Source: a virus
Direction: 5' to 3' (one strand)
Length of the DNA: 64,000 bases
IMG/VR virus record: IMGVR_UViG_3300042561_001059
Span: 1 to 64,000 of that record
Below, in pieces: positions 1 through 64,000 of the stretch. The translations under genes were made by a program, and so were the position numbers. The notes below the pieces were generated by a model. It was not told where the DNA came from. It saw only the letters and a program-made list of their open reading frames with translations, and made no database searches. The stretch's first letter is position 1. Every line of letters begins with the position of its first letter.

Positions 1-41
1 GGCGGCGGCGGATTATATGTAACAGAAGTACCACCGTACAT
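1..41 (-). CDS. 5' end of a virion-type gene, cut by the window edge
   Basis: Only the first 13 codons are inside the window. They begin with ATG and encode MYGGTSVTYN followed by a run of prolines. A good ribosome binding site (AGGAG, plus-strand complement at 48-52) sits 6 nt upstream, which makes this a real start. The gene continues to the left in the same direction as the following virion genes, so it is probably another late gene. Its function cannot be judged from 13 residues. Confidence 0.6.
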   Translation of the reverse strand, partial: MYGGTSVTYNPPP

Positions 42-42
42 A

Positions 43-495
43 TTATTCTCCTAGTTGTTTTTTAAACAACGAACGAACGGCAACATTTATTTCTTTCATT
101 TTAAAATAACCTTGCGTTAATAGGGCTACTAAAGGAAGAACTTCGTTAATGTAATCCCTTAAAACATGGGCGTAAATTTTATCAACACTATCTCCTGACT
201 CTAAAACGTTACTAATTTCCCATGCATTCCACATCGTAACATGCTGTGAAAATAACAAGTCTTTATGCTCGCAATAGAATTTGTTTGCTGGAAGCCTTAC
301 GAAAAAAATTTCTACAATAGTCAAAAGGTCTTGTTTGGTTATTGTTTCAAACTCATCAAAAATATCATCAACGATCCTGGAGCAAGTCGAAAGCATCTGT
401 AAATATTCTTCGGCTGACTCATTACCACCAGCGGCTTTCTTTATGATGAAATCTGCTTTTAACGAATTTTCTTCTCTTTCTTTTGAAGTACTCAT
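43..495 (-). CDS. hypothetical phage protein, 150 aa, mostly helical
   Basis: The protein is charged and mostly helical, without a signal peptide or membrane segment. A run of acidic VDDIFDEFE residues is followed by an N-x-F...H...L pattern (residues about 70-85) and a Trp-containing helix. I have the impression of a family widespread in tailed phages with this N.F/H.../W/RD spacing, but I cannot name it. The gene is codirectional with the virion genes on both sides and ends 2 nt before the next start. The ATG at 495 is the only good start. Confidence 0.75.
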   Translation of the reverse strand: MSTSKEREENSLKADFIIKKAAGGNESAEEYLQMLSTCSRIVDDIFDEFETITKQDLLTIVEIFFVRLPANKFYCEHKDLLFSQHVTMWNAWEISNVLESGDSVDKIYAHVLRDYINEVLPLVALLTQGYFKMKEINVAVRSLFKKQLGE

Positions 496-567
496 TTTAA
501 ATAAAAATTAAATTACACCAAAAGAATAGCTTAGCCAACAAGTGGTGCAGTGTTTATTAAATTTATA

Positions 568-1125
568 TTAACCAAAATATGAACCACGGACTGGCCCAAA
601 CATTGCATCTGTTAGTGCCATACGTTCACGCTTAATCCTGTCAAGTGCTAAACGATTTTCAAATCTAGCTGCTTCCTTTGCTTCTGGTGAAATACGTGCC
701 ATGCGTTCACGCTTAGATGCTTCAGACTGCAGACCAAGTTGACGCTCTGCATAAGGACCTTGAAAAAACTGCTTAGCTGCCTTTTCACGAGAAAATGCAA
801 GATCGCCGCCAGCACCAGCCTGAAAAAGCTGGCCCCACATTGAACTGCCAAGTCCAGCCTTAGTTTGCTCTCTACCTTCAAGTATTGCTTGATTTTGTGC
901 GGCAAGATTGGCCTGGGCAATACTAGCGGAGGTCTGTGCCTGACCCATGCCAAAAAGGCCGCTAATAACGCTGCTTCCTAAACCAAGGCCAAGAGTTAAA
1001 GGATCCATACCAGTTTTAGCACCACCACTACTAAGCTTTCCAACTGAAGAAAAATCTCCGTAACCACCGCCAAATGCTTTGGAAGGATCGAAAGAAGATA
1101 ATGAAGAAGGAAAACCGTAACTCAC
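568..1125 (-). CDS. Gly/Ser-rich internal virion protein candidate, 185 aa
   Basis: The N-terminal half is glycine and serine rich. It contains a glycine-zipper-like segment at about residues 44-60, followed by an Ala/Gln helix and a charged Arg/Lys/Glu C-terminal half. This layout resembles small ejection proteins of podoviruses (the T7 gp14 type), but that is inferred from composition and neighbours, not homology. Translation starts at GTG, 6 nt after the stop of the upstream gene, so coupling is likely. No in-frame ATG lies near the start; the first internal one would lose about 39 residues. Confidence 0.7.
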   Translation of the reverse strand: MSYGFPSSLSSFDPSKAFGGGYGDFSSVGKLSSGGAKTGMDPLTLGLGLGSSVISGLFGMGQAQTSASIAQANLAAQNQAILEGREQTKAGLGSSMWGQLFQAGAGGDLAFSREKAAKQFFQGPYAERQLGLQSEASKRERMARISPEAKEAARFENRLALDRIKRERMALTDAMFGPVRGSYFG

Positions 1126-1131
1126 TTTATT

Positions 1132-1602
1132 TTACTCAAAGTATTTTTGAGATTGAAAATTAGCCGTGGCAAATTGAGGGCGTGGATAAGCTGCAAGAGT
1201 GCGAGCGTAAGTATCGGCAATCCCTTGACCTGCAAGTAAATTCATTGCTGAAATATTTCCAAAAGACTGAGAAATAGTCTTGGGAATATTTGCAAGCATT
1301 CCATATTTAAACGCTTCTCTAACGCTTTCTTTTCCTAATTCTTGAGCACGACGTGCCTCCCTTTCTCTCAAGCCCTCAATCTCTTCAATTTTATATTGTT
1401 GTTGAAAAGGCGCAAGTACTTGTGTGGTGGCCTTGGCTTCAATAGCTGCATTGATTTGTTTTTCACGAACAGCAGCTTGTTTGTCAGCAGGAAGCTTGCT
1501 AATTAACTCTTCAATATTTTCAAAAGATCCTGCAGAAGGTTGTCCATAGTTGAACATCCCTAAATTAGAACCCTGTTTAAAAGTATTAAAAATATTTGAC
1601 AT
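1132..1602 (-). CDS. hypothetical virion-module protein, 156 aa
   Basis: I place the start at ATG 1602 (MSNIFNTFK), 2 nt after the TGA of the upstream gene; a TTG two codons earlier is possible but less likely. The middle (residues about 25-90) is a long charged helix rich in Lys, Glu, Gln and Ala. The C-terminal third is Ala/Tyr rich. No catalytic motif is visible. It lies between two Gly/Ala-rich genes in a tightly packed set, so it is probably a structural or ejection component. Confidence 0.7.
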   Translation of the reverse strand: MSNIFNTFKQGSNLGMFNYGQPSAGSFENIEELISKLPADKQAAVREKQINAAIEAKATTQVLAPFQQQYKIEEIEGLREREARRAQELGKESVREAFKYGMLANIPKTISQSFGNISAMNLLAGQGIADTYARTLAAYPRPQFATANFQSQKYFE

Positions 1603-1604
1603 GA

Positions 1605-2477
1605 TCAACCAAAGCTAATGGAAGGAGCCTGGAGAGTTGCGCCGATATAAGGATTGGAGGCAAGGGCTTGACGTATGGTTGCACCACGCTCTTGCTGACC
1701 AACAATAGTAGAACGGCCCATCATTGCTGAGCGGCCAAGCTGTTGATAAGCAGCGGATTGGCTATTGAGCATTGCTTGTGCATTCGTTAATTGAGCGCGT
1801 TGTGCACGTTCAATAATTGGTGACATTGCTTTAGCTTGCTCAACTTCTTTAGTCATCATGTAACCAAGAAGTTCTTTGTCAAGCGCTAATTGGGCACCAC
1901 CAATTTGTTGAATATCTTGAAGGTTTTGAGCGCGATCAAATTCACGTTGTTGACGAGTAGCTGCGGTTTCAGTTAAGGGAATATTGGTACCAGGTACAGT
2001 AATGTCTGCTCCACCACCAGGGCGTTGACCGGATTCCTGCGCCTTACCAGCAAGACCAGTAACAACTTGTTCAGTACCCATCCCGCCGAATAAACCACCC
2101 AGGACTGGAAGTGCAAACTGAGCAACTTTACCAGCAGGTCCAGGAATAAGTTTTGCGATTCCGGCGCCAACGCCACCGCCAACAAGACTACCCAAAGTTC
2201 CAGTGAAAGCGCCAAGGGGATCTTGCTGTGCTAATTGAGATGCACCATATAAACCAGCGGTTCCAAGGGCACCATACATGCCCGGACGCCTGCCATAAGC
2301 CTGAGCAGCTTGTTGACTACCTGCAGCAACCTGCTGACCAATCTCTTGAGCCCTGGTACCAGCTTGCATTGCTGTTTGCGCACCAGAAGGGCCAAGGGTA
2401 CGGATCAGGTTAGGATCAACACCTGCACGCCGCAATTTTAACAATTCTTGAAAACGACTAACGTCTGAATCAGCCAT
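1605..2477 (-). CDS. Gly/Ala-rich membrane-active virion protein candidate, 290 aa
   Basis: Residues about 70-140 contain two hydrophobic glycine-zipper stretches (GALGTAGLYGASQLA, then GTLGSLVGGGVGAGIAKLIPG) followed by a long Gln/Ala/Arg-rich helical tail. Proteins of this type in phage virions are often DNA-ejection or membrane-penetrating proteins, so that role is inferred. A T/A-rich box (CATATAAATAATAG) lies upstream on the minus strand and may be a late promoter. I do not recognise the family. Confidence 0.75.
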   Translation of the reverse strand: MADSDVSRFQELLKLRRAGVDPNLIRTLGPSGAQTAMQAGTRAQEIGQQVAAGSQQAAQAYGRRPGMYGALGTAGLYGASQLAQQDPLGAFTGTLGSLVGGGVGAGIAKLIPGPAGKVAQFALPVLGGLFGGMGTEQVVTGLAGKAQESGQRPGGGADITVPGTNIPLTETAATRQQREFDRAQNLQDIQQIGGAQLALDKELLGYMMTKEVEQAKAMSPIIERAQRAQLTNAQAMLNSQSAAYQQLGRSAMMGRSTIVGQQERGATIRQALASNPYIGATLQAPSISFG

Positions 2478-2497
2478 TCTTACTATTATTTATATGT

Positions 2498-3463
2498 TTA
2501 AATTCTACCAGGAGAAATATTTTGATACTCTTGTTGAGTCATTAAAGTTGGCCTGTTTCCAGATGCAACAACTTCGTTAATAACATTGCCAGCCATTACG
2601 CCACCAACTGAACCGGTAATAGCACCAGCCAATGCACGTACTGCTTTTTGCTTAGGAGAAGAAGCTGTTCTTGCTGCAACATTAGCAAGGAGTGTGCCAC
2701 CAGCAAAACCTCCCACCATGGGAGCATTTACTGGGTAACCCAACATTCTAAGTTCGGGCTTGCCCTCAAGATTCTCCATTGTTCCCTTAACAATTCCAAG
2801 TCCTCCTAAACCTTTTTCTTGGTAAAGAAAGCGCATGTAATTTGCGTATCTCTCAGGTGTTAAATCTGGAATCTCTTCTTTAGCTGTTGCATATTTGAGT
2901 GGATCTCCAGTCCTACCAAGGAAAAAGCGTTCGAATAATTCTTGAGTTGGTTGGCCTGTTTTACGCCTATCTTCTGCTCCTTTCTCAGAATAAGATTGAG
3001 CAAAACCCTTTGGCCTGAACTGCTCTTCTGGATTAGTAATGTCATAAGTACCAGCAGCAGCAATAGCTGGAGTAGCAACCGCTAAAGCAACTCCTGCCCT
3101 AAGTGTGGGGGAAGACAGCACATCCTTGTTCACACCCATCTCCACGCCTCGCTGAGCGATGGCTAGTGGATGATTCCAGCGCCACCAATAAGTTCGTGTA
3201 CCATCATTAGCAACGTCAATTAAAGCTCTGGAAGTATACGCGCCAAGAAATTGGACAGGCGTTTGTCTTGCACTAATACCTTCCTTTTTAAGTTCTTTTT
3301 TAAACTGCGGGCCTAAAACACTTTCACCATACCCCAATCCTTTGTTACCAAGAAGTTTATTTTCAGTATCTTGCTGCAGCATCCGTACCTGCAGTGCATC
3401 TGCGGTACTAAATCCTTTGAGATAGTCTTGAGCAAGTTGTTGAGCTTTTTGAAAGATATCCAT
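2498..3463 (-). CDS. Gly/Ala-rich virion protein candidate, 321 aa
   Basis: The N-terminal half is charged and soluble-looking. A hydrophobic Ala-rich segment (AGVALAVATPAIAAAG) occurs at about residues 122-137. The C-terminal 80 residues hold two more Gly/Ala-rich segments (APMVGGFAGGTLLANVAA and AGAITGSVGGVMAGNV). This repeats the architecture of the neighbour at 1605-2477 and fits a membrane-associating ejection protein. It starts 2 nt after the upstream gene ends. No enzyme motif was found. Confidence 0.75.
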   Translation of the reverse strand: MDIFQKAQQLAQDYLKGFSTADALQVRMLQQDTENKLLGNKGLGYGESVLGPQFKKELKKEGISARQTPVQFLGAYTSRALIDVANDGTRTYWWRWNHPLAIAQRGVEMGVNKDVLSSPTLRAGVALAVATPAIAAAGTYDITNPEEQFRPKGFAQSYSEKGAEDRRKTGQPTQELFERFFLGRTGDPLKYATAKEEIPDLTPERYANYMRFLYQEKGLGGLGIVKGTMENLEGKPELRMLGYPVNAPMVGGFAGGTLLANVAARTASSPKQKAVRALAGAITGSVGGVMAGNVINEVVASGNRPTLMTQQEYQNISPGRI

Positions 3464-3465
3464 AA

Positions 3466-4020
3466 CTACTCCATCATTTCCAGCATTTCAGGAGGAAGTG
3501 TGATGCCTGGATAATGGAAAGCAGTTTGTTCAATCCCTTGCATTTGGAATTGAGTTCCAGGGGCAAGCGCTTGCTGTTGAAGTTTATTAATAGATTGACG
3601 CTGAAGAGTCTGTTGATATAACTGCTGCTCTTGTGAAATATTGGTTGGCTCAACTACTTGCGCATTATTATATAAAGCGCCTTGGGTTGCCAAGTCAACC
3701 AAAGGCATAGAAGCAAAAGAAGCACCTAAGTTTGCTACATTTTCAACCGTAGAAGGAGAATAGGGAATCTCTCTTACAGTTTTTTTACCTGCCGCATCTG
3801 TTACCACGGCTTTGCCACCAGGAGTACCAGGGAAATATTTACGTGCTGCTGCAACAACCGGATAATTCAAAAGGAAATCACCTGCGCCATATGCAAGGCC
3901 CGCAACAGGACCTTGCGTTAAAGCACCAATAGCAAAGTTAATTCCCGCCCCAGGTAATGCTGCCTTTGCTGCTTGACGAGAAGCAGGGCCGCCCAGTGTT
4001 CGCAATATTCCTGACAACAT
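3466..4020 (-). CDS. hypothetical virion-module protein, 184 aa
   Basis: The N-terminal 60 residues are Ala/Gly-rich and hydrophobic with scattered Arg, like a membrane-inserting or zipper helix. The C-terminal part is Gln-rich and helical (QEQQLYQQTLQRQSINKLQQQ), with a final acidic MLEMME. The gene belongs to the same late operon. No homologue or motif was recognised. Confidence 0.7.
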   Translation of the reverse strand: MLSGILRTLGGPASRQAAKAALPGAGINFAIGALTQGPVAGLAYGAGDFLLNYPVVAAARKYFPGTPGGKAVVTDAAGKKTVREIPYSPSTVENVANLGASFASMPLVDLATQGALYNNAQVVEPTNISQEQQLYQQTLQRQSINKLQQQALAPGTQFQMQGIEQTAFHYPGITLPPEMLEMME

Positions 4021-4041
4021 GTTTTTATTTTTTATTCTAAG

Positions 4042-4686
4042 TTAGGTAATTGTTTTACCTGGAGAGATGTTTGATTCTTCTTGGCTGATCTCTTGGGTAC
4101 CCGTTTTTTCTTCTGCAGTTGGATTTAATTTTTTGCTTTTAAGTAACTCTGCAACTGATACATTATTCTCAAGTTCGTTCTCAACACGACCTTCGGCAAG
4201 AGACATGATAAACCCATTGGGATCAGGGTTATTCATGCGTGGCATAGGATTTCTTGCACGTTTTTCTGGATTAAGTGTTGGGCTTAAGCGGTAAGCCTCC
4301 ACCCAAGTTGGATTAAAGTCTGGTTGATCTTGAGGACGTGTTTTTGTCATTGCACGTCCATTTTCAAAGTCGTACTCTTGCGGCCTATTGAACCTGCCAA
4401 GACCGGCAAACATTTCATAACTTTCAGCCGGTAACTCATTTTTTGTATCCCAAAAAGGAGAATTGGGTACAAAATTAAGTCTTGGATTAAGATTTACCTT
4501 TCTATTTTGAACTGCTTTTAATAGGTCTTCCGAAGTATATCTAGAAGGGACCCAGGGGGAACCACCTGTTTCTGTATCGTATTTATTCCTAAATAACTCA
4601 CGAAAATTTAACTGAGACGCAATACGTCCTTTGTTATCAAAAGGATTAGAGATGTAACGATTTAACTCAAGACGTGCGTCTTTCAT
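4042..4686 (-). CDS. hypothetical protein, 214 aa, Asn/Pro-rich
   Basis: The protein is soluble-looking, rich in Asn, Pro, Arg and Phe, and ends in the Glu/Ser/Thr-rich ISPGKTIT. The N-terminal region (ELNRYISNPFDNKGRIAS) suggests an extended virion linker or minor structural protein. Its start overlaps the stop of the upstream 72-aa gene by 4 nt (ATGA), which indicates translational coupling. No known family was recognised. Confidence 0.7.
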   Translation of the reverse strand: MKDARLELNRYISNPFDNKGRIASQLNFRELFRNKYDTETGGSPWVPSRYTSEDLLKAVQNRKVNLNPRLNFVPNSPFWDTKNELPAESYEMFAGLGRFNRPQEYDFENGRAMTKTRPQDQPDFNPTWVEAYRLSPTLNPEKRARNPMPRMNNPDPNGFIMSLAEGRVENELENNVSVAELLKSKKLNPTAEEKTGTQEISQEESNISPGKTIT

Positions 4687-4901
4687 TCTTTAGATTTCTT
4701 TTTGTCGTGCAAGCCGACAAGGGTTTTGCGAAGTCTAGCTTGCTTTACGGTGCGCTCATCATACTTTTCAGGATCGGCAAGGACGTTCTCCTGAAGTTGA
4801 GCACTGGTAATTCCTTTACGTTTGGCTTTGGCAGTAAAGGCGCCTTCCTTCATTTCCATGCCTTGAATCCACTTTTTAGATTTTTTCTTTTCTTCAGCCA
4901 T
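4683..4901 (-). CDS. small basic cyanophage-type protein, 72 aa
   Basis: It is very rich in Lys (about a quarter of residues), with a central conserved-looking block KWIQGMEMKEGAFTAKAKRKG and a Lys-rich tail. I recall nearly identical small proteins from marine cyanophages, usually lying among virion genes; their function is unknown. Its 3' end overlaps the next gene by 4 nt. The high positive charge would suit DNA or RNA contact. Confidence 0.8.
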   Translation of the reverse strand: MAEEKKKSKKWIQGMEMKEGAFTAKAKRKGITSAQLQENVLADPEKYDERTVKQARLRKTLVGLHDKKKSKE

Positions 4902-4902
4902 A

Positions 4903-7008
4903 TCAAAGATTGCCTTTCAATTGACGACGCAAAAACTCTTGCGGATCACGTCCCTCGATTCTAGCCCGACGTAACACTTCACTTACCGCAAGGCTTTCTT
5001 TTGTACGCTCTCGCCGTTCGATCTCAGACTGAATAGCACGTGCACCAGATTTTGTTGACTTTTCTTGAGCACGCATCAAACCTTCCATTGAAACATTTGA
5101 AAAAGGTGTTGACTCTTTCTTAGCAAGCCACTTAGGTACCTCTGTTGGTTTCTGGCCAGCAGCAGCAGAATACTGACCAGTCAACTTACTCATGGCGCCT
5201 GGCACATAAGCAGATTGAATTCCGTAAATACCAGTGCCTGCTGCGCCTCCTGGTACTTGGGGGGTCGGAGGATTATTTAAGAAGCTATATGTAATTTCTT
5301 GTTTGGATAGTTGAGATTCTGGAATATCCGCAGACATTGCTCCACGAACACGTTGCGCCCCTGGAATATCAGGACCCATCTCCACTGGCATTCCTGTAAT
5401 CAGTGGATCGTTAGCTCCATAAAGTTGACGCAGTTCATACTTAGGAGGAACTTCTTGCGAGCTAGGAGAAACGCCACGAATTGCCGTACCAGCAGCAGTC
5501 GATTCGATCTGTGCTTCTGGTCCAATATTTATTAGTGTGCGTTCTTTTAAATTTCCAATGGGATCTTCGCCAGCACTAGCAGCTTCTACTGCTTTACGAA
5601 TTGTAGTAGGAAGAGAAATATCAATTTTTCCTTGGGCTTGTAACTCTTGAAACTTTTGAGTTCCAGGGGTTGCGCCTGAGATTGATTTATTAACCCAAGC
5701 CTCAGCAAGAGCGTTTTCAAATCGTTGAGTACCGGGGCGCAGGCCACGAGAAGCAAGTTGCTCACGAAGAACAATCATCTCTTCTTTTGCAAGATCTGCA
5801 AGCTCTTGAGAAGAAAGAGATCTGGCTGTTTCAACTTGATCAACTGGGAGACCGTCTGTTGTTTGACTGGCTACAGCCTCAATACTTCCCGCAGCATCTT
5901 CTAGTAAATCAATATCAGCAATATTTAAATCTTCATTGCGTTGAAGTTGTTGACGCATACGACCTGTCATCTGGTCTTCACCAGATTCAACTGCGTTAAT
6001 TTTTTGATCAATTACTTGACCTTCATTTAATTGTTGAAGAGAAGTAAGATCTTCTACCGGAGAAACGGCACCAGTTTGTTCAATATATTGACGAGGATTG
6101 AAACCTTGAGGTTTTGAACGCTCTTGTTTTGCTTCCTCTCTTAACTGATCAATAACGCGCATCGCCATCCCTTCTCTTTGGGTGGCAACATCTCGTTGAA
6201 TTTTTTGTTGGCGTTTACCTTCCAGGTCTACGTTGCGTACATATTCATCAACAAGTTCTTGCGCAATATCTCTTTCTGCCTCTTTAGTGTATTTAAAAAT
6301 ATCTAGTTGATTCGGTGCTGCTGAAATAGGAATTGCAGGTGCTTGTTCTTCTGCAAGACCCAAGGCTTCTCGTCTGACTTCTGTAAGGTTTGGACCGAAT
6401 TCAGAACTACGTAATTGACGCAGTGTTGGTGAAACTTCACCACCAAGTTCTAGTTGATAGGTACCAGGGGCTAGTTGTTGTGTACGTTTAGCTTGTTCTT
6501 GTTGCAGTTGACGACGTGCAGCAAGAGTTTCTTCACTGATTTTGGGGAATTCAAATCGAGAAGGATAAACATCCCTGTAAGTAGGGCCTTTGGAGTAAGG
6601 GCTTACGTACTCAGGCTCTACTTCTGTAGATTGAATTGTAGTTGGTGCAACGGTTTTGGAAGGTGCAACTTGAGTTTCTTCTGCAACGCGACGTACAAGC
6701 GAGGACTCTTCTGCAAAGCGCTCCAGGTTGGCCTGCCTGACCCCTGCGTTAGCTGATTGCTTAGGGCCACGCATCAGACGACGGATGCTAAGACCGGCTC
6801 CTACGCCCCCAGCAAGGGCCAAACCAACGCCTACACCTACAGAAAGCGGGTCAAACCCTTGTTTTTCTTCTTGTTGAGGAGCTTTGAGCTGATTACGGCG
6901 GAATGCAAGGACTTCTGGCGCCATTTGAGCCCTTTCACTGGGATCATTGGGGATTGGGGCTCCAGTTGCCTGACTATATGCGTAAAAATCTGCCGGAGAA
7001 AGCGCCAT
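4903..7008 (-). CDS. large virion protein with one membrane segment, 701 aa
   Basis: Residues about 52-80 form one long hydrophobic Gly/Val/Ala segment (DPLSVGVGVGLALAGGVGAGL) followed by Arg-rich residues, a likely membrane anchor or zipper. The remaining 600 residues are hydrophilic, Gln/Glu/Arg-rich and helical, with no cysteines apparent. It is the first gene of the minus-strand late operon; GTTATAAATTC lies just upstream of the start. Length and composition fit an internal or ejection protein, but no lytic transglycosylase motif is visible. Confidence 0.75.
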   Translation of the reverse strand: MALSPADFYAYSQATGAPIPNDPSERAQMAPEVLAFRRNQLKAPQQEEKQGFDPLSVGVGVGLALAGGVGAGLSIRRLMRGPKQSANAGVRQANLERFAEESSLVRRVAEETQVAPSKTVAPTTIQSTEVEPEYVSPYSKGPTYRDVYPSRFEFPKISEETLAARRQLQQEQAKRTQQLAPGTYQLELGGEVSPTLRQLRSSEFGPNLTEVRREALGLAEEQAPAIPISAAPNQLDIFKYTKEAERDIAQELVDEYVRNVDLEGKRQQKIQRDVATQREGMAMRVIDQLREEAKQERSKPQGFNPRQYIEQTGAVSPVEDLTSLQQLNEGQVIDQKINAVESGEDQMTGRMRQQLQRNEDLNIADIDLLEDAAGSIEAVASQTTDGLPVDQVETARSLSSQELADLAKEEMIVLREQLASRGLRPGTQRFENALAEAWVNKSISGATPGTQKFQELQAQGKIDISLPTTIRKAVEAASAGEDPIGNLKERTLINIGPEAQIESTAAGTAIRGVSPSSQEVPPKYELRQLYGANDPLITGMPVEMGPDIPGAQRVRGAMSADIPESQLSKQEITYSFLNNPPTPQVPGGAAGTGIYGIQSAYVPGAMSKLTGQYSAAAGQKPTEVPKWLAKKESTPFSNVSMEGLMRAQEKSTKSGARAIQSEIERRERTKESLAVSEVLRRARIEGRDPQEFLRRQLKGNL

Positions 7009-7110
7009 TCGAATTTATAACACTAACTTTTGTGCTTTCAACATTCTATTGGTTACTAATCCAAAGAATAGATGCTTTATATTAAGTAAATAACAAAAGA
7101 ATGTAGAGAA

Positions 7111-7329
7111 ATGGACGCAGGTGTGCGCCAAAAACGTGTAGAAGCACTAGAGCTTATTAAAAATAAAGCTCTTGGTATGGCAAAAGAAGGCCGTGATTCG
7201 TTAGAAGTGCGTGATTTTGTATCTAATGCTAAGAAAGAATTGGCTTATGAGCTTCCAGATGAGGAAGCTTTTGGTAAAGCAGTAAAAGCAACAATGGCTT
7301 ATAAGCGTAAAAAAGAACGCCAAAGCTAA
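7111..7329 (+). CDS. hypothetical small protein, 72 aa
   Basis: This is a short, charged, helical protein (MDAGVRQKRVEALELIKNKA) ending in a basic tail. It is divergent from the late operon at 4903-7008 with about 100 nt between the starts, and it is followed at once by a strong terminator, so it forms a single-gene transcription unit. A small helical protein on the boundary of the early and late arms could be a regulator, but no DNA-binding motif is clear. Confidence 0.7.
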   Translation: MDAGVRQKRVEALELIKNKALGMAKEGRDSLEVRDFVSNAKKELAYELPDEEAFGKAVKATMAYKRKKERQS

Positions 7330-7340
7330 ATAAACAAATA

Positions 7341-7375
7341 AAAATGTCGCCGGGAAACAAAAGCCCGGCATTTTT
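7341..7375 (+). terminator. Rho-independent terminator
   Basis: A perfect 6-bp GC stem (GCCGGG at 7349-7354 with CCCGGC at 7364-7369) has a 9-nt loop and is followed by five T residues. The flanking AAAATG and CATTTTT can extend the stem, so it may also act from the minus strand. It closes the single-gene unit at 7111-7329. Confidence 0.85.
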
Positions 7376-7795
7376 GTGTAAATATTTGGACTAACCGGTA
7401 GTTTTGAGTACTATTTAGGATTTTTTATATTTTTTAAAATGTGTTTTTTGTTGTGCGCTTAAAGCGCCAACTTTTATACCCATATGGGTTGATAGTTATC
7501 TGACTCTTCTCCAACCACCAAACTGTAGTGGATTATGGGAAGAAAAAAAAAGGATACCGGTAACGATTCATAAGTATTTTTTATATAGCGAATGAAGCGT
7601 AGGCGGTCGTCCCAACCACTTTTATACAACCCTATGATAAACCTGTGGTAAACTCACCTGTTTTTGACCTAATTCGCTCTACCTGGCGCTGTCTAAATCG
7701 CTGAAAAGACTGTCGTGCCAAGGGATCTCGAGGATTGGTGGTTGCGAAAGGAGGAATGAATGAAGTGAATTCATTATTTATCTTTCGAATTCGTC
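7376..7795 (+). other. non-coding control region between late and early arms
   Basis: About 420 nt carry no convincing gene. The stretch contains a possible sigma-70 promoter with two palindromes (7451-7489) and A/T-rich tracts near 7536-7585. It also holds an unusually strong ribosome-binding sequence (AAAGGAGG, 7747-7754) that faces only a 27-codon reading frame starting at 7756 and overlapping the next gene. It lies where rightward early transcription would begin. I could not identify iterons or another origin signature. Confidence 0.5.
7451..7489 (+). promoter_or_regulatory. putative promoter with two operator-like palindromes
   Basis: TTGTGC (7451-7456) and TTATAC (7474-7479) are separated by 17 nt, a plausible sigma-70 promoter. 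A perfect 13-nt palindrome (GCGCTTAAAGCGC, 7455-7467) sits in the spacer. A perfect 12-nt palindrome (ACCCATATGGGT, 7478-7489) overlaps the -10 end. Palindromes in these two positions are typical of repressor sites; which protein binds is unknown. Confidence 0.4.
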
Positions 7796-7978
7796 ATGAT
7801 TTACACTGTTCAAATCAAACGGAATCCATTCGAACCTAACGTTGATTATACCTTTGCTGATACATATCTGCAAGGGTGTGAACGTCAGTTCGATACCAAA
7901 GAGCAAGCTGTTTCTTACCTCAATACATTTGAGGATTGGGAACAGGATTTGCTCTGTATTGATTCGTTTCCTTTCTGA
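7796..7978 (+). CDS. hypothetical early protein, 60 aa
   Basis: This small acidic protein begins MIYTVQIKRNPFEPNVDYTF and has a likely beta start followed by one helix. It is the first gene of the rightward early region. Its stop codon TGA lies inside the base-paired leader that precedes the next gene. No family was recognised. Confidence 0.65.
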   Translation: MIYTVQIKRNPFEPNVDYTFADTYLQGCERQFDTKEQAVSYLNTFEDWEQDLLCIDSFPF

Positions 7979-8041
7979 GTACCAGGCGTGACGCCGGGGG
8001 ATCAAATCCCCCACTCAGACTTACCACCCGCTAAGGGTGGT
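7975..8041 (+). promoter_or_regulatory. structured intergenic RNA, three-way junction plus hairpin
   Basis: CTGAGT (7975-7980) pairs with ACTCAG (8013-8018). This encloses a small GGCG/CGCC hairpin and a GGGGG/CCCCC hairpin. Immediately downstream is a perfect 7-bp hairpin, ACCACCC (8023-8029) with GGGTGGT (8035-8041). There is no T-run, so simple termination is unlikely. It ends 16 nt before the start at 8058 and parallels the paired-hairpin leaders at 8301, 8626 and 9125. Confidence 0.6.
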
Positions 8042-8057
8042 CTACTTAATACAACTC

Positions 8058-8288
8058 ATGATGATCTACCAGCCCACAGTTGATTCCCTTGACCGTGTCG
8101 TATGGCATGGTGGTGAATCAACGCAACTTCACTATGAGAAACTATCTCATGGCAAGTGGCTTGAACGCGATGTTCAAACTCTTGGCTCTGGTCTACCCAG
8201 GGGCATGAGTGAAATGCAGGCTGAGATGGTTGAGTACTATCAACTCTCTCAACTGCTTGAACAAGAACGTACCAAGCAACTTATGTGA
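8058..8288 (+). CDS. hypothetical early protein, 76 aa
   Basis: I start it at the first of two adjacent ATG codons (8058), because the upstream in-frame GTG at 8037 lies inside the hairpin leader. The protein is acidic and ends in a Glu/Gln-rich helix (MVEYYQLSQLLEQERTKQ). No motif identifies a function. Confidence 0.65.
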   Translation: MMIYQPTVDSLDRVVWHGGESTQLHYEKLSHGKWLERDVQTLGSGLPRGMSEMQAEMVEYYQLSQLLEQERTKQLM

Positions 8289-8300
8289 TGCTTGCATATT

Positions 8301-8343
8301 CCCATCTGTAACAAGATGGGTTTCTGCAGACTTCACATCTGCA
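8301..8343 (+). promoter_or_regulatory. class B leader, copy 1 (paired hairpins)
   Basis: Hairpin 1 is CCCATCT (8301-8307) with AGATGGG (8314-8320). The spacer TTTC follows, then hairpin 2, TGCAGA (8325-8330) with TCTGCA (8338-8343). Copies at 8626 and 9125 keep the layout and the TTTCTGCAG spacer but change the stem bases in a compensating way. It precedes the gene at 8372. Confidence 0.65.
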
Positions 8344-8371
8344 CTCAATTCAACTCAACCCACCTAGGACT

Positions 8372-8614
8372 ATGTCTCCTGCAAGTGTTGAACGTTTACT
8401 GATCCAAGATGCCCGGCTTCTCGCTCGTCGAGATGCACCTGTCATTGATCAAGAGATTGAAAGTGCAAGGCAACGAGCACTTGAGGTCTTTTACCAATGG
8501 CAAGACGGGATGGTTCAGTTCCAAGATCTGGTTCCATTCGTTGTTGTTCTTGAGAAGAAAGTCGATCTTAATCGAGCTCTTCTCAAGTGGGAACAAGAAC
8601 ATCTCGTAGATTAA
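8372..8614 (+). CDS. hypothetical early protein, 80 aa
   Basis: A helical, charged protein begins MSPASVERLLIQDARLLARRD, with repeated Leu spacing that could form a coiled coil. It is flanked on both sides by class B hairpin leaders. Competing reading frames over the same stretch (8396-8641 minus, 8409-8609 plus) lack equivalent signals. Function unknown. Confidence 0.6.
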   Translation: MSPASVERLLIQDARLLARRDAPVIDQEIESARQRALEVFYQWQDGMVQFQDLVPFVVVLEKKVDLNRALLKWEQEHLVD

Positions 8615-8625
8615 TTTCTGCATAT

Positions 8626-8677
8626 AACCCTTCTCATCCATTGGGTGAGTGGGTTTTCTGCAGGATTTAACTCCTGC
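8626..8677 (+). promoter_or_regulatory. class B leader, copy 2 (paired hairpins)
   Basis: Hairpin 1 is AACCC (8626-8630) with GGGTT (8651-8655), extended by CTCA (8633-8636) with TGAG (8646-8649). Hairpin 2 is GCAGGA (8660-8665) with TCCTGC (8672-8677). Stem 1 differs completely from copies 1 and 3 yet still pairs. The gene at 8707 follows 29 nt later. Confidence 0.65.
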
Positions 8678-8706
8678 TTGTCTACTAACTCAATTCAATT
8701 CAACCC

Positions 8707-9108
8707 ATGGCTTACGCTGATCTGCAATCAACAACTCTTGTTGGTCGCATTGCTGATCTCACTGTTATTACTACAGAAGATGAACGCAACTGCCTGGTCG
8801 TTACTATGTATCACCGCATCTCTCAAGATGCTACGGTCACTGTCAAGTTCTTGAATAGCAATGGCTTGCTCACTGCGTACACCAATGACAATCTCGTCGT
8901 TGGTCAAGAGTTGACAGTCTCAGGAAAGATCCAGGCTATTCGTTGCTTCTATATGAAAGATGAAGAGTTGACTCCTCTCAAGCAACCTGAGTTCCAAATG
9001 AAAGTCACTGACTACGCATTTGGTTCCAAGCCCCAACCCAAGGTTGAGGGAAAGGTTGCTGCTAAGAAGGGAAAGGTACAGCCAACGCTGGAACCTGTTG
9101 AACTCTGA
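8707..9108 (+). CDS. probable OB-fold (SSB-like) protein, 133 aa
   Basis: Residues 1-110 alternate short hydrophobic strands in the order expected for an OB fold: LVGRIADLTVITT, NCLVVTMYHR, ATVTVKFLN, a G-x-E-L-TVSGKI strand, and FQMKVTDYAF. The C-terminal 25 residues are Lys/Pro-rich. This resembles short phage single-stranded nucleic-acid-binding proteins and the strand pattern of the larger SSB at 20973. It lacks the acidic SSB tail. It could instead bind RNA, which would matter given the structured leaders around it. Confidence 0.6.
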   Translation: MAYADLQSTTLVGRIADLTVITTEDERNCLVVTMYHRISQDATVTVKFLNSNGLLTAYTNDNLVVGQELTVSGKIQAIRCFYMKDEELTPLKQPEFQMKVTDYAFGSKPQPKVEGKVAAKKGKVQPTLEPVEL

Positions 9109-9124
9109 TTAATTTCTGCACATT

Positions 9125-9168
9125 CCCATCTAGAAATAGATGGGTTTCTGCAGGACTTAATATCCTGC
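9125..9168 (+). promoter_or_regulatory. class B leader, copy 3 (paired hairpins)
   Basis: Hairpin 1 is CCCATCTA (9125-9132) with TAGATGGG (9137-9144) closed by a GAAA tetraloop. The spacer TTTCT follows, then hairpin 2, GCAGGA (9150-9155) with TCCTGC (9163-9168). It is the most stable of the three copies. The next start (9254) is 85 nt downstream, farther than in the other copies. Confidence 0.65.
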
Positions 9169-9253
9169 TCCCCTTCCACCTACCACCACTAGTACAAAGA
9201 TACTATTGGCCCATCAACCGTCAGGTTGATTCCCCATCCTTCGATCCATCATC

Positions 9254-9493
9254 ATGAAGCACATCATTAAGCTAAGTGATCGCAGCTTCCTGCACCTTGA
9301 TTCATACACTGAAAACATGGGTGAGAAGGCTGCGTCATTCGTTGGTAAAGCACTTGTCTTTATCACCGCCACAAGCATTGCTGCCATCACTACAGGCGCT
9401 ATGCTCGGTTACGACATCAGCACATTCAACTTCGATGGTAGCACCAAGCGAGTACCTATTCAGCACAGCTCTCAAGTGGAAACCAAACGGTGA
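9254..9493 (+). CDS. small single-pass membrane protein, 79 aa
   Basis: A hydrophobic segment at about residues 30-50 (GKALVFITATSIAAITTGAMLGY) follows a short charged N-terminus; the C-terminal 25 residues are polar. It could be an early inner-membrane protein of the superinfection-control kind, but nothing specific supports that. The start ATG at 9254 is well separated from the class B hairpins. Confidence 0.65.
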   Translation: MKHIIKLSDRSFLHLDSYTENMGEKAASFVGKALVFITATSIAAITTGAMLGYDISTFNFDGSTKRVPIQHSSQVETKR

Positions 9494-9533
9494 GCTTGCA
9501 ACCAGAGATCTGAACTTTGTCCATGCACTTGTC

Positions 9534-9800
9534 ATGGCAACAGATCGCAGACCCTTTGAACTCACACCAACTCAACCTATGACCTACGTAGCATTAATCG
9601 CTGATGCAACCGGTCGCTTTGTCCATGTCTATGGCAATGCCAACTCATGGTCTCAATTCATTGATGAGCTTGAGGATGTAGGTTGCGAAGTCATTGAAAA
9701 TCAAACAGAAGACTACGAATCTCTTGAAGATATTCAAGAGTATTGCGTAACGATCCAGCAGCTAACGGGCAAGGAATCAAACTTTGTTCCTTATCCGTAA
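9534..9800 (+). CDS. hypothetical early protein, 88 aa
   Basis: The reading frame is open from 9276, but its 5' part overlaps the membrane protein in another frame. ATG 9534 (MATDRRPFELTPTQPMTYVAL) gives a compact acidic protein; ATG 9579 is an alternative. A likely beta-alpha fold with YVALIADATGRFVHVYG is visible. No family was recognised. Confidence 0.6.
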   Translation: MATDRRPFELTPTQPMTYVALIADATGRFVHVYGNANSWSQFIDELEDVGCEVIENQTEDYESLEDIQEYCVTIQQLTGKESNFVPYP

Positions 9801-9865
9801 CAACACTGCTAGATCTAAGCATTTATTAAAACTAACTTGTAATAACACAACGTAATAACATTAAT

Positions 9866-9892
9866 GGACCTGAGCATGTCCTTAAACTGCTC
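9866..9892 (+). promoter_or_regulatory. class A pseudoknot leader, copy 1
   Basis: Stem 1 is GGAC (9866-9869) with GTCC (9878-9881). Stem 2 is GAGC (9872-9875) with GCTC (9889-9892). The loops are CT, AT and TTAAACT. Stem 1 is the most divergent of all copies (GGAC/GTCC where most have CGTC/GACG) and still pairs perfectly. It lies 28 nt before the start at 9921. Confidence 0.75.
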
Positions 9893-9920
9893 TGCAAACA
9901 CTACATTGAATCCACCGCAA

Positions 9921-10094
9921 ATGGCACATCAACTCGACAACAATTACAACGCTGACTTGCTTGATGCCATGGCAGATTATGCTTATGAGCAAGACCAAGC
10001 AATGCGTGAGTCTAGTCCGCAAGATTGGCTTGCTTCTCCTGAAGAATCAAATGATTCTTTTGATGAACTTCACTTATCCAAACTCTACTTCTAA
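9921..10094 (+). CDS. hypothetical early protein, 57 aa, acidic
   Basis: I start it at ATG 9921 (MAHQLDNNYNADLLD) because the upstream in-frame ATG codons lie at or inside the class A pseudoknot. The product is strongly acidic. Such small acidic early proteins in phages sometimes inhibit host enzymes, but no specific target can be inferred. It ends 2 nt before the next ATG. Confidence 0.6.
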   Translation: MAHQLDNNYNADLLDAMADYAYEQDQAMRESSPQDWLASPEESNDSFDELHLSKLYF

Positions 10095-10096
10095 CC

Positions 10097-10540
10097 ATGG
10101 AACAAACTCAAACTCAACAACGCAATGATGATGTCTTTCTACACGTCATTGCAATTGTCTACACACTGATCACACTATTATTCCAATTTATTTCCCAACT
10201 ATGGCACTTCATCCAGTCACCCAAGAAATCGCTGCAACTTTTGGTTACCAACCCTTCGACGAAGAAGAAGGGCAGCAGCAGTACCAGGCAGAGTGCGACT
10301 TCCAGAACGCACCAAAGGGAGCAATCCCCTGCACTGGTAACGTCTACAGAAACAAACAGGGAGTCCTCCGTTGCTATTGGATTCCAGCCGGAGACAACTA
10401 CTCGGCAGAGGAAAAGGACGACCTCACGGGTTGGTACGACATCCCAACCAACGAAGAAATCGAGGAGTGGTCGTTCGACAGCATCTGCTTCACACCTGGA
10501 GAAGACGAAGTCGAACCAGACCACCCAGACAGTTGGCTGA
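10097..10540 (+). CDS. possible membrane protein overlapping the next gene, 147 aa
   Basis: The first 47 residues hold a clear hydrophobic segment (HVIAIVYTLITLLFQFI) and precede the start of the gene at 10201. From codon 35 on, the frame overlaps that gene in a different reading frame. There it becomes a Ser/Thr/Lys/Arg-rich low-complexity chain, as expected of a shadow frame. Either a short membrane peptide is made with a non-selected tail, or the two genes are genuinely nested. Only the N-terminal part is convincing. Confidence 0.4.
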   Translation: MEQTQTQQRNDDVFLHVIAIVYTLITLLFQFISQLWHFIQSPKKSLQLLVTNPSTKKKGSSSTRQSATSRTHQREQSPALVTSTETNRESSVAIGFQPETTTRQRKRTTSRVGTTSQPTKKSRSGRSTASASHLEKTKSNQTTQTVG

Positions 10541-10560
10541 GAATACTTGGCTTGATCTAA
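10201..10560 (+). CDS. hypothetical acidic early protein, 119 aa
   Basis: The product is acidic and Trp/Tyr-containing with a protein-like composition: DEEEGQQQYQAECDFQNAP, then GNVYRNKQGVLRCYWIPAGDNY. The central strands suggest a small beta domain. The ATG lies within the preceding open frame, so initiation may be coupled. No known family was recognised. Confidence 0.65.
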   Translation: MALHPVTQEIAATFGYQPFDEEEGQQQYQAECDFQNAPKGAIPCTGNVYRNKQGVLRCYWIPAGDNYSAEEKDDLTGWYDIPTNEEIEEWSFDSICFTPGEDEVEPDHPDSWLRILGLI

Positions 10561-10625
10561 GTCAAGTATTGTCTAGCCACAAGAAACTACCGATACTATC
10601 CAAGTATTAGCTAATCAACTAATAC

Positions 10626-10658
10626 AAAGGTTATTGAGAACTCTTTGCAATAACCTTT
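10626..10658 (+). terminator. hairpin, possible terminator or attenuator
   Basis: A perfect 11-bp stem, AAAGGTTATTG (10626-10636) with CAATAACCTTT (10648-10658), has an 11-nt loop and is followed by AATAAAT instead of a T-run. It sits 7 nt before the class C leader at 10666, so the two could be alternative or stacked structures. Confidence 0.5.
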
Positions 10659-10665
10659 AATAAAT

Positions 10666-10703
10666 CTTGGGCGTCCACATACTTATGTGGTGTAAGTCCC
10701 AAG
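10666..10703 (+). promoter_or_regulatory. class C leader, copy 1
   Basis: An outer stem, CTTGGG (10666-10671) with CCCAAG (10698-10703), encloses a 6-bp hairpin, CCACAT with ATGTGG, and a single-stranded TGTAAGT. The second copy at 15439 conserves GGGC and TGTAAGTCCCA but changes the stems compatibly. The gene at 10734 starts 30 nt downstream, the same distance as for copy 2. Confidence 0.6.
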
Positions 10704-10733
10704 ATCAATCTTTAAACCAACTGCATCTTTACT

Positions 10734-11057
10734 ATGTCACAAACCCAACTTCATTTTGAATCACGCACTTACAAACTTTCAGATGGTACTGAAAAAGTTT
10801 ATGTAATGCACGATGATAGACGCATTGAACTCATAATCAAAGAACTTAAGGCCATCGTTAAACGAGAAGACGAACGTCCACTTGGATACAATGATCTTCC
10901 ATATGGTTCGGAAGAACAACTATTGGAAGCCATTGATCTTCTTGAGAAAGCAATCGAATGGCCTGGTGATATCAAAGATTCATATGGTGAACCACCTATC
11001 ACCATGGCTGAGATGCACTCTGCTGCATGGAAAGAACATCAAGAAGCCCATCGCTAA
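10734..11057 (+). CDS. hypothetical early protein, 107 aa
   Basis: A charged protein with an N-terminal beta hairpin (LHFESRTYKLSDGTEKVYVMHDDRR) is followed by helices rich in Glu and Lys. It is translated downstream of the class C leader. No membrane segment or motif was recognised. Confidence 0.65.
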   Translation: MSQTQLHFESRTYKLSDGTEKVYVMHDDRRIELIIKELKAIVKREDERPLGYNDLPYGSEEQLLEAIDLLEKAIEWPGDIKDSYGEPPITMAEMHSAAWKEHQEAHR

Positions 11058-11080
11058 TTGCGAACCATTCTCAATAACCT

Positions 11081-11153
11081 ACTCATGTCATGGGTGTTAC
11101 AACTCATGTCATGAGTAGTTCCACTTGACAGAGAGTGGTAAGCTAACAACATT
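11081..11153 (+). promoter_or_regulatory. tandem 15-bp palindromes upstream of a -35 box
   Basis: ACTCATGTCATGGGT (11081-11095) and ACTCATGTCATGAGT (11102-11116) are near-identical palindromic 15-mers whose centres are 21 bp apart, two DNA turns. A consensus -35 TTGACA (11125-11130) follows, with a weak -10 (AACATT, 11148-11153) at 17 nt. This is the layout of an operator beside a promoter for the gene at 11179. The -10 is poor, so activator dependence is possible. Confidence 0.45.
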
Positions 11154-11178
11154 CAACTACTTCACATCATTCAAAACA

Positions 11179-11397
11179 ATGTCTGCACTTAACGACACTC
11201 CTAAACCACGCATCCCTGACTCAGTAGATCTCCAGAGATTGCAAGCTATGCAACTCGTAGCCAAGATGAAAGAGTCTGCTGATCGTCATGGTATTGGCTT
11301 CGTCGGTGGCTTTATCAGCCCCGACGGACAAAAGTTTATGATGACCAATATGGACGAAGCAGATACTCAAATGCTTCTTCCAGATGACTTGAGGTGA
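11179..11397 (+). CDS. hypothetical early protein, 72 aa
   Basis: ATG 11179 (MSALNDTPKPRIPDS) is preferred over the earlier in-frame TTG at 11125, which falls in the promoter-like TTGACA. The protein has a helical N-terminal half and a Gly-rich turn (GIGFVGGFISPDGQKF). It heads a run of five tightly packed small genes. Confidence 0.65.
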   Translation: MSALNDTPKPRIPDSVDLQRLQAMQLVAKMKESADRHGIGFVGGFISPDGQKFMMTNMDEADTQMLLPDDLR

Positions 11398-11400
11398 ACA

Positions 11401-11475
11401 ATGACTAACGCAGACGCTTTATTAATTTGTGTTGCAATTATCTGTGGAACACTCATTGTTCTTAAACGAAGTTAA
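11401..11475 (+). CDS. 24-aa membrane micropeptide
   Basis: This tiny ORF encodes MTNADALLICVAIICGTLIV and a basic LKRS tail, a single membrane-spanning helix with positive-inside topology. It starts 3 nt after the previous stop and ends 2 nt before the next ATG. That spacing in a packed operon argues it is translated. Function unknown. Confidence 0.5.
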   Translation: MTNADALLICVAIICGTLIVLKRS

Positions 11476-11477
11476 AC

Positions 11478-11552
11478 ATGAGTACATTCTTATTATTCAT
11501 CATCTGCTTTATCCTTGGTTATCTAATAACAAATCAATTGATTAACAAATGA
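11478..11552 (+). CDS. second 24-aa membrane micropeptide
   Basis: The peptide begins MSTFLLFIICFILGYLIT and ends NQLINK, again one hydrophobic helix with a short polar tail. It overlaps the next gene by 4 nt (ATGA), so translation is probably coupled. Its length matches the preceding micropeptide, suggesting a functional pair. Confidence 0.5.
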   Translation: MSTFLLFIICFILGYLITNQLINK

Positions 11553-11716
11553 CTAAACAAATTATCTACAAAGAAATTATTGAGATTGATGGTCGAGAAT
11601 ACAAAGTTGCAGACTTTGATTATTCTCAGTTTGTAAACGACGCCATCAACCAAAACTTTATTTCAGATGACAACCAAGAGATCATTAACTGGGTTGTTGA
11701 CGACATTGTAAATTAA
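11549..11716 (+). CDS. hypothetical early protein, 55 aa, acidic
   Basis: The product is small and acidic (MTKQIIYKEIIEIDGREYKV, then DFDYSQFVNDAIN). Its ATG overlaps the stop of the second micropeptide, and it ends 2 nt before the following ATG. Composition is protein-like and codon use matches its neighbours. Confidence 0.6.
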   Translation: MTKQIIYKEIIEIDGREYKVADFDYSQFVNDAINQNFISDDNQEIINWVVDDIVN

Positions 11717-11718
11717 CA

Positions 11719-11919
11719 ATGACTCAAAAAAAATCACCTATCAATTTTGATAAAACAATCGCAGGCTTTAACATCACAGAACGAGGTGTTAAATCTTATA
11801 CCAAGTCAATTAAACTTGGTCCGTTCCAAGTAACATTCAATGCACGTGAATCGGGTGTGCATGGATCTATTAGTATTCCAGGCACAGGTCTATCCAAAAG
11901 AAATATCAAACTACTTTGA
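11719..11919 (+). CDS. DUF4236-like small protein, 66 aa
   Basis: The segment KSIKLGPFQVTFNARESGVH followed by SIPGTGLSKR matches the pattern I remember for DUF4236 (an aromatic start, G-x-V-x-N-x-S-x-S-G, then G-x-G-L-S). The function of that family is unknown. It closes the packed cluster begun at 11179. Confidence 0.6.
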   Translation: MTQKKSPINFDKTIAGFNITERGVKSYTKSIKLGPFQVTFNARESGVHGSISIPGTGLSKRNIKLL

Positions 11920-12054
11920 CCAAACATTAAGACAATATAAAGATCCCCCTACAACCCCCTGGTAACAGCCAGTACCATGAAGAACTCTCTATTACGTTAC
12001 TTAATATCTACCATTTATTAGTACTATCAATATCCATTAATTAACTATTGATCA

Positions 12055-12081
12055 CGTCCTGGACATGACGTTAAACTGTCC
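12055..12081 (+). promoter_or_regulatory. class A pseudoknot leader, copy 2
   Basis: Stem 1 is CGTC (12055-12058) with GACG (12067-12070). Stem 2 is GGAC (12061-12064) with GTCC (12078-12081). The loops are CT, AT and TTAAACT. It lies 22 nt before the ATG at 12104. Confidence 0.8.
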
Positions 12082-12103
12082 ATGTCTTATCCCAACTCAA
12101 CCC

Positions 12104-12301
12104 ATGAATTCATCTCAGTTATTCGCAATGACTGCTTTGATGGAAACCTATGGTGGTACATTTGTATCATCTATTTCCCAAGCACTACGCTATGCAGATC
12201 CAGTGAATCGTCAAAAGCTTCTTGATGCATTCCCTGATCTTGTGGAGAAGTATGGTCCTAACTCTCAATTCATGAAACCCAAAGAACTCATGGAGGTCTA
12301 A
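12104..12301 (+). CDS. hypothetical early protein, 65 aa
   Basis: The start at 12104 (MNSSQLFAMTALMETYGG) is chosen because the earlier in-frame ATG at 12065 lies inside the pseudoknot. The protein is helical, with two predicted helices and no membrane segment. It is followed after 3 nt by the next gene. Confidence 0.65.
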   Translation: MNSSQLFAMTALMETYGGTFVSSISQALRYADPVNRQKLLDAFPDLVEKYGPNSQFMKPKELMEV

Positions 12302-12304
12302 TCA

Positions 12305-12562
12305 ATGACAGTACTTGCTATTGAAAACACAATTATTGATGGTTCCAATGTCACAGTTACAGCAGTTGTTGAGGACATGCGTTTGCTTTACAAAGCAACT
12401 CGCGATGACCCTGAAGAATGGGCTCCAGCTCTGTGCACAACATCTTTTGAGTTGGATCCAGAGCAGCCAATTCCTACAGACGAAGATAGTTTCTGTAACT
12501 ATCTGTCTGATCTCAGTCTTAACTGGGAACTCGTTGACACATCTGATTACAACCTAGATTAA
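12305..12562 (+). CDS. hypothetical early protein, 85 aa, acidic
   Basis: The N-terminal half looks like beta strands (IIDGSNVTVTAVVEDMRLLY). The C-terminal half is strongly acidic. Its stop overlaps the next start (TAATG at 12560-12564). A +1-frame ORF over the same DNA (12315-12557) is Leu/Gln-rich and unlikely to be real. Confidence 0.65.
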   Translation: MTVLAIENTIIDGSNVTVTAVVEDMRLLYKATRDDPEEWAPALCTTSFELDPEQPIPTDEDSFCNYLSDLSLNWELVDTSDYNLD

Positions 12563-12783
12563 TGATTGGTTTTTCAATCGAATTCAAACGTTGGTATTTG
12601 GTTATTCGTGGACCCAAAGGTCGGGTTTACTCCGCCTTTGGATTCGCTAATCAAATGCCAGTCATGCTACCAGATCGTTCAATAACATTGGACGAATACC
12701 TAGCAAATTATGATAATCATCTTGTCTTTACTGATGATCATCTTGTCTTTACCTGCAACGGTAAAGAAATCATGAGGTTTTAA
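12562..12783 (+). CDS. hypothetical early protein, 73 aa
   Basis: A small beta-rich protein (MIGFSIEFKRWYLVIRGPKG). Near the C-terminus, NHLVFTDDHLVFTCNG contains an imperfect tandem duplication of DDHLVFT that is also visible in the DNA at about 12715-12752. It is coupled to the upstream gene by a 1-nt stop/start overlap. Confidence 0.6.
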   Translation: MIGFSIEFKRWYLVIRGPKGRVYSAFGFANQMPVMLPDRSITLDEYLANYDNHLVFTDDHLVFTCNGKEIMRF

Positions 12784-12788
12784 TCATT

Positions 12789-12815
12789 GGTCCTGAGCAT
12801 GACCTTAAACTGCTC
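12789..12815 (+). promoter_or_regulatory. class A pseudoknot leader, copy 3
   Basis: Stem 1 is GGTC (12789-12792) with GACC (12801-12804), and stem 2 is GAGC (12795-12798) with GCTC (12812-12815). The loops are CT, AT and TTAAACT. The change of CGTC/GACG to GGTC/GACC is compensatory. It lies 29 nt before the PcfJ-like gene. Confidence 0.8.
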
Positions 12816-12844
12816 AACACTACGAACTTAACTCCGAACACACT

Positions 12845-14584
12845 ATGCATTTTCATTTGCCTTCTAACTTGCAAACTGAGTTGATTGCGTATGACCCAGT
12901 CCTTAAGAAGCTGGCACGCAATACAAATCCAAAACCTAAAACCAAGAAATCAACTTATCCGCTTGGTAATCCCAAAGGATTAATTCCTGTTGATGTAGTG
13001 CGTGAGTCTATGCTTGACGACGCTATTAAAAACATTAACTCTTGTCCTGCATCTGATCGACATCAGAAGTTTACTCGTATTGTAAATGGTGAAGTAATTG
13101 TTACTGCCATCCTTTATCACTACGAGCAATGTTGGTATGCAGCATGGCTACCACCCAAAGAGAAAGAGGATAAGTATGTGTATGGCTATGCCTTTGCATT
13201 CAAAGATACAAAAGCTGCTCACGATATTGTTCCTAAAGTAATTATTAATTCAATTGATTCTTATCAACAAATAATCACTGGTCGCTCTTTGATGTACCAG
13301 CATCAAGAGGTTGTGACAATAGAATCAATCCGTAATGGACAGACGAATCGCAATTGGAATATCCCAAGTGCTGCTGCTTATTACAAAAAGAGTAAAGAGC
13401 TCTATCAAATTATTAAAGCATTTGAATCCCAATTGATAACTACAATTCCTGTATGGAAAGATTCACCTAATATCTTTGATCGTATTGCAAATAAAACTAA
13501 TCTTGCTTCTATTGTTTTCCAAGGATCATTAGAAATTAGTGATGAATATTGGCTTCAGTATGGAGACAAATCAAAATGGAAGGCTTCATATGAAAACCTA
13601 TTTGGTTTGATTACTTACCATGCACACACTAGTTGTTATGCCGGTGATGAATATAAAGCATACAATAAAATACTTCACATTATTTCTAAGCCATTCTTTA
13701 AGAAATGGATTCAAGCAAAATGTGATGAAGTTAATGCAATGCACCTTGATGAAACAAATGAATACCGTAGTTATATCAATAGACCATGGAAAATTATGAA
13801 AAAACTTTTAGCACGTATCTATGCTATTCATAAGATTTGGCCTGATTGCCCTATTGATTATTATCAAAATCATATTGAACAATTGATTAGTATTGACTTT
13901 ACCCGTCAATCGCCAACCACTGCGGTATCTGATTGGCTTGGTAAGCACATGCCTGTTGCATCGTTCTTCCAGATTATTACTAAACAATATGAGAAGGAAC
14001 GCCATGATGCTCAGACAAAAAACATGCAACGTTATTTCTTTGATGAACATCTTGGGCTTAGTGTTTACAGATTCTATGAATGGGCAGATACTATCTCAAT
14101 GCTTTGTCGTATTCTTGAAAGAGAAGAACACAAAGATTTTGCTCCGCCAAAGCGGTGGCGCATTGAAGAGTTTCATGACTATGTCCAGGCAGAAGCATGG
14201 AAGATTAGAAATCCAAACCATGCCTTACCTCAAGACTTGTTTCCAATACCTGTCAAAATTGAATTGGGTTCCAGTAATTGGTCTTTCTTTCAACCAATTG
14301 ATACCCATCAACTTGGCGAATGGGGACAAGCGGTTCGTAACTGTGTAGGTAACGCTGCCCATTACGCAGAAGGTGTGCGTAAAAAACAACACTTTATTGT
14401 GTTGTGTTTGATTGACAGCAAACCAAACTTCACAGTTCAACTCGAAGTCAGTAACGGTTTGATGTCCGTCAAACAAATCGTTGGGCTATCAAATACCAAG
14501 CTTACGCCGGAACAACAAGAGCTGTACACCACAGCATTTGGCATGGCTTTGCAAGCTCGTGAATCTGAGCTAGTATCTGCTTAG
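12845..14584 (+). CDS. PcfJ-domain protein, 579 aa
   Basis: The C-terminal 100 residues carry the PcfJ-type signature: a conserved RNCVGNAAHYAEGV block, a hydrophobic strand (HFIVLCLIDSKPNFTVQLEV), and KQIVGLSNTKLTPEQQ. In PcfJ proteins (mostly plasmid and phage encoded, activity unknown) this is the conserved core. The first 450 residues are helical and Trp-rich with no recognised domain. It is the largest gene of this part of the early region and has its own class A pseudoknot leader. A hairpin follows the stop. Confidence 0.75.
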   Translation: MHFHLPSNLQTELIAYDPVLKKLARNTNPKPKTKKSTYPLGNPKGLIPVDVVRESMLDDAIKNINSCPASDRHQKFTRIVNGEVIVTAILYHYEQCWYAAWLPPKEKEDKYVYGYAFAFKDTKAAHDIVPKVIINSIDSYQQIITGRSLMYQHQEVVTIESIRNGQTNRNWNIPSAAAYYKKSKELYQIIKAFESQLITTIPVWKDSPNIFDRIANKTNLASIVFQGSLEISDEYWLQYGDKSKWKASYENLFGLITYHAHTSCYAGDEYKAYNKILHIISKPFFKKWIQAKCDEVNAMHLDETNEYRSYINRPWKIMKKLLARIYAIHKIWPDCPIDYYQNHIEQLISIDFTRQSPTTAVSDWLGKHMPVASFFQIITKQYEKERHDAQTKNMQRYFFDEHLGLSVYRFYEWADTISMLCRILEREEHKDFAPPKRWRIEEFHDYVQAEAWKIRNPNHALPQDLFPIPVKIELGSSNWSFFQPIDTHQLGEWGQAVRNCVGNAAHYAEGVRKKQHFIVLCLIDSKPNFTVQLEVSNGLMSVKQIVGLSNTKLTPEQQELYTTAFGMALQARESELVSA

Positions 14585-14596
14585 CCCCCACAGGCT

Positions 14597-14628
14597 GGCC
14601 AGTCCTATTCTGTTGAGTAGGGCTGGCC
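14597..14628 (+). terminator. strong hairpin after the PcfJ-like gene
   Basis: An 11-bp stem, GGCCAGTCCTA (14597-14607) with TAGGGCTGGCC (14618-14628), has one G-U pair and a 10-nt loop. No T-run follows, so it may stabilise a 3' end or act as a processing site instead of terminating. The next start is 8 nt downstream. Confidence 0.55.
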
Positions 14629-14635
14629 TTATCAA

Positions 14636-14854
14636 ATGACTAACTACACCGACGATCAACTCCTGGCCATGGCCATGGCAAACATTGGAGAATTCATTCA
14701 TGACAATTCACCTCATTATGTATTGATCGAAAAAGATCCACGTAATGAAGATGATTACGATAGTTGGACTTACGGTATGGAAGTCCTGCCTAGTGATCAC
14801 ACTTGGTATCACACATCAATTGATGTGAGTGTAAATCCAAGTGAGCCTGAGTAG
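14636..14854 (+). CDS. hypothetical early protein, 72 aa, acidic
   Basis: The product is acidic with an ordinary globular composition (MTNYTDDQLLAMAMANIGEF). Its last three codons and TAG stop lie inside the acceptor stem of the following tRNA gene, so processing of the tRNA would destroy the end of this mRNA. Confidence 0.65.
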   Translation: MTNYTDDQLLAMAMANIGEFIHDNSPHYVLIEKDPRNEDDYDSWTYGMEVLPSDHTWYHTSIDVSVNPSEPE

Positions 14855-14917
14855 CCCAGCGGAAGAGGCAAACGACTTAAAATCGTTCCAGCGTGGGTTC
14901 GAATCCCTCCTCAGGCA
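14845..14917 (+). tRNA. tRNA-Leu (anticodon UAA) with a short variable loop
   Basis: The acceptor stem is GCCTGAG (14845-14851) with CTCAGGC (14910-14916), discriminator A14917, and CCA is not encoded. The anticodon stem AACGA/TCGTT has the loop CTTAAAA with anticodon TAA at 14878-14880. The T arm GTGGG-TTCGAAT-CCCTC has one T-T mismatch and the D stem is three pairs. The variable loop is only 5 nt, whereas bacterial tRNA-Leu normally has a long variable arm. Isotype therefore rests on the anticodon alone. An HNH endonuclease gene follows directly. Confidence 0.85.
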
Positions 14918-14935
14918 GTTTTTTATTTTACATCT

Positions 14936-15436
14936 ATGAGCCACGCTAAAGCAGCTTTACTACAAGCTTATAAAAAGGGTTATAGAGTTAAAGATAATGT
15001 TGTTTATGGCATTATTAAAAAACAACCTTTAAAATTAAGTTGTTCTCAATCTGGTTATTTATTTTTTAATATAAAACTTGGATCAAGAACACTTAAAGTA
15101 TTTTTGCATCGTTTAGTTGCTTATGAAAAATATCAAGACAAATTATTTGAACCAGGAATATTGGTTCGCCATTTAAATGGAAACAGTAAAGACAATTCAT
15201 TTGAAAACATTTCTATTGGAACACAAACAGAAAACATGTTAGATAGAAGTCCTGAAGAACGACTAAACCATGCAATTAAAGCATCTAGTTTTAAACGTAA
15301 ATTTACAAATGAAAAAGTAAGTCAAATTAAACTTGATCATGCAAACGGTTTAGGTTATAAAGCTTTAATGGAAAAATATTGCATTACTTCTAAAGGAACT
15401 TTGCATTATATTCTTACGCGTGAATATGTAACTTAA
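14936..15436 (+). CDS. HNH homing endonuclease, 166 aa
   Basis: The core HRLVAYEKY...GILVRHLNGNSKDNSFENI and GTQTENM (residues about 60-100) is the typical HNH/NUMOD-type endonuclease motif with the N-x-x-D-N-x-x-x-N segment. A C-terminal helix-turn-helix-like stretch (GYKALMEKYCITSKGTLHYI) probably contacts DNA. The gene is clearly more A/T-rich than its neighbours and sits immediately after a tRNA gene. Both features fit a mobile, free-standing homing endonuclease acquired recently. Confidence 0.85.
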   Translation: MSHAKAALLQAYKKGYRVKDNVVYGIIKKQPLKLSCSQSGYLFFNIKLGSRTLKVFLHRLVAYEKYQDKLFEPGILVRHLNGNSKDNSFENISIGTQTENMLDRSPEERLNHAIKASSFKRKFTNEKVSQIKLDHANGLGYKALMEKYCITSKGTLHYILTREYVT

Positions 15437-15438
15437 AT

Positions 15439-15466
15439 CTGGGCATTCGTAAGATGTAAGTCCCAG
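15439..15466 (+). promoter_or_regulatory. class C leader, copy 2
   Basis: An outer stem, CTGGG (15439-15443) with CCCAG (15462-15466), encloses a short CAT/ATG hairpin and ends with TGTAAGTCCCA as in copy 1. The gene at 15496 starts 29 nt downstream. Confidence 0.6.
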
Positions 15467-15495
15467 GTACCAAACCTTTACTTAACTCAAACATC

Positions 15496-15858
15496 ATGTC
15501 AATCTTTTCTGTTGTCAAACATCTCATTCCTCAACCCCATGCTTTCATGGATGAGGATAAACGCTACAACCTTGGACTTACTTGGACTGATACAGAGGGT
15601 CTGACTGACTCCCACAATCTGGAACTCAAGTACGTTCGTAACTCAGAACGTCTTGCACTCCAGGGGCAGCCACAGCCTGATGGCAGTTGGCAATACACAG
15701 AAGCCAACGGTACAGTCCATACCATTTCAGCGGATCGTGCTGCAGCATTCATGGAAAAAACTCATGAGCATGCAACGATCATGTGTCAAATGCTTGACAG
15801 ATTAAAAGAAGCTGGAATTGTTGGTCAAACAATTGACACCAGTGCACAGCCTGCGTAA
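15496..15858 (+). CDS. hypothetical early protein, 120 aa
   Basis: The protein has a beta-rich N-terminal half (YNLGLTWTDTEGL, then LELKYVRNSERLALQGQ) and a helical C-terminal half with His, Met and Cys residues. A terminator-type hairpin follows its stop. No family was recognised. Confidence 0.65.
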   Translation: MSIFSVVKHLIPQPHAFMDEDKRYNLGLTWTDTEGLTDSHNLELKYVRNSERLALQGQPQPDGSWQYTEANGTVHTISADRAAAFMEKTHEHATIMCQMLDRLKEAGIVGQTIDTSAQPA

Positions 15859-15878
15859 TCTATTAATGTGTTTTGGGT

Positions 15879-15900
15879 GCCCCCAGCAATGGGGGCTTTT
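15879..15900 (+). terminator. Rho-independent terminator
   Basis: A perfect 6-bp stem, GCCCCC (15879-15884) with GGGGGC (15891-15896), has a 6-nt loop and is followed by TTTT. The next ATG (15904) begins 4 nt later, so the hairpin also covers the ribosome-binding position of that gene. It may therefore control translation as well. Confidence 0.7.
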
Positions 15901-15903
15901 CAT

Positions 15904-16233
15904 ATGATTTCAAACAAACCAAGTCCACCTATTAATCTTGATCTTGTTGATCAGGTATGTAAACACATACCTACCCAGGGTTGGTCTTTTGTTAAAGAAC
16001 AATTGATTGATGCAATTGTAGATGCAATGCCAACTCACATCCTCGAAAAACTAACAGGTGATCCAACAGGTGATGACCGTGCTATTGAAATACTTGATGA
16101 CTATTACAAACCAAATGAACGCAACCAGGATTTGATTGTTGATTCTTTTAAGATTCTTGGTGAAGAACAAACAATTTATTTGCTTGATCTTCTTCAGTTA
16201 GATAAAACAAACCTTGTTGAAACTAATGACTGA
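15904..16233 (+). CDS. hypothetical early protein, 109 aa
   Basis: I use ATG 15904 (MISNKPSPPINLDLVDQ), because the longer frame from 15868 would be read through the terminator hairpin. The product is a helical acidic protein. No motif or family was recognised. Confidence 0.65.
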   Translation: MISNKPSPPINLDLVDQVCKHIPTQGWSFVKEQLIDAIVDAMPTHILEKLTGDPTGDDRAIEILDDYYKPNERNQDLIVDSFKILGEEQTIYLLDLLQLDKTNLVETND

Positions 16234-16263
16234 TCTCGTTAAAGAACTTACTAAACCAAAGTA

Positions 16264-16482
16264 ATGCCTGCTATACAAATTGCTTGTATCAATTGTGAAA
16301 GTAAAGAAACATTTGTTGTGTCTTCCAGTCAAGACCCAGAAGGTAAGATTGTAAGACGCAGGAAATGTAATAAGTGCAATCACCGTTGGTATACATTGCA
16401 ATATCCTGAGGTTGAAATCTCTAGATATCAATTGGCTTGGTACAACAAAAAACCATTTATTAAAAAACAAATCAATGTCTAA
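16264..16482 (+). CDS. NrdR-type zinc ribbon protein without ATP cone, 72 aa
   Basis: Residues about 8-45 form a four-cysteine zinc ribbon: C-x-x-C near the start, a central strand (ETFVVSSSQDPEGKIVRRRK), then C-x-x-C-x-x-R-W. The order and the VRRRKC segment closely resemble the N-terminal DNA-binding domain of NrdR, the bacterial repressor of ribonucleotide reductase genes. The ATP-cone domain of NrdR is absent. It lies two genes before thyX, consistent with nucleotide metabolism, but the role is inferred. Confidence 0.65.
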   Translation: MPAIQIACINCESKETFVVSSSQDPEGKIVRRRKCNKCNHRWYTLQYPEVEISRYQLAWYNKKPFIKKQINV

Positions 16483-16780
16483 ACACAAAAAAATTATCCG
16501 CTTTCAACCAGGAGATCGCGTTGCTGAAAAACCTAAAGCAACATTTATCCCTAACATTTCAAGATGGAAAGCTGACATTGTTGCAAAGAATTGCACACAA
16601 CGTTATGGAATAATTATTGCTATTAAACAAAAGAAGAACAGCAATGGGACAGAGTCTACTTACTGTCAAGTAAAGTGGGACAACAATACAACAGGCGAGC
16701 ACGCACAATGCCGCCTTTGTTTTGAATCTGATTTGCCTCAAATTCTTGAAGACTACACAGCGAAACTTTATGGCAACTGA
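16475..16780 (+). CDS. hypothetical protein, SH3-like beta fold, 101 aa
   Basis: ATG 16475 (MSKHKKIIRFQPGDRV) overlaps the zinc-ribbon gene by 8 nt. The pattern R-F-x-P-G-D-R-V, then RYGIIIAIKQKK and YCQVKWDNNTTGEH, resembles small SH3-like or KOW-type domains. Its 3' end overlaps thyX by 11 nt, so the genes are translated together. Confidence 0.6.
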   Translation: MSKHKKIIRFQPGDRVAEKPKATFIPNISRWKADIVAKNCTQRYGIIIAIKQKKNSNGTESTYCQVKWDNNTTGEHAQCRLCFESDLPQILEDYTAKLYGN

Positions 16781-17396
16781 ATTAATCTGGGCTACGCCTA
16801 ATGCAGAACAACTTATTGTACGGATGGCTCGGGTTAGTAATCCGTCTAATGAATCTAATATGGATACGGCTCCAGGGTTATTACGGTATTTAGTTAAACA
16901 TCAACACTGGTCACCATTTGAAATGGCAAATCTTTGCGTAAAAATTTCAACGCAACGTGACATTTCTACACAAATTCTTAGGCATCGAAGCTTTACATTT
17001 CAAGAATTTTCTACACGTTATGCAGTAACTAGTTGTACAACAACATTGCCAATGTTACGTCGGCAAGATTATAAGAATCGTCAAAATTCTTTTGATGATT
17101 TAGATCAAGAACTTATTAATAAGTATGAAGAAAAAATGTTAGCTTTGTTAATGAACGCAAATAATTTATATACTGAAATGTTAGAAGACGGCATTGCTAA
17201 AGAAACAGCAAGACGTATTCTTCCATTATGCACAGACACAACGTTATATATGAATGGAACATTGCGTTCGTGGATTCATTATCTTCAATTGCGTTGTGAT
17301 AAAGCAACTCAATTAGAACATCGTCAAATTGCTAACAACATTAAAGATATTTTTACTGAACAGTTTCCAATTATTTCAGAAGCTGTATTTAGTTAA
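16770..17396 (+). CDS. thyX: flavin-dependent thymidylate synthase
   Basis: ThyX makes dTMP from dUMP using FAD, NADPH and methylene-tetrahydrofolate. The signature motif is present as RHRSFTFQEFSTRY (residues 71-84, R71-H72-R73). The N-terminal N-x-x-H-W-S-P-F-E and C-terminal E-H-R-Q segments fit the family, as does the length of 208 aa. The start at 16770 matches the family N-terminus; the earlier in-frame ATG at 16722 is inside the upstream gene. The gene supplies thymidine for replication, together with Dcd (58820-59407). Its stop overlaps a convergent minus-strand gene. Confidence 0.95.
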   Translation: MATELIWATPNAEQLIVRMARVSNPSNESNMDTAPGLLRYLVKHQHWSPFEMANLCVKISTQRDISTQILRHRSFTFQEFSTRYAVTSCTTTLPMLRRQDYKNRQNSFDDLDQELINKYEEKMLALLMNANNLYTEMLEDGIAKETARRILPLCTDTTLYMNGTLRSWIHYLQLRCDKATQLEHRQIANNIKDIFTEQFPIISEAVFS

Positions 17397-17509
17397 ACAA
17401 CTGCAGTAGGTTGTTTACCTAATGCTTTAACAGCATGAAGAAATTCGATTTGCTTTCGAATTTCTTTTGCTTTTTTATTTGTCAGATAAATAATAAATCC
17501 AGTTTTCAT
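17393..17509 (-). CDS. hypothetical micropeptide, 38 aa, basic
   Basis: The peptide begins MKTGFIIYLTNKKAKEIRKQ and is Lys-rich and helical. Its ATG overlaps the stop of the upstream 50-aa gene (ATGA), giving a two-gene minus-strand unit inside the plus-strand early region. Its stop overlaps the stop of thyX. Unknown function. Confidence 0.5.
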   Translation of the reverse strand: MKTGFIIYLTNKKAKEIRKQIEFLHAVKALGKQPTAVV

Positions 17510-17658
17510 TTGATTAGTCCTCCAACGTAATAAGGAAGATAACGGATATTGCGATAAGTCAAGCTAAGCCAAGGACGGTGTGCTAAATTCCACCAGTCTT
17601 TGTTTTTCTTATCTTCTTCTTCTTTGTTGTATGTACAACCGCGATAGGTAAGAGTCAT
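17506..17658 (-). CDS. DUF4278-like protein, 50 aa
   Basis: It starts MTLTYRGCTYN and has a second block, LSLTYRNIRYLPYY. The LTYRG start is the hallmark I associate with DUF4278, a small cyanobacterial family of unknown function. This is one of the better host clues in the window. It is read from the minus strand against all its neighbours, so it probably has its own promoter in 17659-17730. Confidence 0.6.
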   Translation of the reverse strand: MTLTYRGCTYNKEEEDKKNKDWWNLAHRPWLSLTYRNIRYLPYYVGGLIK

Positions 17659-17730
17659 TACTTCTGTATCTGTTGCTACAGACACTGTACATTAATTACA
17701 TAATTTATGTAGTTCACAGTGTTACACCCA

Positions 17731-17757
17731 CGTCCTAGATATGACGTTAAACTGTCT
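17731..17757 (+). promoter_or_regulatory. class A pseudoknot leader, copy 4
   Basis: Stem 1 is CGTC (17731-17734) with GACG (17743-17746). Stem 2 is AGAT (17737-17740) with GTCT (17754-17757), including one T-G wobble. The loops are CT, AT and TTAAACT. The next start (17810) is 52 nt away, the longest spacing of the seven copies. Confidence 0.75.
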
Positions 17758-17809
17758 ATGACATATTAGTTTTATTAATGTATTTGTATTCAATCCAACT
17801 TAACTTAAT

Positions 17810-18055
17810 ATGAAAATTCTTCCTGCAAGTCTTATTGACATCAATGCATTAAAAAATGCACTTTTAATTAATGAATCTAATGCAATGTATGTATGCATTG
17901 GTATTGGTTTTGATTTAGATGAGTGCGAAATTATGCTTGATCTTGCAGATGACACTGGCGAATATCAGTGCTCTGTAAATATTGAGCATATTAAAAACTG
18001 GTCAATTCAATTTAATTCACACCCTATTCAATTTACTTCAGATGAAATTGCTTAA
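17810..18055 (+). CDS. hypothetical early protein, 81 aa
   Basis: The product is acidic with alternating strands and helices (MKILPASLIDINALKNALLI, then YVCIGIGFDLDECEIML). It overlaps the GP88-like gene by 14 nt and shares its pseudoknot leader. Unknown family. Confidence 0.65.
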   Translation: MKILPASLIDINALKNALLINESNAMYVCIGIGFDLDECEIMLDLADDTGEYQCSVNIEHIKNWSIQFNSHPIQFTSDEIA

Positions 18056-18803
18056 CTTTTCAACTGGTAATGCCAAGCTTGGTAAACGCTTGATCTTTAG
18101 TTTGCCTGCTGGTTACTCATGCCCTCATGCAGGTGTGTGCAAAACTCTGGCTGATCGCACCACAGGAAAGATCACTGATCTGCCCCAGGAGAATGGTCCG
18201 AGTTGGCAAGACTATCGCTGCTTTGCTGCTATGGCAGAGACTAGGCCTGCTGTACGTAATAGTCGCTGGCACAACTGGGATCTAATCAAAGAAACTATGT
18301 ATGTTTCAGACAACACAACTGATGCTCTTGTTGCTTTGATTCAACAATCAATTGATGAAGCACAACCTGCTAAATCAAAGTATGACTTGTTGCGCATTCA
18401 TGAGTCTGGTGACTTTTGGACCCAGGTTTATTTCAATGCTTGGCTTCAAGTTGCACGCAACAACCCCACGCTTAAGTTGTATGCATACACAAAATCACTA
18501 GGTATGTGGTACGAAAAGCGTCATGAAATTCCTGATAACTTGTACTTAACTGCATCGGTAGGTGGCACTCTTGACTACTTGATTCCTAGGTATCCAGAGG
18601 TGTTTTATCGAGTTGCTTATGTTGTGTACACAGAAGAGCAAGCTGAACAAATGGGGCTAGACATTGATCATGATGATAAGCATTGTTTTGGTCCCAATCC
18701 ATTTGCACTTCTTGTTCACAATGTGCAACGCGCTGGATCTGAGGCACAAAAAGCATTGACAAAACGACGTAAAGAAAACAAGTGGACTGGTTACAAAAAG
18801 TAA
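18042..18803 (+). CDS. GP88-like phage protein, 253 aa
   Basis: The N-terminus (STGNAKLGKRLIFSLPAGYSC, then CKTLADR) and the middle (LLRIHESGDFWTQVYFNAWL, then LKLYAYTKSL) match the pattern of the phage 'gene product 88' family known from actinobacteriophages. That family has conserved N-terminal cysteines and an R-I-H-x-S-G-D-F motif; its biochemical role is unknown. The start at ATG 18042 fits the family better than the open frame from 17982. A strong hairpin follows. Confidence 0.75.
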   Translation: MKLLNFSTGNAKLGKRLIFSLPAGYSCPHAGVCKTLADRTTGKITDLPQENGPSWQDYRCFAAMAETRPAVRNSRWHNWDLIKETMYVSDNTTDALVALIQQSIDEAQPAKSKYDLLRIHESGDFWTQVYFNAWLQVARNNPTLKLYAYTKSLGMWYEKRHEIPDNLYLTASVGGTLDYLIPRYPEVFYRVAYVVYTEEQAEQMGLDIDHDDKHCFGPNPFALLVHNVQRAGSEAQKALTKRRKENKWTGYKK

Positions 18804-18835
18804 GATATTGATGCCATGACATAGTTGCAATCAAC

Positions 18836-18875
18836 AGGAAAGCTTGTATTATTTAGCAGGCTTTCCTGAATCTTT
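18836..18875 (+). terminator. terminator-like hairpin
   Basis: A perfect 8-bp stem, AGGAAAGC (18836-18843) with GCTTTCCT (18860-18867), is followed by GAATCTTTT. It ends right before the ATG at 18877, so it can also affect translation of that gene. Confidence 0.6.
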
Positions 18876-18876
18876 T

Positions 18877-19110
18877 ATGCCTTACGTTATTGCAACTTCT
18901 AAAAATAATCTGAATTATTGTGTACGAGCTGATAGTGATACCAATACTTTTGTTTTGATTCCTGTAGAATCTGATTCAGATTTAGCTAAAGTTTTCTGTC
19001 ATCCGTACAGAATTGGCGCAACACAAATCTTGGATTGGATTAATGACAATGACTCAGATCTTGCCAGTGAAAACCTCTACGTTTGCGATGAAAGCAAATT
19101 CAGACACTGA
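18877..19110 (+). CDS. hypothetical early protein, 77 aa
   Basis: ATG 18877 (MPYVIATSKNNLNYCVRAD) is chosen because the longer frame runs through the preceding hairpin. The product is a small acidic alpha/beta protein. Its last 23 nt overlap the DNA polymerase gene in another frame. Confidence 0.6.
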   Translation: MPYVIATSKNNLNYCVRADSDTNTFVLIPVESDSDLAKVFCHPYRIGATQILDWINDNDSDLASENLYVCDESKFRH

Positions 19111-20908
19111 GCGTTGGCTTGTCTTTGATATCGAATCTGATAATCTTTATGACAAGGTCACTAAGATCCACTGCATTGTCATTCATGATATCTACGGAAA
19201 CAAAACTACTACTTATGGGCCTGACCGCATTGACGATGCTCTTGAGCATTTGGCTTGCGGTCATGTTCTAATAGGTCACAATATTCTTTTCTATGACATT
19301 CCAGTAATTCACAAGCTTTATCCGTTTTATACGGAAGCACAAATTATTGACACACTCATCTGTACTCGACTCATCTGGCCTAAAGAAAAACTCTATGAAC
19401 TTGATACAGAACAATATACGCAGGTTCCAAAGAACTTGTGTGGTTCAGCGTCGCTCAAGGCTTGGGGCCATCGTCTATCAGATTACAAAATTAACTTCAA
19501 AGATTTCTCTGAATACTCAGAGGAGATGGCCGTCTACTGTAGGCAAGACGTATCAGTTACCTACAAACTATTTCAGCACATTCAAAAACAAAACTATCCA
19601 GAACCAGCGCTTAAGTTGGAACATGACTTTGCTTTGGCAATTGAAAGACAAATTAGATCAGGTTTTCCTTTTGATGTTGATGCATGTCTTGATCTGGTGG
19701 ATGATCTCCGAACAAAAGAAACAGAACTTGCAACACACTTAAAACAAATCTTTCCACCTATTGAACATAAAGAAGTATTTGTACCCAAGGTAAATAACAA
19801 AACTCGTGGTTATGTTAAAGGCGTACCATTTGAAAAAATTCGTATAGAAGAATTTAACCCTGGATCCAGGCAACAAATTACAGATCGATTAAAACAAAAG
19901 TACAATTGGCAACCTGAAAAATTAACAGCAAAAGGTAATCCAATTCTTGATGATGAAGTCATTGAGAAGTTGCCATATCCAGAAGCTAAACCGTTAGCAG
20001 AATATATGTTGATTGAGAAACGTCTTGGTCAAATTGCTGATGGCAACAATGCTTGGCTCAAACTTGTTAACAATGACACCGGTTGTATCCACGGTGATCT
20101 TATTACTAACGGTTGCATTACTGGGCGTTGCGCACACCGCAATCCAAATATGGGTCAAGTCCCTGCTGCTTACTCCCCATATGGAAAGGAATGTCGAAGT
20201 TTATTCCATGCTCCTGACGGGTGGTCTCTCATTGGTGTTGACGCTAAAGCACTTGAGTTACGTTGCCTTGCTGGATACCTTGCCCTCTGGGATAATGGAG
20301 AGTATGCCTCTGTTGTGACTAATTCAGATGTTGACATTCATACTTATAACCAAGAAAAGTTTGGTGTTGCTACCAGGGACATTTCAAAGCGACTTTTATA
20401 TGGGCTTCTATATGGATGTGGATCTTTGAAGGCTGGAACAATTATTAATCCAGATGAAAAAGATGTAGAAGTTCTGCGTCACTTAGGAAGTAATGCAATC
20501 AATTCATTCATGCGTGGACTGCCAGCTTTGAAGCGATTAAAAAATGAAATCGCTTTATCTATTCAACAGCGTGGTTGGTTGTATGGATTAGACAAACGTA
20601 TTCTTTATTGCAGATCTGACTTTAAAGGATTGAATGTATTATTACAATCTTCTGGTGCATTAATTATGAAACAAGTTGTTATTAACTTGCATCAATTAAT
20701 GGAAGAGGCTGGTTATCAATATGGAGTTGACTGGCAACAACAAGGCATGATCCATGACGAAATCCAGTTGAGTTGTAAACCAAACCTTGTGGAAACATTA
20801 AAAGAGCATGCGTTAAATGCATTTCCTGCAGCGCAACAATTCTTTGGATTTCGTTGTCCCATTGAGGGCGATGCCAAAGTAGGATACACCTGGCTTGATA
20901 CTCATTAA
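19088..20908 (+). CDS. T7-type family A DNA polymerase with 3'-5' exonuclease
   Basis: This is the replicative polymerase. Exonuclease motifs are FDIESDN (D14, E16), GHNILFYDIP and YCRQDVSVTY. Polymerase motif A is VDAKALELRCLAGYL, followed by a DNGEYA segment as in T7 gp5; motif B is RDISKRLLYGLLYG; motif C is MIHDEI near residue 555. The length of about 607 aa is normal for a T7-like enzyme. I chose ATG 19088; ATG 19043 in the same frame is possible and would lengthen the overlap with the upstream gene. The SSB gene lies directly downstream. Confidence 0.93.
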   Translation: MKANSDTERWLVFDIESDNLYDKVTKIHCIVIHDIYGNKTTTYGPDRIDDALEHLACGHVLIGHNILFYDIPVIHKLYPFYTEAQIIDTLICTRLIWPKEKLYELDTEQYTQVPKNLCGSASLKAWGHRLSDYKINFKDFSEYSEEMAVYCRQDVSVTYKLFQHIQKQNYPEPALKLEHDFALAIERQIRSGFPFDVDACLDLVDDLRTKETELATHLKQIFPPIEHKEVFVPKVNNKTRGYVKGVPFEKIRIEEFNPGSRQQITDRLKQKYNWQPEKLTAKGNPILDDEVIEKLPYPEAKPLAEYMLIEKRLGQIADGNNAWLKLVNNDTGCIHGDLITNGCITGRCAHRNPNMGQVPAAYSPYGKECRSLFHAPDGWSLIGVDAKALELRCLAGYLALWDNGEYASVVTNSDVDIHTYNQEKFGVATRDISKRLLYGLLYGCGSLKAGTIINPDEKDVEVLRHLGSNAINSFMRGLPALKRLKNEIALSIQQRGWLYGLDKRILYCRSDFKGLNVLLQSSGALIMKQVVINLHQLMEEAGYQYGVDWQQQGMIHDEIQLSCKPNLVETLKEHALNAFPAAQQFFGFRCPIEGDAKVGYTWLDTH

Positions 20909-20924
20909 TAAAATATTAACTATT

Positions 20925-20951
20925 CGTCCTAGGCATGACGCTAAACTGCCT
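20925..20951 (+). promoter_or_regulatory. class A pseudoknot leader, copy 5 (SSB gene)
   Basis: Stem 1 is CGTC (20925-20928) with GACG (20937-20940). Stem 2 is AGGC (20931-20934) with GCCT (20948-20951), perfectly paired. Loop 3 is CTAAACT, the only change in that loop among seven copies. It lies 21 nt before the SSB start, the position expected of a translational operator. Confidence 0.8.
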
Positions 20952-20972
20952 TACCACCTGACTTCTGATCCA

Positions 20973-21785
20973 ATGAATCTTTCATTTCTTTGTGCACAAA
21001 CGGTTGGCGTACCAAAAGAAAAAGCTATTAGCGAAAATTCTTTTGCAACTGTTTGTGATTTGTTGTTGCCTCCTGTAGGTAACAAAGCTCCAACACCTAT
21101 TCAACTTAATGTTTATGGCAAAGCTGCTGAGCGTTTTGCTCGTGTACCAGCGGGTGCACAGATTTACATCCATGGTTCAAAGCTTCGGTACGATTTGAAT
21201 TCAAAGACTTATTCATTGCAAGGGGGAATTGTTACCCAGGTTGATACTGCATTTCCAATTTTGAACACTGTTGTTCTTAGTGGTCGTTGCGTTAAAGACA
21301 TCGATCAAGAAGATGCACGTGCATTCAAAACAACCGCAGATGGTTTGATGATCTGCAATCAAACTCTTTCTGTTAATACAGGAAGAAACCAAGCAGATTT
21401 GTTTAACTTCTATGCAATTAATACAGCAGAAGATAAGTTAAACAATGCAGAACTTCTGGTTAACTTTACACGCAAAGGAACGGGTCTTAGCATCCAGGGT
21501 AAGTTGGTTACTGATTCTTGGGTTGATAAAGAAACCAAAGAAAAAAAGAATCTGACCAAGATTCAATTGGTGTCAATGACCTTGGCTCCCAAGGGAAATA
21601 CAGAGTCAAAGCCAATTACATCGCAGACAACCGTTGCATCTTCTACAGATGTTGGGAGTTTGTGGGGTGGCAAGGTTGCAGAAGATCTTGCGGAACCATG
21701 GGGATCTCAACATGGTGCATCTCTTCCTGACCTCCCTGGCTATGCTATGGCTGGCGCTAACGACGACTCTGACCCTCCGTTCTGA
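20973..21785 (+). CDS. single-stranded DNA-binding protein with acidic tail, 270 aa
   Basis: Two strand-rich regions look like tandem OB folds: residues about 25-90 (PTPIQLNVYGKAAERFARVP, then QIYIHGSKL) and about 95-200 (VVLSGRCVKDI, LSIQGKLVTDSW, IQLVSMTLAP). A flexible linker leads to an acidic C-terminal tip, DDSDPPF, which parallels the DDDIPF tip of bacterial SSB that recruits partner proteins. ATG 20973 is used because the earlier in-frame ATG at 20895 lies upstream of the pseudoknot and within polymerase. It probably coats single-stranded DNA during replication and might also bind its own leader. Confidence 0.8.
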   Translation: MNLSFLCAQTVGVPKEKAISENSFATVCDLLLPPVGNKAPTPIQLNVYGKAAERFARVPAGAQIYIHGSKLRYDLNSKTYSLQGGIVTQVDTAFPILNTVVLSGRCVKDIDQEDARAFKTTADGLMICNQTLSVNTGRNQADLFNFYAINTAEDKLNNAELLVNFTRKGTGLSIQGKLVTDSWVDKETKEKKNLTKIQLVSMTLAPKGNTESKPITSQTTVASSTDVGSLWGGKVAEDLAEPWGSQHGASLPDLPGYAMAGANDDSDPPF

Positions 21786-21790
21786 ATCCA

Positions 21791-22024
21791 ATGACTATTT
21801 ACAATCATTACGAATTTAAACATGTTGATGATTCCACCACTTACTTGGTTTCGTTTAACGCCGATCTTGGATCAAGTATTATTGATTCTTTTATTAACTT
21901 CATGAGCGGCTGTGGGTTTGCAAAATCATTTGTAATTAATTACATGGAAGAACTTGTTGAAGAATACAGAGATGCGCAAAAAACACTTGCAAAAATTGAA
22001 GACGAACTTATTGGTCTTGATTGA
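21791..22024 (+). CDS. hypothetical early protein, 77 aa
   Basis: A small protein with N-terminal strands (MTIYNHYEFKHVDDSTTYLV) and a C-terminal coiled-coil-like helix rich in Glu and Ala. It starts 5 nt after the SSB stop, so it is probably cotranslated with SSB. No family was recognised. Confidence 0.65.
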   Translation: MTIYNHYEFKHVDDSTTYLVSFNADLGSSIIDSFINFMSGCGFAKSFVINYMEELVEEYRDAQKTLAKIEDELIGLD

Positions 22025-22029
22025 TTAAC

Positions 22030-22056
22030 CGTCCTGGGCATGACGTTAAACTGCCT
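22030..22056 (+). promoter_or_regulatory. class A pseudoknot leader, copy 6
   Basis: Stem 1 is CGTC (22030-22033) with GACG (22042-22045). Stem 2 is GGGC (22036-22039) with GCCT (22053-22056), including one G-T wobble. The loops are CT, AT and TTAAACT. It lies 21 nt before the ATG at 22078. Confidence 0.8.
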
Positions 22057-22077
22057 ATCACTCAACAACAAACCATC

Positions 22078-23169
22078 ATGACTTCTATTCTTGATGCTCT
22101 GAGACAACCTGATCCTGACACTGAACAAACCTCTGAACCTACTACTAAAACATCTGCAAAAATCATGACTACTAAGAAGACATCTGCATTGGCTACTCGT
22201 GGACTGGAATCGTTCAAACTTTTTCAAGATAAGAAGTTTGTTTCCGGGTACCAAAATCTCGTCACCATCCAGCCCCTTAACAAGTCAAAGACAAGAGGTT
22301 GGTTCGTGCGGAACTCAGACTTGGATACTTGCGGATGGAGTGCCACTGAAACTGACTTTGCTAAAGGTTCAGTTCTCTGGAACTACAAGCAAACTTTTGG
22401 TATGGCTCCCAACACTTCAGTGGAAGAAGGACTCAATTTTGTTGAGCCTCGCATTCAAATCCTTTTACGTTCTCCCCTCATGGTTGAGGAAACTACTGGG
22501 ATGAGGCAGACGATTGGAACCTTTGAGGATCCAGATGTTAAAGAATTGTTTGAAGCAGATAAAATTGCGTCGGACCTTGCTAATAGCAAAGGTGAGATGT
22601 ACAAGCGTAAGTACAGTGTACGTACAAAGTATCTTGTTTATATTCTGACCCAGGAAAACAAGCGTGCGCATAAGATTCCAATGGTTCTTACCCTGAAGGG
22701 ATTGAATGGCACAGATGTTTCCGACAAGGTCAAGATGTATGAAAAAGAAATGTCCAAGTGTTTGAGCAAGGCTTTGGATTCGGAGGTGCCTCTTGCATTC
22801 AATGAAAAGTTTTACGCAACTACCGTATTTGCTCCGATACTTGCCAACGAAATGCGTGGCGCCAACAACGTTGAGATCTGCGCAATTGAATCTTTTAACA
22901 TCCCTGATTACAGCAGCCAAGAAACCGCAATCGAATCACTAAATCAGATGTCAATTCCTGATGAAGATCGGGAATCAACTTGGAAGTATCAAGACATGTT
23001 TGCGGATTATATTAATCAGCATGCACGTCAAGACGCTGAAAAACTTGGTGGTGCTTATGGAATTAAAGAAGGTGTTGAAATTCTTCCGGCATCCAGGAGC
23101 ATTGATGTAGAAGCAAAGCTTTTAACTTCTGCACAAGATCCTGATACGGGTGAGAACTTTAGTTTCTAA
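22078..23169 (+). CDS. large early protein of unknown function, 363 aa
   Basis: A polar Thr/Lys-rich N-terminal segment (about 45 residues) precedes a globular region with LFQDKKFVSGYQNLVTIQPL, RGWFVRNSDLDTCGW and a central charged part. The RGWFVRN and YQ...P elements remind me of a cyanobacterial family of unknown function (DUF5895-like), but this is uncertain. Its position next to SSB and polymerase, with the same pseudoknot leader, suggests a replication or recombination role. No Walker or nuclease motif is visible. Confidence 0.7.
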   Translation: MTSILDALRQPDPDTEQTSEPTTKTSAKIMTTKKTSALATRGLESFKLFQDKKFVSGYQNLVTIQPLNKSKTRGWFVRNSDLDTCGWSATETDFAKGSVLWNYKQTFGMAPNTSVEEGLNFVEPRIQILLRSPLMVEETTGMRQTIGTFEDPDVKELFEADKIASDLANSKGEMYKRKYSVRTKYLVYILTQENKRAHKIPMVLTLKGLNGTDVSDKVKMYEKEMSKCLSKALDSEVPLAFNEKFYATTVFAPILANEMRGANNVEICAIESFNIPDYSSQETAIESLNQMSIPDEDRESTWKYQDMFADYINQHARQDAEKLGGAYGIKEGVEILPASRSIDVEAKLLTSAQDPDTGENFSF

Positions 23170-23453
23170 GACTTAAGTTCAGGGTTGGCAATTTCATTTG
23201 CATCAATCAACACATTGTTGAATAAGTGAATGTCTTTAACCAACCCTTTTATTACACCTTGACGTTGTGTGGCGATTCTTGCTAAAAGAGTCGCCATTTC
23301 TTTTAATGCATTTACGGAGTTACAATCTTGAATTGCACGTTTAATTTTTTCTTCCCAAAATAAATCATCAATTGATGGTTCAATATCAAACTTACTAAGT
23401 GGCACGTAATGCTCTTCCATAAATAACCATGGAGGATAATCAATTCTACACAT
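23166..23453 (-). CDS. hypothetical protein, 95 aa, minus strand
   Basis: ATG 23453 (MCRIDYPPWLFMEEHYVPLS) gives a protein with an acidic N-terminal half and a helical C-terminal half. The longer frame from 23528 would overlap the divergent gene at 23464. Its stop overlaps the stop of 22078-23169 by 4 nt. It is the second minus-strand gene interrupting the early region, and I recall similar short proteins from cyanobacteria and their phages. Confidence 0.65.
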   Translation of the reverse strand: MCRIDYPPWLFMEEHYVPLSKFDIEPSIDDLFWEEKIKRAIQDCNSVNALKEMATLLARIATQRQGVIKGLVKDIHLFNNVLIDANEIANPELKS

Positions 23454-23463
23454 AACTAAACAA

Positions 23464-23655
23464 ATGAAACATGAAGAAAAAGTTGCGTTGGCTACAGGAA
23501 CAGCAGTTATGTTGATTGCTGGTCCCATAGCTCTTGCACTGGGAACACCAGTTGCCTTTGGTGCCCTTGCTTTTGGTACGTATCGAACTGCAAAGTCTGC
23601 CTATGATCGAGCCTTGTTTCGTAGTAAAGTGAAGCCGCCCCACGGGGAACTTTAA
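23464..23655 (+). CDS. small membrane protein, 63 aa
   Basis: Residues about 7-40 are hydrophobic and Gly/Ala-rich (ALATGTAVMLIAGPIALALG and FGALAFG), enough for one or two membrane helices, with a basic C-terminus. It is divergent from the minus-strand gene with only 10 nt between the starts, so the two promoters must overlap these genes. Unknown function. Confidence 0.65.
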   Translation: MKHEEKVALATGTAVMLIAGPIALALGTPVAFGALAFGTYRTAKSAYDRALFRSKVKPPHGEL

Positions 23656-23678
23656 TTAACTCAACTTTTAATCAAACC

Positions 23679-24647
23679 ATGGAAAACCAATTAGTAACGC
23701 AACTCAACACAGCACAACAATTTATTTACTCTCGTTCAAATATTAGGAGAGCTTATTTAGATTTTGATGATACTGACATTGCAGGAATTAATCTTTCTGA
23801 TAAAGATATTATTGTTATTCGCAATGACGGTACAAATCAAAAGTATGACAAGCAATTGGTTTGTAGTGCGTACCAGGCATATACAGGACGCTTAAAAGAC
23901 TTCTTTGCTTACTTGGGACCTAACTATCGTGGACCATCAATCTGGCGAAACAATGCCTACATCATGTTTAAAGGTTGGCACTACAACCATAAGCTGGGAT
24001 ACCTTACGCAATCTGCACAAATACAACGTGCGTGGGCTGATAAATTCATTCACATATCAGATCGAACCAAGTTGGTTCAATTACTTCAATCAGATCAAAC
24101 TGACCTTGGGCACCTGGTTGCCCCTGATGGTTTCCACGAAATTAATGATGCCATTGACTTTGATGCTCCTGAACCAGAATCGGATGTTGAGGCTAGTAGC
24201 TTACAAAAACTTCAGGCAAGTCCATACTGCTCTTGCGGTTCGTTCCAAAAACAACTGAATAATCTATCTGAGTTCCAGGCTGAGATTGAAGGTTACAAGC
24301 CTTGGTGTATTCATTTAACATGGATGCAACGTTATCGTCAGCTCCTTGTTAAACGTGGTGAAGTCCGTTCGCAATGCCGTGGTCAAGTTGCAGAACATGC
24401 TGTGGCTTGGTGGTACGCACCACCAGAAGGCAAGTCTGATGAAGGGAGGTTTGTTGTTTTATACACCAAGCAAGGCTCTATGGCTTCACTTAAGTCTTGG
24501 CGTACCTACAAACCAAAAGAAGTCTTTACTCAAAAACATGTTTGGGATTTATTTGATAACATGTTAGATAATGGCTTTGTTCCGTTTCCAGGTACTTCTC
24601 TTCCTCAATTAAAAAACGCATGGAAAACAACGCCAAAGAATACATAA
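23679..24647 (+). CDS. unknown protein with SWIM-like Cys/His motif, 322 aa
   Basis: The N-terminal part looks like a compact alpha/beta domain with several Trp (WRNNAYIMFKGWHYNHK). Near residue 185, YCSCGSF is followed about 25 residues later by WCIHL, a C-x-C...C-x-H arrangement typical of SWIM zinc fingers. The C-terminal region begins EHAVAWWYAPP. SWIM domains bind nucleic acid or protein. The finger is suggested, not proven. Confidence 0.65.
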   Translation: MENQLVTQLNTAQQFIYSRSNIRRAYLDFDDTDIAGINLSDKDIIVIRNDGTNQKYDKQLVCSAYQAYTGRLKDFFAYLGPNYRGPSIWRNNAYIMFKGWHYNHKLGYLTQSAQIQRAWADKFIHISDRTKLVQLLQSDQTDLGHLVAPDGFHEINDAIDFDAPEPESDVEASSLQKLQASPYCSCGSFQKQLNNLSEFQAEIEGYKPWCIHLTWMQRYRQLLVKRGEVRSQCRGQVAEHAVAWWYAPPEGKSDEGRFVVLYTKQGSMASLKSWRTYKPKEVFTQKHVWDLFDNMLDNGFVPFPGTSLPQLKNAWKTTPKNT

Positions 24648-24877
24648 CTCAAATGCAGTTTGAATGTGCTGACCCTGCTTCTGTATTTAAACTTGACATT
24701 AAATACATTGAAGAAGAAAATGGAGGCGGTACTATTCAAATTGAATGGGACGAAGAAGATGCTGATCTCCAATGGTGGAATAACCTTGGAGAAGAAAAGC
24801 AACAACAATTTATTCTTGATGCTTTAACTGCTGCTATTTCTAATGCACTTGATGAGGATGAATCTGATGGGATTTGA
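24620..24877 (+). CDS. hypothetical early protein, 85 aa, very acidic
   Basis: It is rich in Glu and Asp, with a central EEENGGGTIQIEWDEEDAD and a helical C-terminus. Its ATG lies 28 nt inside the previous gene, and its end overlaps the next one by 11 nt. The charge would suit DNA mimicry, but nothing else supports that. Confidence 0.65.
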   Translation: MENNAKEYITQMQFECADPASVFKLDIKYIEEENGGGTIQIEWDEEDADLQWWNNLGEEKQQQFILDALTAAISNALDEDESDGI

Positions 24878-25235
24878 AACTTACGGCTTGCCTGAAACTG
24901 AGTACTACAAAATTTTAAGTAGTAAGTCTCAGTTTATTCTTAACTGTTTAGCAGTTATGACAACTGAAGCTTCTAATAAAGGCATTAACCTTCAAGGGTT
25001 TAACGACAAATTTCTTTGGGATATGTTTATGGAATGTGTGTATTCTGCTGATGAGGAAGCACGCATCATTCAAAAAGAAAACAACCCAGATGAAATTAAA
25101 GCTAGATCGTGGGATCCAGGCCCTAGTCGAGATGAGCTAATGGAAGAAATTAAATCTGTCAACGCTAAAACAGAAGCATTGACTGATTACATTGCAGAGT
25201 TAATAACTAAATTTTTTCCTAAAGTTACAGATTAA
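24867..25235 (+). CDS. hypothetical early protein, 122 aa
   Basis: ATG 24867 (MGFETYGLPETEYYKIL) is used, giving an 11-nt overlap with the upstream gene. The protein is helical and charged, with a final long helix (RDELMEEIKSVNAKTEALTD) likely to form a coiled coil. A class A pseudoknot begins 6 nt after the stop. Confidence 0.65.
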   Translation: MGFETYGLPETEYYKILSSKSQFILNCLAVMTTEASNKGINLQGFNDKFLWDMFMECVYSADEEARIIQKENNPDEIKARSWDPGPSRDELMEEIKSVNAKTEALTDYIAELITKFFPKVTD

Positions 25236-25240
25236 TTAAA

Positions 25241-25267
25241 CGTCCTAAGCATGACGTTAAACTGCTT
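25241..25267 (+). promoter_or_regulatory. class A pseudoknot leader, copy 7
   Basis: Stem 1 is CGTC (25241-25244) with GACG (25253-25256). Stem 2 is AAGC (25247-25250) with GCTT (25264-25267), perfectly paired. The loops are CT, AT and TTAAACT. It lies 22 nt before a 37-codon membrane peptide and then the Gp157-like gene. Confidence 0.8.
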
Positions 25268-25289
25268 GCAACACAACTTATTACCACTC

Positions 25290-25403
25290 ATGTTTGAAAG
25301 CATTTTGTCTGCTGTTCTTCCGATTGTTAAAGATTTACTTTGGACAGCATGCGCAGCACTGCTGGCCTATATGGTAAACAAACTAACCAATCAATTTACT
25401 TGA
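25290..25403 (+). CDS. 37-aa membrane peptide
   Basis: The peptide begins MFESILSAVLPIVKDLLWTA and continues with an Ala/Leu-rich stretch, one amphipathic or membrane helix with a polar end. It starts the usual distance after a pseudoknot and stops 1 nt before the next ATG, which supports translation. Unknown function. Confidence 0.55.
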   Translation: MFESILSAVLPIVKDLLWTACAALLAYMVNKLTNQFT

Positions 25404-25404
25404 C

Positions 25405-26124
25405 ATGAAACCAACTCAAATTACTAAAACAAATCTCAAAGAACTGACCATTTTTAAACTCTATGAACATTATGCTGCCCTGGACAAGTCTATTCCTTTA
25501 TTGGTTTCTGAGTCCCAAGAGTTGGTCAAGGCTGAGCTTGAACAATGCCTTGAGCTCAGGTCTGAAAAAATAGACCGGTTGTATTACGCATGGGCACATC
25601 ATGAAGATGCTGTTGAGCGTGCCAAGAAAGAGCAAGAGCTTTTGTTGGTAGCACGCAAGCACCATGAGTCACAAGTTGCCAAGATTAAGGGTCTGGTTAA
25701 TTGGTTAAGACGTGCCGCACCACTGGACTCCAATCGTATTGTTGGTAAGAACTATGAGTTTGTTCTTAGTAAAAAACGTGAGTTGACTGTAGAAATTTCT
25801 ATTCCAGTAGAGGAATGGGAAGAAGCAGACATCAATGAATTTTGCTTGCAACAAACCGTTACCACAACAAAAGAAACTGTGGTAACTTCTATGAGTGGTG
25901 ACGTAATCGAACGCACTACAACACCAGTTACAAAAACAGAAATTATTCCAAATGCCGACAAGCTCCGCCGTGCTTACCAAGAAGGACAACGAATCCCACA
26001 AGGTGTCAAAATCCAACAAGACTACAACATCAAACGGAATCGAGTCGTCCACACAAGGGGAATGGACAATCTTCCATCCAAATATTCAGAAGAGTTTCTA
26101 CCAGAACTTGAAGCCGCCGACTGA
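25405..26124 (+). CDS. siphovirus Gp157-like protein, 239 aa
   Basis: Residues about 45-110 are a long charged coiled coil. A beta hairpin follows (NRIVGKNYEFVLSKKRELTV), then a C-terminal IIPNADKLRRAYQEGQRIPQ block and a final strand. This order matches the Gp157 family of phages, small early proteins often encoded with recombination or SSB genes and linked to phage resistance in Streptococcus. It is separated by 1 nt from the upstream membrane peptide. Confidence 0.7.
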   Translation: MKPTQITKTNLKELTIFKLYEHYAALDKSIPLLVSESQELVKAELEQCLELRSEKIDRLYYAWAHHEDAVERAKKEQELLLVARKHHESQVAKIKGLVNWLRRAAPLDSNRIVGKNYEFVLSKKRELTVEISIPVEEWEEADINEFCLQQTVTTTKETVVTSMSGDVIERTTTPVTKTEIIPNADKLRRAYQEGQRIPQGVKIQQDYNIKRNRVVHTRGMDNLPSKYSEEFLPELEAAD

Positions 26125-26143
26125 TCTTGATGATGCGCATGTC

Positions 26144-26365
26144 ATGTGCCGTTGTCATGAACAAGCTGTAGATGACTTCCAACTACAGATTGAAATGGTA
26201 GATCTTGAGTTGGCAATGCTTTGTGATAACGGAGATACTCTTCCGTATAACGAAGCAAAGGCGCAAGAGCTTGAGGAAAAAAAACTTAAGCTTCTTGGTG
26301 GCAAACGTTTTCATCTCAACTCCAGGAATGCGTACTGGTTTTATCTGATGAAAAGCAAAAACTAG
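26144..26365 (+). CDS. hypothetical early protein, 73 aa
   Basis: I start at ATG 26144 (MCRCHEQAVDDFQLQIEMVD); the open frame extends upstream into the Gp157-like gene, where it is Ser/Thr-rich and probably a shadow. The product is one long Glu/Leu-rich helix followed by a short basic tail. The C-x-C-H at the N-terminus could bind metal but is isolated. Confidence 0.6.
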   Translation: MCRCHEQAVDDFQLQIEMVDLELAMLCDNGDTLPYNEAKAQELEEKKLKLLGGKRFHLNSRNAYWFYLMKSKN

Positions 26366-26397
26366 GGAGTATAAACTGAAGAAAAGATTAGGGTGCC

Positions 26398-26658
26398 ATG
26401 ACTGACGACGGTTTGACGCGTTTGTTTGATTCGTTCACGCAGGGTGGCACCCCCCTTCCTGCGTTGATTGGAAACAAGATGGAGTGGCAAGTCACCGTAC
26501 TTACCGCTGCCATGATCGCTAATGAAAACTTAGCTGCATCCATGACCGCAGAGGAAATGGTTGATGCCTCTATTAACTACACTCATGTCATTCAAGAAAG
26601 GCTTGGTTACTACCAGCAAAACCAAATGCATTCTTTAGAAAGACTGCTAGAAAAATAA
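26398..26658 (+). CDS. hypothetical early protein, 86 aa
   Basis: A helical acidic protein (MTDDGLTRLFDSFTQGGTPL). The pattern suggests a four-helix or two-helix bundle with Met-rich helices. It is preceded by GAGTATAAACTGAAGAAAAG, which may contain a promoter box. No family was recognised. Confidence 0.65.
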   Translation: MTDDGLTRLFDSFTQGGTPLPALIGNKMEWQVTVLTAAMIANENLAASMTAEEMVDASINYTHVIQERLGYYQQNQMHSLERLLEK

Positions 26659-26695
26659 AAACCTGCTATTGTTTCAGGGTTCCACACTTCTAGTA

Positions 26696-26890
26696 ATGGA
26701 AGCACCCCCTAAGACTCTTGTAACAATCAACGTTTCATTTAACATTGATCTGGAGTATGACTCATTTACAGGTCGTACTCTTAGTGAATTCTTAACCTTG
26801 ATTGAAGACGATCTCTTTGATGCTGTCAATGAGTTGCGTCCTGAGATCCAGGATATTTACCACATGCAAACCAGACTCGTCAATGACTAA
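26696..26890 (+). CDS. hypothetical early protein, 64 aa
   Basis: ATG 26696 (MEAPPKTLVTINVSFNIDLE) is preferred to an upstream non-ATG start. Two predicted strands are followed by an acidic helix. It overlaps the following gene by 8 nt. Unknown function. Confidence 0.6.
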   Translation: MEAPPKTLVTINVSFNIDLEYDSFTGRTLSEFLTLIEDDLFDAVNELRPEIQDIYHMQTRLVND

Positions 26891-27119
26891 TTCATTTGAT
26901 TACCAAGAGATTTTGAATAGTTGGGATGTAAATCTCGAACAACAAAAAGCAGACTTTCAAGAACATTTGTACAATGTGTATCGGCCTAGTAGTCAGACAT
27001 ACACCGGCCTATGGGAACGTTTCTGTATTACGGAAGCTGGTCCGTTGGCTCGTTCGCAATTCTTTGAAGCTCTTAAAGCAATTAAAGAGTATGAAGAATT
27101 GCAAAAACAAAATAAATAA
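26883..27119 (+). CDS. hypothetical early protein, 78 aa
   Basis: ATG 26883 (MTNSFDYQEILNSWDVNLEQ) gives a charged helical protein with aromatic residues in the middle (YNVYRPSSQTYTGLWERF). The frame is open further upstream, but that part overlaps the previous gene. Unknown function. Confidence 0.6.
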   Translation: MTNSFDYQEILNSWDVNLEQQKADFQEHLYNVYRPSSQTYTGLWERFCITEAGPLARSQFFEALKAIKEYEELQKQNK

Positions 27120-27132
27120 TTGACATTATTAA

Positions 27133-27153
27133 GGCCCACTGCCAAAGTGGGTC
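27133..27153 (+). promoter_or_regulatory. intergenic hairpin before the gene at 27171
   Basis: GGCCCACT (27133-27140) pairs with AGTGGGTC (27146-27153) with one G-T pair and a 5-nt loop. There is no T-run. Like other early hairpins it sits about 20 nt before a start codon, which suggests translational or mRNA-stability control. Confidence 0.5.
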
Positions 27154-27170
27154 TGACTAAAACATTTGTT

Positions 27171-27389
27171 ATGGACAAAGAAGAAGTTGAAGCCTTATTA
27201 AAAAAAGTGCTTTGGTTTTTAGATCTGGGCTTGCTATCACACATTGGGTATCCACCTGATGAAGATGTGCCAAATCCAGAAGATTTTATTGAAGGCTACG
27301 GCAAATGTATTGAAGATTTTCTTTATGAAACTCAACGACTCGGATTTGATCTCAGATTACAACTCAACCAAGAGACTGGGGAATCCTGA
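27171..27389 (+). CDS. hypothetical early protein, 72 aa
   Basis: ATG 27171 (MDKEEVEALLKKVLWFLDLG) follows the hairpin; a TTG at 27120 in the same frame is less likely. The protein is acidic and helical with a hydrophobic face. Its last 65 nt may overlap the next gene. Confidence 0.6.
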   Translation: MDKEEVEALLKKVLWFLDLGLLSHIGYPPDEDVPNPEDFIEGYGKCIEDFLYETQRLGFDLRLQLNQETGES

Positions 27390-27654
27390 TACTCCAGCCG
27401 CTGGTGACTCCAAACAACTACGTGAAAACATGCACAACACTACCAACGTTGCTATTTCGGAATTTGATTCGTTAATGGAGCAACGTGCTTATAAAGAATT
27501 TATTGATCACTTTTCAGATACTGTTGTATCTGCTGAAGACTTGTTAAGTCCAGATCGTTTAGCAAAAGCAATTATTGAAGTGCTCCAAGAACAACAAACA
27601 TATCACTTAAAACAAGCTGAGCACTATAGCAACATCATTAAAGCTATCCAATGA
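27325..27654 (+). CDS. hypothetical early protein, up to 109 aa
   Basis: The frame supports a start at ATG 27325 (overlapping the upstream gene by 65 nt) or at ATG 27430 (MHNTTNVAISEFDSLMEQRA, 74 aa); neither has a strong ribosome-binding site. The conserved-looking part is the helical region after 27430, rich in Asp, Ala and Gln. It overlaps the next gene by 4 nt. Confidence 0.6.
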   Translation: MKLNDSDLISDYNSTKRLGNPDTPAAGDSKQLRENMHNTTNVAISEFDSLMEQRAYKEFIDHFSDTVVSAEDLLSPDRLAKAIIEVLQEQQTYHLKQAEHYSNIIKAIQ

Positions 27655-27851
27655 AACCTAAAAAATTTCAATGGGTATGTCATGATTGTGGTCTGAAATA
27701 TGGTAGGTGGTACCAGGGGCGTGTGTACTCTGGTCCACCAAATCACTGTGCTACTTACCACATGGGTACATGTGATGTTTGTAATGAAATCAATGTGTCT
27801 GTGACTGAAACCAGGGACTACGGTCAGTTGGTTACTTCGAAAATACCTTGA
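27651..27851 (+). CDS. zinc-ribbon protein, 66 aa
   Basis: Four cysteines in two pairs (C-H-D-C near residue 9 and C-D-V-C near residue 42), plus a His-containing loop (NHCATYHMGTC), form a zinc ribbon. The tail VTETRDYGQL reminds me of small cyanophage zinc proteins. It is the last gene of the early region, before an AATAAAAG box and the virion gene at 27879. Confidence 0.7.
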   Translation: MKPKKFQWVCHDCGLKYGRWYQGRVYSGPPNHCATYHMGTCDVCNEINVSVTETRDYGQLVTSKIP

Positions 27852-27854
27852 ATA

Positions 27855-27868
27855 GAATAAAAGAAATG
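27855..27868 (+). promoter_or_regulatory. candidate late-promoter box
   Basis: GAATAAAAGAAATG lies 10 nt before the start of the virion gene at 27879. Near-identical boxes occur at 38179 and 45447, and TATAAGGAATA variants at 34853 and 36979. No -35 hexamer accompanies them, as in single-box late promoters. Confidence 0.4.
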
Positions 27869-27878
27869 AATTAAGTCA

Positions 27879-29198
27879 ATGCCGTTATACAGAGATCCAG
27901 GTACAAGCAATCTTTACGAAGTTGTTAAAGTACAAACATGTAGCGGTAATCCGCTTGAAGTAACAACTGCAAGTGGTAGTACTGTTTATATCCAGCCAGC
28001 TACAACAGCAGGTGATGCGTTCGGTAGATTACGTACGTCATCACCTTTAACTCTTTTCGATTCAAGCCATCGTTATCGTGACAACGGGCTGTGGGCTACA
28101 GCTACAGGAACAGGCGGTACTTATACATTTAGCAGTGGCGAAGGTCTTGTAAACCTTAATGTCAATACAGTATCTGGTGCAAAAGTTCTTAGAGAAACAA
28201 CAAAAGTTTGTTCATATCAACCAGGGAAATCCTTGCAGATTATGAATACTTTTGTTATGGCTTCTGGTAAAACAAATCTGCGACAACGTGTTGGATATTT
28301 TGGAGCTGATAATGGCATCTACTTGGAAGTAAGCGGTACTAGCTCACCAACTTTTGTTGAGCGCAATTCGGTTTCAGGTTCTCTTGCAGAAACGCGAGTA
28401 GCCCAAGCTAATTGGAACATTGATAAATTAGATGGTAATGGCCCTTCTGGGTTTACTCTTGACATTGCTAAAGCTCAAATCCAGTGGGCAGATATTGAAT
28501 GGCTTGGCTTGGGAACGGTGCGTATTGGATTTGTTATTAATGGTCAACTTGTTCATTGTCATTCTTTTCATCACGCTAATTTAATTACATCTACTTATAT
28601 GACAACAGCATCTTTGCCGTTGCGTTATGAAATTGAAAATCTTGGAACTACAGCAAGTAGCAGCACATTAAAACAAGTGTGTTCAACTGCAATATCTGAA
28701 GGTGGCTATGAATTGCGTGGTGCTCAAAACGCTGTAGGTATCCCTGTTAATACGCCGTATACATTAACAACTGCACCAACTGTTTACCCTCTTGTTTCTC
28801 TTCGTCTTAAGTCCACGCGGTTAGATGCCATTGTTATTTTGACTGCACTGTCCCTTATGGGGATTACCAACAATGCAAGTTATAACTGGAAAGTTGTTCT
28901 TGGTGGTACCACGACGGGTGGTACTTGGTCGAACTTAGGAGATGATTCATCTGTTGAGTACAAGATTGACGGTTCTTCCTTTACGCAAGGTACTGGACGT
29001 ATCCTTGCTAGTGGGTTTACCAACGGTTCAAACCAGGGTTCTGCTGTAGTTGATATCCTTAAAGAAGCTTTGTTTAAGTTTCAATTAGAACGAAATAGTT
29101 TTACTGGAACAACAACTGAATTAACTCTAGTTTGCAGTAGTGAAGATAATAATGCACAAGTGTTAGCTGCTATGGACTGGGAAGAAATTAGCCGTTGA
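27879..29198 (+). CDS. phage structural protein, 439 aa
   Basis: The conserved segment DAFGRLRTSSPLTLFDSSHRY (residues about 47-68) is typical of a virion protein family I know from cyanophages and other marine phages. The rest is Ser/Thr/Gly-rich and beta-structured, like tail spike, fibre or decoration proteins. It begins the late genes on the plus strand, preceded by an AATAAAAG box. The precise position in the virion is unknown. Confidence 0.75.
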   Translation: MPLYRDPGTSNLYEVVKVQTCSGNPLEVTTASGSTVYIQPATTAGDAFGRLRTSSPLTLFDSSHRYRDNGLWATATGTGGTYTFSSGEGLVNLNVNTVSGAKVLRETTKVCSYQPGKSLQIMNTFVMASGKTNLRQRVGYFGADNGIYLEVSGTSSPTFVERNSVSGSLAETRVAQANWNIDKLDGNGPSGFTLDIAKAQIQWADIEWLGLGTVRIGFVINGQLVHCHSFHHANLITSTYMTTASLPLRYEIENLGTTASSSTLKQVCSTAISEGGYELRGAQNAVGIPVNTPYTLTTAPTVYPLVSLRLKSTRLDAIVILTALSLMGITNNASYNWKVVLGGTTTGGTWSNLGDDSSVEYKIDGSSFTQGTGRILASGFTNGSNQGSAVVDILKEALFKFQLERNSFTGTTTELTLVCSSEDNNAQVLAAMDWEEISR

Positions 29199-29239
29199 GG
29201 TGTTAACGGCTGATAAACTGGAAGTACTGATAGAAACTT

Positions 29240-29791
29240 ATGTATACCCCTGGTCCTCAAACAGTTCCTGTGCCCCAGGCTCCTGTGGTACAAGAGGTTC
29301 CTCAACCACAAGAGAAGCCCAAGACACCTGCTAAATCCAAAGGCAATGATGTTGGTGGGTTCATCCAGCAGGTGATTGGACTGGCTGCGTACGTGCATCA
29401 ACTGCAGGTGCAATCACACTTACTTCATTTCAACTATGAAGGATCAAACTTTTTAGGTGTTCATAAGTTTTTAGGTAAACAATATGAAGCCCATCAAGAA
29501 CAATTTGACAAGTTAGGTGAGTTTATTCGTTCGATGGATTATTTGCTTCCACAGTGTTACAACGGTTTGATAGATGCAAGCCCTGAGTTTAAACATGTAT
29601 CTAGTTATAAAGGTACAGAAATGCTTGGCGTGTACTATAAAAACCTTGAAGAGCTTGGCATGAAAACTAAAAAGTTAGAACCTATTGCCGCTAAAGTTGG
29701 TGCAATTGATATTCAAAACTATATGGCTGAGTTATGTGGTGAAGCATTTAAAGCAGCCTGGATGATTAAAGCAACACTTAGAAACGGTTAA
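29240..29791 (+). CDS. Dps/ferritin-like four-helix protein, 183 aa
   Basis: A Pro-rich N-terminal 35 residues precede four helices. The first has H-Q-L-Q-V-Q-S-H-L-L-H-F, the second E-A-H-Q-E-Q-F-D-K-L-G-E-F, the usual spacing of Dps/ferritin-type helices with His, Glu and Asp facing inward. Similar proteins occur in cyanophage genomes. Whether metal is bound or the fold is purely structural is unknown. It ends 4 nt into the convergent HNH gene. Confidence 0.6.
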   Translation: MYTPGPQTVPVPQAPVVQEVPQPQEKPKTPAKSKGNDVGGFIQQVIGLAAYVHQLQVQSHLLHFNYEGSNFLGVHKFLGKQYEAHQEQFDKLGEFIRSMDYLLPQCYNGLIDASPEFKHVSSYKGTEMLGVYYKNLEELGMKTKKLEPIAAKVGAIDIQNYMAELCGEAFKAAWMIKATLRNG

Positions 29792-30039
29792 TCGCTCCAG
29801 TGTTCAAGTCTGTGGCAGTTACAACAAAGTGGAATGCATTTACTAATCTCTTCTTCTATTCTTTCCCAGCCATAGCCGTGATTGACCATATTTGATATAT
29901 TGTGATCCTTGTCACCAATGTGATGAAACTCAAGGACACGATGATCGACTATGCCGCATTTGTTGCAGGACAAAGTCTTTTTATATTCCAAGAACTTGTT
30001 ACGATTTTTTTGAAGTTTTTGCTTAGAAGTTGGCAACAA
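29788..30039 (-). CDS. small HNH endonuclease, 83 aa, without an ATG
   Basis: C-N-K-C...LEFHHIGDKDHNI...LCCNCHRLEH is a standard HNH module with its four zinc cysteines. The frame has no ATG: an upstream stop at about 30066-30068 is followed only by TTG codons (30039, 30036). It is therefore either started at TTG or 5'-truncated. Its position between convergent genes and its small size suit a mobile HNH remnant. Confidence 0.7.
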   Translation of the reverse strand: MLPTSKQKLQKNRNKFLEYKKTLSCNKCGIVDHRVLEFHHIGDKDHNISNMVNHGYGWERIEEEISKCIPLCCNCHRLEHWSD

Positions 30040-30070
30040 GTAAACAAATAACTTGCGTAAGTATAGTCAA

Positions 30071-30610
30071 TTAATTGTTGAAATATTGTTTGACTGTGTC
30101 GATAGACACAGGCGTAAAATCATTGCGTTCTACACATGCGTTGAAATATCTTTTATCGGGTTCATCTCCATCCATCACAAGATGGCAATGGGTATGACCG
30201 TGAACATTTCCTCGATAGTGACCAGATAAACAAGAAGGGTGGACAGGGATGTGTGTAAAGATCAGGCCACCAAGAAAGTCAGAGCCTGGCCTGAAGAAAA
30301 ATGCACCGCGTACATCTTCAAAGTACTGAGAGAAATCTTTTAATTGACCCTGGTCATGGTTACCACGGATCAAAATCTTTCTGCCGTTTAGGCGGGTGAG
30401 TAATTTAAGGCTTGGTCTAGGTATAACAACATCGCCTAGGTGATACACAGTGTCATGGTTACCCACGGTGTTGTTCCAGTTGGTAACTATGGTTTCATCC
30501 ATTTCTTCTACGCAAGAGAATGGACGCAACAACTCACCATTAGGGTCAACAAAAGAAAGACTTTTGGCGTGACCAAAGTGTGTGTCTGCAATAACAAAGA
30601 TATTTGCCAT
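30071..30610 (-). CDS. metallophosphoesterase, 179 aa
   Basis: The calcineurin-like metal-binding set is complete: IADTHFGH near the N-terminus, LGDVV at about 57-61, RGNHDQ at about 80-85, FTHIPVHP at about 118-125, and NVHGHTH at about 134-140. Related small phosphoesterases occur in many phages. The substrate could be a nucleotide or nucleic-acid end and cannot be predicted. A tRNA-like gene lies 15 nt upstream. Confidence 0.85.
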   Translation of the reverse strand: MANIFVIADTHFGHAKSLSFVDPNGELLRPFSCVEEMDETIVTNWNNTVGNHDTVYHLGDVVIPRPSLKLLTRLNGRKILIRGNHDQGQLKDFSQYFEDVRGAFFFRPGSDFLGGLIFTHIPVHPSCLSGHYRGNVHGHTHCHLVMDGDEPDKRYFNACVERNDFTPVSIDTVKQYFNN

Positions 30611-30625
30611 GCATCTAGTTTAGAG

Positions 30626-30726
30626 TCGTCTGTATGGGATTTGAACCCACATCGCTTATCCCACTGAAAGCGCTGCGTCCAGCACCCAGGTGAAAGGCCG
30701 CCTTATCCGTTAGTTCGCAACAGACG
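30626..30726 (-). tRNA. tRNA-like gene, isotype unresolved
   Basis: The acceptor stem CGTCTGT pairs perfectly with ACAGACG (plus strand 30720-30726 and 30627-30633), with discriminator A. The T arm GTGGG-TTCAAAT-CCCAT is canonical, and CGCTT/AAGCG could be a long variable arm. At 101 nt it is longer than a normal class II tRNA, and no canonical anticodon arm forms: the best (GTGCT/AGCGC) has G at position 33. It could be a degenerate tRNA, carry an insertion, or be a tRNA mimic. Confidence 0.5.
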
Positions 30727-30740
30727 AAAGTTGTAGCAAT

Positions 30741-30768
30741 AAAAATTCCTGGTTGCTCAAGCCAGGAA
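30741..30768 (-). terminator. Rho-independent terminator, minus strand
   Basis: TTCCTGG (30746-30752) pairs with CCAGGAA (30762-30768). Read on the minus strand it is followed by TTTTT. It terminates the Lys/Ala-rich gene at 30820-30990 before the tRNA-like gene. Confidence 0.75.
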
Positions 30769-30819
30769 CAGCAATCTCGGAATCCCATCCTAATGGATAG
30801 TTGAGCAATGTGATTATAA

Positions 30820-30990
30820 CTACTTTTTCTTGGCCGCAGCTTCTTTCTTTTTAGCGATCATCTCTTTGAACTTGTCACGAGCGGCAGCTTGTTTGTCGGT
30901 AGCGCCAGCCTTGCCTTTAGCAGGAGCGGCCTTACCTTTCATCTCAGGCTTCATTTTGCCTTTGGCGGCAGGAGCTTCTTTCTTTTTCAT
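30820..30990 (-). CDS. Lys/Ala-rich histone H1-like peptide, 56 aa
   Basis: The peptide (MKKKEAPAAKGKMKPEMKGK and a KKKEAAAKKK tail) is almost entirely Lys, Ala, Pro, Gly and Met. The composition and PAKGKA-type repeats resemble the C-terminal tails of histone H1 and bacterial H1-like proteins, so nonspecific DNA binding, perhaps in the virion, is the natural guess. It is flanked by a terminator and by another basic protein. Confidence 0.65.
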   Translation of the reverse strand: MKKKEAPAAKGKMKPEMKGKAAPAKGKAGATDKQAAARDKFKEMIAKKKEAAAKKK

Positions 30991-31019
30991 GATGTTTTAG
31001 GAGCTATTACAATTTTAAC

Positions 31020-31214
31020 TCACTTCTTTTTGCGGGCAGCTTTACTAGCTTTCTTTGCTGCTTCTGTATTAGGAACAAACTGCTTGCCTTGTTTGCTGCC
31101 AGCTTTTTTCTTGGCATCTGTTTTGATACGTTCCTCTTTTGAAAGAGCAGCCCATGCTTTCTCTGGGAGGTAACGTTTGGTTTGTCCTTTCTCAATCGCT
31201 TTATCGGCTGCCAT
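31020..31214 (-). CDS. small basic cyanophage-type protein, 64 aa
   Basis: The block RYLPEKAWAALSKEERIKTD followed by GSKQGKQFVPNT is one I remember from many cyanophage and giant-virus proteins (DUF5872-like). The C-terminus is Lys/Ala-rich. Its function is unknown. It starts 2 nt after the upstream virion-type gene stops. Confidence 0.7.
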   Translation of the reverse strand: MAADKAIEKGQTKRYLPEKAWAALSKEERIKTDAKKKAGSKQGKQFVPNTEAAKKASKAARKKK

Positions 31215-31216
31215 TG

Positions 31217-32176
31217 TTAACGAATGTTAATGGGATATGTAAATGATTTATCAGGCATTTTCATTACAATTGAACGACCAAAAAAAGTAAGTGGATGACT
31301 TGTTGTTGAAACTGTTTGCTCTTTTTTGTTAGATAGTTGTATTTCTTTTGCAGCATTTAAAGCCATTTCTTGAGAAGGATCTGGAAGAATAACACCCCCA
31401 GGAAGTGGTCCAATAGGAGCTTTTGCATCTGCAGCTCCATAAACAAAATCGTATTTTTCATTTGCGGTATATCCGTCTTTAGTTGGGTTAAACCATAAAC
31501 TTCCAAAAGAAGTAGCAGGGGAAGTTAAAGGATTATTATCAAGAGCAGAGTATGCATAAAAAGGAACGTCTCCTTGCTTAATCCTATTTAACTTGCTTTT
31601 TTCTTGAGCAAGTGCATTATTTATCTCTTGCGGCTGTGGTACATACCCACCAAATGGACCTGATGCAGTTGCTTGTTGTAGTGGAAATTTATTATTACGC
31701 AATGCATCCAGCATTGAAGATAAATTTTCTACAAGTGATTGGGATTCTTTAATTCTTTTGCCGGTATTAACAACAGATGTATCTAAAATTTCTTTAATGC
31801 CACGTGTTGCGCGTTCAGGTATTTGAAGATTTTTATTACCTAAACCTGTGTAATATCTACTAAATAAATTAACGCTAAAAGGAAGTGCGTTTAATCCAGA
31901 AGCAATTGCATCTTGTACTGGTTCTGGAGATGTTTTAATAGTTCTCTCAACAAAAGGCTGGGCATTGGCTATGCCAGTAGCTGCTGAATCAATTAAAGCT
32001 GCTTTCCTCCGTTCAAAACCACTAGGTTGTTGATTTTTAGGAATACTCGATCTTTGGAAAGCTGCTCCAATAGGTGTTGCTGCACCGCCAGGAAGAAATC
32101 CTCCAAAAACATTTTTATCTACCTGACCGTAACTACGGTTTACGCGATTAAGAAACTGTTGAAATAAATCGCTCAT
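31217..32176 (-). CDS. hypothetical virion-type protein, 319 aa
   Basis: A Pro/Gly/Asn-rich protein with an N-terminal FLNRVNRSYGQ helix and a later NAKEIQLSNKKEQTVSTTS. Composition and neighbours are like the linker and ejection proteins at 1-7008, suggesting a minor structural role. Its ATG overlaps the TAA of the upstream gene (TAATG). No domain was recognised. Confidence 0.65.
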   Translation of the reverse strand: MSDLFQQFLNRVNRSYGQVDKNVFGGFLPGGAATPIGAAFQRSSIPKNQQPSGFERRKAALIDSAATGIANAQPFVERTIKTSPEPVQDAIASGLNALPFSVNLFSRYYTGLGNKNLQIPERATRGIKEILDTSVVNTGKRIKESQSLVENLSSMLDALRNNKFPLQQATASGPFGGYVPQPQEINNALAQEKSKLNRIKQGDVPFYAYSALDNNPLTSPATSFGSLWFNPTKDGYTANEKYDFVYGAADAKAPIGPLPGGVILPDPSQEMALNAAKEIQLSNKKEQTVSTTSHPLTFFGRSIVMKMPDKSFTYPINIR

Positions 32177-32460
32177 TATTTTGACTCCTTATACTTTTTG
32201 GCCGCTGATTTAGCTTTAGATCTTTTTTCATACTCTTCTCGAGTGCTCCATTTTTCCTTGCCCCACTTCTCTAAATTTTTTTGCTTCTCACCCTTACCAC
32301 CCTTGTATCCGCCACCAGCTTTCTCATATTCCTGAGCAACCAGTTGAGCCTTACGTGCGCTCCACTGACCTGCTTTCCCGCCACGGGTGCCAGCTATAAC
32401 GCGATCTTTAATTCGTTCACGCAACTCTGGTTTTGAATACTTGCTATCGTCTTGCGCCAC
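32176..32460 (-). CDS. DUF5872-like basic protein, 94 aa
   Basis: The segment YSKPELRERIKDRVIAG, then GGKAGQWSARKAQLVAQEYEK and KWGKEKWSTREEYEKRS, is a conserved pattern in cyanophage and algal-virus proteins of unknown function. It is highly basic with three Trp. Translation starts at GTG (32460). It may be a virion or DNA-associated protein like its basic neighbours. Confidence 0.75.
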   Translation of the reverse strand: MAQDDSKYSKPELRERIKDRVIAGTRGGKAGQWSARKAQLVAQEYEKAGGGYKGGKGEKQKNLEKWGKEKWSTREEYEKRSKAKSAAKKYKESK

Positions 32461-32504
32461 ACGCAGTACTGTTGACCGTACTAACTATTTTAAGTCAACA
32501 GTAT

Positions 32505-32726
32505 TTAACCCATAAAGAATGGGGGTTTGCTGCCAGGGTTCTTGGATTTTTCTTCCATGTGACGCATTACATCCTCAAGAGATTCAACTGCTTCAAGCCT
32601 CATCAACATGTCGGTAAGACTTGAAATAACAATGGGATGCTCAGATCTTGCAGCGAAAGCAAGTGCATCACGCAGATTGTTCGTTGCTTGAGTAATTGAT
32701 TCCTTGACTTGACTGCTCAAAGCCAT
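32505..32726 (-). CDS. hypothetical helical protein, 73 aa
   Basis: ATG 32726 (MALSSQVKESITQATNNLRD) gives a helical protein with a leucine-rich middle (ISSLTDMLMRLEAVESL) and a Pro-rich end. The upstream part of the open frame is probably not translated. It overlaps the next upstream frame by 59 nt. Confidence 0.6.
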   Translation of the reverse strand: MALSSQVKESITQATNNLRDALAFAARSEHPIVISSLTDMLMRLEAVESLEDVMRHMEEKSKNPGSKPPFFMG

Positions 32727-32865
32727 TTGAGATTCCTTGGGTTTCGTTGTCAGTATAAACATTGTTTTTTGCATTTTGTTTGGATAAGGTCAAACTTTGA
32801 AGCAACGCATCGTGTTGATTCAAGAATTCAAGGCCTTGTGCCAGGGTCTCTTGATATTGTTGCAT
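32668..32865 (-). CDS. hypothetical protein, 65 aa, doubtful 3' half
   Basis: The N-terminal 30 residues (MQQYQETLAQGLEFLNQHDA) form a helix. The remainder is Ser/Asn/Gln-rich and its last 19 codons overlap the gene at 32505-32726. It fills an otherwise empty stretch downstream of a glycosyltransferase gene, but the evidence for translation is limited. Confidence 0.4.
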   Translation of the reverse strand: MQQYQETLAQGLEFLNQHDALLQSLTLSKQNAKNNVYTDNETQGISNGFEQSSQGINYSSNEQSA

Positions 32866-32922
32866 ATTCAGTGACCTTACAAAATACGGGAAACTTTAAT
32901 TAATTGTAGTGGTTTAATCCTT

Positions 32923-33660
32923 TTAAGACAACTTGTGTAGCACTGGAATGTTGTACATACCAATGTTTCCGTAGCCGCTATCTTCAAAGGCAAAGCAGAT
33001 GTTTGTGGTATCGCAATCCCAGGTGAGAGTGCGGGGGTTTACACCTGAGAAACGCAATCCCTGAGCAAACGGAAGTGCTTTGTAAACACAAAAACAATTA
33101 AAGGTGGAAGCAACGGGAAGAAGATCAGGAAGTTCTGAGACTTTGGGGCCTTTATATTCGGAATCATCTGGGTTGACACGTGTTGCCCAACTGTCATAAA
33201 TCCAGTCAGCCACACCAAATCCATGGGGGAGAACACTGTAACCAGAAGCAATATCTAAGTCTGAATACAGAAGAGGACTGATTTGCTCTGGGCTATACAA
33301 GATGTCTGGCTCGATGCACACAACCTTGTCGAATAAAGCAAGTCCATAAAGATCATTGATTTGATCCAGGGTTTTGTTTCTAGCTTCTGCCAAATAGCGA
33401 ACCCTTTCTTCTGCTTTGATTGAACCGAAGTATGGCCAACCAAGATCAGAGGTCGTCACTTTTACGGCCTCAAAATGGTTCTGAAATTTTTTTTCGACTA
33501 AACGCAGGACTTGTTTGGTGTTATCCTCTGAGTCATTCTCAAATACAGATAAGTAAAATTTAATGTCTGGGTTCTGTTTGATAAGTAAAATTAATTGATC
33601 ACACCATGTTGGTACATGTGGGCCACGGTTGCGGATGATGGTTGAGATCAGGCAGCGCAT
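32923..33660 (-). CDS. glycosyltransferase, CAP59-like, 245 aa
   Basis: FYLSVFENDSEDNT near residues 35-48, RYLAEARNKTL near 89-99 and CIEPDIL near 116-122 form the nucleotide-sugar and metal-binding arrangement of fungal CAP59-type mannosyltransferases and related phage and bacterial enzymes. The E-x-D motif would hold the metal and sugar nucleotide. Its start overlaps the ColD-like gene by 13 nt, so the two are coexpressed. A paralogue lies at 35902-36750. Confidence 0.75.
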   Translation of the reverse strand: MRCLISTIIRNRGPHVPTWCDQLILLIKQNPDIKFYLSVFENDSEDNTKQVLRLVEKKFQNHFEAVKVTTSDLGWPYFGSIKAEERVRYLAEARNKTLDQINDLYGLALFDKVVCIEPDILYSPEQISPLLYSDLDIASGYSVLPHGFGVADWIYDSWATRVNPDDSEYKGPKVSELPDLLPVASTFNCFCVYKALPFAQGLRFSGVNPRTLTWDCDTTNICFAFEDSGYGNIGMYNIPVLHKLS

Positions 33661-34820
33661 TTGTAAAGCTCCTTTGCCATACGGATGATTTGAGATTCAG
33701 TTACGAAATGGTTGTTGCCAATATAAAAAGAGTTCGTGTGAATCTCTTCGCTATTGGGAAGGTAAGGATCTTGTTGGTAATCATGCATAAATGGTTGCTT
33801 TAATAGGTTACCAACGAGGAATGGACGTGTTTCTACGCCAAGAAAATTGAGTTTGTCTTTGAGAACTTGTTTTGTTCTTTCGGTACTGCAATGAAATGGT
33901 AGGGTCATGGCACTGTTTCCTGTGGGACATGGCATGTATTTGATCCAAGGGTGTCCTACCAGCTCATGGAAGAACGTTGTGTAATTACGGTTGCGCTGTT
34001 TGATAAAGCTATTGAGTTTCTTGAGTTGGACCAGGCCCAAGACTGCGCCTAACTCCGTGTTCCTGAAGTTGTAGCCTTCGGTTGGGAACAGGAATGAAGG
34101 GTCAATATCAGGTGCCAAATCTTCTTCTAGCTTGCGATAACGAGGAAGCATCTCCCTTGCTAAACCATGAGAACGTTTGGCACGCATCAAATTGTATAAA
34201 TCGATACTATCAGTGGAGACCATGCCACCCTCAATGGTTGTCATGTGGTGACCAAAGTAGAAGGAGAAGGTTGAGCCAAGGCCTTCATTTCCTACTTTTT
34301 TGTTGCTGCCATTGAGAGCGCCATGTGATTCACAGCAGTCTTCCAGGATGTGGGCATGCGGCCAATACTGTTTGATCTGTTTCAAGTTGTTGGCAAACCC
34401 CATGATGTGTGTTACATACACAATGTCAGGTTCAAAGCCAACTTCTCTGAGGCGTTTTAGAGATTCGTAGGTTGGGCTGTAGGTTGCATAGTCAATGTCG
34501 TAAAAGAAAATTGAATGGCCCTGTTGCCGGAACGTTGAGATGTTGGTTGCCCAGTTGACGGCAGGGCAAAGAATTTTTAGCTTTTTGTTCTTGTTGAAAT
34601 ATAAGTCTCGTACTGCGTCCAAGAGAAGGGTGTTGGCAGTTGATCCACTACTTACAAACAAAGAATATTTTCTTCCCTGCCAGGAGGACCACTCTTTTTC
34701 AAGTTGGAGACACTTGGGACCGTTGGTGAAACGGTCACTGGTAAGAATAAATTTGATTAGGGCAAACTTTTCGTCAAAACCAATGGTGTTTTTTTGAAGC
34801 GGCCATTTGAATTTCGACAT
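33648..34820 (-). CDS. ColD-type GDP-4-keto-6-deoxymannose 3-dehydratase
   Basis: This is a DegT/DnrJ/EryC1-fold PLP enzyme. It aligns well by eye with E. coli ColD: VSSGSTAN near residues 55-62, an acidic LEDCCESHGA, SFYFGHHMTTIEGGMVSTDS with His191-His192 where aminotransferases have Lys, GYNFRNTELGAVLG, and ETRPFLVGNLLKQ. In ColD the His substitution turns the enzyme into a dehydratase that removes the 3-OH of GDP-4-keto-6-deoxymannose. The required substrate is exactly the product of the neighbouring GMD gene. ATG 34820 is preferred to 34832. Confidence 0.82.
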   Translation of the reverse strand: MSKFKWPLQKNTIGFDEKFALIKFILTSDRFTNGPKCLQLEKEWSSWQGRKYSLFVSSGSTANTLLLDAVRDLYFNKNKKLKILCPAVNWATNISTFRQQGHSIFFYDIDYATYSPTYESLKRLREVGFEPDIVYVTHIMGFANNLKQIKQYWPHAHILEDCCESHGALNGSNKKVGNEGLGSTFSFYFGHHMTTIEGGMVSTDSIDLYNLMRAKRSHGLAREMLPRYRKLEEDLAPDIDPSFLFPTEGYNFRNTELGAVLGLVQLKKLNSFIKQRNRNYTTFFHELVGHPWIKYMPCPTGNSAMTLPFHCSTERTKQVLKDKLNFLGVETRPFLVGNLLKQPFMHDYQQDPYLPNSEEIHTNSFYIGNNHFVTESQIIRMAKELYKCAA

Positions 34821-34852
34821 ACTGCACCACATAAATTCTTGGTTATAGTGTC

Positions 34853-34868
34853 AGTATAAGGAATAATT
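34853..34868 (+). promoter_or_regulatory. candidate late-promoter box before gmd
   Basis: AGTATAAGGAATAATT lies 3 nt before the gmd ATG, in the 51-nt space between the divergent ColD-type and GMD genes. It resembles AATATAAGGAATATAC upstream of the gene at 37005. If this is the -10, the transcript would be nearly leaderless. Confidence 0.35.
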
Positions 34869-34871
34869 TCC

Positions 34872-35912
34872 ATGAAAAAAGCAATTATTACTGGAATTAC
34901 TGGCCAAGATGGCGCATATCTTGCCAGGTTGCTTTTCGATCAAGGGTACGAAATCCTTGGCCTGGTTAGGAATAATGCCAATCCAGGAAGTAAAAATAAA
35001 TTGAAGTGGATATTTAATGGCTACATCCCAGAACAGATTAAGTTTGAATACTCGGACATGATGGATGCTACATCCATGCATCGGGCAGTAGATAACTTTG
35101 GTCCAGATGAGGTTTATAATCTGGCGGCCCAGAGTCACGTAGGTGTCAGCTTTAAATCTCCAGGGAGTACTGCACACATCAATGCACTGGGCGTACTGAA
35201 CATCTTGGAAGCATGTAGGAATGCAGGTAAAATGCCCAAGTTTTATCAGGCATCTACATCAGAAATGTTTGGCAAGGTCCAGGAGGTGCCGCAGTGTGAA
35301 TCAACGTACTTCTATCCGAGGAGTCCTTATGGTGTCGCCAAGTTATTTGGGTACTGGCTGACGGTCAATTACAGGGAAAGTTACGGATTGTTCGGTTGTA
35401 ATGGCATCCTCTTTAACCATGAATCTCCGGTGAGGGGAGAAGAGTTTGTGACACGGAAGATCACGAAGGGTGTTGCACGCATTGCCAACGGGAAACAAGA
35501 CTGTATTGAGTTGGGAAACCTGGATGCACGCAGGGATTGGGGCCATGCACGTGACTATGTGGAAGCCATGTACTTGATGTTGCAACAACCAAAGGCTAAA
35601 GACTATGTGATCTCGTCTGGTATCCAGACCAGTGTTAGGAGGTTTTGTGAGATGGCATTTAAAGCTGCAGATCTTCCCATCATTTGGAAAGGGTCTGGCA
35701 TTGATGAAGTTGGGTATTGCCCCAGGTTGGAGGAAATTGTGGTCCGTATTAATCCTGAGTACTACCGTCCGGCAGAAGTAGACATGCTTTTAGGTGACGC
35801 AAGTGCAGCTCAAGTAGATCTTGATTGGCAGCCACGGACTACACTGAATCAGTTAGTAGAAGAAATGGTTGCACATGATTTGCGTCAAGAGTGGGATGCC
35901 ACTACTTGTTAA
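34872..35912 (+). CDS. gmd: GDP-mannose 4,6-dehydratase
   Basis: GMD converts GDP-mannose to GDP-4-keto-6-deoxymannose. The Rossmann nucleotide-binding motif GITGQDGAYLARLL is at residues 8-21. The catalytic Y-x-x-x-K is YGVAK (Y153, K157), with STSEMFG upstream, NHESPVRGEEFVTRKI, and ARRDWGHARDY near residue 220. The length of 346 aa is typical. The gene is divergent from the ColD-type dehydratase. GMD genes are known in cyanophages and are usually linked to glycan modification. Confidence 0.93.
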   Translation: MKKAIITGITGQDGAYLARLLFDQGYEILGLVRNNANPGSKNKLKWIFNGYIPEQIKFEYSDMMDATSMHRAVDNFGPDEVYNLAAQSHVGVSFKSPGSTAHINALGVLNILEACRNAGKMPKFYQASTSEMFGKVQEVPQCESTYFYPRSPYGVAKLFGYWLTVNYRESYGLFGCNGILFNHESPVRGEEFVTRKITKGVARIANGKQDCIELGNLDARRDWGHARDYVEAMYLMLQQPKAKDYVISSGIQTSVRRFCEMAFKAADLPIIWKGSGIDEVGYCPRLEEIVVRINPEYYRPAEVDMLLGDASAAQVDLDWQPRTTLNQLVEEMVAHDLRQEWDATTC

Positions 35913-36750
35913 TAAAGGTTGCCATTTGTGCTTCCTTGAGTCGTTTGCGATGTAGCTCAATGACGCTTGGGTGAGGAACAACTTCTTTTTTGTGGATGAT
36001 TTCAGCGTGAAGCGTGGGGTCTGCAATGACCAGGTAACCATTGTCTCGGATTCCACGACAGAATTCCCAATGCTCCACGCCATTAATGACAGCCCAACTC
36101 ACATCGTCCAAGGCCTCTTCTTTGATCATGGCCATTGAACCGAATGCACTATTGCAGACCACTGGTTCTTGATTGTCCCAGGCTTGGCGATCTTCTGGAT
36201 TCAAGAATGGGTTGGCGGCAAACGTCATTGCCTGTTCACCATTGGAATCAAGAAGGGACCAACTATCAAAGTAAGAAGAACGCTCCGTATCCTCAATAAA
36301 ATCACGAACGTTCTGCACAGTATTTGGTGAGACCATCCCCCAATTTTCATTGGTATCCAGGCGGTCGATCATATCAATGATGAGGGTTGGCTCCCAGTGC
36401 ACATCGCTGTCTGCGGCTAAGAGATAGTCAAAGTGGTAATAATTGTTAAGAAAGTCAAGAGCAATGTTTCGGTACCTGGCTTGATAACGGACTCGATCCA
36501 GGGATGCAACACTTCCCCATTTAGGAGCACCGATGCGTTCTGAAATGACAAAACCTAGGCGTTCGGAGAGCCAGGACTGGAGAAGTTGTGGGGTCTTGTC
36601 TTGAGAATCATTCTCGAAAAAAGCGTATACGCAGTTGATTCCTTTTTCGAGAAGAGCTTCTTCCATGGCTTCAAATTGAGCCAACGAATACTTGAGGTAA
36701 GAAGAACTGTCCCGCCAGAGGGAGAGAATGGCTAAAGTCTTGGTGCTCAT
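35902..36750 (-). CDS. glycosyltransferase, CAP59-like, 282 aa
   Basis: AFFENDSQDKTPQLL near residues 40-55, RYQARYRNIALDFL, and LLAADSDVHWEP near residue 110 give the same layout as the glycosyltransferase at 32923 but with a D-S-D metal motif. The product of gmd and the ColD-type enzyme is a plausible donor. ATG 36750 overlaps the stop of the upstream 58-aa gene (TGATG). The 3' end overlaps the gmd stop by 11 nt. Confidence 0.75.
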   Translation of the reverse strand: MSTKTLAILSLWRDSSSYLKYSLAQFEAMEEALLEKGINCVYAFFENDSQDKTPQLLQSWLSERLGFVISERIGAPKWGSVASLDRVRYQARYRNIALDFLNNYYHFDYLLAADSDVHWEPTLIIDMIDRLDTNENWGMVSPNTVQNVRDFIEDTERSSYFDSWSLLDSNGEQAMTFAANPFLNPEDRQAWDNQEPVVCNSAFGSMAMIKEEALDDVSWAVINGVEHWEFCRGIRDNGYLVIADPTLHAEIIHKKEVVPHPSVIELHRKRLKEAQMATFINK

Positions 36751-36926
36751 CACAGATCCACGCGAATATAATCAATGCTTTTTTGCTGGAGACTCTTTTC
36801 GTATGCATCGGCCTCAAGAGTTTCAACGTCTTGGACCACGGCGGACGAGTACTCTTCCCAATCATCCTCATCTGTTTGTAATCCTGTTGATGGTTCCAGG
36901 TAAAAACGCGTGAGATTTGAGGTCAT
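36750..36926 (-). CDS. hypothetical protein, 58 aa, acidic
   Basis: The product begins MTSNLTRFYLEPSTGLQTDE and continues as a Glu/Asp-rich helix ending YIRVDL. It is translationally coupled to the glycosyltransferase by the TGATG overlap. A different frame over the same DNA (36671-36871) is Arg/Leu/Ser-rich and rejected. Unknown function. Confidence 0.6.
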   Translation of the reverse strand: MTSNLTRFYLEPSTGLQTDEDDWEEYSSAVVQDVETLEADAYEKSLQQKSIDYIRVDL

Positions 36927-36978
36927 TAGTAAGAAATCTCTGAAGAAAGACTAGCGCATTAACAGTAAAAAAGATTAA

Positions 36979-36994
36979 AATATAAGGAATATAC
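36979..36994 (+). promoter_or_regulatory. candidate late-promoter box
   Basis: AATATAAGGAATATAC lies 10 nt before the nuclease gene at 37005, in a region with no other candidate. It closely matches the box before gmd. Confidence 0.4.
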
Positions 36995-37004
36995 ACAATC
37001 TTTC

Positions 37005-37856
37005 ATGGTTGTTGCTGATATTCCGACTGAACCTTGGTATAAAAAATACTCAGAAGAGCCGGAGCTTTTTGATGAGCTGAACTCAAAACCGGCCAGAGTC
37101 ACAATCAATGGTAAGCGCCATTACCATACTCCGTTCCTGACGGGTCCAGCGCCATCAGTAACAACCATAATTTCTGAGACCGCATCAGAAGCCAACAAAA
37201 AGAAGTTAGAGATGTGGTCCAAGAATAATCCAGGCATGAAGGAGGCGGCAGCAGAGAGAGGAACTGCTATCCACTCATGTATGGAGCATTACCTCAAGAA
37301 AGAAATTGTTGATGTGCCGGAAGAATATGAAGAGTTTTGGTCCGGGATGCCACAGATTTTAGACCAGTTTCAAGAAGTAGTTTGGGCTGAGACTCCTTTG
37401 TGGGAAAAACATAAATTTGCTCTGTCGGAAGATGGTGTGGGAAGAGTGTGGGGATGTGATGAAGAAGGGCGAGCATGGTCTGGATCTCCAGATATTATTG
37501 GGGTAGCCGGTAACAAACTGACGCTTGCCGACTTAAAGACATCGAATGGACCCTATTACAGACGATGGCCCAAGAACCTAGAGAAAGGGTCGCCTGAATG
37601 GAGAGCTAATCTAGCAGGGTATATGAAATTTTCCAAGTGTTGCTTACAATTGGGAGCATACGACTTGGGAATTGAACAGACTTTAGGGATGAGGGTCCAG
37701 CAGGGGGCCATCATTGTTTCGACGAAAGATAAGACGCAACTCTTCTTAATTACTAGGAATCACCTCAACATCATGAGAGAAAAGTGGTTGAAGGTGGTAC
37801 AAGAGTACTATGAACAAATCAAGGTGATGGACGATTATGACCCCGATCTTGTCTGA
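37005..37856 (+). CDS. PD-(D/E)XK exonuclease, RecB/Cas4-like, 283 aa
   Basis: RGTAIHSCMEHYL (residues about 87-99), SGSPDIIGV...LTLADLKTSNGPYY (about 162-184) and LQLGAYDLGIEQ (about 215-226) are the H, D, D-x-K and Q-x-x-x-Y motifs of RecB-like nucleases. In phages such enzymes process DNA ends for recombination or replication. It heads a plus-strand operon that leads into the primase-helicase. Confidence 0.88.
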   Translation: MVVADIPTEPWYKKYSEEPELFDELNSKPARVTINGKRHYHTPFLTGPAPSVTTIISETASEANKKKLEMWSKNNPGMKEAAAERGTAIHSCMEHYLKKEIVDVPEEYEEFWSGMPQILDQFQEVVWAETPLWEKHKFALSEDGVGRVWGCDEEGRAWSGSPDIIGVAGNKLTLADLKTSNGPYYRRWPKNLEKGSPEWRANLAGYMKFSKCCLQLGAYDLGIEQTLGMRVQQGAIIVSTKDKTQLFLITRNHLNIMREKWLKVVQEYYEQIKVMDDYDPDLV

Positions 37857-38136
37857 GATTTGGAAAGAACTGATCAAATGGTGGAAGAAGGTTTGGTTTG
37901 AAGCCAGGCTGAAGGCTAGGCTGCAGATGATCGAATGGCAGACGCAAGTAGAGGCTGAGCTTGAAAGGAAGGAAAGGTTTGAGCCTGTCTACCAGGAGAA
38001 GCCGGTAGATGAAGAGTTGCAAACAGGAGAGTCTCAACTGCTTGGTGGTGAGATGAGATTGGCGGCCAAGTGGGTGATTGAAGAAGAGAATGTAAGAAAA
38101 AGTAATGAACAGGATAGGTCTAATGAGACCAACTGA
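37837..38136 (+). CDS. hypothetical helical protein, 99 aa
   Basis: Starts MTPILSEIWKELIKWWKKVW, an amphipathic Trp/Lys-rich helix, followed by long charged helices. It overlaps the nuclease gene by 20 nt. The first helix could lie on a membrane surface. Function unknown. Confidence 0.6.
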   Translation: MTPILSEIWKELIKWWKKVWFEARLKARLQMIEWQTQVEAELERKERFEPVYQEKPVDEELQTGESQLLGGEMRLAAKWVIEEENVRKSNEQDRSNETN

Positions 38137-38178
38137 TCTTTGGAAAGTGATAAGAATTGGTCAGGGTTGGGGACATTA

Positions 38179-38194
38179 GGATAAAAGAAATACA
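38179..38194 (+). promoter_or_regulatory. candidate promoter box
   Basis: GGATAAAAGAAATACA lies 11 nt before the gene at 38206 and matches the AATAAAAGAAA boxes at 27855 and 45447. Confidence 0.4.
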
Positions 38195-38205
38195 ACCTCA
38201 CTCTC

Positions 38206-38394
38206 ATGGAGATTCCGGTCTCGGTCGGGGAGTGGATGCAAGACCTTTGTTTTCGCATGGATAATGCGGAAGAGGGGGATTGTTTTCTTCTCCCATCACC
38301 AATGCACCTTCACGCTTATGAGCTAGTTAAGGAAGCGCAATTTCCGGAAAAGAATTTTAGAGTTAAGGTAGGGAACCTGGAGTGTCTGCTGTGA
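38206..38394 (+). CDS. hypothetical protein, 62 aa
   Basis: A small protein (MEIPVSVGEWMQDLCFRMDN) with an acidic middle and a beta-like end. Its 3' end overlaps the primase-helicase start by 13 nt, so it may serve to couple that gene's translation. No family was recognised. Confidence 0.6.
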   Translation: MEIPVSVGEWMQDLCFRMDNAEEGDCFLLPSPMHLHAYELVKEAQFPEKNFRVKVGNLECLL

Positions 38395-41072
38395 CCAGTG
38401 CAAATTTACTAACCTTGAAACCGGGCGAAATTAACCTCCAGTGGATCCCGATCGAGTGGCCTCTTACTCCACTGGGGGAGAATAAAAATCCATATCTGAC
38501 TGGTTGGCAGAACAAACCCTGCACTCCACATGAGATTGCAAATGAGATCCAGGGGGGAGAGTGTAAAGCTGTTGGCCTCATTTCAGGTCCTTGCTACAAC
38601 GAACCATATGGTCACGTTTGGGTTGACGTTGACGGACCCAGTGTTTACCAGTTGGTAGAAGAAGTTTCGGGGCATCAATTTGAGCAGGCACTCCCTGCTA
38701 CCTTGACAATCTGTAGCGGTAAGAAGGGTAGGGAACGTCGCCTATACCGCATCAATAAAAAAGATTGGGGTCATTTTGTACGTAATAAATATGTATGGCA
38801 TGCATCGGCGGAAAAGGAGAAACTTGAGATCCTTTGGCAAAAGCACCAGGGTGTCTTGATGGGGTCTCACCCTGAGACTGATGGTTACTACACGCCTGAA
38901 GGGTTGGGATTTGAGTGGGTGCTAAGCATTCCCTACTTACCTGCTTGGATTCTCGAAGGAATTAAAGATAAAAACAAGAAGCAAGGTAAGCCTTCCACTG
39001 AGCAGGGCAGGGTTGTTGGCCCAGGGTTTGCAATTAATACGCGCATTTCACTTGAAAGGGACATGCAACTTGCTGTTGAAGCAACGTGGGCTATGCCTCC
39101 AGAAGCTGCAGATGATTACGATATTTGGATTATGGCGGGCCAAGCTCTCCATGAATTGGACGAATCGCTTCTTGATGTTTGGGATGATTGGTCTAAGCAG
39201 AGCGATAAGTACAAGCCAGGAGAATGTCAGAGGAGGTGGCAATCCTTTTCGAAGGGTGGTGGCAGAAGCATTGGATCGCTAATTCATATTGCCAAAGAGA
39301 ATGGTTGGAAGCCAAGTGAGAACTATAAAGCGATGAACGTTGATGATGAAACACTTGAACACGTATCCAAAGTCCTTGAGGAAATTGAAGAAGACATGGA
39401 ACTCACCATTGAACCAGAGCGTGAATTAGTTGAGCTGAAGAGAGCTGATGTAAATATCCAGGCAAAGACAAAGAGTAAGAAAGGGAAGGATGGAAGTAAC
39501 GTAACTCGCAACGCATCATCTGATGTCATTGCCGATTTGTTGCTTCAGATGTACAGGGGCAACCTTTTGTACAGCCTTCCTCACGGTCAATTTTTTCTTT
39601 ATGAGAAAGAAGGAAAAGGGCTCTGGTCTCCCATGCAGAAGGTTGAGATCCTTGGTGACATCCGCGATAAGTTAAAAGAAATTAAAGAGTCTGGTGATTT
39701 GTTGCCAATGGGCTTCAGCTCCAGGCTGATGACCGATATGAGTGAACATCTTCAGTCGGCACTTTGTTTTAACGGTTGGTATGAAAGTGGTGATCTCCTC
39801 CTTTTCACCAATGGTATTTTGAATGTTGAGACCAGGGAGCTTCTTCCATTTAAGAGGGAGAAGTACATGACTCAGCAGATGCCATATGACTATGATCCTG
39901 CGGCTACCTGTGAAGATATTGTTGTTTGGTTAAAGCACACTCAATACAACAACTGGCAACGTGCTCAGGTACTCAGGGCTTGGTTAAGGGCCACATTGTT
40001 GGGTCGCTATGAATTGCAAAAGTTTCTTGAAATTGTTGGCCCAGGTAAGTCTGGTAAGTCAACGTATGCAAACCTGGCAGTTGCCTTGGTTGGCAAGAGG
40101 AATGTGTACTCAACTGACTTTGAGAACCTGGAGAAGAATAGATTTGAAGCCGCTGGTTACATGGGTAAAAAGCTGTTGCTGTTCCAGGATGCAGATCGTT
40201 GGGGTGGCTCTGTTTCGAGATTGAAAGCAATCACCGGTAACGACTGGATTCGTTCTGAACGTAAGTATCAGCATGAAAATAATGAACCATTTCAATTCAA
40301 AGGGTTGGTGATGATTACTGCCAACGAAGCTATTCAGACAACAGACTACACCTCTGGTTTGGCCAGGCGGAGACTGACGATTCCATTTGATCGTCCTTTT
40401 ACTGGATCACAGAAAGAACAAAAAGAACTCATCAAATTCAATACGAAAGGTGAGCCGCAAGGTGAGTTTGCTCCGCTGTTACCAGGGCTGGTTAATTGGT
40501 TGTTGGATATGAGTGAGGATGAAATGAGGGAATACCTGATGGAAACCAATAAAAAAGTTGAGTTCTTTGGTAAGTATGCACACGTTCAAAACCTGAGGTC
40601 AAACCCAATCCTGGACTGGATGGAACACAAGATTGTTTTTGATCCGGGCGTTAAGTCGTGCATTGGTTTCTTGACTGGTAGCGCCAGTAATCAGTCATAT
40701 GACAACCACACGCGTTGGCTGTACGCAAGCTATGCCGAATTCTGTAAACGGTGTAACGTTCACTCCATGAGCAGGAGCAGGTTCGAGGTTGTGTTCCTTG
40801 ATATCTGCAGAAACCAGTTGAGTTTAAACGTATTTAATAGGAGGAATAGCAAAGGGTTGTTGTTCTTTAATGTGGCCGTTCGTGAATCTGATGGGAAGTA
40901 CGATAACTATCCAAGTATCGTGACGGTTGCATCCGATAAAGAAAAGTATGAAATTGAATATGGCGTAAAGATTTCTGTGAATAGAGATGCGAGAATTGAA
41001 GATCAAGAAACTGTACTAGAAGCTGATGAACAATACGGGTCGACACCTGATCCTGGACCTTTATCGATGTGA
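38382..41072 (+). CDS. primase-polymerase / SF3 (D5-type) helicase, 896 aa
   Basis: The N-terminal 200 residues look like a primase-polymerase domain (VWVDVDGP; LTICSGKKGRERRLYR). A PriCT-2-like segment follows (PPEAADDYDIWIMAGQALHE, near residue 240). Then come a D5-type N-domain and an SF3 helicase: Walker A GPGKSGKST at about 553-561, an acidic LLLFQDADRW near 600, then VMITANEAI and GLARRRLTIPF (sensor and arginine residues). This fused architecture primes and unwinds DNA. Start is GTG 38382 with a GGAG site. A T7-like gp4 is absent, so this is the replicative helicase. Confidence 0.92.
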   Translation: MSAVTSANLLTLKPGEINLQWIPIEWPLTPLGENKNPYLTGWQNKPCTPHEIANEIQGGECKAVGLISGPCYNEPYGHVWVDVDGPSVYQLVEEVSGHQFEQALPATLTICSGKKGRERRLYRINKKDWGHFVRNKYVWHASAEKEKLEILWQKHQGVLMGSHPETDGYYTPEGLGFEWVLSIPYLPAWILEGIKDKNKKQGKPSTEQGRVVGPGFAINTRISLERDMQLAVEATWAMPPEAADDYDIWIMAGQALHELDESLLDVWDDWSKQSDKYKPGECQRRWQSFSKGGGRSIGSLIHIAKENGWKPSENYKAMNVDDETLEHVSKVLEEIEEDMELTIEPERELVELKRADVNIQAKTKSKKGKDGSNVTRNASSDVIADLLLQMYRGNLLYSLPHGQFFLYEKEGKGLWSPMQKVEILGDIRDKLKEIKESGDLLPMGFSSRLMTDMSEHLQSALCFNGWYESGDLLLFTNGILNVETRELLPFKREKYMTQQMPYDYDPAATCEDIVVWLKHTQYNNWQRAQVLRAWLRATLLGRYELQKFLEIVGPGKSGKSTYANLAVALVGKRNVYSTDFENLEKNRFEAAGYMGKKLLLFQDADRWGGSVSRLKAITGNDWIRSERKYQHENNEPFQFKGLVMITANEAIQTTDYTSGLARRRLTIPFDRPFTGSQKEQKELIKFNTKGEPQGEFAPLLPGLVNWLLDMSEDEMREYLMETNKKVEFFGKYAHVQNLRSNPILDWMEHKIVFDPGVKSCIGFLTGSASNQSYDNHTRWLYASYAEFCKRCNVHSMSRSRFEVVFLDICRNQLSLNVFNRRNSKGLLFFNVAVRESDGKYDNYPSIVTVASDKEKYEIEYGVKISVNRDARIEDQETVLEADEQYGSTPDPGPLSM

Positions 41073-41385
41073 TCCGGAGGTTTTGGATGATTATGAGAAG
41101 TTGGTTGATGTGCTGACCCAGGCATTGGTGTTGTCTAGGGCAACGGTGCTTCAGGTTGTTGGTCATCGGTTTCAGCCGCAGGGCGTGACTCTGTTGGTAC
41201 TACTGGCAGAATCACACGCTTCCATTCATACCTGGCCGGATGAACGGTATGCGGCAATTGATTTTTATACCTGTAACTCCATGACGGATACGGAGGGGAT
41301 CAAAGCATTGTTGAAGAAAGAATTGAAGGCGGAAAGTTTTATAGAGAGGGAAATTACTAGATCAATTAATGAAAACATTCGTTAA
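41026..41385 (+). CDS. speD: S-adenosylmethionine decarboxylase (proenzyme)
   Basis: SpeD makes decarboxylated SAM for spermidine synthesis. The conserved self-cleavage site is present as AESHASIHTWPDERYAAIDFYTC, in two blocks of which ESH carries Ser63, the residue converted to pyruvoyl. The length of 119 aa is normal for a class 1B enzyme. The C-terminal TCG of the family reads TCN here. It overlaps the primase-helicase by 47 nt. SpeD is a known auxiliary gene of marine cyanophages. Confidence 0.9.
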   Translation: MNNTGRHLILDLYRCDPEVLDDYEKLVDVLTQALVLSRATVLQVVGHRFQPQGVTLLVLLAESHASIHTWPDERYAAIDFYTCNSMTDTEGIKALLKKELKAESFIEREITRSINENIR

Positions 41386-41421
41386 TTAATTGGATATAAT
41401 CGGACAAGTTCTGATTTTCCA

Positions 41422-42684
41422 ATGACTAAACCAAAGCTTTTGTGGATTGGCGATATTATCGCTCGCACCGGATTTGCTCGTGTAACAGAAAATGTTCTTG
41501 AGCGAATCAAAGAAGAATATGAAGTGGTTGTATTGGGATGTAACTGGCATGGTGACCCACATCCTCTTCAGAACACATACAAAATTTTTCCAGCTACCAA
41601 CAGGTTTCAGCAGGCTCCGTTTGGAGAGGACCGTATTCGTGAAGTAGTGGAGGGCGAAAAGCCTGACGTTATCTTTACGATTAATGACATCTGGATTGTT
41701 AATGAACAGTACCGACGTATCGAGGATCTGCATAAGGCTGGTCGGTTTAAGTTTGTTGGCTACTGCCCCATGGATTCGTATGGCTGGATTGGGGGCATCA
41801 GCGATACTGCTAATGAATGGGATGCGTTGATTTCCTATACGGAATTTGGTGCATACGAATTTATTAAGGGTGGTATTCGTAAGCCGATTACTGTTATCCC
41901 CCACGGGATTACTGATGGTCAGTTTTATCCCAAGGATAAAGCGCAATGCCGAAAGGAGTTGGGCCTGAAGGAAGAAGACTTTATTGTTTTCAACGGGAAT
42001 AGGAATCAGTTCAGGAAAAGGATTGATATCACTATTTCTGCGTTTGCTGAGTTTGCGAAGGAAAGGCCTAATGCAAAGTTGTATTTGCATATGGGTACCA
42101 AGGATCAGGGCTGGGATGTGATGCAGGTGTTCGGTAGGGAGATGGTTCGTAGGGGACTTGATCCCAACGGAAGGATCATCATGACCGCCCAGACGCCTAA
42201 CCCTCCTGCTGTCGAAGTTGAGCTGCTTAACACGATTTATAACGCGGTTGACGTTGGTGTCAATACGTGTAAAGGGGAAGGATGGGGGCTCGTCAATTTT
42301 GAGCACGCTGCCTGCAGGGTGGCTCAGGTGGTGCCAGACCATACGTCCTGTAAAGAGATCTTTGAGGGCTACGGGAAGCTGATTCGGTGCGACCACGTGG
42401 ATGTGGACGTGAACTTCGCCAGGGAGATGCCATGCCCCTCTGACGCCCACCTGGCCGAGATTCTGGCTGAGCTGTACGAAAGTCCCGAAGAGCTGCTTCA
42501 GACGGCTGAGAAGTGCTACCAGAGGGCTACGGACGTTGCCTTCCAGTGGGACACCGTTGCTGCCGAATTCCACAAGGTGTTTCAAGAGGTGCTTTCTGAT
42601 ACGTATGAACTAGAGCAGAAGGAAGTCTCACCTGTCGCAATTGAGAAGAAAAGTAAGAAGGGAAAAGGGAAGAAAACTGCTTAA
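41422..42684 (+). CDS. glycosyltransferase family 4-like protein, 420 aa
   Basis: Two Rossmann-like halves are visible. The N-terminal domain starts PKLLWIGDIIARTGFARVTE. The C-terminal donor domain has FIVFNGNRNQFRKRIDITI and the E-x7-E motif in CKGEGWGLVNFEHAACR (near residue 295). The last 30 residues are Lys-rich. TATAAT (41394-41399) lies 22 nt before the start. It probably transfers sugars from a nucleotide donor; the acceptor is unknown. Confidence 0.87.
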   Translation: MTKPKLLWIGDIIARTGFARVTENVLERIKEEYEVVVLGCNWHGDPHPLQNTYKIFPATNRFQQAPFGEDRIREVVEGEKPDVIFTINDIWIVNEQYRRIEDLHKAGRFKFVGYCPMDSYGWIGGISDTANEWDALISYTEFGAYEFIKGGIRKPITVIPHGITDGQFYPKDKAQCRKELGLKEEDFIVFNGNRNQFRKRIDITISAFAEFAKERPNAKLYLHMGTKDQGWDVMQVFGREMVRRGLDPNGRIIMTAQTPNPPAVEVELLNTIYNAVDVGVNTCKGEGWGLVNFEHAACRVAQVVPDHTSCKEIFEGYGKLIRCDHVDVDVNFAREMPCPSDAHLAEILAELYESPEELLQTAEKCYQRATDVAFQWDTVAAEFHKVFQEVLSDTYELEQKEVSPVAIEKKSKKGKGKKTA

Positions 42685-42712
42685 CCTTTTCTTAGCCAAA
42701 GTCCTACCACCC

Positions 42713-42771
42713 ATCCCCAAGACCAGGCCCATCACCAAAACGTAGTGGTGGCAATGGTTTTGGGGATTTTT
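42713..42771 (+). terminator. terminator with a long stem-loop
   Basis: ATCCCCAA (42713-42720) pairs with TTGGGGAT (42760-42767), followed by T residues. An internal CACC/GGTG helix (near 42733-42750) makes the loop itself structured. It ends the primase-SpeD-glycosyltransferase operon. Confidence 0.75.
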
Positions 42772-42855
42772 ACCAGGGATGAGAGGGTGGAGAAGGGCGG
42801 ACTTTGGGGGGAATTGGGCTACTTGACCCCCCCCTTCAAACAACCCTTCACAATA

Positions 42856-42916
42856 CGTGAACGTTTTGGTGCGAATGTACACAGGTTGTGTGTACAATTG
42901 GACTAAATCATTCACG
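42856..42916. repeat. 61-bp imperfect palindrome in a 322-nt intergenic region
   Basis: The outer arms CGTGAA (42856-42861) and TTCACG (42911-42916) flank inner arms TGTACACA (42876-42883) and TGTGTGTACA (42887-42896). The whole region 42685-43006 has no convincing gene; it holds the terminator, a C-run near 42826-42835 and this element. An operator for the virion genes downstream, or a replication signal, are both possible. Confidence 0.5.
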
Positions 42917-43006
42917 TGCTACGAAAAGAAATTAAAAGGGGGGTATTCTCGTCAAACTCCGACCAAGTCCTACCAAAAGCCTTTCCACCCATCGCAACTG
43001 AGTCTC

Positions 43007-43660
43007 ATGTTGAAACTGCTATTTCGTTACATCCCGAACATTGATGAGCTGGATGTCGAGCAACTAGATCGTTTGAACTACTATCGTGGGTTCCCATGTG
43101 CTCACGGCCATACCATTCGTGACTCGAAGAAGCACTGGTGTTATCACTGTGCCCTTAAGATCCAGACCAACGTCTGTGGGTTTGACATCAACTACCTGCA
43201 CCGCGACTACAAGATCAGATATGAGACTCTCTGGAGGAGCATCCCCCAGGGTCCTTTTGATGAGTGCTGGGAGGTCGAGGAAAAAAAGAGTAGGATCACC
43301 TTCCCGTCCTACAGGTCCCTGTACAGCCAGCGATTCACGGAGTACGTCAACGTTCACAAGCTGATCTATCAGTGCGCCTGGGGAGACATAGGCAGTACAT
43401 GGGTGACAAGGACATGTAAGAACCCCAAGTGTTTCAATCCCCTACACATGAGGTCTGCCTGGAACCAAGCCAACCCACCTAAGTCAATCTCACCATTCGC
43501 AACTGAGTTTCAATATGAGAAATTAATGTTGGCTGGCAATCGAGATCGTTTGAATCTTCCAACTGATGGACCAGTGTCAGCTCAGTTCAAAATGCCGATA
43601 ACTAATCCACAACACAATAAAAAACTAAAGAAGCTGAGGAGTAAAATAGAAAAAAAGTAG
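43007..43660 (+). CDS. HNH-like zinc protein of cyanophage type, 217 aa
   Basis: ATG 43007 (MLKLLFRYIPNIDELDVEQ) is preferred because the frame upstream runs through the palindrome. Features are C-A-H-G-H-T-I-R-D...H-W-C-Y-H-C near residue 30 and C-K-N-P-K-C-F-N-P-L-H-M near residue 145. The second motif is the HNH-type zinc site of a family common in marine phage genomes, often present in several copies. Possibly a homing-type nuclease or a domesticated DNA-binding protein. Confidence 0.75.
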   Translation: MLKLLFRYIPNIDELDVEQLDRLNYYRGFPCAHGHTIRDSKKHWCYHCALKIQTNVCGFDINYLHRDYKIRYETLWRSIPQGPFDECWEVEEKKSRITFPSYRSLYSQRFTEYVNVHKLIYQCAWGDIGSTWVTRTCKNPKCFNPLHMRSAWNQANPPKSISPFATEFQYEKLMLAGNRDRLNLPTDGPVSAQFKMPITNPQHNKKLKKLRSKIEKK

Positions 43661-43668
43661 ATAGATAA

Positions 43669-44592
43669 ATGGCACGAGCTAGTTCTCGCTCTTCTGTTTC
43701 TCAACGCCAAAGAACTGTAAACAACCCTCTTTCCCTGGGTACCTTTAGCGAAACTTCTTTGCGCTATCTGCAGGGAACACTGCAGGCAACTTATCAATTA
43801 CAAGAGAATGGCTTTGGTGGAGGTTCATATAACCACTGGTTCTCCGTTGAAATTACTTCACCTGCCTGGATAATCCTGACTAAAGATGGAGATCGTTCCA
43901 AGTATGTGCAGATTTCTTGCTATGACTTGAATTTGATTCCAATCGAAGGGCGTTCTATTTTCCAGGCCGATAGTGTACCTGAGACTTTTTTGACGGGAGG
44001 TCAAGAAGAAATTTTTTATCCGTTTGTTGGGCACGTAATGTCTGCCCAATCGGATCTCTATAACACCTTTAGTCAATACAGTCTTTTCAAGGGCGACGAC
44101 AGATATTATCCCCTGGGTGCAGGAAGATATTTGATTTGTGTTTCCAGCACGCGAAACGAACCTATTGATTACAACGTTGGACTTGTTATTGAATTTCCTT
44201 CTGAAGATTTGTTTATTCTTCTTGAGGATCTAGATGGTAGCAAGCTTGCCCTTGAGGATGCTGTTGACCCAAGTAACACTAACCTTATCGGCCCGACGTT
44301 CTCTGTTGATTACATTATTCCATCAGGCGTGAATGCGGCAACTTCATTTGTCGCACAAATTGATGCTGGTGTGACTGTAACTGTGTCCGCTGGTTCAACT
44401 TGGCTAATCGGATCGTTCGAACCAGGCAATAGCATTCCGCAGAATATCTTTCTTTTAGACCCAACTTCGACTTATGACTTCTATAGTGATCATGAACACT
44501 CAAGGGCTGAGTGGGTAAATGCCTGGAACAGGGAACATCAAGACACTGACAAATTCCCAGCGGTATTTGAACCCTTACTTACAGGCCCGTAG
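43669..44592 (+). CDS. virion-type protein, 307 aa
   Basis: After a basic N-terminus the protein is beta-rich with repeated Y/F/W strands (NHWFSVEITSPAWIILTKDG) and an ending HSRAEWVNAWNREHQDTDKF. The middle resembles PPC-type beta domains found in adhesins. Gene order (before a holin-like gene and the tail region) suggests a late structural or host-recognition role. Family not recognised. Confidence 0.65.
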   Translation: MARASSRSSVSQRQRTVNNPLSLGTFSETSLRYLQGTLQATYQLQENGFGGGSYNHWFSVEITSPAWIILTKDGDRSKYVQISCYDLNLIPIEGRSIFQADSVPETFLTGGQEEIFYPFVGHVMSAQSDLYNTFSQYSLFKGDDRYYPLGAGRYLICVSSTRNEPIDYNVGLVIEFPSEDLFILLEDLDGSKLALEDAVDPSNTNLIGPTFSVDYIIPSGVNAATSFVAQIDAGVTVTVSAGSTWLIGSFEPGNSIPQNIFLLDPTSTYDFYSDHEHSRAEWVNAWNREHQDTDKFPAVFEPLLTGP

Positions 44593-44613
44593 CTTTTAGA
44601 CTGAACAAAAACT

Positions 44614-45420
44614 ATGACTACTCTAGTTGCTAACGTACCACCTGTAAAAGTGTGGGTCAGAAAAGAATATTTGTATGACCTTCAAAAAGGACATGGAGAA
44701 TATACGCCTGGTTATTGGGTGACATGCAAATCTCTTACTGGAAGGGCTTTGTATTTTGAAACGTACCTGACTGAGTACGGCGCTTTATACGACAAACTGC
44801 CTATCAGTGCCTTTTTATCGTGGGACTCTGACCATCCAAATGAACCCGTTCCGCCCACACCTGATTTGGAACTAACCGATCTTCAGTTTTGGAACGGCTT
44901 TGATCATGGTCTTACGGTGGTAGAAAAGAATCTTATTTTTAATATGCGTTTTGAGGTCCTGACAAGATCTCAAGGTGTAATGCAGGGCACATACTTATTC
45001 ACAGTTGACAATTACCATCCTCATCGTAACGAGCCTGACTTTTATTTCTCGGAGTTTCCAGATGAGCACAAATCGCACAACATTGTGGCTTTGGACAATG
45101 GCCAAATTGGGGCTTATCCTAACAATCGTTGCCGAATGGTCGACCCATCATTGACAAACAATGATCTAAAGACGCCTGACTTTAAGGTTTCAACTAGATA
45201 CTTCGATGTCGAAAGTGCACCTAAATGGGGACGCCTAGGCGAGTGTGACGATTATTTTTGGAAAACACCTAATGAAAAAGAAGTAGAAACAGAAGAAATT
45301 ACCTGTCGCTCTCAGGGGCAATGGGAATCTTTTTTTGATACTGATGATTCTCTACTTGAAAAACAATGTGGAGACGACATGGCTTGCCTGATTGCAAACA
45401 GGAAAAAACAAAAGATGTAA
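44614..45420 (+). CDS. conserved cyanophage protein, 268 aa
   Basis: The N-terminal block VKVWVRKEYLYDLQKGHGEY, then FETYLTEYGALYDKLPISAF, is very familiar from cyanophage genomes, where its role is unknown. The C-terminal part has two cysteine pairs (TCRSQGQW... and QCGDDMAC). It follows the virion gene by 21 nt and precedes the holin-like peptide, so it is probably late and virion- or maturation-related. Confidence 0.75.
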   Translation: MTTLVANVPPVKVWVRKEYLYDLQKGHGEYTPGYWVTCKSLTGRALYFETYLTEYGALYDKLPISAFLSWDSDHPNEPVPPTPDLELTDLQFWNGFDHGLTVVEKNLIFNMRFEVLTRSQGVMQGTYLFTVDNYHPHRNEPDFYFSEFPDEHKSHNIVALDNGQIGAYPNNRCRMVDPSLTNNDLKTPDFKVSTRYFDVESAPKWGRLGECDDYFWKTPNEKEVETEEITCRSQGQWESFFDTDDSLLEKQCGDDMACLIANRKKQKM

Positions 45421-45446
45421 ATAAAGAACTTAAATTGAGATACGTA

Positions 45447-45460
45447 GAATAAAAGAAGAG
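45447..45460 (+). promoter_or_regulatory. candidate late-promoter box
   Basis: GAATAAAAGAAGAG lies 13 nt before the start of the small gene at 45474 and matches the boxes at 27855 and 38179. Confidence 0.4.
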
Positions 45461-45473
45461 TTACCGAATACTC

Positions 45474-45638
45474 ATGGACAAACTTAGCCATTACATTGAG
45501 ATCGCTCTGGCCATTCACGCCGCTGCGTCAATTATCTGCGCCTTAACTCCAACCAGGAAAGACGATGATTTTCTTGGTAAAGCCTACAAGGTACTTGAAT
45601 TTCTTGCTTTGAATATTGGTCGCGCTAAGGATCGCTGA
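45474..45638 (+). CDS. small single-pass membrane protein, holin-like, 54 aa
   Basis: Residues about 5-26 (SHYIEIALAIHAAASIICAL) form one membrane helix, followed by TPTRKDDDFLGKAYKVLEFL. The TPT...DD...GK layout is one I know from short cyanophage membrane proteins; a holin role is inferred from the adjacent lysin gene. It ends exactly where the convergent minus-strand gene ends. Confidence 0.65.
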   Translation: MDKLSHYIEIALAIHAAASIICALTPTRKDDDFLGKAYKVLEFLALNIGRAKDR

Positions 45639-45797
45639 TTATTCAACTGGTTGAAACCACATTACGATTCCGCCTTCACGTTCGGCCCATTCTCTTGTTG
45701 CGTACGCTTCCTCTTTTGGAAGTGTTGCGCATTTTTTTTCATCACCTACATGCCAACAGATATTTACCCTGATCTTCGGGTCTCTTTTTGCTTTCAT
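45639..45797 (-). CDS. hypothetical protein, 52 aa
   Basis: The product (MKAKRDPKIRVNICWHVGDE, then EAYATREWAEREGGIVMWF) is compact with two Cys and several Trp. It is not visible as a long ORF because a plus-strand frame of 86 codons overlaps it, but its start overlaps the lysin stop by 4 nt, which supports it. Unknown function. Confidence 0.6.
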   Translation of the reverse strand: MKAKRDPKIRVNICWHVGDEKKCATLPKEEAYATREWAEREGGIVMWFQPVE

Positions 45798-46888
45798 TTC
45801 TCAACAAGAATTGCCCATCCTGTATTTGGCCCGTCTACTTCCCAGCGACGCAACCAATTTTTGCGGCTGTATTTAATACCTTGTCCAGATTTTGGTTTTG
45901 TACTCACATAACCACCATTGCTCATATCTGCTTCTCCGTAAGGATCGTTAAAAACAAAATGCGTTGGTGTAATCCCTTTGATTACAGACCAATGTCCTCC
46001 ACCGGAAGGTTTGGCAATGGATCCTTGGTGCAGCCAACCGACAGCAAGTGGCTTGCCACTATTGATTTCACTTTCAATTAATTTTGTATTTCCATTGGAA
46101 ACAAACCTTGCATTGAGTCCCAGGTGTCTCAGTGTTTTTAGCTGAGCCATTGAATCAGTTGTATCACCAAAATTTACACGAATCTTGTTGTATTCATCAT
46201 CAGAAGCTACCTTCCCATAGAAAGCTGCAATCATTGCACAGCTAGAGGAAAAGCATTCCCTAAACCCTTTACCAGACTTATTGTCTAGTTGATAAAAATA
46301 TGGAACCGTCAATATTTTTTCATTGCTGGTAATCGGTAATGATCCCAGCTTTTCATTCATAATATTAATTAATTTTTTTGCGTATTCTGGATCTGTAGCA
46401 TATTGCTCTGTGACTAAAAGCTGGGCGCATTCATTTCTATTACTTGCTCTATTTACACCTTTATAAGTGTTGTAGTCTTTATACCAACGATCTACCAGAT
46501 ACTGAACACACGATTCAAGATCTGGAAAATCCATGAAATCATCTTTGATTTCAATCCATTTGTTATTGATAAATTCTTTTGTGCCTGCCGTACTTCCTTT
46601 ACCTTTTAATCCAAAAAAATTGTTTGTGCCAGAGGTGAACTTACCGTATCCACTTTCTAGCGCCCATTGAGCAGCAACAACTTCTGGAAATTTGGCACCT
46701 GCTTTCTTTGCAATTTTTACTAGGTCGTCCCAGGTGTTGGTTGAGTTTTCTTTTGTTCCTTGTCGGTACTGGGTGGCAAATTCCTCTAAAATTTCAGGTG
46801 AAATATTTTTTTGCAGCCACTCCCATGCATCAATTTGATGCTTTAAGTCCTTGAAGTTCTTAGCGGCATCAATAAGTTTTATTGACAT
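45794..46888 (-). CDS. bifunctional lysin: GH73 glucosaminidase plus C39-like peptidase
   Basis: Residues about 60-190 hold a glucosaminidase domain: VVAAQWALESGYGKF with the catalytic Glu, FFGLKGKG, then the ECAQLLVTEQYATDPEYA helices. Residues about 200-364 hold a papain-like C39 domain: the Cys in FRECFSSSCAM, the His in GGGHWSVIKG, and an Asp in FVFNDPYG. It would cut both sugar and peptide bonds of peptidoglycan. No signal peptide is seen. It could be virion-borne or an endolysin; the genome has a second lysin at 60820. Confidence 0.85.
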   Translation of the reverse strand: MSIKLIDAAKNFKDLKHQIDAWEWLQKNISPEILEEFATQYRQGTKENSTNTWDDLVKIAKKAGAKFPEVVAAQWALESGYGKFTSGTNNFFGLKGKGSTAGTKEFINNKWIEIKDDFMDFPDLESCVQYLVDRWYKDYNTYKGVNRASNRNECAQLLVTEQYATDPEYAKKLINIMNEKLGSLPITSNEKILTVPYFYQLDNKSGKGFRECFSSSCAMIAAFYGKVASDDEYNKIRVNFGDTTDSMAQLKTLRHLGLNARFVSNGNTKLIESEINSGKPLAVGWLHQGSIAKPSGGGHWSVIKGITPTHFVFNDPYGEADMSNGGYVSTKPKSGQGIKYSRKNWLRRWEVDGPNTGWAILVEK

Positions 46889-46902
46889 TTTATTTAAACA
46901 AA

Positions 46903-47502
46903 CTAGTTCTCAACTGTTTCAACAAGGTCCCACTGTTGTGCTTCTTCGTTCCATTCATATTCACCAGTCTCAACTGGTTTAGCAACAGGTGCTTCCCATT
47001 TACCAGTCATTGCAACCTGGATCCAACTTGGATAAGGTTGGGTTGCATCTGAAAGTTGCGGCCAGACTGGATATTCAGGCCCGGTGATAAATGCTGCTAA
47101 CTCGTCGGTTGTCGTCGTTGCTTCAATAGCCGTAATTTTGGTGGTACATGCAAGCCGAATTGCTTGACGCCAATTCTTTGTTTCTGTATCTATTGCAATT
47201 CCTTCGTCAACTTGCCTGACGATCATCCAATCGGTTGGCAACAAAAGAGTGTATGCAGTTTGATTTGTGTTTTGGTCCCAAGTGGAAACCAATTGTGTGT
47301 GATCTTTCGGAATTAAGTGCCCTTCCGAATCGTACCCCCAATAGAACCTTTGGTCCCAAGTCGGGGGATCTGGAACTTCTTGAATGCCAATAGCTTGTTT
47401 TTCTTCCCAAGTACTAAGCTTTAGCCAATTGGCAGGATAATTAATGCCATTATGACTAAAAGCTGAGTCGGGCGCCAAGGGCCTACCATCTAAAACAAAC
47501 AT
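46903..47502 (-). CDS. tail-associated phage protein, 199 aa
   Basis: The N-terminus MFVLDGRPLAPDSAFSHNGI, with NYPANWLKLSTWEEKQAIGI and TDWMIVRQVDEG, is a family common near tail fibre genes of marine phages, usually annotated as hypothetical or fibre-assembly protein. The middle is Thr/Ala rich. It lies just upstream of the lysin, in the late minus-strand unit. Confidence 0.7.
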   Translation of the reverse strand: MFVLDGRPLAPDSAFSHNGINYPANWLKLSTWEEKQAIGIQEVPDPPTWDQRFYWGYDSEGHLIPKDHTQLVSTWDQNTNQTAYTLLLPTDWMIVRQVDEGIAIDTETKNWRQAIRLACTTKITAIEATTTTDELAAFITGPEYPVWPQLSDATQPYPSWIQVAMTGKWEAPVAKPVETGEYEWNEEAQQWDLVETVEN

Positions 47503-47595
47503 TGCTTTTCTATTCTGTATATTTATTTTAACCTAGTTTCTTATTGACTTCATCTCTAACAGCTATTAAAATTTTGACACTTAATATTTCAAACT

Positions 47596-48450
47596 ATGTC
47601 AACTTCGATCCAAGAAGCCTGGGCCAACTTTAAAACAGAGCGCTCAATCGTCCTTTGCCCTACAAGTTTAACTTCTGATTATGTGGTGGTTGACAAGTGG
47701 TTAAAAAAATGTCCGATAACTGATCTTACTCAAGGAAGACAATTAATGACCTGGGTGCTCCAGCAGAAGCCAACCAAAACAAGTAGGCGAGTGGCTATGT
47801 ATGTCAAAAGCCTTTATCGATGGGCAACCAACGAAGATATTGCATTGGTAGAAAGAAATCCAATTTTGTCTTTTAAAATGCCCAAGGCGCCCCAGGAGGA
47901 TGAAGAAATTATTGTCATTCCTCGTAATGAGGTTTCAATTGTTATTTCAGCCCTGGAAGGAAAGTTAAGAAAACCTAAATACAATTGGGCCTTCTATTCA
48001 GAATTCATGCTGCAAACTGCCATGAGAACTGGTGAAGTAAGAGCGTTGCGCTGGGAGGACATTAAAGACAACAAGATTCTTGTCCATTCAAACTACACTC
48101 TTACTCATGGACACAAAGATTCAACAAAAACAAATCGTAAACGATGGGTTCCTCTCAACCAGCGTTGCCAAGAAATCCTAGACAAAACACCAAGAGAAGA
48201 TTCCTACATCTTTCCTTACAACAGATATGCATTTCAAAGTTATTTTTACGATCGCATGAAAGAGTTAAAGAAAGAAAACGTAATTACACATCGTTATCGT
48301 CCTTATGATTTAAGGCATACCGCAATCTCTCGTTGGATTGAATCACAAATTCCTGTTGCGCAAGTTGCTTCATGGGCTGGCAACAGCTCAGAAGTTATTT
48401 GGAAACATTATTGCAATGTGACCCAGGAATACGAAATGCCTGTTCTTTAG
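47596..48450 (+). CDS. tyrosine recombinase (phage integrase), 284 aa
   Basis: Catalytic residues are visible: R144 in AMRTGEVRALRW, the R-H-T box in YDLRHTAISRW (R240, where the usual upstream His is Tyr), an H/W-type segment in VASWAGNSSEVIWKHY, and nucleophile Y272 in KHYCNV. The N-terminal 100 residues look like a core-binding domain. This would catalyse site-specific insertion into or excision from a host chromosome. No adjacent tRNA or obvious attP core was found. It is the only plus-strand gene between 45639 and 56812. Confidence 0.92.
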   Translation: MSTSIQEAWANFKTERSIVLCPTSLTSDYVVVDKWLKKCPITDLTQGRQLMTWVLQQKPTKTSRRVAMYVKSLYRWATNEDIALVERNPILSFKMPKAPQEDEEIIVIPRNEVSIVISALEGKLRKPKYNWAFYSEFMLQTAMRTGEVRALRWEDIKDNKILVHSNYTLTHGHKDSTKTNRKRWVPLNQRCQEILDKTPREDSYIFPYNRYAFQSYFYDRMKELKKENVITHRYRPYDLRHTAISRWIESQIPVAQVASWAGNSSEVIWKHYCNVTQEYEMPVL

Positions 48451-48459
48451 TGGAAGCGA

Positions 48460-48612
48460 CTACTGGGCTTTACCAGCAAGCGCCATTGCTCGGTTTTCTT
48501 CGTCTTTGACTGCTTGTCGGATCTGGCAAAGCACATGCTCTTCAGCCTTGGCGTTGCCGGAATCAATGGCAATCAAAAGCCTGATACAGAGTGAACGGTA
48601 ATCAGCAGGCAT
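48460..48612 (-). CDS. hypothetical protein, 50 aa
   Basis: The product begins MPADYRSLCIRLLIAIDSGN and continues as an amphipathic helix rich in Glu, Ala and Gln. It lies between the integrase and a set of GC-rich small genes in the same orientation as those. A coiled-coil regulator is one possibility. Unknown family. Confidence 0.55.
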   Translation of the reverse strand: MPADYRSLCIRLLIAIDSGNAKAEEHVLCQIRQAVKDEENRAMALAGKAQ

Positions 48613-48626
48613 AAAAGTTGGAATGA

Positions 48627-48854
48627 CTACTGGGCTTCAAGCTCGGTGGCGATGGCGAGGAGTTCTTCGCGAGTGTCTTGCTGAGCGATCCAAGTTGCCT
48701 CTTCCCAGTTATCCGCGTCCATGGGCTTCCGACGCTGCGGCACCACCTCATCCGCAACAGCTCGCAGGGCGGCGGCAATCTCGTCAGCAGGTGCAGGGCA
48801 GATTTCACGCACAGCATCCAACACCGCCTGCGCGGCGGGGGAGAGGTCAGTCAT
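48627..48854 (-). CDS. hypothetical protein, 75 aa, cyanobacterial type
   Basis: ATG 48854 (MTDLSPAAQAVLDAVREICP). The SPAAQAVLDA start followed by an Ala-rich helix and a Trp-containing tail is one I recall from many short proteins of Synechococcus-associated phage sequences. The DNA is markedly richer in G+C than the neighbouring early region. It overlaps the next gene by 8 nt. Confidence 0.65.
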   Translation of the reverse strand: MTDLSPAAQAVLDAVREICPAPADEIAAALRAVADEVVPQRRKPMDADNWEEATWIAQQDTREELLAIATELEAQ

Positions 48855-49200
48855 TGATCTGCTCAAGGGCACGGAGAAGGATGTTGTAGTGAGCTGCGTC
48901 CAGTTCAGCATCTTCCAGCACTGCGATGGCCTGCTCCTTCAAGCTCTGCGGCTTGGGGCGGCGGGCGGCGCGGAGTTGCCGAGATTCACCAGACCAGCCT
49001 TCTTTATCCAGCCACTCACAGCACGCCTCCAGCTCCTGGTCGGCAGCGGCCTGGATTTCAGGTTCGCGTCGCCACCAACCCCATTGGGCAGCGCAACGGG
49101 CAATGTGATGAGCATATGGAATCGAACGATCGTCATACGCTGTGGTTTCCCACTGATGCACCAGCTCTGGCGGCGGGGTGGTGGGGTGTTGGTTAGTCAT
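48847..49200 (-). CDS. tandem-duplicate small protein, copy 1, 117 aa
   Basis: Begins MTNQHPTTPPPELVHQWETT and ends with a helical region containing RRPKPQSLKEQAIAVLED and ALEQIND. The DQELEACCEWL and RRPKP...LKEQA blocks also occur in the next gene (DQELEACVTFV; RRPKPLTLKEQALAALEH), so the two are paralogues. The P-P-E-L-V start is familiar from cyanobacterial phage proteins of unknown function. Confidence 0.7.
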   Translation of the reverse strand: MTNQHPTTPPPELVHQWETTAYDDRSIPYAHHIARCAAQWGWWRREPEIQAAADQELEACCEWLDKEGWSGESRQLRAARRPKPQSLKEQAIAVLEDAELDAAHYNILLRALEQIND

Positions 49201-49528
49201 CGAGTTGCTCCAGGGCGAGGCCAATGATCTGAACGGCTTCAGTTGTGTCCATCTGAGATGCAGTGGCATCATCCAAATGCTCTAGCGCAGCCAGCGCCTG
49301 CTCCTTTAAGGTCAGCGGTTTAGGGCGACGGGTTTTGCGCAGGTCACGAGCCAGACTTTCGCCTTCGTGGAACTTAACGAACGTCACGCACGCCTCCAGC
49401 TCCTGGTCGGAACCCCATTGAGCAATAGAGGCAAAGACATCCGCGATGCCATGAGGCTCGACAAGCGAAGCCCATGCTCGTACCAGCTCTTCTGGTGGCG
49501 TGATCGGGTGCTTGTAATCTTGGGTCAT
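49193..49528 (-). CDS. tandem-duplicate small protein, copy 2, 111 aa
   Basis: Begins MTQDYKHPITPPEELVRAWA and shares the AAQWG/IAQWG, DQELEAC, RRPKP-x-x-LKEQA and ALEQ(I/L)(N/D)D blocks with copy 1. It overlaps copy 1 by 8 nt. Relatives in this region of the genome suggest repeated duplication near the integrase. Confidence 0.7.
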   Translation of the reverse strand: MTQDYKHPITPPEELVRAWASLVEPHGIADVFASIAQWGSDQELEACVTFVKFHEGESLARDLRKTRRPKPLTLKEQALAALEHLDDATASQMDTTEAVQIIGLALEQLDD

Positions 49529-49611
49529 CGTCGATCCTCCAATCGGCGGTCACAGGGGCAGGGTGTTAGCGCACCGCTGCTCCACCACCTTACCACCCTG
49601 CCAAGCCAGCT

Positions 49612-49690
49612 AACACGTCCAGCACCACGTGTTAAGAAATTGGCGTTTTGTTAACTTCAGGGGCTTGTATTGTCAACCCTATTGTCAACC
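49612..49690. repeat. inverted repeat and 12-bp-period direct repeat in an intergenic stretch
   Basis: AACACGT (starting near 49612) and ACGTGTT (ending near 49633) form a 7-bp inverted repeat. ATTGTCAACC (49669-49678) recurs at 49681-49690 with a period of 12 bp. The surrounding 49529-49734 carries no convincing gene and also has a GCAGGGTG/CACCCTGC-type hairpin. These could be recombinase arm sites or a terminator for the large tail gene. Confidence 0.4.
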
Positions 49691-49734
49691 TCGTCATCGT
49701 GCGCGGGCAGTAGAAGGCTTGTTCTCTAGTGGGG

Positions 49735-52700
49735 TCAGCGGGCGCGGGCGTATTGGAAGGGCGATTCGGCGAAGGCGGCGTAAATAAAAGTTGCTCCAGA
49801 TGCGTTGACGCGAGTGTCTGATGAGCGAGCTTTAAATCCATTGGAAACAATGTCAAAAGGCCATATATCTGCATCCGCCTGCGAGGAATTGAATAGCAGG
49901 TCGTTGCCTGCTGTGTTGTACGGACTCCGCGCAGCGTCGTAAACACGCCAATCGCCGGTTGAGTCGGACCTCTTGATAAAGAAATACCTCGGCCTAAACC
50001 CGGTGTACACAAACGGCCCATCCGCGCTGCCGTTGCCGGTGTAGCTGCCGAAACTAGAGTACCCGGCTACTGGGGTAAAACAGTAGCAAATATGGTCAAA
50101 GCTGTTGCCCCACCATGAGAGATCACCTCCTGTAAATACTGTTGATGTTGGTTCTGTGTTGTTCCAAGGGTATGTTTGCGTGTCTGCAGCGTTTGTCAGG
50201 TTTAACCGCAGGAATTTTGTAGCTCCTAGTGCAGAGTGGTAAACAGACCATGCGCCGCCAGCCCCTGTCGCCTTGTCGATAATCAGAGCCGGTTTGGCGC
50301 CCAAACCATGCCCCACGGTGAACGGTGATGACGTTCCCGTGTTGAACTTGACAATTGAAAATCCCGCCGTCGTGTTGGCCCTGACACTAGAAGTGATGGA
50401 GCCTTGTGTGTTCGTGACGGTGGAGCTTCCGGCGTCCCAGGTCCAGGCGACGTAGGTATTACCAGAAGCATTGACGTCACCGTCAGGATTAGAGCCCAAG
50501 GAAAACCCGCCTGAATCAAAAGACGTAAGGGAGTTGGTAAATGTCGCTTCTGCGCTTGTAGTGCTGCTGGCTAAGCGCTGTGTGGCACCTCTAACAATGT
50601 CATAAAGGGAATGGTTGCCAGTAGTATTTCTGACCTTTGCCCACACCAAATCAGGGCTAAACGCAAGCCCGGTGATGTTTTGTGTTGCCCCTGTGCCCGT
50701 ATACAGCTTCACGTCCATCACCGTATTAGGCTTTGTGACTAATGGCGCGGGCAAGTTTGTCGTGCAGAGCGCTTTGAAGCCGCTGGGGGCCGTGTAGGCG
50801 AAGGGGCGGGCACCTGCGTTAAAGACCGCACTTGTGCTGCCACCATTTCCTGTGGCGAACGTATACGGCCCGTTTGTTAGACCCGAATACGCCTGCCCTT
50901 GACTCGCGCCGTTTTTGTAAAAAGTAAGTGTTCCAGCGTCGGCATCAAAAGCAACACCGATAACATCGTTTGTAGTGTATGAGGCGCCGTAAGATGTTGC
51001 GCTGTTATTTGTGTACTTGTTCCCGTTGTCTGCGTAGTAACCCCAGCTATCAGCGTTGCCACCGATAAAAGTTGTTGCAACCGTGCCCGCGGCTCGCTGT
51101 AAGCCGAACATATTAGAGACGCTAGTGGCCGTAAATTCGCAGTACCATTTGCCACTGCTAATAGCGATAGTGCTCTGAGCGATGACCGACCCAGTGCTAG
51201 TGGCGGTCCAGTCGAGGTTTCCGTTGCTCAACGTGCAGTTGGCTTGCTTGCTGAGGGGATTGAGCGTCGCATAATTCCCCCTAACCTCACCCCCCACGCC
51301 CGTATCCGTCTGCGCCCCATTAGTGGGAACGTCTACGAGGGAATCGTTAGCCGCTGCAACCGAGCCGATAACGGTGGAACTGGGCGGGTTGAAATTGCCG
51401 GTGTACTTAGCTGCACCTACATACACACGGAAATCCTGCAGCGAACCATTGAAGTTTTGAGCTGCACCGCCATCAGTGGCGCCAATACGAATGGTAATTG
51501 AGCCTGAATCTCCGACGCTGCTTGCACTGCTGTAGGTGGATGTTTGCAGACCATTGATGTACATCGCCCAGGATGAGCCAGATCTCACAACAGCGAAGTG
51601 GCTCCACGCTCCTTGGGTCAGGTTTGTGTTTGAGCTAAGGATTGCTGAGCCGCCGCCAATTGAGTTCACAAACCAACCAAGAATTGTGTTGGCGCCTTGG
51701 CCGCAGGTCAGGTTGTAACGCCCAGCTTGCCATGTATCAGTGTTGCTGAAGATTGAACCGCCGGTTGAAGCGTTTGGATAAATCCAGCCTTCAATCGTAA
51801 AGTCAGATGAGCCAAAAACTATGTCATGCGTACCTGCAATACTCAGGAAATCGCCTGAGCCATCAAGCAAACCGCTGCTGCCATAAAACTTGCTTAGCCC
51901 GGTATTGGTCTTGGCATTACCGTTTGCCGTTACCGTTTTGGCGCTTCCACTGCCTTTGATCGTTGCGCTCTCGTCGGTAAATGTAGTCCCGTTATTAGCG
52001 CCATCCATTGGAAGCGCTAGACGAATCGAGCTGCTGTTGCTGTCTGTGCGGGTGCCGGTGCCTTTGGTTGTGCCGTAGGTGTCGGTGGTGTTGTAGATCG
52101 GCAGCGCACCAGATGCTGCAGCAACGGAAGTTGGGCCACCAGTGTTAATGCTGACGTTAAACGGGGTCCAGTTGTTCCCGTTGCCACTAGTGTCCTTCCC
52201 TAATGTGGTCGCGGTATTGCTGCTGTTGTCCGCGAACTCCAGATGCCAGCCTTGCGAGCCGTAGCTGCCGGTGTACGCCTTGGGGATAAGCTGGCCGGTA
52301 GTGGCGTCGGTTTCGGTGAAGCTGCTGGGGGTCAGCGCTTGGCCGTCGATGAAGTAGATGTCGGCTAGGTAGCCGGGGAAGAAGTTAGAAGAATTGAAAG
52401 TGTTTCTTCCAATATTGTGTGAAAGGGTAGAGTTTACGGCTGTATCTAAATTCAGTGTTGGAGCTGCGTTCGTGTCAAAGACGGTAATCTCTTCTCCGTT
52501 GACGTACATTTTTACTCTATTAGATGCGGTCGCCTGTGTGGTATCTACTGCAACCATTACATGATACCAAGCGGAAACATCCCTATAAACAGCAGTTGTA
52601 CGCCTTAGCTCAGCCGATCCAGTGCCGCATGAAAATTTATCGTTGGTAAAAGAAACCTGAAAATAGGTTCCTTCCGCCAAAGACGTTCCAACAATAAATA

Positions 52701-52908
52701 GTGCGTGCTCTCCTGATGCTTGGAGCCCACTCCGCTTCACCCATCCCGCCCAGGTCCAGGTGGTGCGGTTGCCCGCAGATGCGGGGGTGCGGGACAAGTA
52801 GGCACTGTCACTACTATTGAATCTGAGACTTCTGGAAATAGAGTATCCTCCAGCACCGCCTCCTTGTCCAGACGCGCCAATAAGACCGTTGTTGTGGAAG
52901 ATACTCAT
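49735..52908 (-). CDS. multidomain tail protein with two LamG-like and one SPRY-like domain, 1057 aa
   Basis: Two concanavalin A/LamG-like jelly rolls are visible at about residues 25-230 (YLSRTPASAGNRTTWTWAGW) and about 340-520 (FTIEGWIYPNASTGGSIFSN). A SPRY-like beta sandwich follows at about 560-720 (SGKWYCEFTATSV; WGYYADNGNKY). The C-terminal part repeats GFKA/SGFKARSSD and ends VYTGFRPRYFFIKRSD with FAESPFQYAR, the phage tail domain I know as DUF7483-like. Such proteins bind host surface glycans. The DNA is GC-rich. Confidence 0.85.
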   Translation of the reverse strand: MSIFHNNGLIGASGQGGGAGGYSISRSLRFNSSDSAYLSRTPASAGNRTTWTWAGWVKRSGLQASGEHALFIVGTSLAEGTYFQVSFTNDKFSCGTGSAELRRTTAVYRDVSAWYHVMVAVDTTQATASNRVKMYVNGEEITVFDTNAAPTLNLDTAVNSTLSHNIGRNTFNSSNFFPGYLADIYFIDGQALTPSSFTETDATTGQLIPKAYTGSYGSQGWHLEFADNSSNTATTLGKDTSGNGNNWTPFNVSINTGGPTSVAAASGALPIYNTTDTYGTTKGTGTRTDSNSSSIRLALPMDGANNGTTFTDESATIKGSGSAKTVTANGNAKTNTGLSKFYGSSGLLDGSGDFLSIAGTHDIVFGSSDFTIEGWIYPNASTGGSIFSNTDTWQAGRYNLTCGQGANTILGWFVNSIGGGSAILSSNTNLTQGAWSHFAVVRSGSSWAMYINGLQTSTYSSASSVGDSGSITIRIGATDGGAAQNFNGSLQDFRVYVGAAKYTGNFNPPSSTVIGSVAAANDSLVDVPTNGAQTDTGVGGEVRGNYATLNPLSKQANCTLSNGNLDWTATSTGSVIAQSTIAISSGKWYCEFTATSVSNMFGLQRAAGTVATTFIGGNADSWGYYADNGNKYTNNSATSYGASYTTNDVIGVAFDADAGTLTFYKNGASQGQAYSGLTNGPYTFATGNGGSTSAVFNAGARPFAYTAPSGFKALCTTNLPAPLVTKPNTVMDVKLYTGTGATQNITGLAFSPDLVWAKVRNTTGNHSLYDIVRGATQRLASSTTSAEATFTNSLTSFDSGGFSLGSNPDGDVNASGNTYVAWTWDAGSSTVTNTQGSITSSVRANTTAGFSIVKFNTGTSSPFTVGHGLGAKPALIIDKATGAGGAWSVYHSALGATKFLRLNLTNAADTQTYPWNNTEPTSTVFTGGDLSWWGNSFDHICYCFTPVAGYSSFGSYTGNGSADGPFVYTGFRPRYFFIKRSDSTGDWRVYDAARSPYNTAGNDLLFNSSQADADIWPFDIVSNGFKARSSDTRVNASGATFIYAAFAESPFQYARAR

Positions 52909-52914
52909 TTCAAA

Positions 52915-53223
52915 TCACCAAGGAACGCCTGCTGCTTTGCTGGGACGACGCTGTTCTTCAAGTTGTGACTGAAGTGCGTCTTCAATTTCAGCCACTTTTT
53001 CGTCGCCAAATTTTTCTTTCACCCAACCAATGACCATGTCTTCGGTCAGATTGGCGAAAGAAACCATAGGAGTTTCAGGGCGCTCCAGGCCAATGGAGCC
53101 ATAAGCACCAGCGGAGTAGGTATCGTCTTTGGCGTCGACGGTGTAGTGGACGGTAAACACATAACCGTCACTGGTTTCGCGCTCAAGCTGAGCAACTTTC
53201 CAGGTAAAAGCAGTAGTCGTCAT
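52915..53223 (-). CDS. hypothetical phage protein, 102 aa
   Basis: Begins MTTTAFTWKVAQLERETSDG with a central beta region (YVFTVHYTVDAKDDTYSAG) and a helical C-terminus ending in basic residues. I recall similar proteins between tail fibre genes of cyanophages. It overlaps the fibre gene upstream by 4 nt (ATGA) and stops 6 nt before the large tail gene begins. Confidence 0.7.
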   Translation of the reverse strand: MTTTAFTWKVAQLERETSDGYVFTVHYTVDAKDDTYSAGAYGSIGLERPETPMVSFANLTEDMVIGWVKEKFGDEKVAEIEDALQSQLEEQRRPSKAAGVPW

Positions 53224-54614
53224 GAGTAGTTGGCAGTAAAGACCGTGTGGATAGACGTGGAACTACGAACAATATAGTCCACCCTATCTACAGCGTTGGC
53301 AGCGGTACTTAGCGTGGGCGCCGTGCCACCAGGGAAGTCCCAGTAAGAACCCCAAGAAGCTGTCCTACCACCAGTTCCATCTTGAACGAGGAAGATACTT
53401 CCGCTTTGACCGGCGGTAATATTCGTGGGGTTTGCGATTGTACGTGCTCCACCCAATGTGACTGTAAAGTTACAATCTGCTGCTAAATCGGGGGTTATCG
53501 TTGCGCCATCGGTCAGTGTACCAATGACAGCAACAGCGCCATTTTGAATAGTGACAACACCATTCTGTGCAATCCTCATCCTTTCTGTTGGAGAAGAAGC
53601 GCCGTCAGCAGTAGTGGAGAACACTAGTCTGCCCGGCATATCGTTAGTGCCGGGGGTGCCGTCTACACGGCATTCAATAAGTGCAGCTCGGATGTAACCA
53701 GTTCCGTCCGCACCCGCAAATCGAATATCTCCAAGGAAATCACCATCTACAACGGAAGCAAATCCACCCGCCGTTGTTGAGCGTGTCTTTTTAAAATAAA
53801 CTGCGCCAGCAAAAGCGTCATTTGAAAAATGCCCAAAGTCCGCTGTGTAATAGTTGCTGCTGTTGGTTGTTACTTGAAGCCTTGCATCTCCTTGACCATT
53901 GGTAACGCTACTAGACGTGCCAACTAAGAGCCTGCCGGAGTTGTCGATGCGGGCGCGTTCTGATGCGGCGTTAGCCCCTCCGGTATGGATAGCAAGTGCT
54001 CCGTTGCTTCCCGAAGGTACAAGCAGTTTGGCATAATTAGAGCCCGTGATATTAAAGTTAAACGCTCTGGCTGAGTCCGCTGCTGCACCAGGGTCAAATT
54101 CAATAGTTCCCCCAACCACATCAAGGCGCCCTACAGGGCTCGTAGTGCCAATCCCTAGTCGGTTATTGGTCGCATCAAAGAAGACGCCACTTGACCCGCC
54201 AAGCTGAATATCACCGTCCGCTTGTATCTCTAGTCTCTTGGTCCCATTAGTTGAGATGGCTACTTGGTCAGCGCCTGGAGAGTAAAGACCGGTGTTGGAA
54301 TCGCCGGTAAATGAAATCGAAGGGCTTGCTGCTGAACCAGCCGCAAAAACACCAGAAGTAATGGTATATGTGCCGCCACTGATATTGGTAAAGTTACCGC
54401 TCGTAAAGGTTGCCGTGGTGCCAGTTACGGTAATACCGCTAACAGTTGTAAATGCTCCAACGGTTCCGGTAACTGTTACGCCGGAAATAGTTCCGGTACA
54501 AGTTACGTTTCCACTAAATGTTGGGTTTTGAACTAATCCAGAAATCTGAATGCTTTTGTCGACACCAGCATCTGTAAATGTGATGGTATCAACTTTAATA
54601 ATTCCGTACGGCAT
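53220..54614 (-). CDS. tail fibre-like protein, 464 aa
   Basis: The first 110 residues are Gly/Thr/Ser/Val-rich strands of the form GxVTVTGT (FSGNVTCTGTISGVTVTGTV), as in trimeric beta-helical fibres. The rest resembles fibre shafts with GDSNTGLYSPGADQVAISTNG, a common phage fibre motif, and ends with a beta domain. An AATAAAAGAAAAAG box lies just upstream on the minus strand. It is probably part of the host-recognition apparatus. Confidence 0.8.
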   Translation of the reverse strand: MPYGIIKVDTITFTDAGVDKSIQISGLVQNPTFSGNVTCTGTISGVTVTGTVGAFTTVSGITVTGTTATFTSGNFTNISGGTYTITSGVFAAGSAASPSISFTGDSNTGLYSPGADQVAISTNGTKRLEIQADGDIQLGGSSGVFFDATNNRLGIGTTSPVGRLDVVGGTIEFDPGAAADSARAFNFNITGSNYAKLLVPSGSNGALAIHTGGANAASERARIDNSGRLLVGTSSSVTNGQGDARLQVTTNSSNYYTADFGHFSNDAFAGAVYFKKTRSTTAGGFASVVDGDFLGDIRFAGADGTGYIRAALIECRVDGTPGTNDMPGRLVFSTTADGASSPTERMRIAQNGVVTIQNGAVAVIGTLTDGATITPDLAADCNFTVTLGGARTIANPTNITAGQSGSIFLVQDGTGGRTASWGSYWDFPGGTAPTLSTAANAVDRVDYIVRSSTSIHTVFTANYS

Positions 54615-54650
54615 GGCAGTTCTTTTTCTTTTATTATTTTACTTTAAGTA

Positions 54651-56462
54651 TTAAGGCAAAATAATTAACGGTCCTTTGATAATAAATCCGCTGGTGCTAC
54701 CAGAAACAACACCTGAGCATGTAATCGCTACTGTTGAACCAGAAGGCTGCGTAATATGAAGCGTTTGTCCCGTTATGTTTGTAAATAAACCCGCAGTTCC
54801 TGTAATTGTTTGACCAGATACGGTTCCGGTGACACTTATACCAGAACCAAAAAATCCAGATCCAAGGGTAAATGTATTACCGGAGAAAGTAAAGTCTCCA
54901 GAAAAACTTTGATTTGCAGCTTGTAGATATTCAAATACGCCTGAAGTACCTCTAATAATATTGCCGGTGATTGTTTGACCTGAGACTTGAGTTGTGAAGA
55001 TGCCAGAAACACTGGTAAGAGTGGTGCTGTTAATTGTGTTACCAGTGATCGTGTTGCCGCTTATCTGTGTAGTAAATACGCCGCTTACACCGCTAATCGC
55101 TTGGAAATTAATTGTTCCACCAGTGATCGTGGCACCTGTAATGCTATTGAATCCAGCAGACTGACCAGTTAACGTCGTGAACTGTCCGGTATTGCCGGTA
55201 ATTGTGGCACCTGAAATCTGAGTAGTGAAGACGCCTGATTGAAAATTTGCTATTGTTCCGGTAACGGAAGCACCTGAGATTTGAGAAGTAAATACTCCAG
55301 AAACTCCAGTGATTGTGGTGGCACGTACCGTATTTCCTGTAATGACCAGGCCGCTTAACTGACTGGTAAATACACCAGATACTCCTGTAATAGTTGTTGC
55401 ATTTACCGTATTTCCGGTAATTGCGGCGCCAGAGATTTGGCTGGTAAAGACTCCTGAAACAAAATTAGCAGTTGTACCGGTAACCGTAGTTCCAGTTACA
55501 GTAGTAAACCCTGCTGTATCACCCGTAATAACCGTGCCACTTAACCGAGTAAAAACACCGGAAGTGAAATTAGACGTGGTTCCTGTAACCGTTACTCCAC
55601 TTAAAGTTCCACTGATATTGACGCCTGACGAAAAGAATCCAGATCCAAGTACAGAAAGATTGCCTGAAACGGTCAGGTTGTTTTGAACGGTATGGCCACT
55701 GGTAACCAGAGTTCCAAAGGTTCCCGTTGTTGCGTTTACTGTATTTCCAGTGATTGTGGCCCCTGAAATACGATCGGTAAACGTACCGCTAACAGCAACA
55801 ACGTTGGTAAATCCACCGAGACTTCCGGTTACAAGCGTTCCGGAAACCTGGGTAGTAAAAACGCCTGATTGGAAATTAGCCGTAGTTCCGGTAATGGTTG
55901 TACCAGTTACGGTTGTAAATCCGGCCGTATTTCCTGTTAAAGTACCAAACTGACCAGTGGTGCCAGTAATTGTCGTTCCTGTTAACGTCCCACTTACCGT
56001 TACGCCAGACGTAAAGAAAGAGTTGCCGCGTGCAAATAAAGTTCCACTGACAGTTAAATTATTTTGAACGTTGTGTCCACTGGTGGTTAGTGTTTGGAAC
56101 GTTGCGTTTGTAGCGTTTACATTAGTTCCGGTCAGCGTGGTACCACTGATCGTACCTGTGACTGTTAAATTATTTTGTACAAAAACGGCATTGAAGTTAG
56201 CAATGCCATTGACATTAGCAGCACCAAGGGTAGTTGTTCCAGTAACTTCAAGAGTGCTGTTGATTAAAAGTGGTCCAGTCAGTACACCGCCTGTGAAAGT
56301 TAAATATTTTGTATTTAAGTAGTTTGCAAATTCAGTTAAGGTAATTTTTTTATTTTTAAGCGTCGGGTCAACTTCGAATACGTGAACAATCGTCAGCAAA
56401 TCGTCCTCTGCTAACGACCCGCCCTGAATTGAGGGCAATTCCGTAATCCTTCTATTTGACAC
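54651..56462 (-). CDS. repetitive tail fibre protein, 603 aa
   Basis: The protein begins MSNRRITELPSIQGGSLAED, a start shared with many cyanophage fibres. Residues about 100-560 are a long array of short repeats (TGTTITG..., GVFTTQISGATITGN) with Thr, Gly, Ser, Val and Ile in register, expected to form a trimeric beta-helix shaft. Translation starts at GTG. The DNA repeats could recombine, so copy number is likely to vary between strains. Confidence 0.85.
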   Translation of the reverse strand: MSNRRITELPSIQGGSLAEDDLLTIVHVFEVDPTLKNKKITLTEFANYLNTKYLTFTGGVLTGPLLINSTLEVTGTTTLGAANVNGIANFNAVFVQNNLTVTGTISGTTLTGTNVNATNATFQTLTTSGHNVQNNLTVSGTLFARGNSFFTSGVTVSGTLTGTTITGTTGQFGTLTGNTAGFTTVTGTTITGTTANFQSGVFTTQVSGTLVTGSLGGFTNVVAVSGTFTDRISGATITGNTVNATTGTFGTLVTSGHTVQNNLTVSGNLSVLGSGFFSSGVNISGTLSGVTVTGTTSNFTSGVFTRLSGTVITGDTAGFTTVTGTTVTGTTANFVSGVFTSQISGAAITGNTVNATTITGVSGVFTSQLSGLVITGNTVRATTITGVSGVFTSQISGASVTGTIANFQSGVFTTQISGATITGNTGQFTTLTGQSAGFNSITGATITGGTINFQAISGVSGVFTTQISGNTITGNTINSTTLTSVSGIFTTQVSGQTITGNIIRGTSGVFEYLQAANQSFSGDFTFSGNTFTLGSGFFGSGISVTGTVSGQTITGTAGLFTNITGQTLHITQPSGSTVAITCSGVVSGSTSGFIIKGPLIILP

Positions 56463-56515
56463 CTATATCAAGCCAGTGCGTTACTTATGATTATAATCGG
56501 CACAATTTTGAAAAC

Positions 56516-56812
56516 TTATTTTATTCTGATTTCAATCTTGGGAAGATTTTCGGAAGCCACCTTCCATGCGAACTGAAAGCCTGTTACAATTCCGGTTGAA
56601 ATACAAAGAATTAATAAAAGTTCTGCAACAGTCAGATTGCGCCTAACGTAAACAACTTGCGGGGCTGGTCCCAGGGGGCGTTGAATGCGTCCTTCTTCTA
56701 ACAAGGTTTGTTGGATAGCAAGCTCTCGTGCTTTCGCCTTCATTGCTTCAAGTTGTTCAGGTGTGATCTGAGGGGGCAGCGGGGGCTGGCTGGTAGGAAC
56801 TTGTTCTTCCAT
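56516..56812 (-). CDS. small membrane protein, 98 aa
   Basis: ATG 56812 (MEEQVPTSQPPLPPQITPEQ) gives a Pro/Gln-rich cytoplasmic or virion part, then a membrane helix near residue 75 (VAELLLILCISTGIVTGFQF) and a short basic end. A spanin- or holin-type role is possible, but it lies away from the lysins. Start 56818 is an alternative. Confidence 0.65.
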   Translation of the reverse strand: MEEQVPTSQPPLPPQITPEQLEAMKAKARELAIQQTLLEEGRIQRPLGPAPQVVYVRRNLTVAELLLILCISTGIVTGFQFAWKVASENLPKIEIRIK

Positions 56813-56866
56813 AATCATGCAAAACGTTTACAAAAAGACTAGCATCTAAACAGATTAATTGTTGTA

Positions 56867-57352
56867 ATGACTCAAGGATTAAGAAAAGGATTGCTAGACA
56901 TTGCACATGAATTGAAGGGAATTAGGAATATCCTTTCAAGTATGTGGCATTCACGTTACCAAGACGGAGAAACGGACCGCATCAATCCTGAAGTTTACGC
57001 AGATGAATACATCTCTACTGATGAGTGCGCCCGAAGGCTGGGCGTATCTGATCAGACGATTAGGAACTGGATTCTTACAGGAAAAAAACGACCGGATTCT
57101 GGCTGGGTGTACGGGTTACACTACATCAATATCAGTCCTGTCGGTGGAAACAAACAGATTATTCGTATTCCTTGGAATAATTTGATCCAAAGTTTCACAA
57201 AGGATACCATTCCTGGGTACAGGAGCTTTATGGAGAAAGATGTTGTCAAATATAGCTCTCAAATTCGAGAAGAAAAAGATTCTCACATCCCCAACCCCTC
57301 TGTTCCCAAGACTCCTGACTTTGACGACCCGGATATTACAGAGGAGTTGTGA
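56867..57352 (+). CDS. HTH DNA-binding protein, MerR/excisionase-like, 161 aa
   Basis: Residues about 45-75 (YISTDECARRLGVSDQTIRNW) are a clear helix-turn-helix of the MerR/excisionase type, followed by a wing (GKKRPDSGWVYGLHYINIS). The C-terminus is acidic and disordered. It is the best candidate regulator in the window, whether of late genes or of excision. It heads a plus-strand operon of four overlapping genes. Confidence 0.78.
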   Translation: MTQGLRKGLLDIAHELKGIRNILSSMWHSRYQDGETDRINPEVYADEYISTDECARRLGVSDQTIRNWILTGKKRPDSGWVYGLHYINISPVGGNKQIIRIPWNNLIQSFTKDTIPGYRSFMEKDVVKYSSQIREEKDSHIPNPSVPKTPDFDDPDITEEL

Positions 57353-57810
57353 TGACGCACCGATTTGACGGCTGGTCTATAGAAGATGTAACAATTGAAA
57401 ACTTCACGGATCTACTTCCGGCCTCCCTTTCGGTGCAAATAGAAATTTTTTTGCCTCCTTCTGGGTCCTTTGATACTCCCATCCTGCGCAGATACCTCGA
57501 AAACTTAAAAAATTATGAAGAAGAAGACCCTACTTTTGCTATGACACTAGCAAACAGATTGCGTGTGGCTTTCCAGGACATGGGACCAGATACAATCTGT
57601 GGTAAATTCCCCAACGCAGATTTGCCTTTGAAACGTAGGCTCAGATGTGTTGCCGAATATTTGATTAGAGCCGGAGAATTTGATAAGCTTCGGGATGAGA
57701 ACGGCAAACTAATTAAAAAACGGGGAATTCTCGGAAAACTTGTCGTTATCTACCAGCCGCTACCTAAAATGCGGGAAACCCTAGTTCGTCAAGGATTGAT
57801 AAAGAAATGA
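57352..57810 (+). CDS. hypothetical protein, 152 aa
   Basis: ATG 57352 overlaps the upstream stop (TGATG) with a GGAG site; GTG 57349 is less likely. The product is helical and acidic in its N-terminal half, with basic residues near the end. A TerL- or TerS-like function was considered but no motif supports it. It overlaps the next gene by 4 nt. Confidence 0.65.
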   Translation: MTHRFDGWSIEDVTIENFTDLLPASLSVQIEIFLPPSGSFDTPILRRYLENLKNYEEEDPTFAMTLANRLRVAFQDMGPDTICGKFPNADLPLKRRLRCVAEYLIRAGEFDKLRDENGKLIKKRGILGKLVVIYQPLPKMRETLVRQGLIKK

Positions 57811-58193
57811 ACCGACGCGAAAAATTGATTGCCTCTGTGATTGGTCCGGAGCTTGATCAAGATAAAGCAAAGATGCTGGATACGACGCTTAAATTAATCC
57901 TTGGCGATATGGGCCAGATGTTTTCTAAGTTCTGGGAAGCTGAAGGGCCTGGCGTTATGTGCTTTCAGCCTGAGCAAGTTGAGAAATCAATGTTTTATTT
58001 GACATTGAAAGAGCTTCACAGTGCACAAGAGGAGTGCGAGCGAGAAAATAATGGTGATCTTGCTGAAACTTTTGGGCGCATTCTCCAGGCTGCACAAAAA
58101 ATTGACCCAGAAGAAAGCGCTGGTTACATCTTGAACGACAAAGACGGCATTCGTTTTCTTGCTGTTGATTACAACAAGGTCTCTGAGTCCTGA
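57807..58193 (+). CDS. hypothetical protein, 128 aa
   Basis: Begins MNRREKLIASVIGPELDQDK. Helical, acidic, with a Tyr-containing C-terminus. The overlaps (4 nt upstream, 1 nt downstream) indicate a tightly coupled operon. No motif identifies a function. Confidence 0.65.
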   Translation: MNRREKLIASVIGPELDQDKAKMLDTTLKLILGDMGQMFSKFWEAEGPGVMCFQPEQVEKSMFYLTLKELHSAQEECERENNGDLAETFGRILQAAQKIDPEESAGYILNDKDGIRFLAVDYNKVSES

Positions 58194-58786
58194 TGGCTGC
58201 TTTTATTGGGAACAAATTAGTTGAAGACTATGAGTGGATCAGCTCAAGAGATATGATTGACTCTGCTCATCTCGTGATGGGTGGCGTTGATTTGGATCCG
58301 GCTAGTTCAACTAAAGCAAATGAATACGTCAACGCAAAAAAATACTACACTCCCCTTGAAGACGGATTAAATGAACAGGAGTGGTTTGGAAATGTTTATT
58401 TATTTCCACCAAAACACTCTTATTTCTGGCATAGCAAATCTCAACGATGGAAAATGACGCGTGGTTTGTCTCCTACGTTGACTTCTAGCTATTCCATTTG
58501 GTGGAGAACGCTGAAAAGAAAGTGGCTATCTGGTGAAGTTGAGCAAGGTATTTATTTTGCTAATGCACCAGACATGTTTATGTATTGCCAGGACATATTC
58601 GATCACCCCATTTGCATCTTCAGAACTCGTCCAATGTTGACGCAACATTTTCACCACACTGGTGAAATAAAAACACGTACGACTTGTACTTCGTTTGCAA
58701 TCTTTTTGCAGCCCAGAAGGAATGTAGAGGATGCCAGGCAACATTTTGTTGAAGTCTATGGCGAAATGGGTCGCATTCTTATTTAA
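58193..58786 (+). CDS. Dam-like adenine methyltransferase fold, probably inactive, 197 aa
   Basis: The order of motifs fits phage Dam methyltransferases: VDLDPASSTKANEYVNAKKY near residues 33-52 and DGLNEQEW near 58-65. At the catalytic D/N-P-P-Y position, however, the sequence is LFPPKHSYF, without the Asp or Asn that contacts the target adenine. Catalysis therefore looks lost, while the SAM-binding part may remain. It may be a DNA-binding protein or a modified enzyme with a different substrate. Confidence 0.65.
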   Translation: MAAFIGNKLVEDYEWISSRDMIDSAHLVMGGVDLDPASSTKANEYVNAKKYYTPLEDGLNEQEWFGNVYLFPPKHSYFWHSKSQRWKMTRGLSPTLTSSYSIWWRTLKRKWLSGEVEQGIYFANAPDMFMYCQDIFDHPICIFRTRPMLTQHFHHTGEIKTRTTCTSFAIFLQPRRNVEDARQHFVEVYGEMGRILI

Positions 58787-58819
58787 ACAAGCTAAGATCT
58801 TAAAGCTTCAGTCAAATTT

Positions 58820-59407
58820 ATGAGCATTCTCTCTGATCGTGAAATCAAAGAACTTTCGATTGAGCGGGGGATGATCCAGCCGTTTCAGGATCGTCTCATC
58901 AATGAAAGTAATGGACGCAAATTACTGAGCTATGGGCTCAGTTCTTATGGGTATGACATTCGTTTGTCGCCCAAACAGTGTCTAATCTTTGGTCGCACGC
59001 AATCAGGTGATTGTGATCCTAAAGATTTTGATCAAAGTATTCTTCGTCCAGCCGAATTACTGGAAGATGAGAAGGGCCAATACTTTCTTTTGCCTCCATA
59101 TGGCTACTGTCTTGGCGTTGCAGAAGAATACTTGGATCTCCCAGAAGATGTGACCGTTGTTGCAGTTGGGAAAAGTACTTATGCCCGATCGGGAATTCTC
59201 GCCAACATTACTCCGGCGGAGTCTACGTGGGCCGGGCACTTAACACTGGAGATCAGTAACTGTACTGGGCTCTTTAATCGTATTTATGCCAACGAAGGCA
59301 TCTGTCAACTCCTCTTCTTCCGTGGCGAGAAGTGCGACGTGAATTATAAAATGCGCAAAGGTAAGTACCAGGATCAACCCAAAGAGGTTGTCTTCAGTAA
59401 GGTTTAA
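58820..59407 (+). CDS. dcd: dCTP deaminase
   Basis: Dcd deaminates dCTP to dUTP, feeding dTMP synthesis by ThyX. Characteristic blocks are SSYGYDIRLSP near residue 40, VVAVGKSTYARSGILANITP near 115-134, and PAESTWAGHLTLEISN with catalytic Glu134. The length of 195 aa is normal. A dUTPase gene was not seen in this window. The gene ends 4 nt into a convergent minus-strand gene. Confidence 0.95.
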   Translation: MSILSDREIKELSIERGMIQPFQDRLINESNGRKLLSYGLSSYGYDIRLSPKQCLIFGRTQSGDCDPKDFDQSILRPAELLEDEKGQYFLLPPYGYCLGVAEEYLDLPEDVTVVAVGKSTYARSGILANITPAESTWAGHLTLEISNCTGLFNRIYANEGICQLLFFRGEKCDVNYKMRKGKYQDQPKEVVFSKV

Positions 59408-59796
59408 GCAAAACCTCTAAAGGTACCAGAGAATCGCTGGGGCTTGCGTGCGTAGCTAACGGCGCCCGTAGGCCCGGCAGTATCTCCTTGGCTTGGTAGA
59501 GACACGCCGTCAAGAACAGCCTCGTTCCTGGGCGTCCTACCCCTGATCTGTGGCTCATCAATAGATGCTCTTTGTCTGTATGCTCCAGCAGTCTTTGCTG
59601 CTGACATAAATTTTGCTACACGATCTTGTTGCCTGATGTTGCGAATATCAACTTCATCAGCAATGCGCCTCTCTTCTTCATCAAGACGCCTTATATCTGT
59701 GTCGTAAGCCTGTTCTGGATTTAAGTCCGAGACTTCAGCGCCGGAAGTACCAGAGCGCTGTCCACTGTTATATGTGGGGTCGAAAAATCTTGCCAT
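59404..59796 (-). CDS. hypothetical virion-type protein, 130 aa
   Basis: A basic, Arg/Asp-rich protein (MARFFDPTYNSGQRSGTSGA), helical in the middle (DTDIRRLDEEERRIADEVDI), ending with an aromatic tail. Its composition is like minor structural proteins; it lies on the minus strand like the other late genes at the right end. Unknown family. Confidence 0.65.
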   Translation of the reverse strand: MARFFDPTYNSGQRSGTSGAEVSDLNPEQAYDTDIRRLDEEERRIADEVDIRNIRQQDRVAKFMSAAKTAGAYRQRASIDEPQIRGRTPRNEAVLDGVSLPSQGDTAGPTGAVSYARKPQRFSGTFRGFA

Positions 59797-59832
59797 GATA
59801 TTATTTTAAATGAAGGAAACCCGAGGAAAATA

Positions 59833-60192
59833 ATGATGCATGCGGCGATGACACCAGATGCATTCTTAAATCAATTTGTCATTAATGACGAAGTTATCAA
59901 TCGTTGCCTCTGTGAAAGCGACTTTGGTCAGCCTTTGGACAACGAAAAGCACGACGTTCCCCTTCAAGATATGTACAATAGGGGTTTAGTGCTCACACAA
60001 CAAGGTCGTGAGCGCACAAACCTACAAATTGAAGGAGCAGAACGATGTGGTATGACGGGTTACATTCCGAGTATGGAACAGGGACTTGCGATGGGGGCAT
60101 CACCCAAGCCGAAAGCATTAGTTTTGGATCTGGGGGAAGTGGACGAGGAGGAGATGGAGCAATCTCGCAAAAGACGTGGTTTGAGCCGGTAG
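59833..60192 (+). CDS. hypothetical protein, 119 aa
   Basis: Begins MMHAAMTPDAFLNQFVINDE, with a GAGGAAAA site upstream. It is acidic, ending in a charged, Glu-rich segment and basic SRKRRGLSR. Its last 148 nt overlap the DUF3310 gene in another frame. Confidence 0.65.
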   Translation: MMHAAMTPDAFLNQFVINDEVINRCLCESDFGQPLDNEKHDVPLQDMYNRGLVLTQQGRERTNLQIEGAERCGMTGYIPSMEQGLAMGASPKPKALVLDLGEVDEEEMEQSRKRRGLSR

Positions 60193-60503
60193 ATTCGACA
60201 CTGGACTCAATTGTCTTTTTAGACTCACCTACTGTTTTTTCTGGGTGCACGGATGGGTTTTGTCCCATGCCCACCCCAAAAATTGATTCAGTTAATCATC
60301 CTCCTCATTACACTTCTGGTCGGTTTGAAGCAATTGACGTGATCGAGGATGCCGTGCAACACGCTCCTGATTCGGTTCTTGGCGCTCTCCAGTGGCAAAC
60401 GCTCAAGTATCTGCTACGTATGTGGACCAAGGGGAACTCTTTGGAAGACGCTAAAAAAAGCATGTGGTATTTAAATCGCCTTATTCAAAAACTAGAAGAC
60501 TGA
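60045..60503 (+). CDS. DUF3310 protein, 152 aa
   Basis: Residues about 80-152 carry the DUF3310 pattern (NHPPHYTSGRFEAIDVIEDA, then WQTLKYLLRMWTKGNSLEDA with W-Y-L-N-R-L), a family found in T7 gp1.7 (a nucleotide kinase) and many phages. ATG 60045 has an AAGGAG site 9 nt upstream; ATG 60267, closer to the family start, has none. The N-terminal 74 residues are Gly/Ser-rich and overlap the upstream gene. A role in nucleotide or host metabolism is inferred. Confidence 0.8.
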   Translation: MWYDGLHSEYGTGTCDGGITQAESISFGSGGSGRGGDGAISQKTWFEPVDSTLDSIVFLDSPTVFSGCTDGFCPMPTPKIDSVNHPPHYTSGRFEAIDVIEDAVQHAPDSVLGALQWQTLKYLLRMWTKGNSLEDAKKSMWYLNRLIQKLED

Positions 60504-60794
60504 AAACTCTCTATCGTCATCTTCATCATCCTCATCATCTTCATCTCCTTCGCACATCATTGCCAGCTCAACTAATTCCAGTTGGGTTGGCAAATCAAAT
60601 TCAAGTTCAATATTTTCATCAGCAAGAATATCCTTAACAGCAGCCCACTCGATCAAACGGCGCTGATAAAGGTTTAAAAGAGCAGCGTAAAGTTGATCCC
60701 AAGTCATTTCTTGGGCTTCCAGCTCTGCTTTACGCATTGCAAACTGCAATTGAAGCGGTAGCTCTAATTCGCGGGGACGAACTGTCTCTTCCAT
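60492..60794 (-). CDS. NblA-like phycobilisome degradation adaptor, 100 aa
   Basis: Residues about 10-57 align without gaps to the NblA signature: the L-x-L-x-x-x-F-x-x-R start (ELPLQLQFAMRK), a Met about 13 residues after the Phe, then a helix with L-L-x-L-Y-Q and downstream E and K/H positions. NblA brings phycobiliproteins to Clp protease in starved cyanobacteria; copies occur in freshwater cyanophages such as Microcystis phage Ma-LMM01. This one adds an acidic tail (CEGDEDDEDDEDDD) not found in NblA. ATG 60794 is preferred over 60836. Confidence 0.65.
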   Translation of the reverse strand: MEETVRPRELELPLQLQFAMRKAELEAQEMTWDQLYAALLNLYQRRLIEWAAVKDILADENIELEFDLPTQLELVELAMMCEGDEDDEDDEDDDREFSVF

Positions 60795-60819
60795 TTCTGT
60801 TTGCTGATCTCCAAATATT

Positions 60820-61485
60820 CTAATCCCAAGAAGCAAACTCGGTATCGGTTTCTTCGTAGTCGATGTCTGATTCTAAGAAATGCTCCTTACTAAAACAGTT
60901 TGAGAACTCTGCCAAAATATAGGGATTGCTGTTTGCTTCCAGGTTTCTGATCGCCTGTATTTGATGTTTGGCACCCGAATAAGTTCTGAATGCGTTAAGC
61001 AAAATCTCACCAGGTTGACAAACAGGCTTCTTGACTTCCAGGAGAAACAGGTGGGCTTCTTCTCTACGTCTATCTACCAGGCCGCCAATCACCTTGTGGT
61101 ACGGATCAAAAATCCAATGGGTGATTTCTTCTGCCGCCTGGCCCCAATTTTCGTTTTCAATTGCGTCAATAATTTCACTATATAAGAATGGTTCCCATCC
61201 AATGGAATGAATGAAAGAAATAAGAGCTTCCTTCATGGAAGGGTCAAGACCTAGATTTAAACGTGTCAGTTCATCATCGATAAGCTCTACTTCGTGAAGC
61301 AAATATTCAAGAGCTTTGTGTTGTGTACAGCGATGTCCTTGTTTTACTGGGGAACCGTCTGGGTAATACTGTGTTCCATAACCAAAAGTATAGGGAGCGC
61401 AACCTGTGCTTACATCCGGGTATGCTTTTTCGCTATACCCCTCATATTTTTTGATGATATTAATGGCACGCAAAAAATCGGCCAT
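60820..61485 (-). CDS. GH24 lysozyme (endolysin), 221 aa
   Basis: KKYEGYSEKAYPD gives the catalytic Glu15 and Asp24, and YTFGYGTQYYPDGSPV holds the Thr at 33, the T4/P22 lysozyme arrangement with a short insertion. Later blocks (MKEALISFIHSIGW, GLVDRRREEAHLF) fit the family. The C-terminal 50 residues are an extra, acidic domain. No signal sequence is seen, so release depends on a holin. It would cleave peptidoglycan glycan strands. The gene ends 26 nt before the NblA-like gene. Confidence 0.88.
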   Translation of the reverse strand: MADFLRAINIIKKYEGYSEKAYPDVSTGCAPYTFGYGTQYYPDGSPVKQGHRCTQHKALEYLLHEVELIDDELTRLNLGLDPSMKEALISFIHSIGWEPFLYSEIIDAIENENWGQAAEEITHWIFDPYHKVIGGLVDRRREEAHLFLLEVKKPVCQPGEILLNAFRTYSGAKHQIQAIRNLEANSNPYILAEFSNCFSKEHFLESDIDYEETDTEFASWD

Positions 61486-61534
61486 GGAAAGTACAGCAAT
61501 TACTCTCCATAATAGTGTTAATTAAATTAAAGTG

Positions 61535-61663
61535 TTAACCTTTGCCTTGCCCTCTGGACTTTTTACGTCCATGAGAAGGTTTGGAATTCTGTCCTTGACC
61601 TTGCCTCGTGAGCTTGGGTTGTGATTCTTTTTTCTGAATCGTGTTGCCTTTTACTTTACCCAT
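61535..61663 (-). CDS. small basic cyanophage-type protein, 42 aa
   Basis: The product (MGKVKGNTIQKKESQPKLTR, then QGQGQNSKPSHGRKKSRGQG) is Lys/Gln/Gly-rich and highly basic. Similar short basic proteins recur beside DUF6321-like genes in cyanophages, as here. Possible DNA or RNA binding. Confidence 0.65.
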   Translation of the reverse strand: MGKVKGNTIQKKESQPKLTRQGQGQNSKPSHGRKKSRGQGKG

Positions 61664-61668
61664 TTAAG

Positions 61669-61968
61669 TCACCATTTTTCACGATTTGCCCAATAGGCAG
61701 CGGACATTTTTCCTTTGGCAATATTTTTGGAGTGCCTAGCTTTAAAACTTTCTCTGCGTTTGCGATATGATTCTGATTCACCTTCTTTTTTGGGACTGCC
61801 ACTAACTCCTTGTTGGCCAAAGCGAATAATTTTTTCTTTTCCACTCTCACACGCTTTAACTACATGGGATTTTGTGGGGTGCCCAGGGGTTTTCTTTGGT
61901 TTGTTGCAAGGCATTGAGTCCTTGTGTAATTTTGCCGCAGTAGCAGCTTTTTTACGTTTATCAGGCAT
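61669..61968 (-). CDS. DUF6321-like basic protein, 99 aa
   Basis: ATG 61968 (MPDKRKKAATAAKLHKDSMP) overlaps the stop of the large upstream gene (TGATG). The blocks KLHKDSMPCNKPKKTPGHPT, SHVVKACESGKEKIIRFGQQ and FKARHSKNIAKGKMSAAYWA are those of DUF6321, conserved in cyanophages. Function unknown; the two cysteines and high charge suggest nucleic acid binding. Confidence 0.8.
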   Translation of the reverse strand: MPDKRKKAATAAKLHKDSMPCNKPKKTPGHPTKSHVVKACESGKEKIIRFGQQGVSGSPKKEGESESYRKRRESFKARHSKNIAKGKMSAAYWANREKW

Positions 61969-63998
61969 CAACCAAATCCCTTAAATAAAGAAGTGAACTC
62001 ATCCAGGAAGCCTTGACCAGATTTAGATTTTCCTGGTAGTTCTTCATCTAAGTCAATTGTAAAATAACTTGTACTTGGCTCAGACGTTTCTTCTGTATCT
62101 TCTGTGCCTGTATCAAAGAAACTTTCAAGAGTCTCAAGAGAGGCATATGGGTTTTCAAGATCTAGACCTGTAGTTTTTAACGCTTCATCCCTACCTGCTT
62201 TTGTTAAGGCAATTTGTTCGGACCTATCTATATCAGGGAAAAAGTTTTCGTAAAACTCATCTTCTGTTCCCTGGAACCCAGAGGATTGAAATATTTTATA
62301 AAGTTCAGTATCTGCTTTAATTGTGGCATCAGGTTTGTAATCTTCTGGTCGCTCAATATAAGTAACACCCAAAAGTTCTTGGGTGGGTTTTTGTCTTTTT
62401 TCATTAAGATACTTGATGTTCTCACGGATTTCCTGTGCTGATCCCGTTCTTAATGCTTCAACAATATATGCGCGTAAGTCATCGATTGTTCCTTTGAAAT
62501 CAGTAAGTCCATATCTTTTTAATACGTCTTCCCATGTTGTCTTGTCGTCTGGATTCAAGCCTTTTAACATCTCATCTGCAAACTCTTCAGGCAAGAGGAA
62601 AGGTCCAAACACTAACTCAGTATTCTCAACTTTATTTTTTACAGCCGGAAGAATATCGTTATAAATAAAGTCATTGATTTTACCAGCATTTAAATAATCT
62701 TCAGCGGAATCATACCCTCGCCCTTGACCTCTGATCTGATAATGCATCTTCGCAAACTGCTCTTTATTATTAACATCTACACCAAAACGATACGCCTGAG
62801 AGGTCCAATAAGGATCTCCACGCTTTGCTGCTTCCCAATCTCCTTGAACAGTTCTAGCTTGTTCTGAATAAACTTCTTGCTTGCCAATGTTACCCGTTGG
62901 GTTGATATAAAAATCAGCATTAAAATAACGAGTGGCAGCATTTTGAATTTCATTAAGATATTGTGTTGCTTTAAGATCGGCAATCTGCTTGGCAGCGTTA
63001 GCAAGATCTTGTGTTTGAAATGGGTTCTGTTCATCTTCTTTAACGTCAATGTAATCAACAAATTCGTTCATTGATTTCGATTGATTAAAGCGAGGAATCA
63101 GATAAGTATCTAAAAACTTTCTGGCAAACTGCCCTTCAATTTTTAAGTTTTCACTTGCCGTTCCAGCATCAAGACCGAGTTGTATCTCTTCGTCGTAACG
63201 TGTTTTCAACGCATTATCAAACCACTGTTGCCAGTTGTAAGTAACAGAGTTATTTATTCCACTGATTCCTTGGAGCGACTTCTCTAAAGACTCTTGTCCC
63301 TTGTTGCCACCAAGAAAAGACCATACGCCACCAACTCCGGAATCGCCCAGAATTGAATTGGCTAGATCCTTGTTTAAATTTGTAATTTCACCAAAAGCAC
63401 CAAAGCCCGAGAACATTGCTAATTCTTGTTCTTTTGCTTTTGCTTTCTTCATTTCAGCAATTGTTTCTTTTAAAACATCTTGCGTCAATGCTTTAAATTT
63501 TTTAACGTCTCTAAGTGTTCTTTCTCCAATTGCTAATTCAACTTCACCTTCTAATCCTTCGCCAAGCTGAAGATCCCTAGCTTGTTGCATCTCGAGATCT
63601 GTTGGTCTTTTCTCCGTATAAGAATTAGCAGCAGAGAGTTGTTCCGCTGGATTGGCGCGTCTATTCTCGTATCTACCAGTAGCAGTGTAATGATATAAAT
63701 AAAAACTACCTTCGCTATCAAATCGACCAAGAATATCTAAGTCGTCATTTCTTGCTGCGTTACGCCAGGCATCAGCTACGTCTGGGTATGTGTTCCGGTA
63801 AAAGTTTGAATCAAAGTCTCCATAGGGTGGCTTAGCCCCTAAAGATGTGCTCCAGGGTTGGAGCTTTTCAGTTGAGTAGTATCTTTTGAAGTTATCTTCA
63901 ATTGATCTTTTTAAATCATCGCTAACTCCCGAAATACCTCTAATTAAATTTCTTTGCTGTACATAGTCACCGCCGCGAGTAGAGTTAACGGCTTGCAT
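61968..63998 (-). CDS. large virion protein with a YPDV...HY motif, 676 aa or longer
   Basis: Residues about 60-115 contain FYRNTYPDVADAW and, after about 20 residues, YLYHYTATGRYENR. This resembles a short repeat (YPDV ... HY ... G.. E.R) seen in many cyanobacterial surface and phage proteins. The rest is charged and helical with repeated Asn/Glu/Lys blocks. The ATG at 63998 may not be the true start because the frame could continue past the window edge. It is probably a large ejection or tail protein, as at 4903-7008. Confidence 0.75.
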   Translation of the reverse strand: MQAVNSTRGGDYVQQRNLIRGISGVSDDLKRSIEDNFKRYYSTEKLQPWSTSLGAKPPYGDFDSNFYRNTYPDVADAWRNAARNDDLDILGRFDSEGSFYLYHYTATGRYENRRANPAEQLSAANSYTEKRPTDLEMQQARDLQLGEGLEGEVELAIGERTLRDVKKFKALTQDVLKETIAEMKKAKAKEQELAMFSGFGAFGEITNLNKDLANSILGDSGVGGVWSFLGGNKGQESLEKSLQGISGINNSVTYNWQQWFDNALKTRYDEEIQLGLDAGTASENLKIEGQFARKFLDTYLIPRFNQSKSMNEFVDYIDVKEDEQNPFQTQDLANAAKQIADLKATQYLNEIQNAATRYFNADFYINPTGNIGKQEVYSEQARTVQGDWEAAKRGDPYWTSQAYRFGVDVNNKEQFAKMHYQIRGQGRGYDSAEDYLNAGKINDFIYNDILPAVKNKVENTELVFGPFLLPEEFADEMLKGLNPDDKTTWEDVLKRYGLTDFKGTIDDLRAYIVEALRTGSAQEIRENIKYLNEKRQKPTQELLGVTYIERPEDYKPDATIKADTELYKIFQSSGFQGTEDEFYENFFPDIDRSEQIALTKAGRDEALKTTGLDLENPYASLETLESFFDTGTEDTEETSEPSTSYFTIDLDEELPGKSKSGQGFLDEFTSLFKGFG

Positions 63999-64000
63999 TG

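Follow-up and report, generated by a model that had tools for sequence, protein, structure and literature searches.

Results

Small genes and structured intergenic elements at the locus

The window, by which we mean the whole 64-kb stretch of DNA analysed here, is taken from an 83.5-kb virus record, and its 7.0-14.0 kb segment returned a single match among phage records, Synechococcus phage S-EIV1 (KJ410740; 71.6% identity, 37% of the query); the window virus is a relative of S-EIV1. Small plus-strand genes, preceded by a gap of about 450 nt, fill the region. Genes flanking the elements were assigned by ORF length, without annotation, and PHROGs and Pfam searches with the neighbouring ORFs gave nothing useful apart from a PcfJ-like assignment at 12845-14584. 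For the product of 8707-9108, an AlphaFold model (pLDDT 77.6) found SSBs as its top Foldseek matches (E 5e-4). The features discussed below are:

7796-7978, plus strand: upstream ORF, 60 aa, no family (best Pfam match under the cut-off)
7975-8018, plus strand: three-way junction (class II), P1 CTGAGT (7975-7980) with ACTCAG (8013-8018)
8023-8041, plus strand: P4 hairpin ACCACCC/GGGTGGT, after the three-way junction and before the start codon
8061-8288, plus strand: 75-aa ORF flanked by the 7975 element and copy 1, no family assigned, homologs exist
8286-8296, plus strand: copy 1, P0 and arm A, stop TGA (8286-8288) of ORF 8061-8288, then TGCTTGCA
8301-8320, plus strand: copy 1, H1, CCCATCT/AGATGGG, the same module also in relatives L010 and L013
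8325-8335, plus strand: copy 1, arm A', TGCAGAC with TCA, partner A/P0 or A''
8338-8342, plus strand: copy 1, arm A'', TCTGC
8372-8614, plus strand: 80-aa ORF flanked by copies 1 and 2, no family assigned, conserved in S-EIV1
8612-8622, plus strand: copy 2, P0 and arm A, stop TAA (8612-8614) of ORF 8372-8614, then TTTCTGCA
8626-8655, plus strand: copy 2, H1, AACCC/GGGTT, inner stem present
8659-8669, plus strand: copy 2, arm A', TGCAGGA with TTA
8672-8677, plus strand: copy 2, arm A'', TCCTGC
8707-9108, plus strand: 133-aa ORF flanked by copies 2 and 3, modelled as an SSB-like OB fold
9110-9120, plus strand: copy 3, P0 and arm A, TAA (9110-9112, not the stop of the gene), then TTTCTGCA
9125-9144, plus strand: copy 3, H1, CCCATCTA/TAGATGGG
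9149-9159, plus strand: copy 3, arm A', TGCAGGA with TTA
9163-9168, plus strand: copy 3, arm A'', TCCTGC
9254-9493, plus strand: ORF, 79 aa, 3' of copy 3, in a blastp cluster with 28 members preceded by a three-arm element

A preliminary description of this DNA had reported a recurrent layout of paired hairpins at 8301, 8626 and 9125, and both hairpins are present at all three sites with the stems described; folded alone, hairpin 1 (H1) plus hairpin 2 reach z ~ -4.6 to -5.0 (0/200 dinucleotide shuffles as good at each site). That anatomy omitted an upstream arm, and with it a second, exclusive fold. When copies 2 and 3 were refolded with their flanks, the upstream arm TAATTTCTGCA captured the 5' strand of hairpin 2 and enclosed H1, so that the element has three arms around H1, in the order A-H1-A'-A'' (elements at 8285-8344, 8611-8679 and 9109-9170; arm A, 5' of H1, at 8289-8296, 8615-8622 and 9113-9120). 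A' pairs either with A, enclosing H1 (state 1), or with A'', forming hairpin 2 (state 2), and the two pairings exclude each other. The TGA of copy 1 pairs with TCA 8333-8335, and its A:A' helix contains one C-A mismatch; in copy 3 the gene's real stop is TGA 9106-9108, ahead of the P0 TAA.

A covariance model built from relatives and two of the window copies returned three strong matches in the window (E 2e-15, 1.5e-13 and 4e-11, filters off), followed by three weak minus-strand mirrors of the same copies (16-21 bits vs 51-67 bits). Searched against Rfam 15, the whole window gave a tRNA-Leu at 14845 alone at the gathering threshold and positions 7300-9300 gave no match up to E 5; the relatives L003, L023, L094, L112 and L124 gave one tRNA and nothing else, and L124 3000-4600 three matches, all far under threshold. 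We found no description of such elements in the open-licence literature searched.

Three-arm elements recur in S-EIV1-like phages

The homologous junction of S-EIV1 has the identical layout in different letters. A protein-guided scan located 26 viral loci (58 in a wider version) and a DNA pattern 25 stretches, and a hand-coded search together with covariance model R1 collected 147 three-arm copies, 123 of them distinct. The model search behind this collection covered 62 chosen loci, and a later one 66. In the hand-coded set, A was picked by best pairing and eight chance matches were removed by eye; three minus-strand mirror matches were also removed from the collection. As the viral contigs are partly near-duplicates, counts refer to distinct sequences where so stated, not to independent lineages. 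All 27 whole records searched held at least one match, with the strong matches of a record closely spaced; the window genome has three copies, the fourth match in its record search being a minus-strand mirror of copy 3. In S-EIV1 there are a single three-arm element, near record position 42,660-42,720, and a pair of three-way junctions. Judged by these matches, S-EIV1-like phages have their three-arm elements concentrated in a single gene neighbourhood.

Both folds are conserved by covariation

Among 28 aligned copies, 98.0% of A:A' and H1 cells are paired, vs 77.4% after shuffling (0/500) and 43-46% when slid by one column; for H1 together with A':A'' the figures are 98.8% vs 73.2% (0/500). 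Comparison of homologous leaders by covariation, which the preliminary description had called for, thereby bears out its view of a stem 1 that is exchanged between copies yet always pairs, and both strands of H1 have changed at 6/6 pairs tested. A model-fitted alignment of 126 distinct rows gave 96.7% paired vs 76.0%, with 370 double-changed cells vs 98.8, and RNAalifold, unprompted, returned state 1. Because R1, which was used to collect the 123 copies, includes the A:A' and H1 pairs, the 95% A:A' pairing among them is partly built in. With A chosen blind to pairing, as the nearest TGC, 259/306 cells (84.6%) are paired (expected 222.6, sd 4.7; 0/5000 shuffles as high), and 241/264 (91.3%) once eight chance matches picked by eye are left out.

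The A' arms fall into 15 types. Six-bp pairing of A' and A is found within 107/123 copies and in 13.5% of combinations with A' of other types, and that of A' with its own A'' in 102/123 vs 8.6% with other types; seven of the 123 copies lack hairpin 2 by the set criterion. In rare copies the core is altered in all three arms at once, for example TTCTGT/ACAGGA/TCCTGT and GACTAC/GTAGTC/GGACTAC, the CTGT/ACAG/CTGT core occurring in L111, L112, L116 and L119 and separately in L027 and L031, and the CTAC/GTAG/CTAC core in L115 and others. Mapped onto a tree of 47 SSB-like proteins, the A' arm immediately 5' of the gene shows at least 10 changes, with A and A'' fitting it in all rows but L091, which has one mismatch in A. 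Since the elements may move as cassettes, the count of 10 does not have to stand for as many stepwise compensations; every cassette on the tree agrees with both folds. An origin of H1 as an insert flanked by a TTTCTGCA target-site duplication was ruled out, as A-A' covariation exceeds the shared TGC and the flanks of a C-rich subtype are not repeats.

The element is anchored on the upstream stop codon

Within A:A', G-U cells outnumber A-C cells by 94 to 14 in the 123-copy set and by 44 to 10 in the pairing-blind set, which argues that selection acts on the coding-strand RNA. Past a 1x1 pyrimidine mismatch, the last three A:A' pairs are mostly TGA/TCA or TAA/TTA, with two copies carrying TCA/TGA or GCA/TGA as the last triplet pair instead. 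In 74/123 copies P0 coincides with the stop codon that ends the longest upstream ORF, and in the other 49/123 it does not; that stop falls in P0 or 0-12 nt 5' of it in 110/123 and outside this range in 13/123. The next ATG lies 17-30 nt past A'' in 101 of the 117 copies followed by an ORF of at least 45 codons. The element had been described as a leader of the next gene, which is half right: it is tightly tied to the stop codon of the preceding one. Across the sequences compared, covariation shows both pairings to be conserved, stop-anchored and borne by the coding-strand RNA, and a two-state, stop-anchored RNA is well supported.

For 102 copies, the mean predicted energy was -27.9 kcal/mol for state 1 (A'' masked) and -23.2 kcal/mol for state 2 (A masked), state 1 being the more stable in 101/102 with a mean margin of 4.7 kcal/mol, so that vacant RNA should sit in state 1 and state 2 would need A to be held. 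Predicted accessibility of the start-codon region was nearly equal between the states (mean 0.645 vs 0.672; up in 51 and down in 12 of 102), hence simple sequestration of the start site is not supported, the computation giving no clear difference. As far as computed, neither fold acts as a transcription terminator or masks the start.

Three-way junctions occupy the same type of position

The structure at 7975 had been regarded as related to the paired hairpins; it shares their type of position and the stop anchoring, but constitutes a separate family rather than a variant of the same fold. Its P1 holds the stop TGA (7976-7978) of ORF 7796-7978, P2 is a GGCG/CGCC helix of 3-4 bp in the 7985-7995 region, and P3 (7996-8012) carries a T-loop-like ATCAAAT resembling that of a tRNA T-arm; the structure of 7979-8050 has z -3.9 (1/200 shuffles as good). 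A structure search combined with the loop pattern T[CT]NA[AT] gave 41 distinct members of this class II, the window's included, with 99.5% of cells paired and 11 pairs changed on both sides; the loop reads ATCRAAT or GTCRAAC in 41/41, the search itself having required T[CT]NA[AT]. The T-arm-like hairpin abuts the 3' strand of the base helix, an arrangement comparable to the acceptor and T-arm of tRNAs and tRNA-like structures. Unlike a tRNA, the class lacks an anticodon arm, has a P2 of just 3-4 bp and holds a stop codon in its base helix; the 7975 structure was not called as a tRNA and has no Rfam match. Membership of the 7975 structure in the family of the first three-way-junction model, R2, was rejected, the best match in the window having E 2.2; the structure belongs to a second family, the one found by the structure search. 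A pairing of the junction's CAGT with ACTG in the P4 loop, inspected by eye, showed no covariation, and no second state was found for the 7975 junction.

The sister family, class I, has the form CTGATCCGTNNAAGCGGG-P3-GTGCAAAC-P3-CAG and occurs in at least 120 viral stretches; 60 members are 99.2% paired. Since membership of this set was decided by a fixed pattern of letters, P2 and GTGCAAA are invariant through that selection. L125, one 57-nt copy and three copies near contig ends were removed. In bacterial and archaeal genomes the exact pattern was found in one contig, by eye without the helices. The stop of the longest upstream ORF lies inside the base helix in 99/131 class I and 31/41 class II elements. 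Class I is followed by two crossing pairings, GCC/GGC and AGCGG/CCGC, in 54/136 matches (a count from a crude regular expression that includes the chance contig L125), and in most of the remaining 82/136 by a simple P4 hairpin.

Element classes replace one another before orthologous genes

A three-way junction can take the place of a three-arm element at the same junction. When the genes after 286/299 elements were grouped by blastp, 27 clusters of at least two members were obtained, 15 of them with two or more element classes: the cluster of ORF 8372 is preceded by three-arm elements (14), class I (6) and class II (1), and that of ORF 8061 by class I (11), class II (3) and three-arm elements (2). 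Directly ahead of SSB-like genes there are 41 distinct three-arm copies. Such interchange before orthologous genes argues against sensing of a gene-specific ligand and for a common boundary function, and we propose that the 7975 three-way junction may do a similar boundary job through another fold.

Discussion

We regard it as an evenly balanced proposition that the three-arm copies are cis-acting intercistronic RNAs whose two exclusive folds are set by the ribosome at the upstream stop codon, and that they are interchangeable with elements of the 7975 type. In state 1, A would pair with A' around the enclosed H1, the stop codon or a TRA triplet contributing the last three base pairs of the helix; in state 2, A' would pair with A'' in hairpin 2, leaving H1 on its own and A unpaired. 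A ribosome at a stop codon covers about 9-10 nt beyond it, and on this footprint arm A, which begins at the stop codon or right behind it, lies where a ribosome on the upstream frame would cover it. We infer that a terminating ribosome covers A but not H1. Upstream translation would thus drive state 2, and at a vacant stop codon the more stable state 1 would recapture A' by branch migration. Such ribosome gating is plausible. With least certainty, the state may govern entry into the next gene, as insulation vs initiation on the unstructured CA-rich leader, and/or may decide between cleavage and protection of the message at that point, so that translational insulation or initiation and processing are the candidate outputs. 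A review (PMC12548453) reports that structure directly 3' of a stop codon reduces coupling with the next gene, and a lowered coupling of this kind fits insulation better than activation.

If this reading is true, the fold of an RNA would depend on a ribosome standing where an ordinary gene ends, on its stop codon, an arrangement not found described in the open-licence literature searched, and its logic would be repeated along an operon and exchangeable with other stop-anchored folds. This would offer phages a compact way of setting expression gene by gene, and the element would be a portable part, as nature swaps H1 while A, A' and A'' remain complementary. The elements point to a previously undescribed marking or control of gene boundaries in phage messages, and since the cultured phage S-EIV1 carries them, direct testing is possible. 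More tentatively, and with less than even confidence, we suggest that S-EIV1-like cyanophages use a general RNA punctuation in which unrelated folds, namely the three-arm element and both families of three-way junction, all rest on a stop codon and substitute for each other at a given junction. Termination at each small gene would then determine how the message folds as far as the following start codon, and thereby what becomes of it, and three-arm elements would act as switches sensing whether the stop codon is occupied.

Trp-type transcription attenuators and erm-type translational attenuators also have mutually exclusive helices and an arm covered by a ribosome; the three-arm element shares with them two conserved, exclusive helices with a common arm and the location of one arm under a would-be ribosome. 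It differs in having no leader peptide, stalling codons or terminator, in that hiding of the start site was not seen, in that the sensed ribosome would end an ordinary upstream gene, and in the free swapping of its inner hairpin. Attenuation by a ribosome occluding pairing arms, and coupling by RNA unfolding in phage f1 VII-IX and rpmI-rplT, are described in PMC12548453. As in the latter systems, upstream translation would open an intercistronic structure; by contrast with them, the three-arm structure is rooted at the stop codon, can adopt another well-defined fold, and exposes the start region to a similar degree whichever predicted state it is in. The RNase III hairpins of T7 and the C(UUCG)G hairpins of T4, both intercistronic, are likewise stable, recurrent and located between small phage genes; we know of no stop-codon anchoring or three-arm alternative pairing in either. 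The operator of T4 gene 32, an SSB gene, is similarly a structured RNA 5' of the gene, and differs from the three-arm element in that the latter also precedes other genes and no pseudoknot was found in it. The three-arm element has an attenuator-like pairing logic without a terminator or a hidden start as computed, and we place it in no known family.

A possible but less than likely alternative is a boundary for mRNA processing or stability, the element being a cleavage site between cistrons whose stop-anchored fold guards the upstream 3' end, and hairpin 2 or P4 the downstream 5' end; RNase E would cut the single-stranded U-rich spacer of state 2, or RNase III the long hairpin of state 1. According to PMC10989914, cyanobacteria possess RNase E, RNase III (often several), RNase J and RNase Z, and a repertoire including RNase E and RNase III suits such cleavage. 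Element classes that swap at the same junction are what generic punctuation would produce. C(UUCG)G-type loops are typical of stable mRNA hairpins, and C(UUCG)G or C(UACG)G loops are frequent in H1 (16/99 distinct segments). A protective hairpin, however, requires neither a stop codon inside it nor an alternative partner for A', and the U-rich spacer is not universal, with at least three T in the 4 nt preceding A' in 76/123 distinct copies and a C-rich spacer in one subtype.

T4 gp32 acts on its own mRNA as an autoregulator, and we consider it improbable that the three-arm element is likewise an operator, here serving the SSB-like protein that the phage itself encodes; by binding A, A'' or the CA-rich leader in single-stranded form, this protein would shift the fold. 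The SSB-like OB fold encoded between copies 2 and 3 and the 41 copies immediately before SSB-like genes suit this idea; copies also precede other genes, though (28 at the 9254 family, 14 at the 8372 homologs), and a conserved single-stranded binding sequence outside the arms was not noticed.

Very improbable is a transcription attenuator or terminator in which H1 and the U-rich spacer pause or release polymerase and the choice between A:A' and A':A'' decides. Mutually exclusive arms look attenuator-like, and a scan flagged H1 of copy 2, which is followed by TTTTCT, so that the earlier remark that poly-T is absent holds for hairpin 2 and fails there. The accompanying judgement that simple termination is unlikely stands: of the G+C-rich hairpin plus U-tract of an intrinsic terminator, hairpin 2 lacks the tract and H1 has it in part of the copies, the spacer is not T-rich in 47/123, and terminator-like sites are not above chance (3 vs 2.1 expected). 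A DNA-level cruciform, recombination or homing site devoid of RNA function is disfavoured and likewise very improbable: H1 modules do reappear at several junctions and genomes, and a GIY-YIG-like ORF lies within H1 of two relatives, but coding-strand G-U cells are much commoner than A-C ones, strong model matches lie on that strand between stop and start with only weak mirrors on the other, and the three-arm covariation exceeds what recombination homology requires.

Elements neighboring the junction and three-arm RNAs

Many class I junctions, the three-way-junction family that is sister to the class at 7975 in the window, are followed by the segment TTGCCCCCAGCGGAGATGGGCACCGCAC, frequently with ACAGGAG and a start codon next after it. 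Examples among the viral relatives, which include others too, are:

L003 4236-4275, TTGCCCCCAGCGGAGATGGGCACCGCAC segment
L023 6990-7030, TTGCCCCCAGCGGAGATGGGCACCGCAC segment
L124 3080-3120, TTGCCCCCAGCGGAGATGGGCACCGCAC segment

Two crossing pairings within this segment (GCC/GGC and GCGG/CCGC, CTGG/CCAG, CAGG/CCTG) covary as judged by eye, and the segment could fold as a pseudoknot or be another two-state element.

In the three-arm intercistronic RNAs (A-H1-A'-A''), long stems of H1, the exchanged hairpin between A and A', are often capped by the perfect 16-nt palindrome GATACGAATTCGTATC, present in 8 of 99 distinct H1 segments; L016, L017, L023, L112, L119 and L120 have such stems. Two further relatives retain both H1 stem ends around an insert:

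L106 4390-4740, H1 with insert of ~300 bp
L109 4400-4745, H1 with insert of ~300 bp

Each insert holds a minus-strand ORF of 101-103 aa whose GIY-YIG match is sub-threshold (E 5e-4, under the Pfam cut-off), and may be a small gene of homing type that has settled inside the hairpin.

Start codons in the window and relatives are preceded by CA-rich, G-poor leaders, ACTCAATTCAACTCAACCC, most of which lack an evident Shine-Dalgarno sequence and which are near-identical between different junctions. These and other window features are:

8343-8362 and 8688-8707, CA-rich leaders
7343-7380, hairpin GCCGGGAAACAAAAGCCCGGC, then ATTTTTGTG, directly past ORF 7111-7329
14845-14917, tRNA-Leu (TAA) gene, past the PcfJ-like ORF 12845-14584

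The hairpin with ATTTTTGTG is likely a terminator, and Synechococcus phage S-EIV1 carries a similar GGGGCCTAAAACCCCGGCTTTTTTGG at the matching place.
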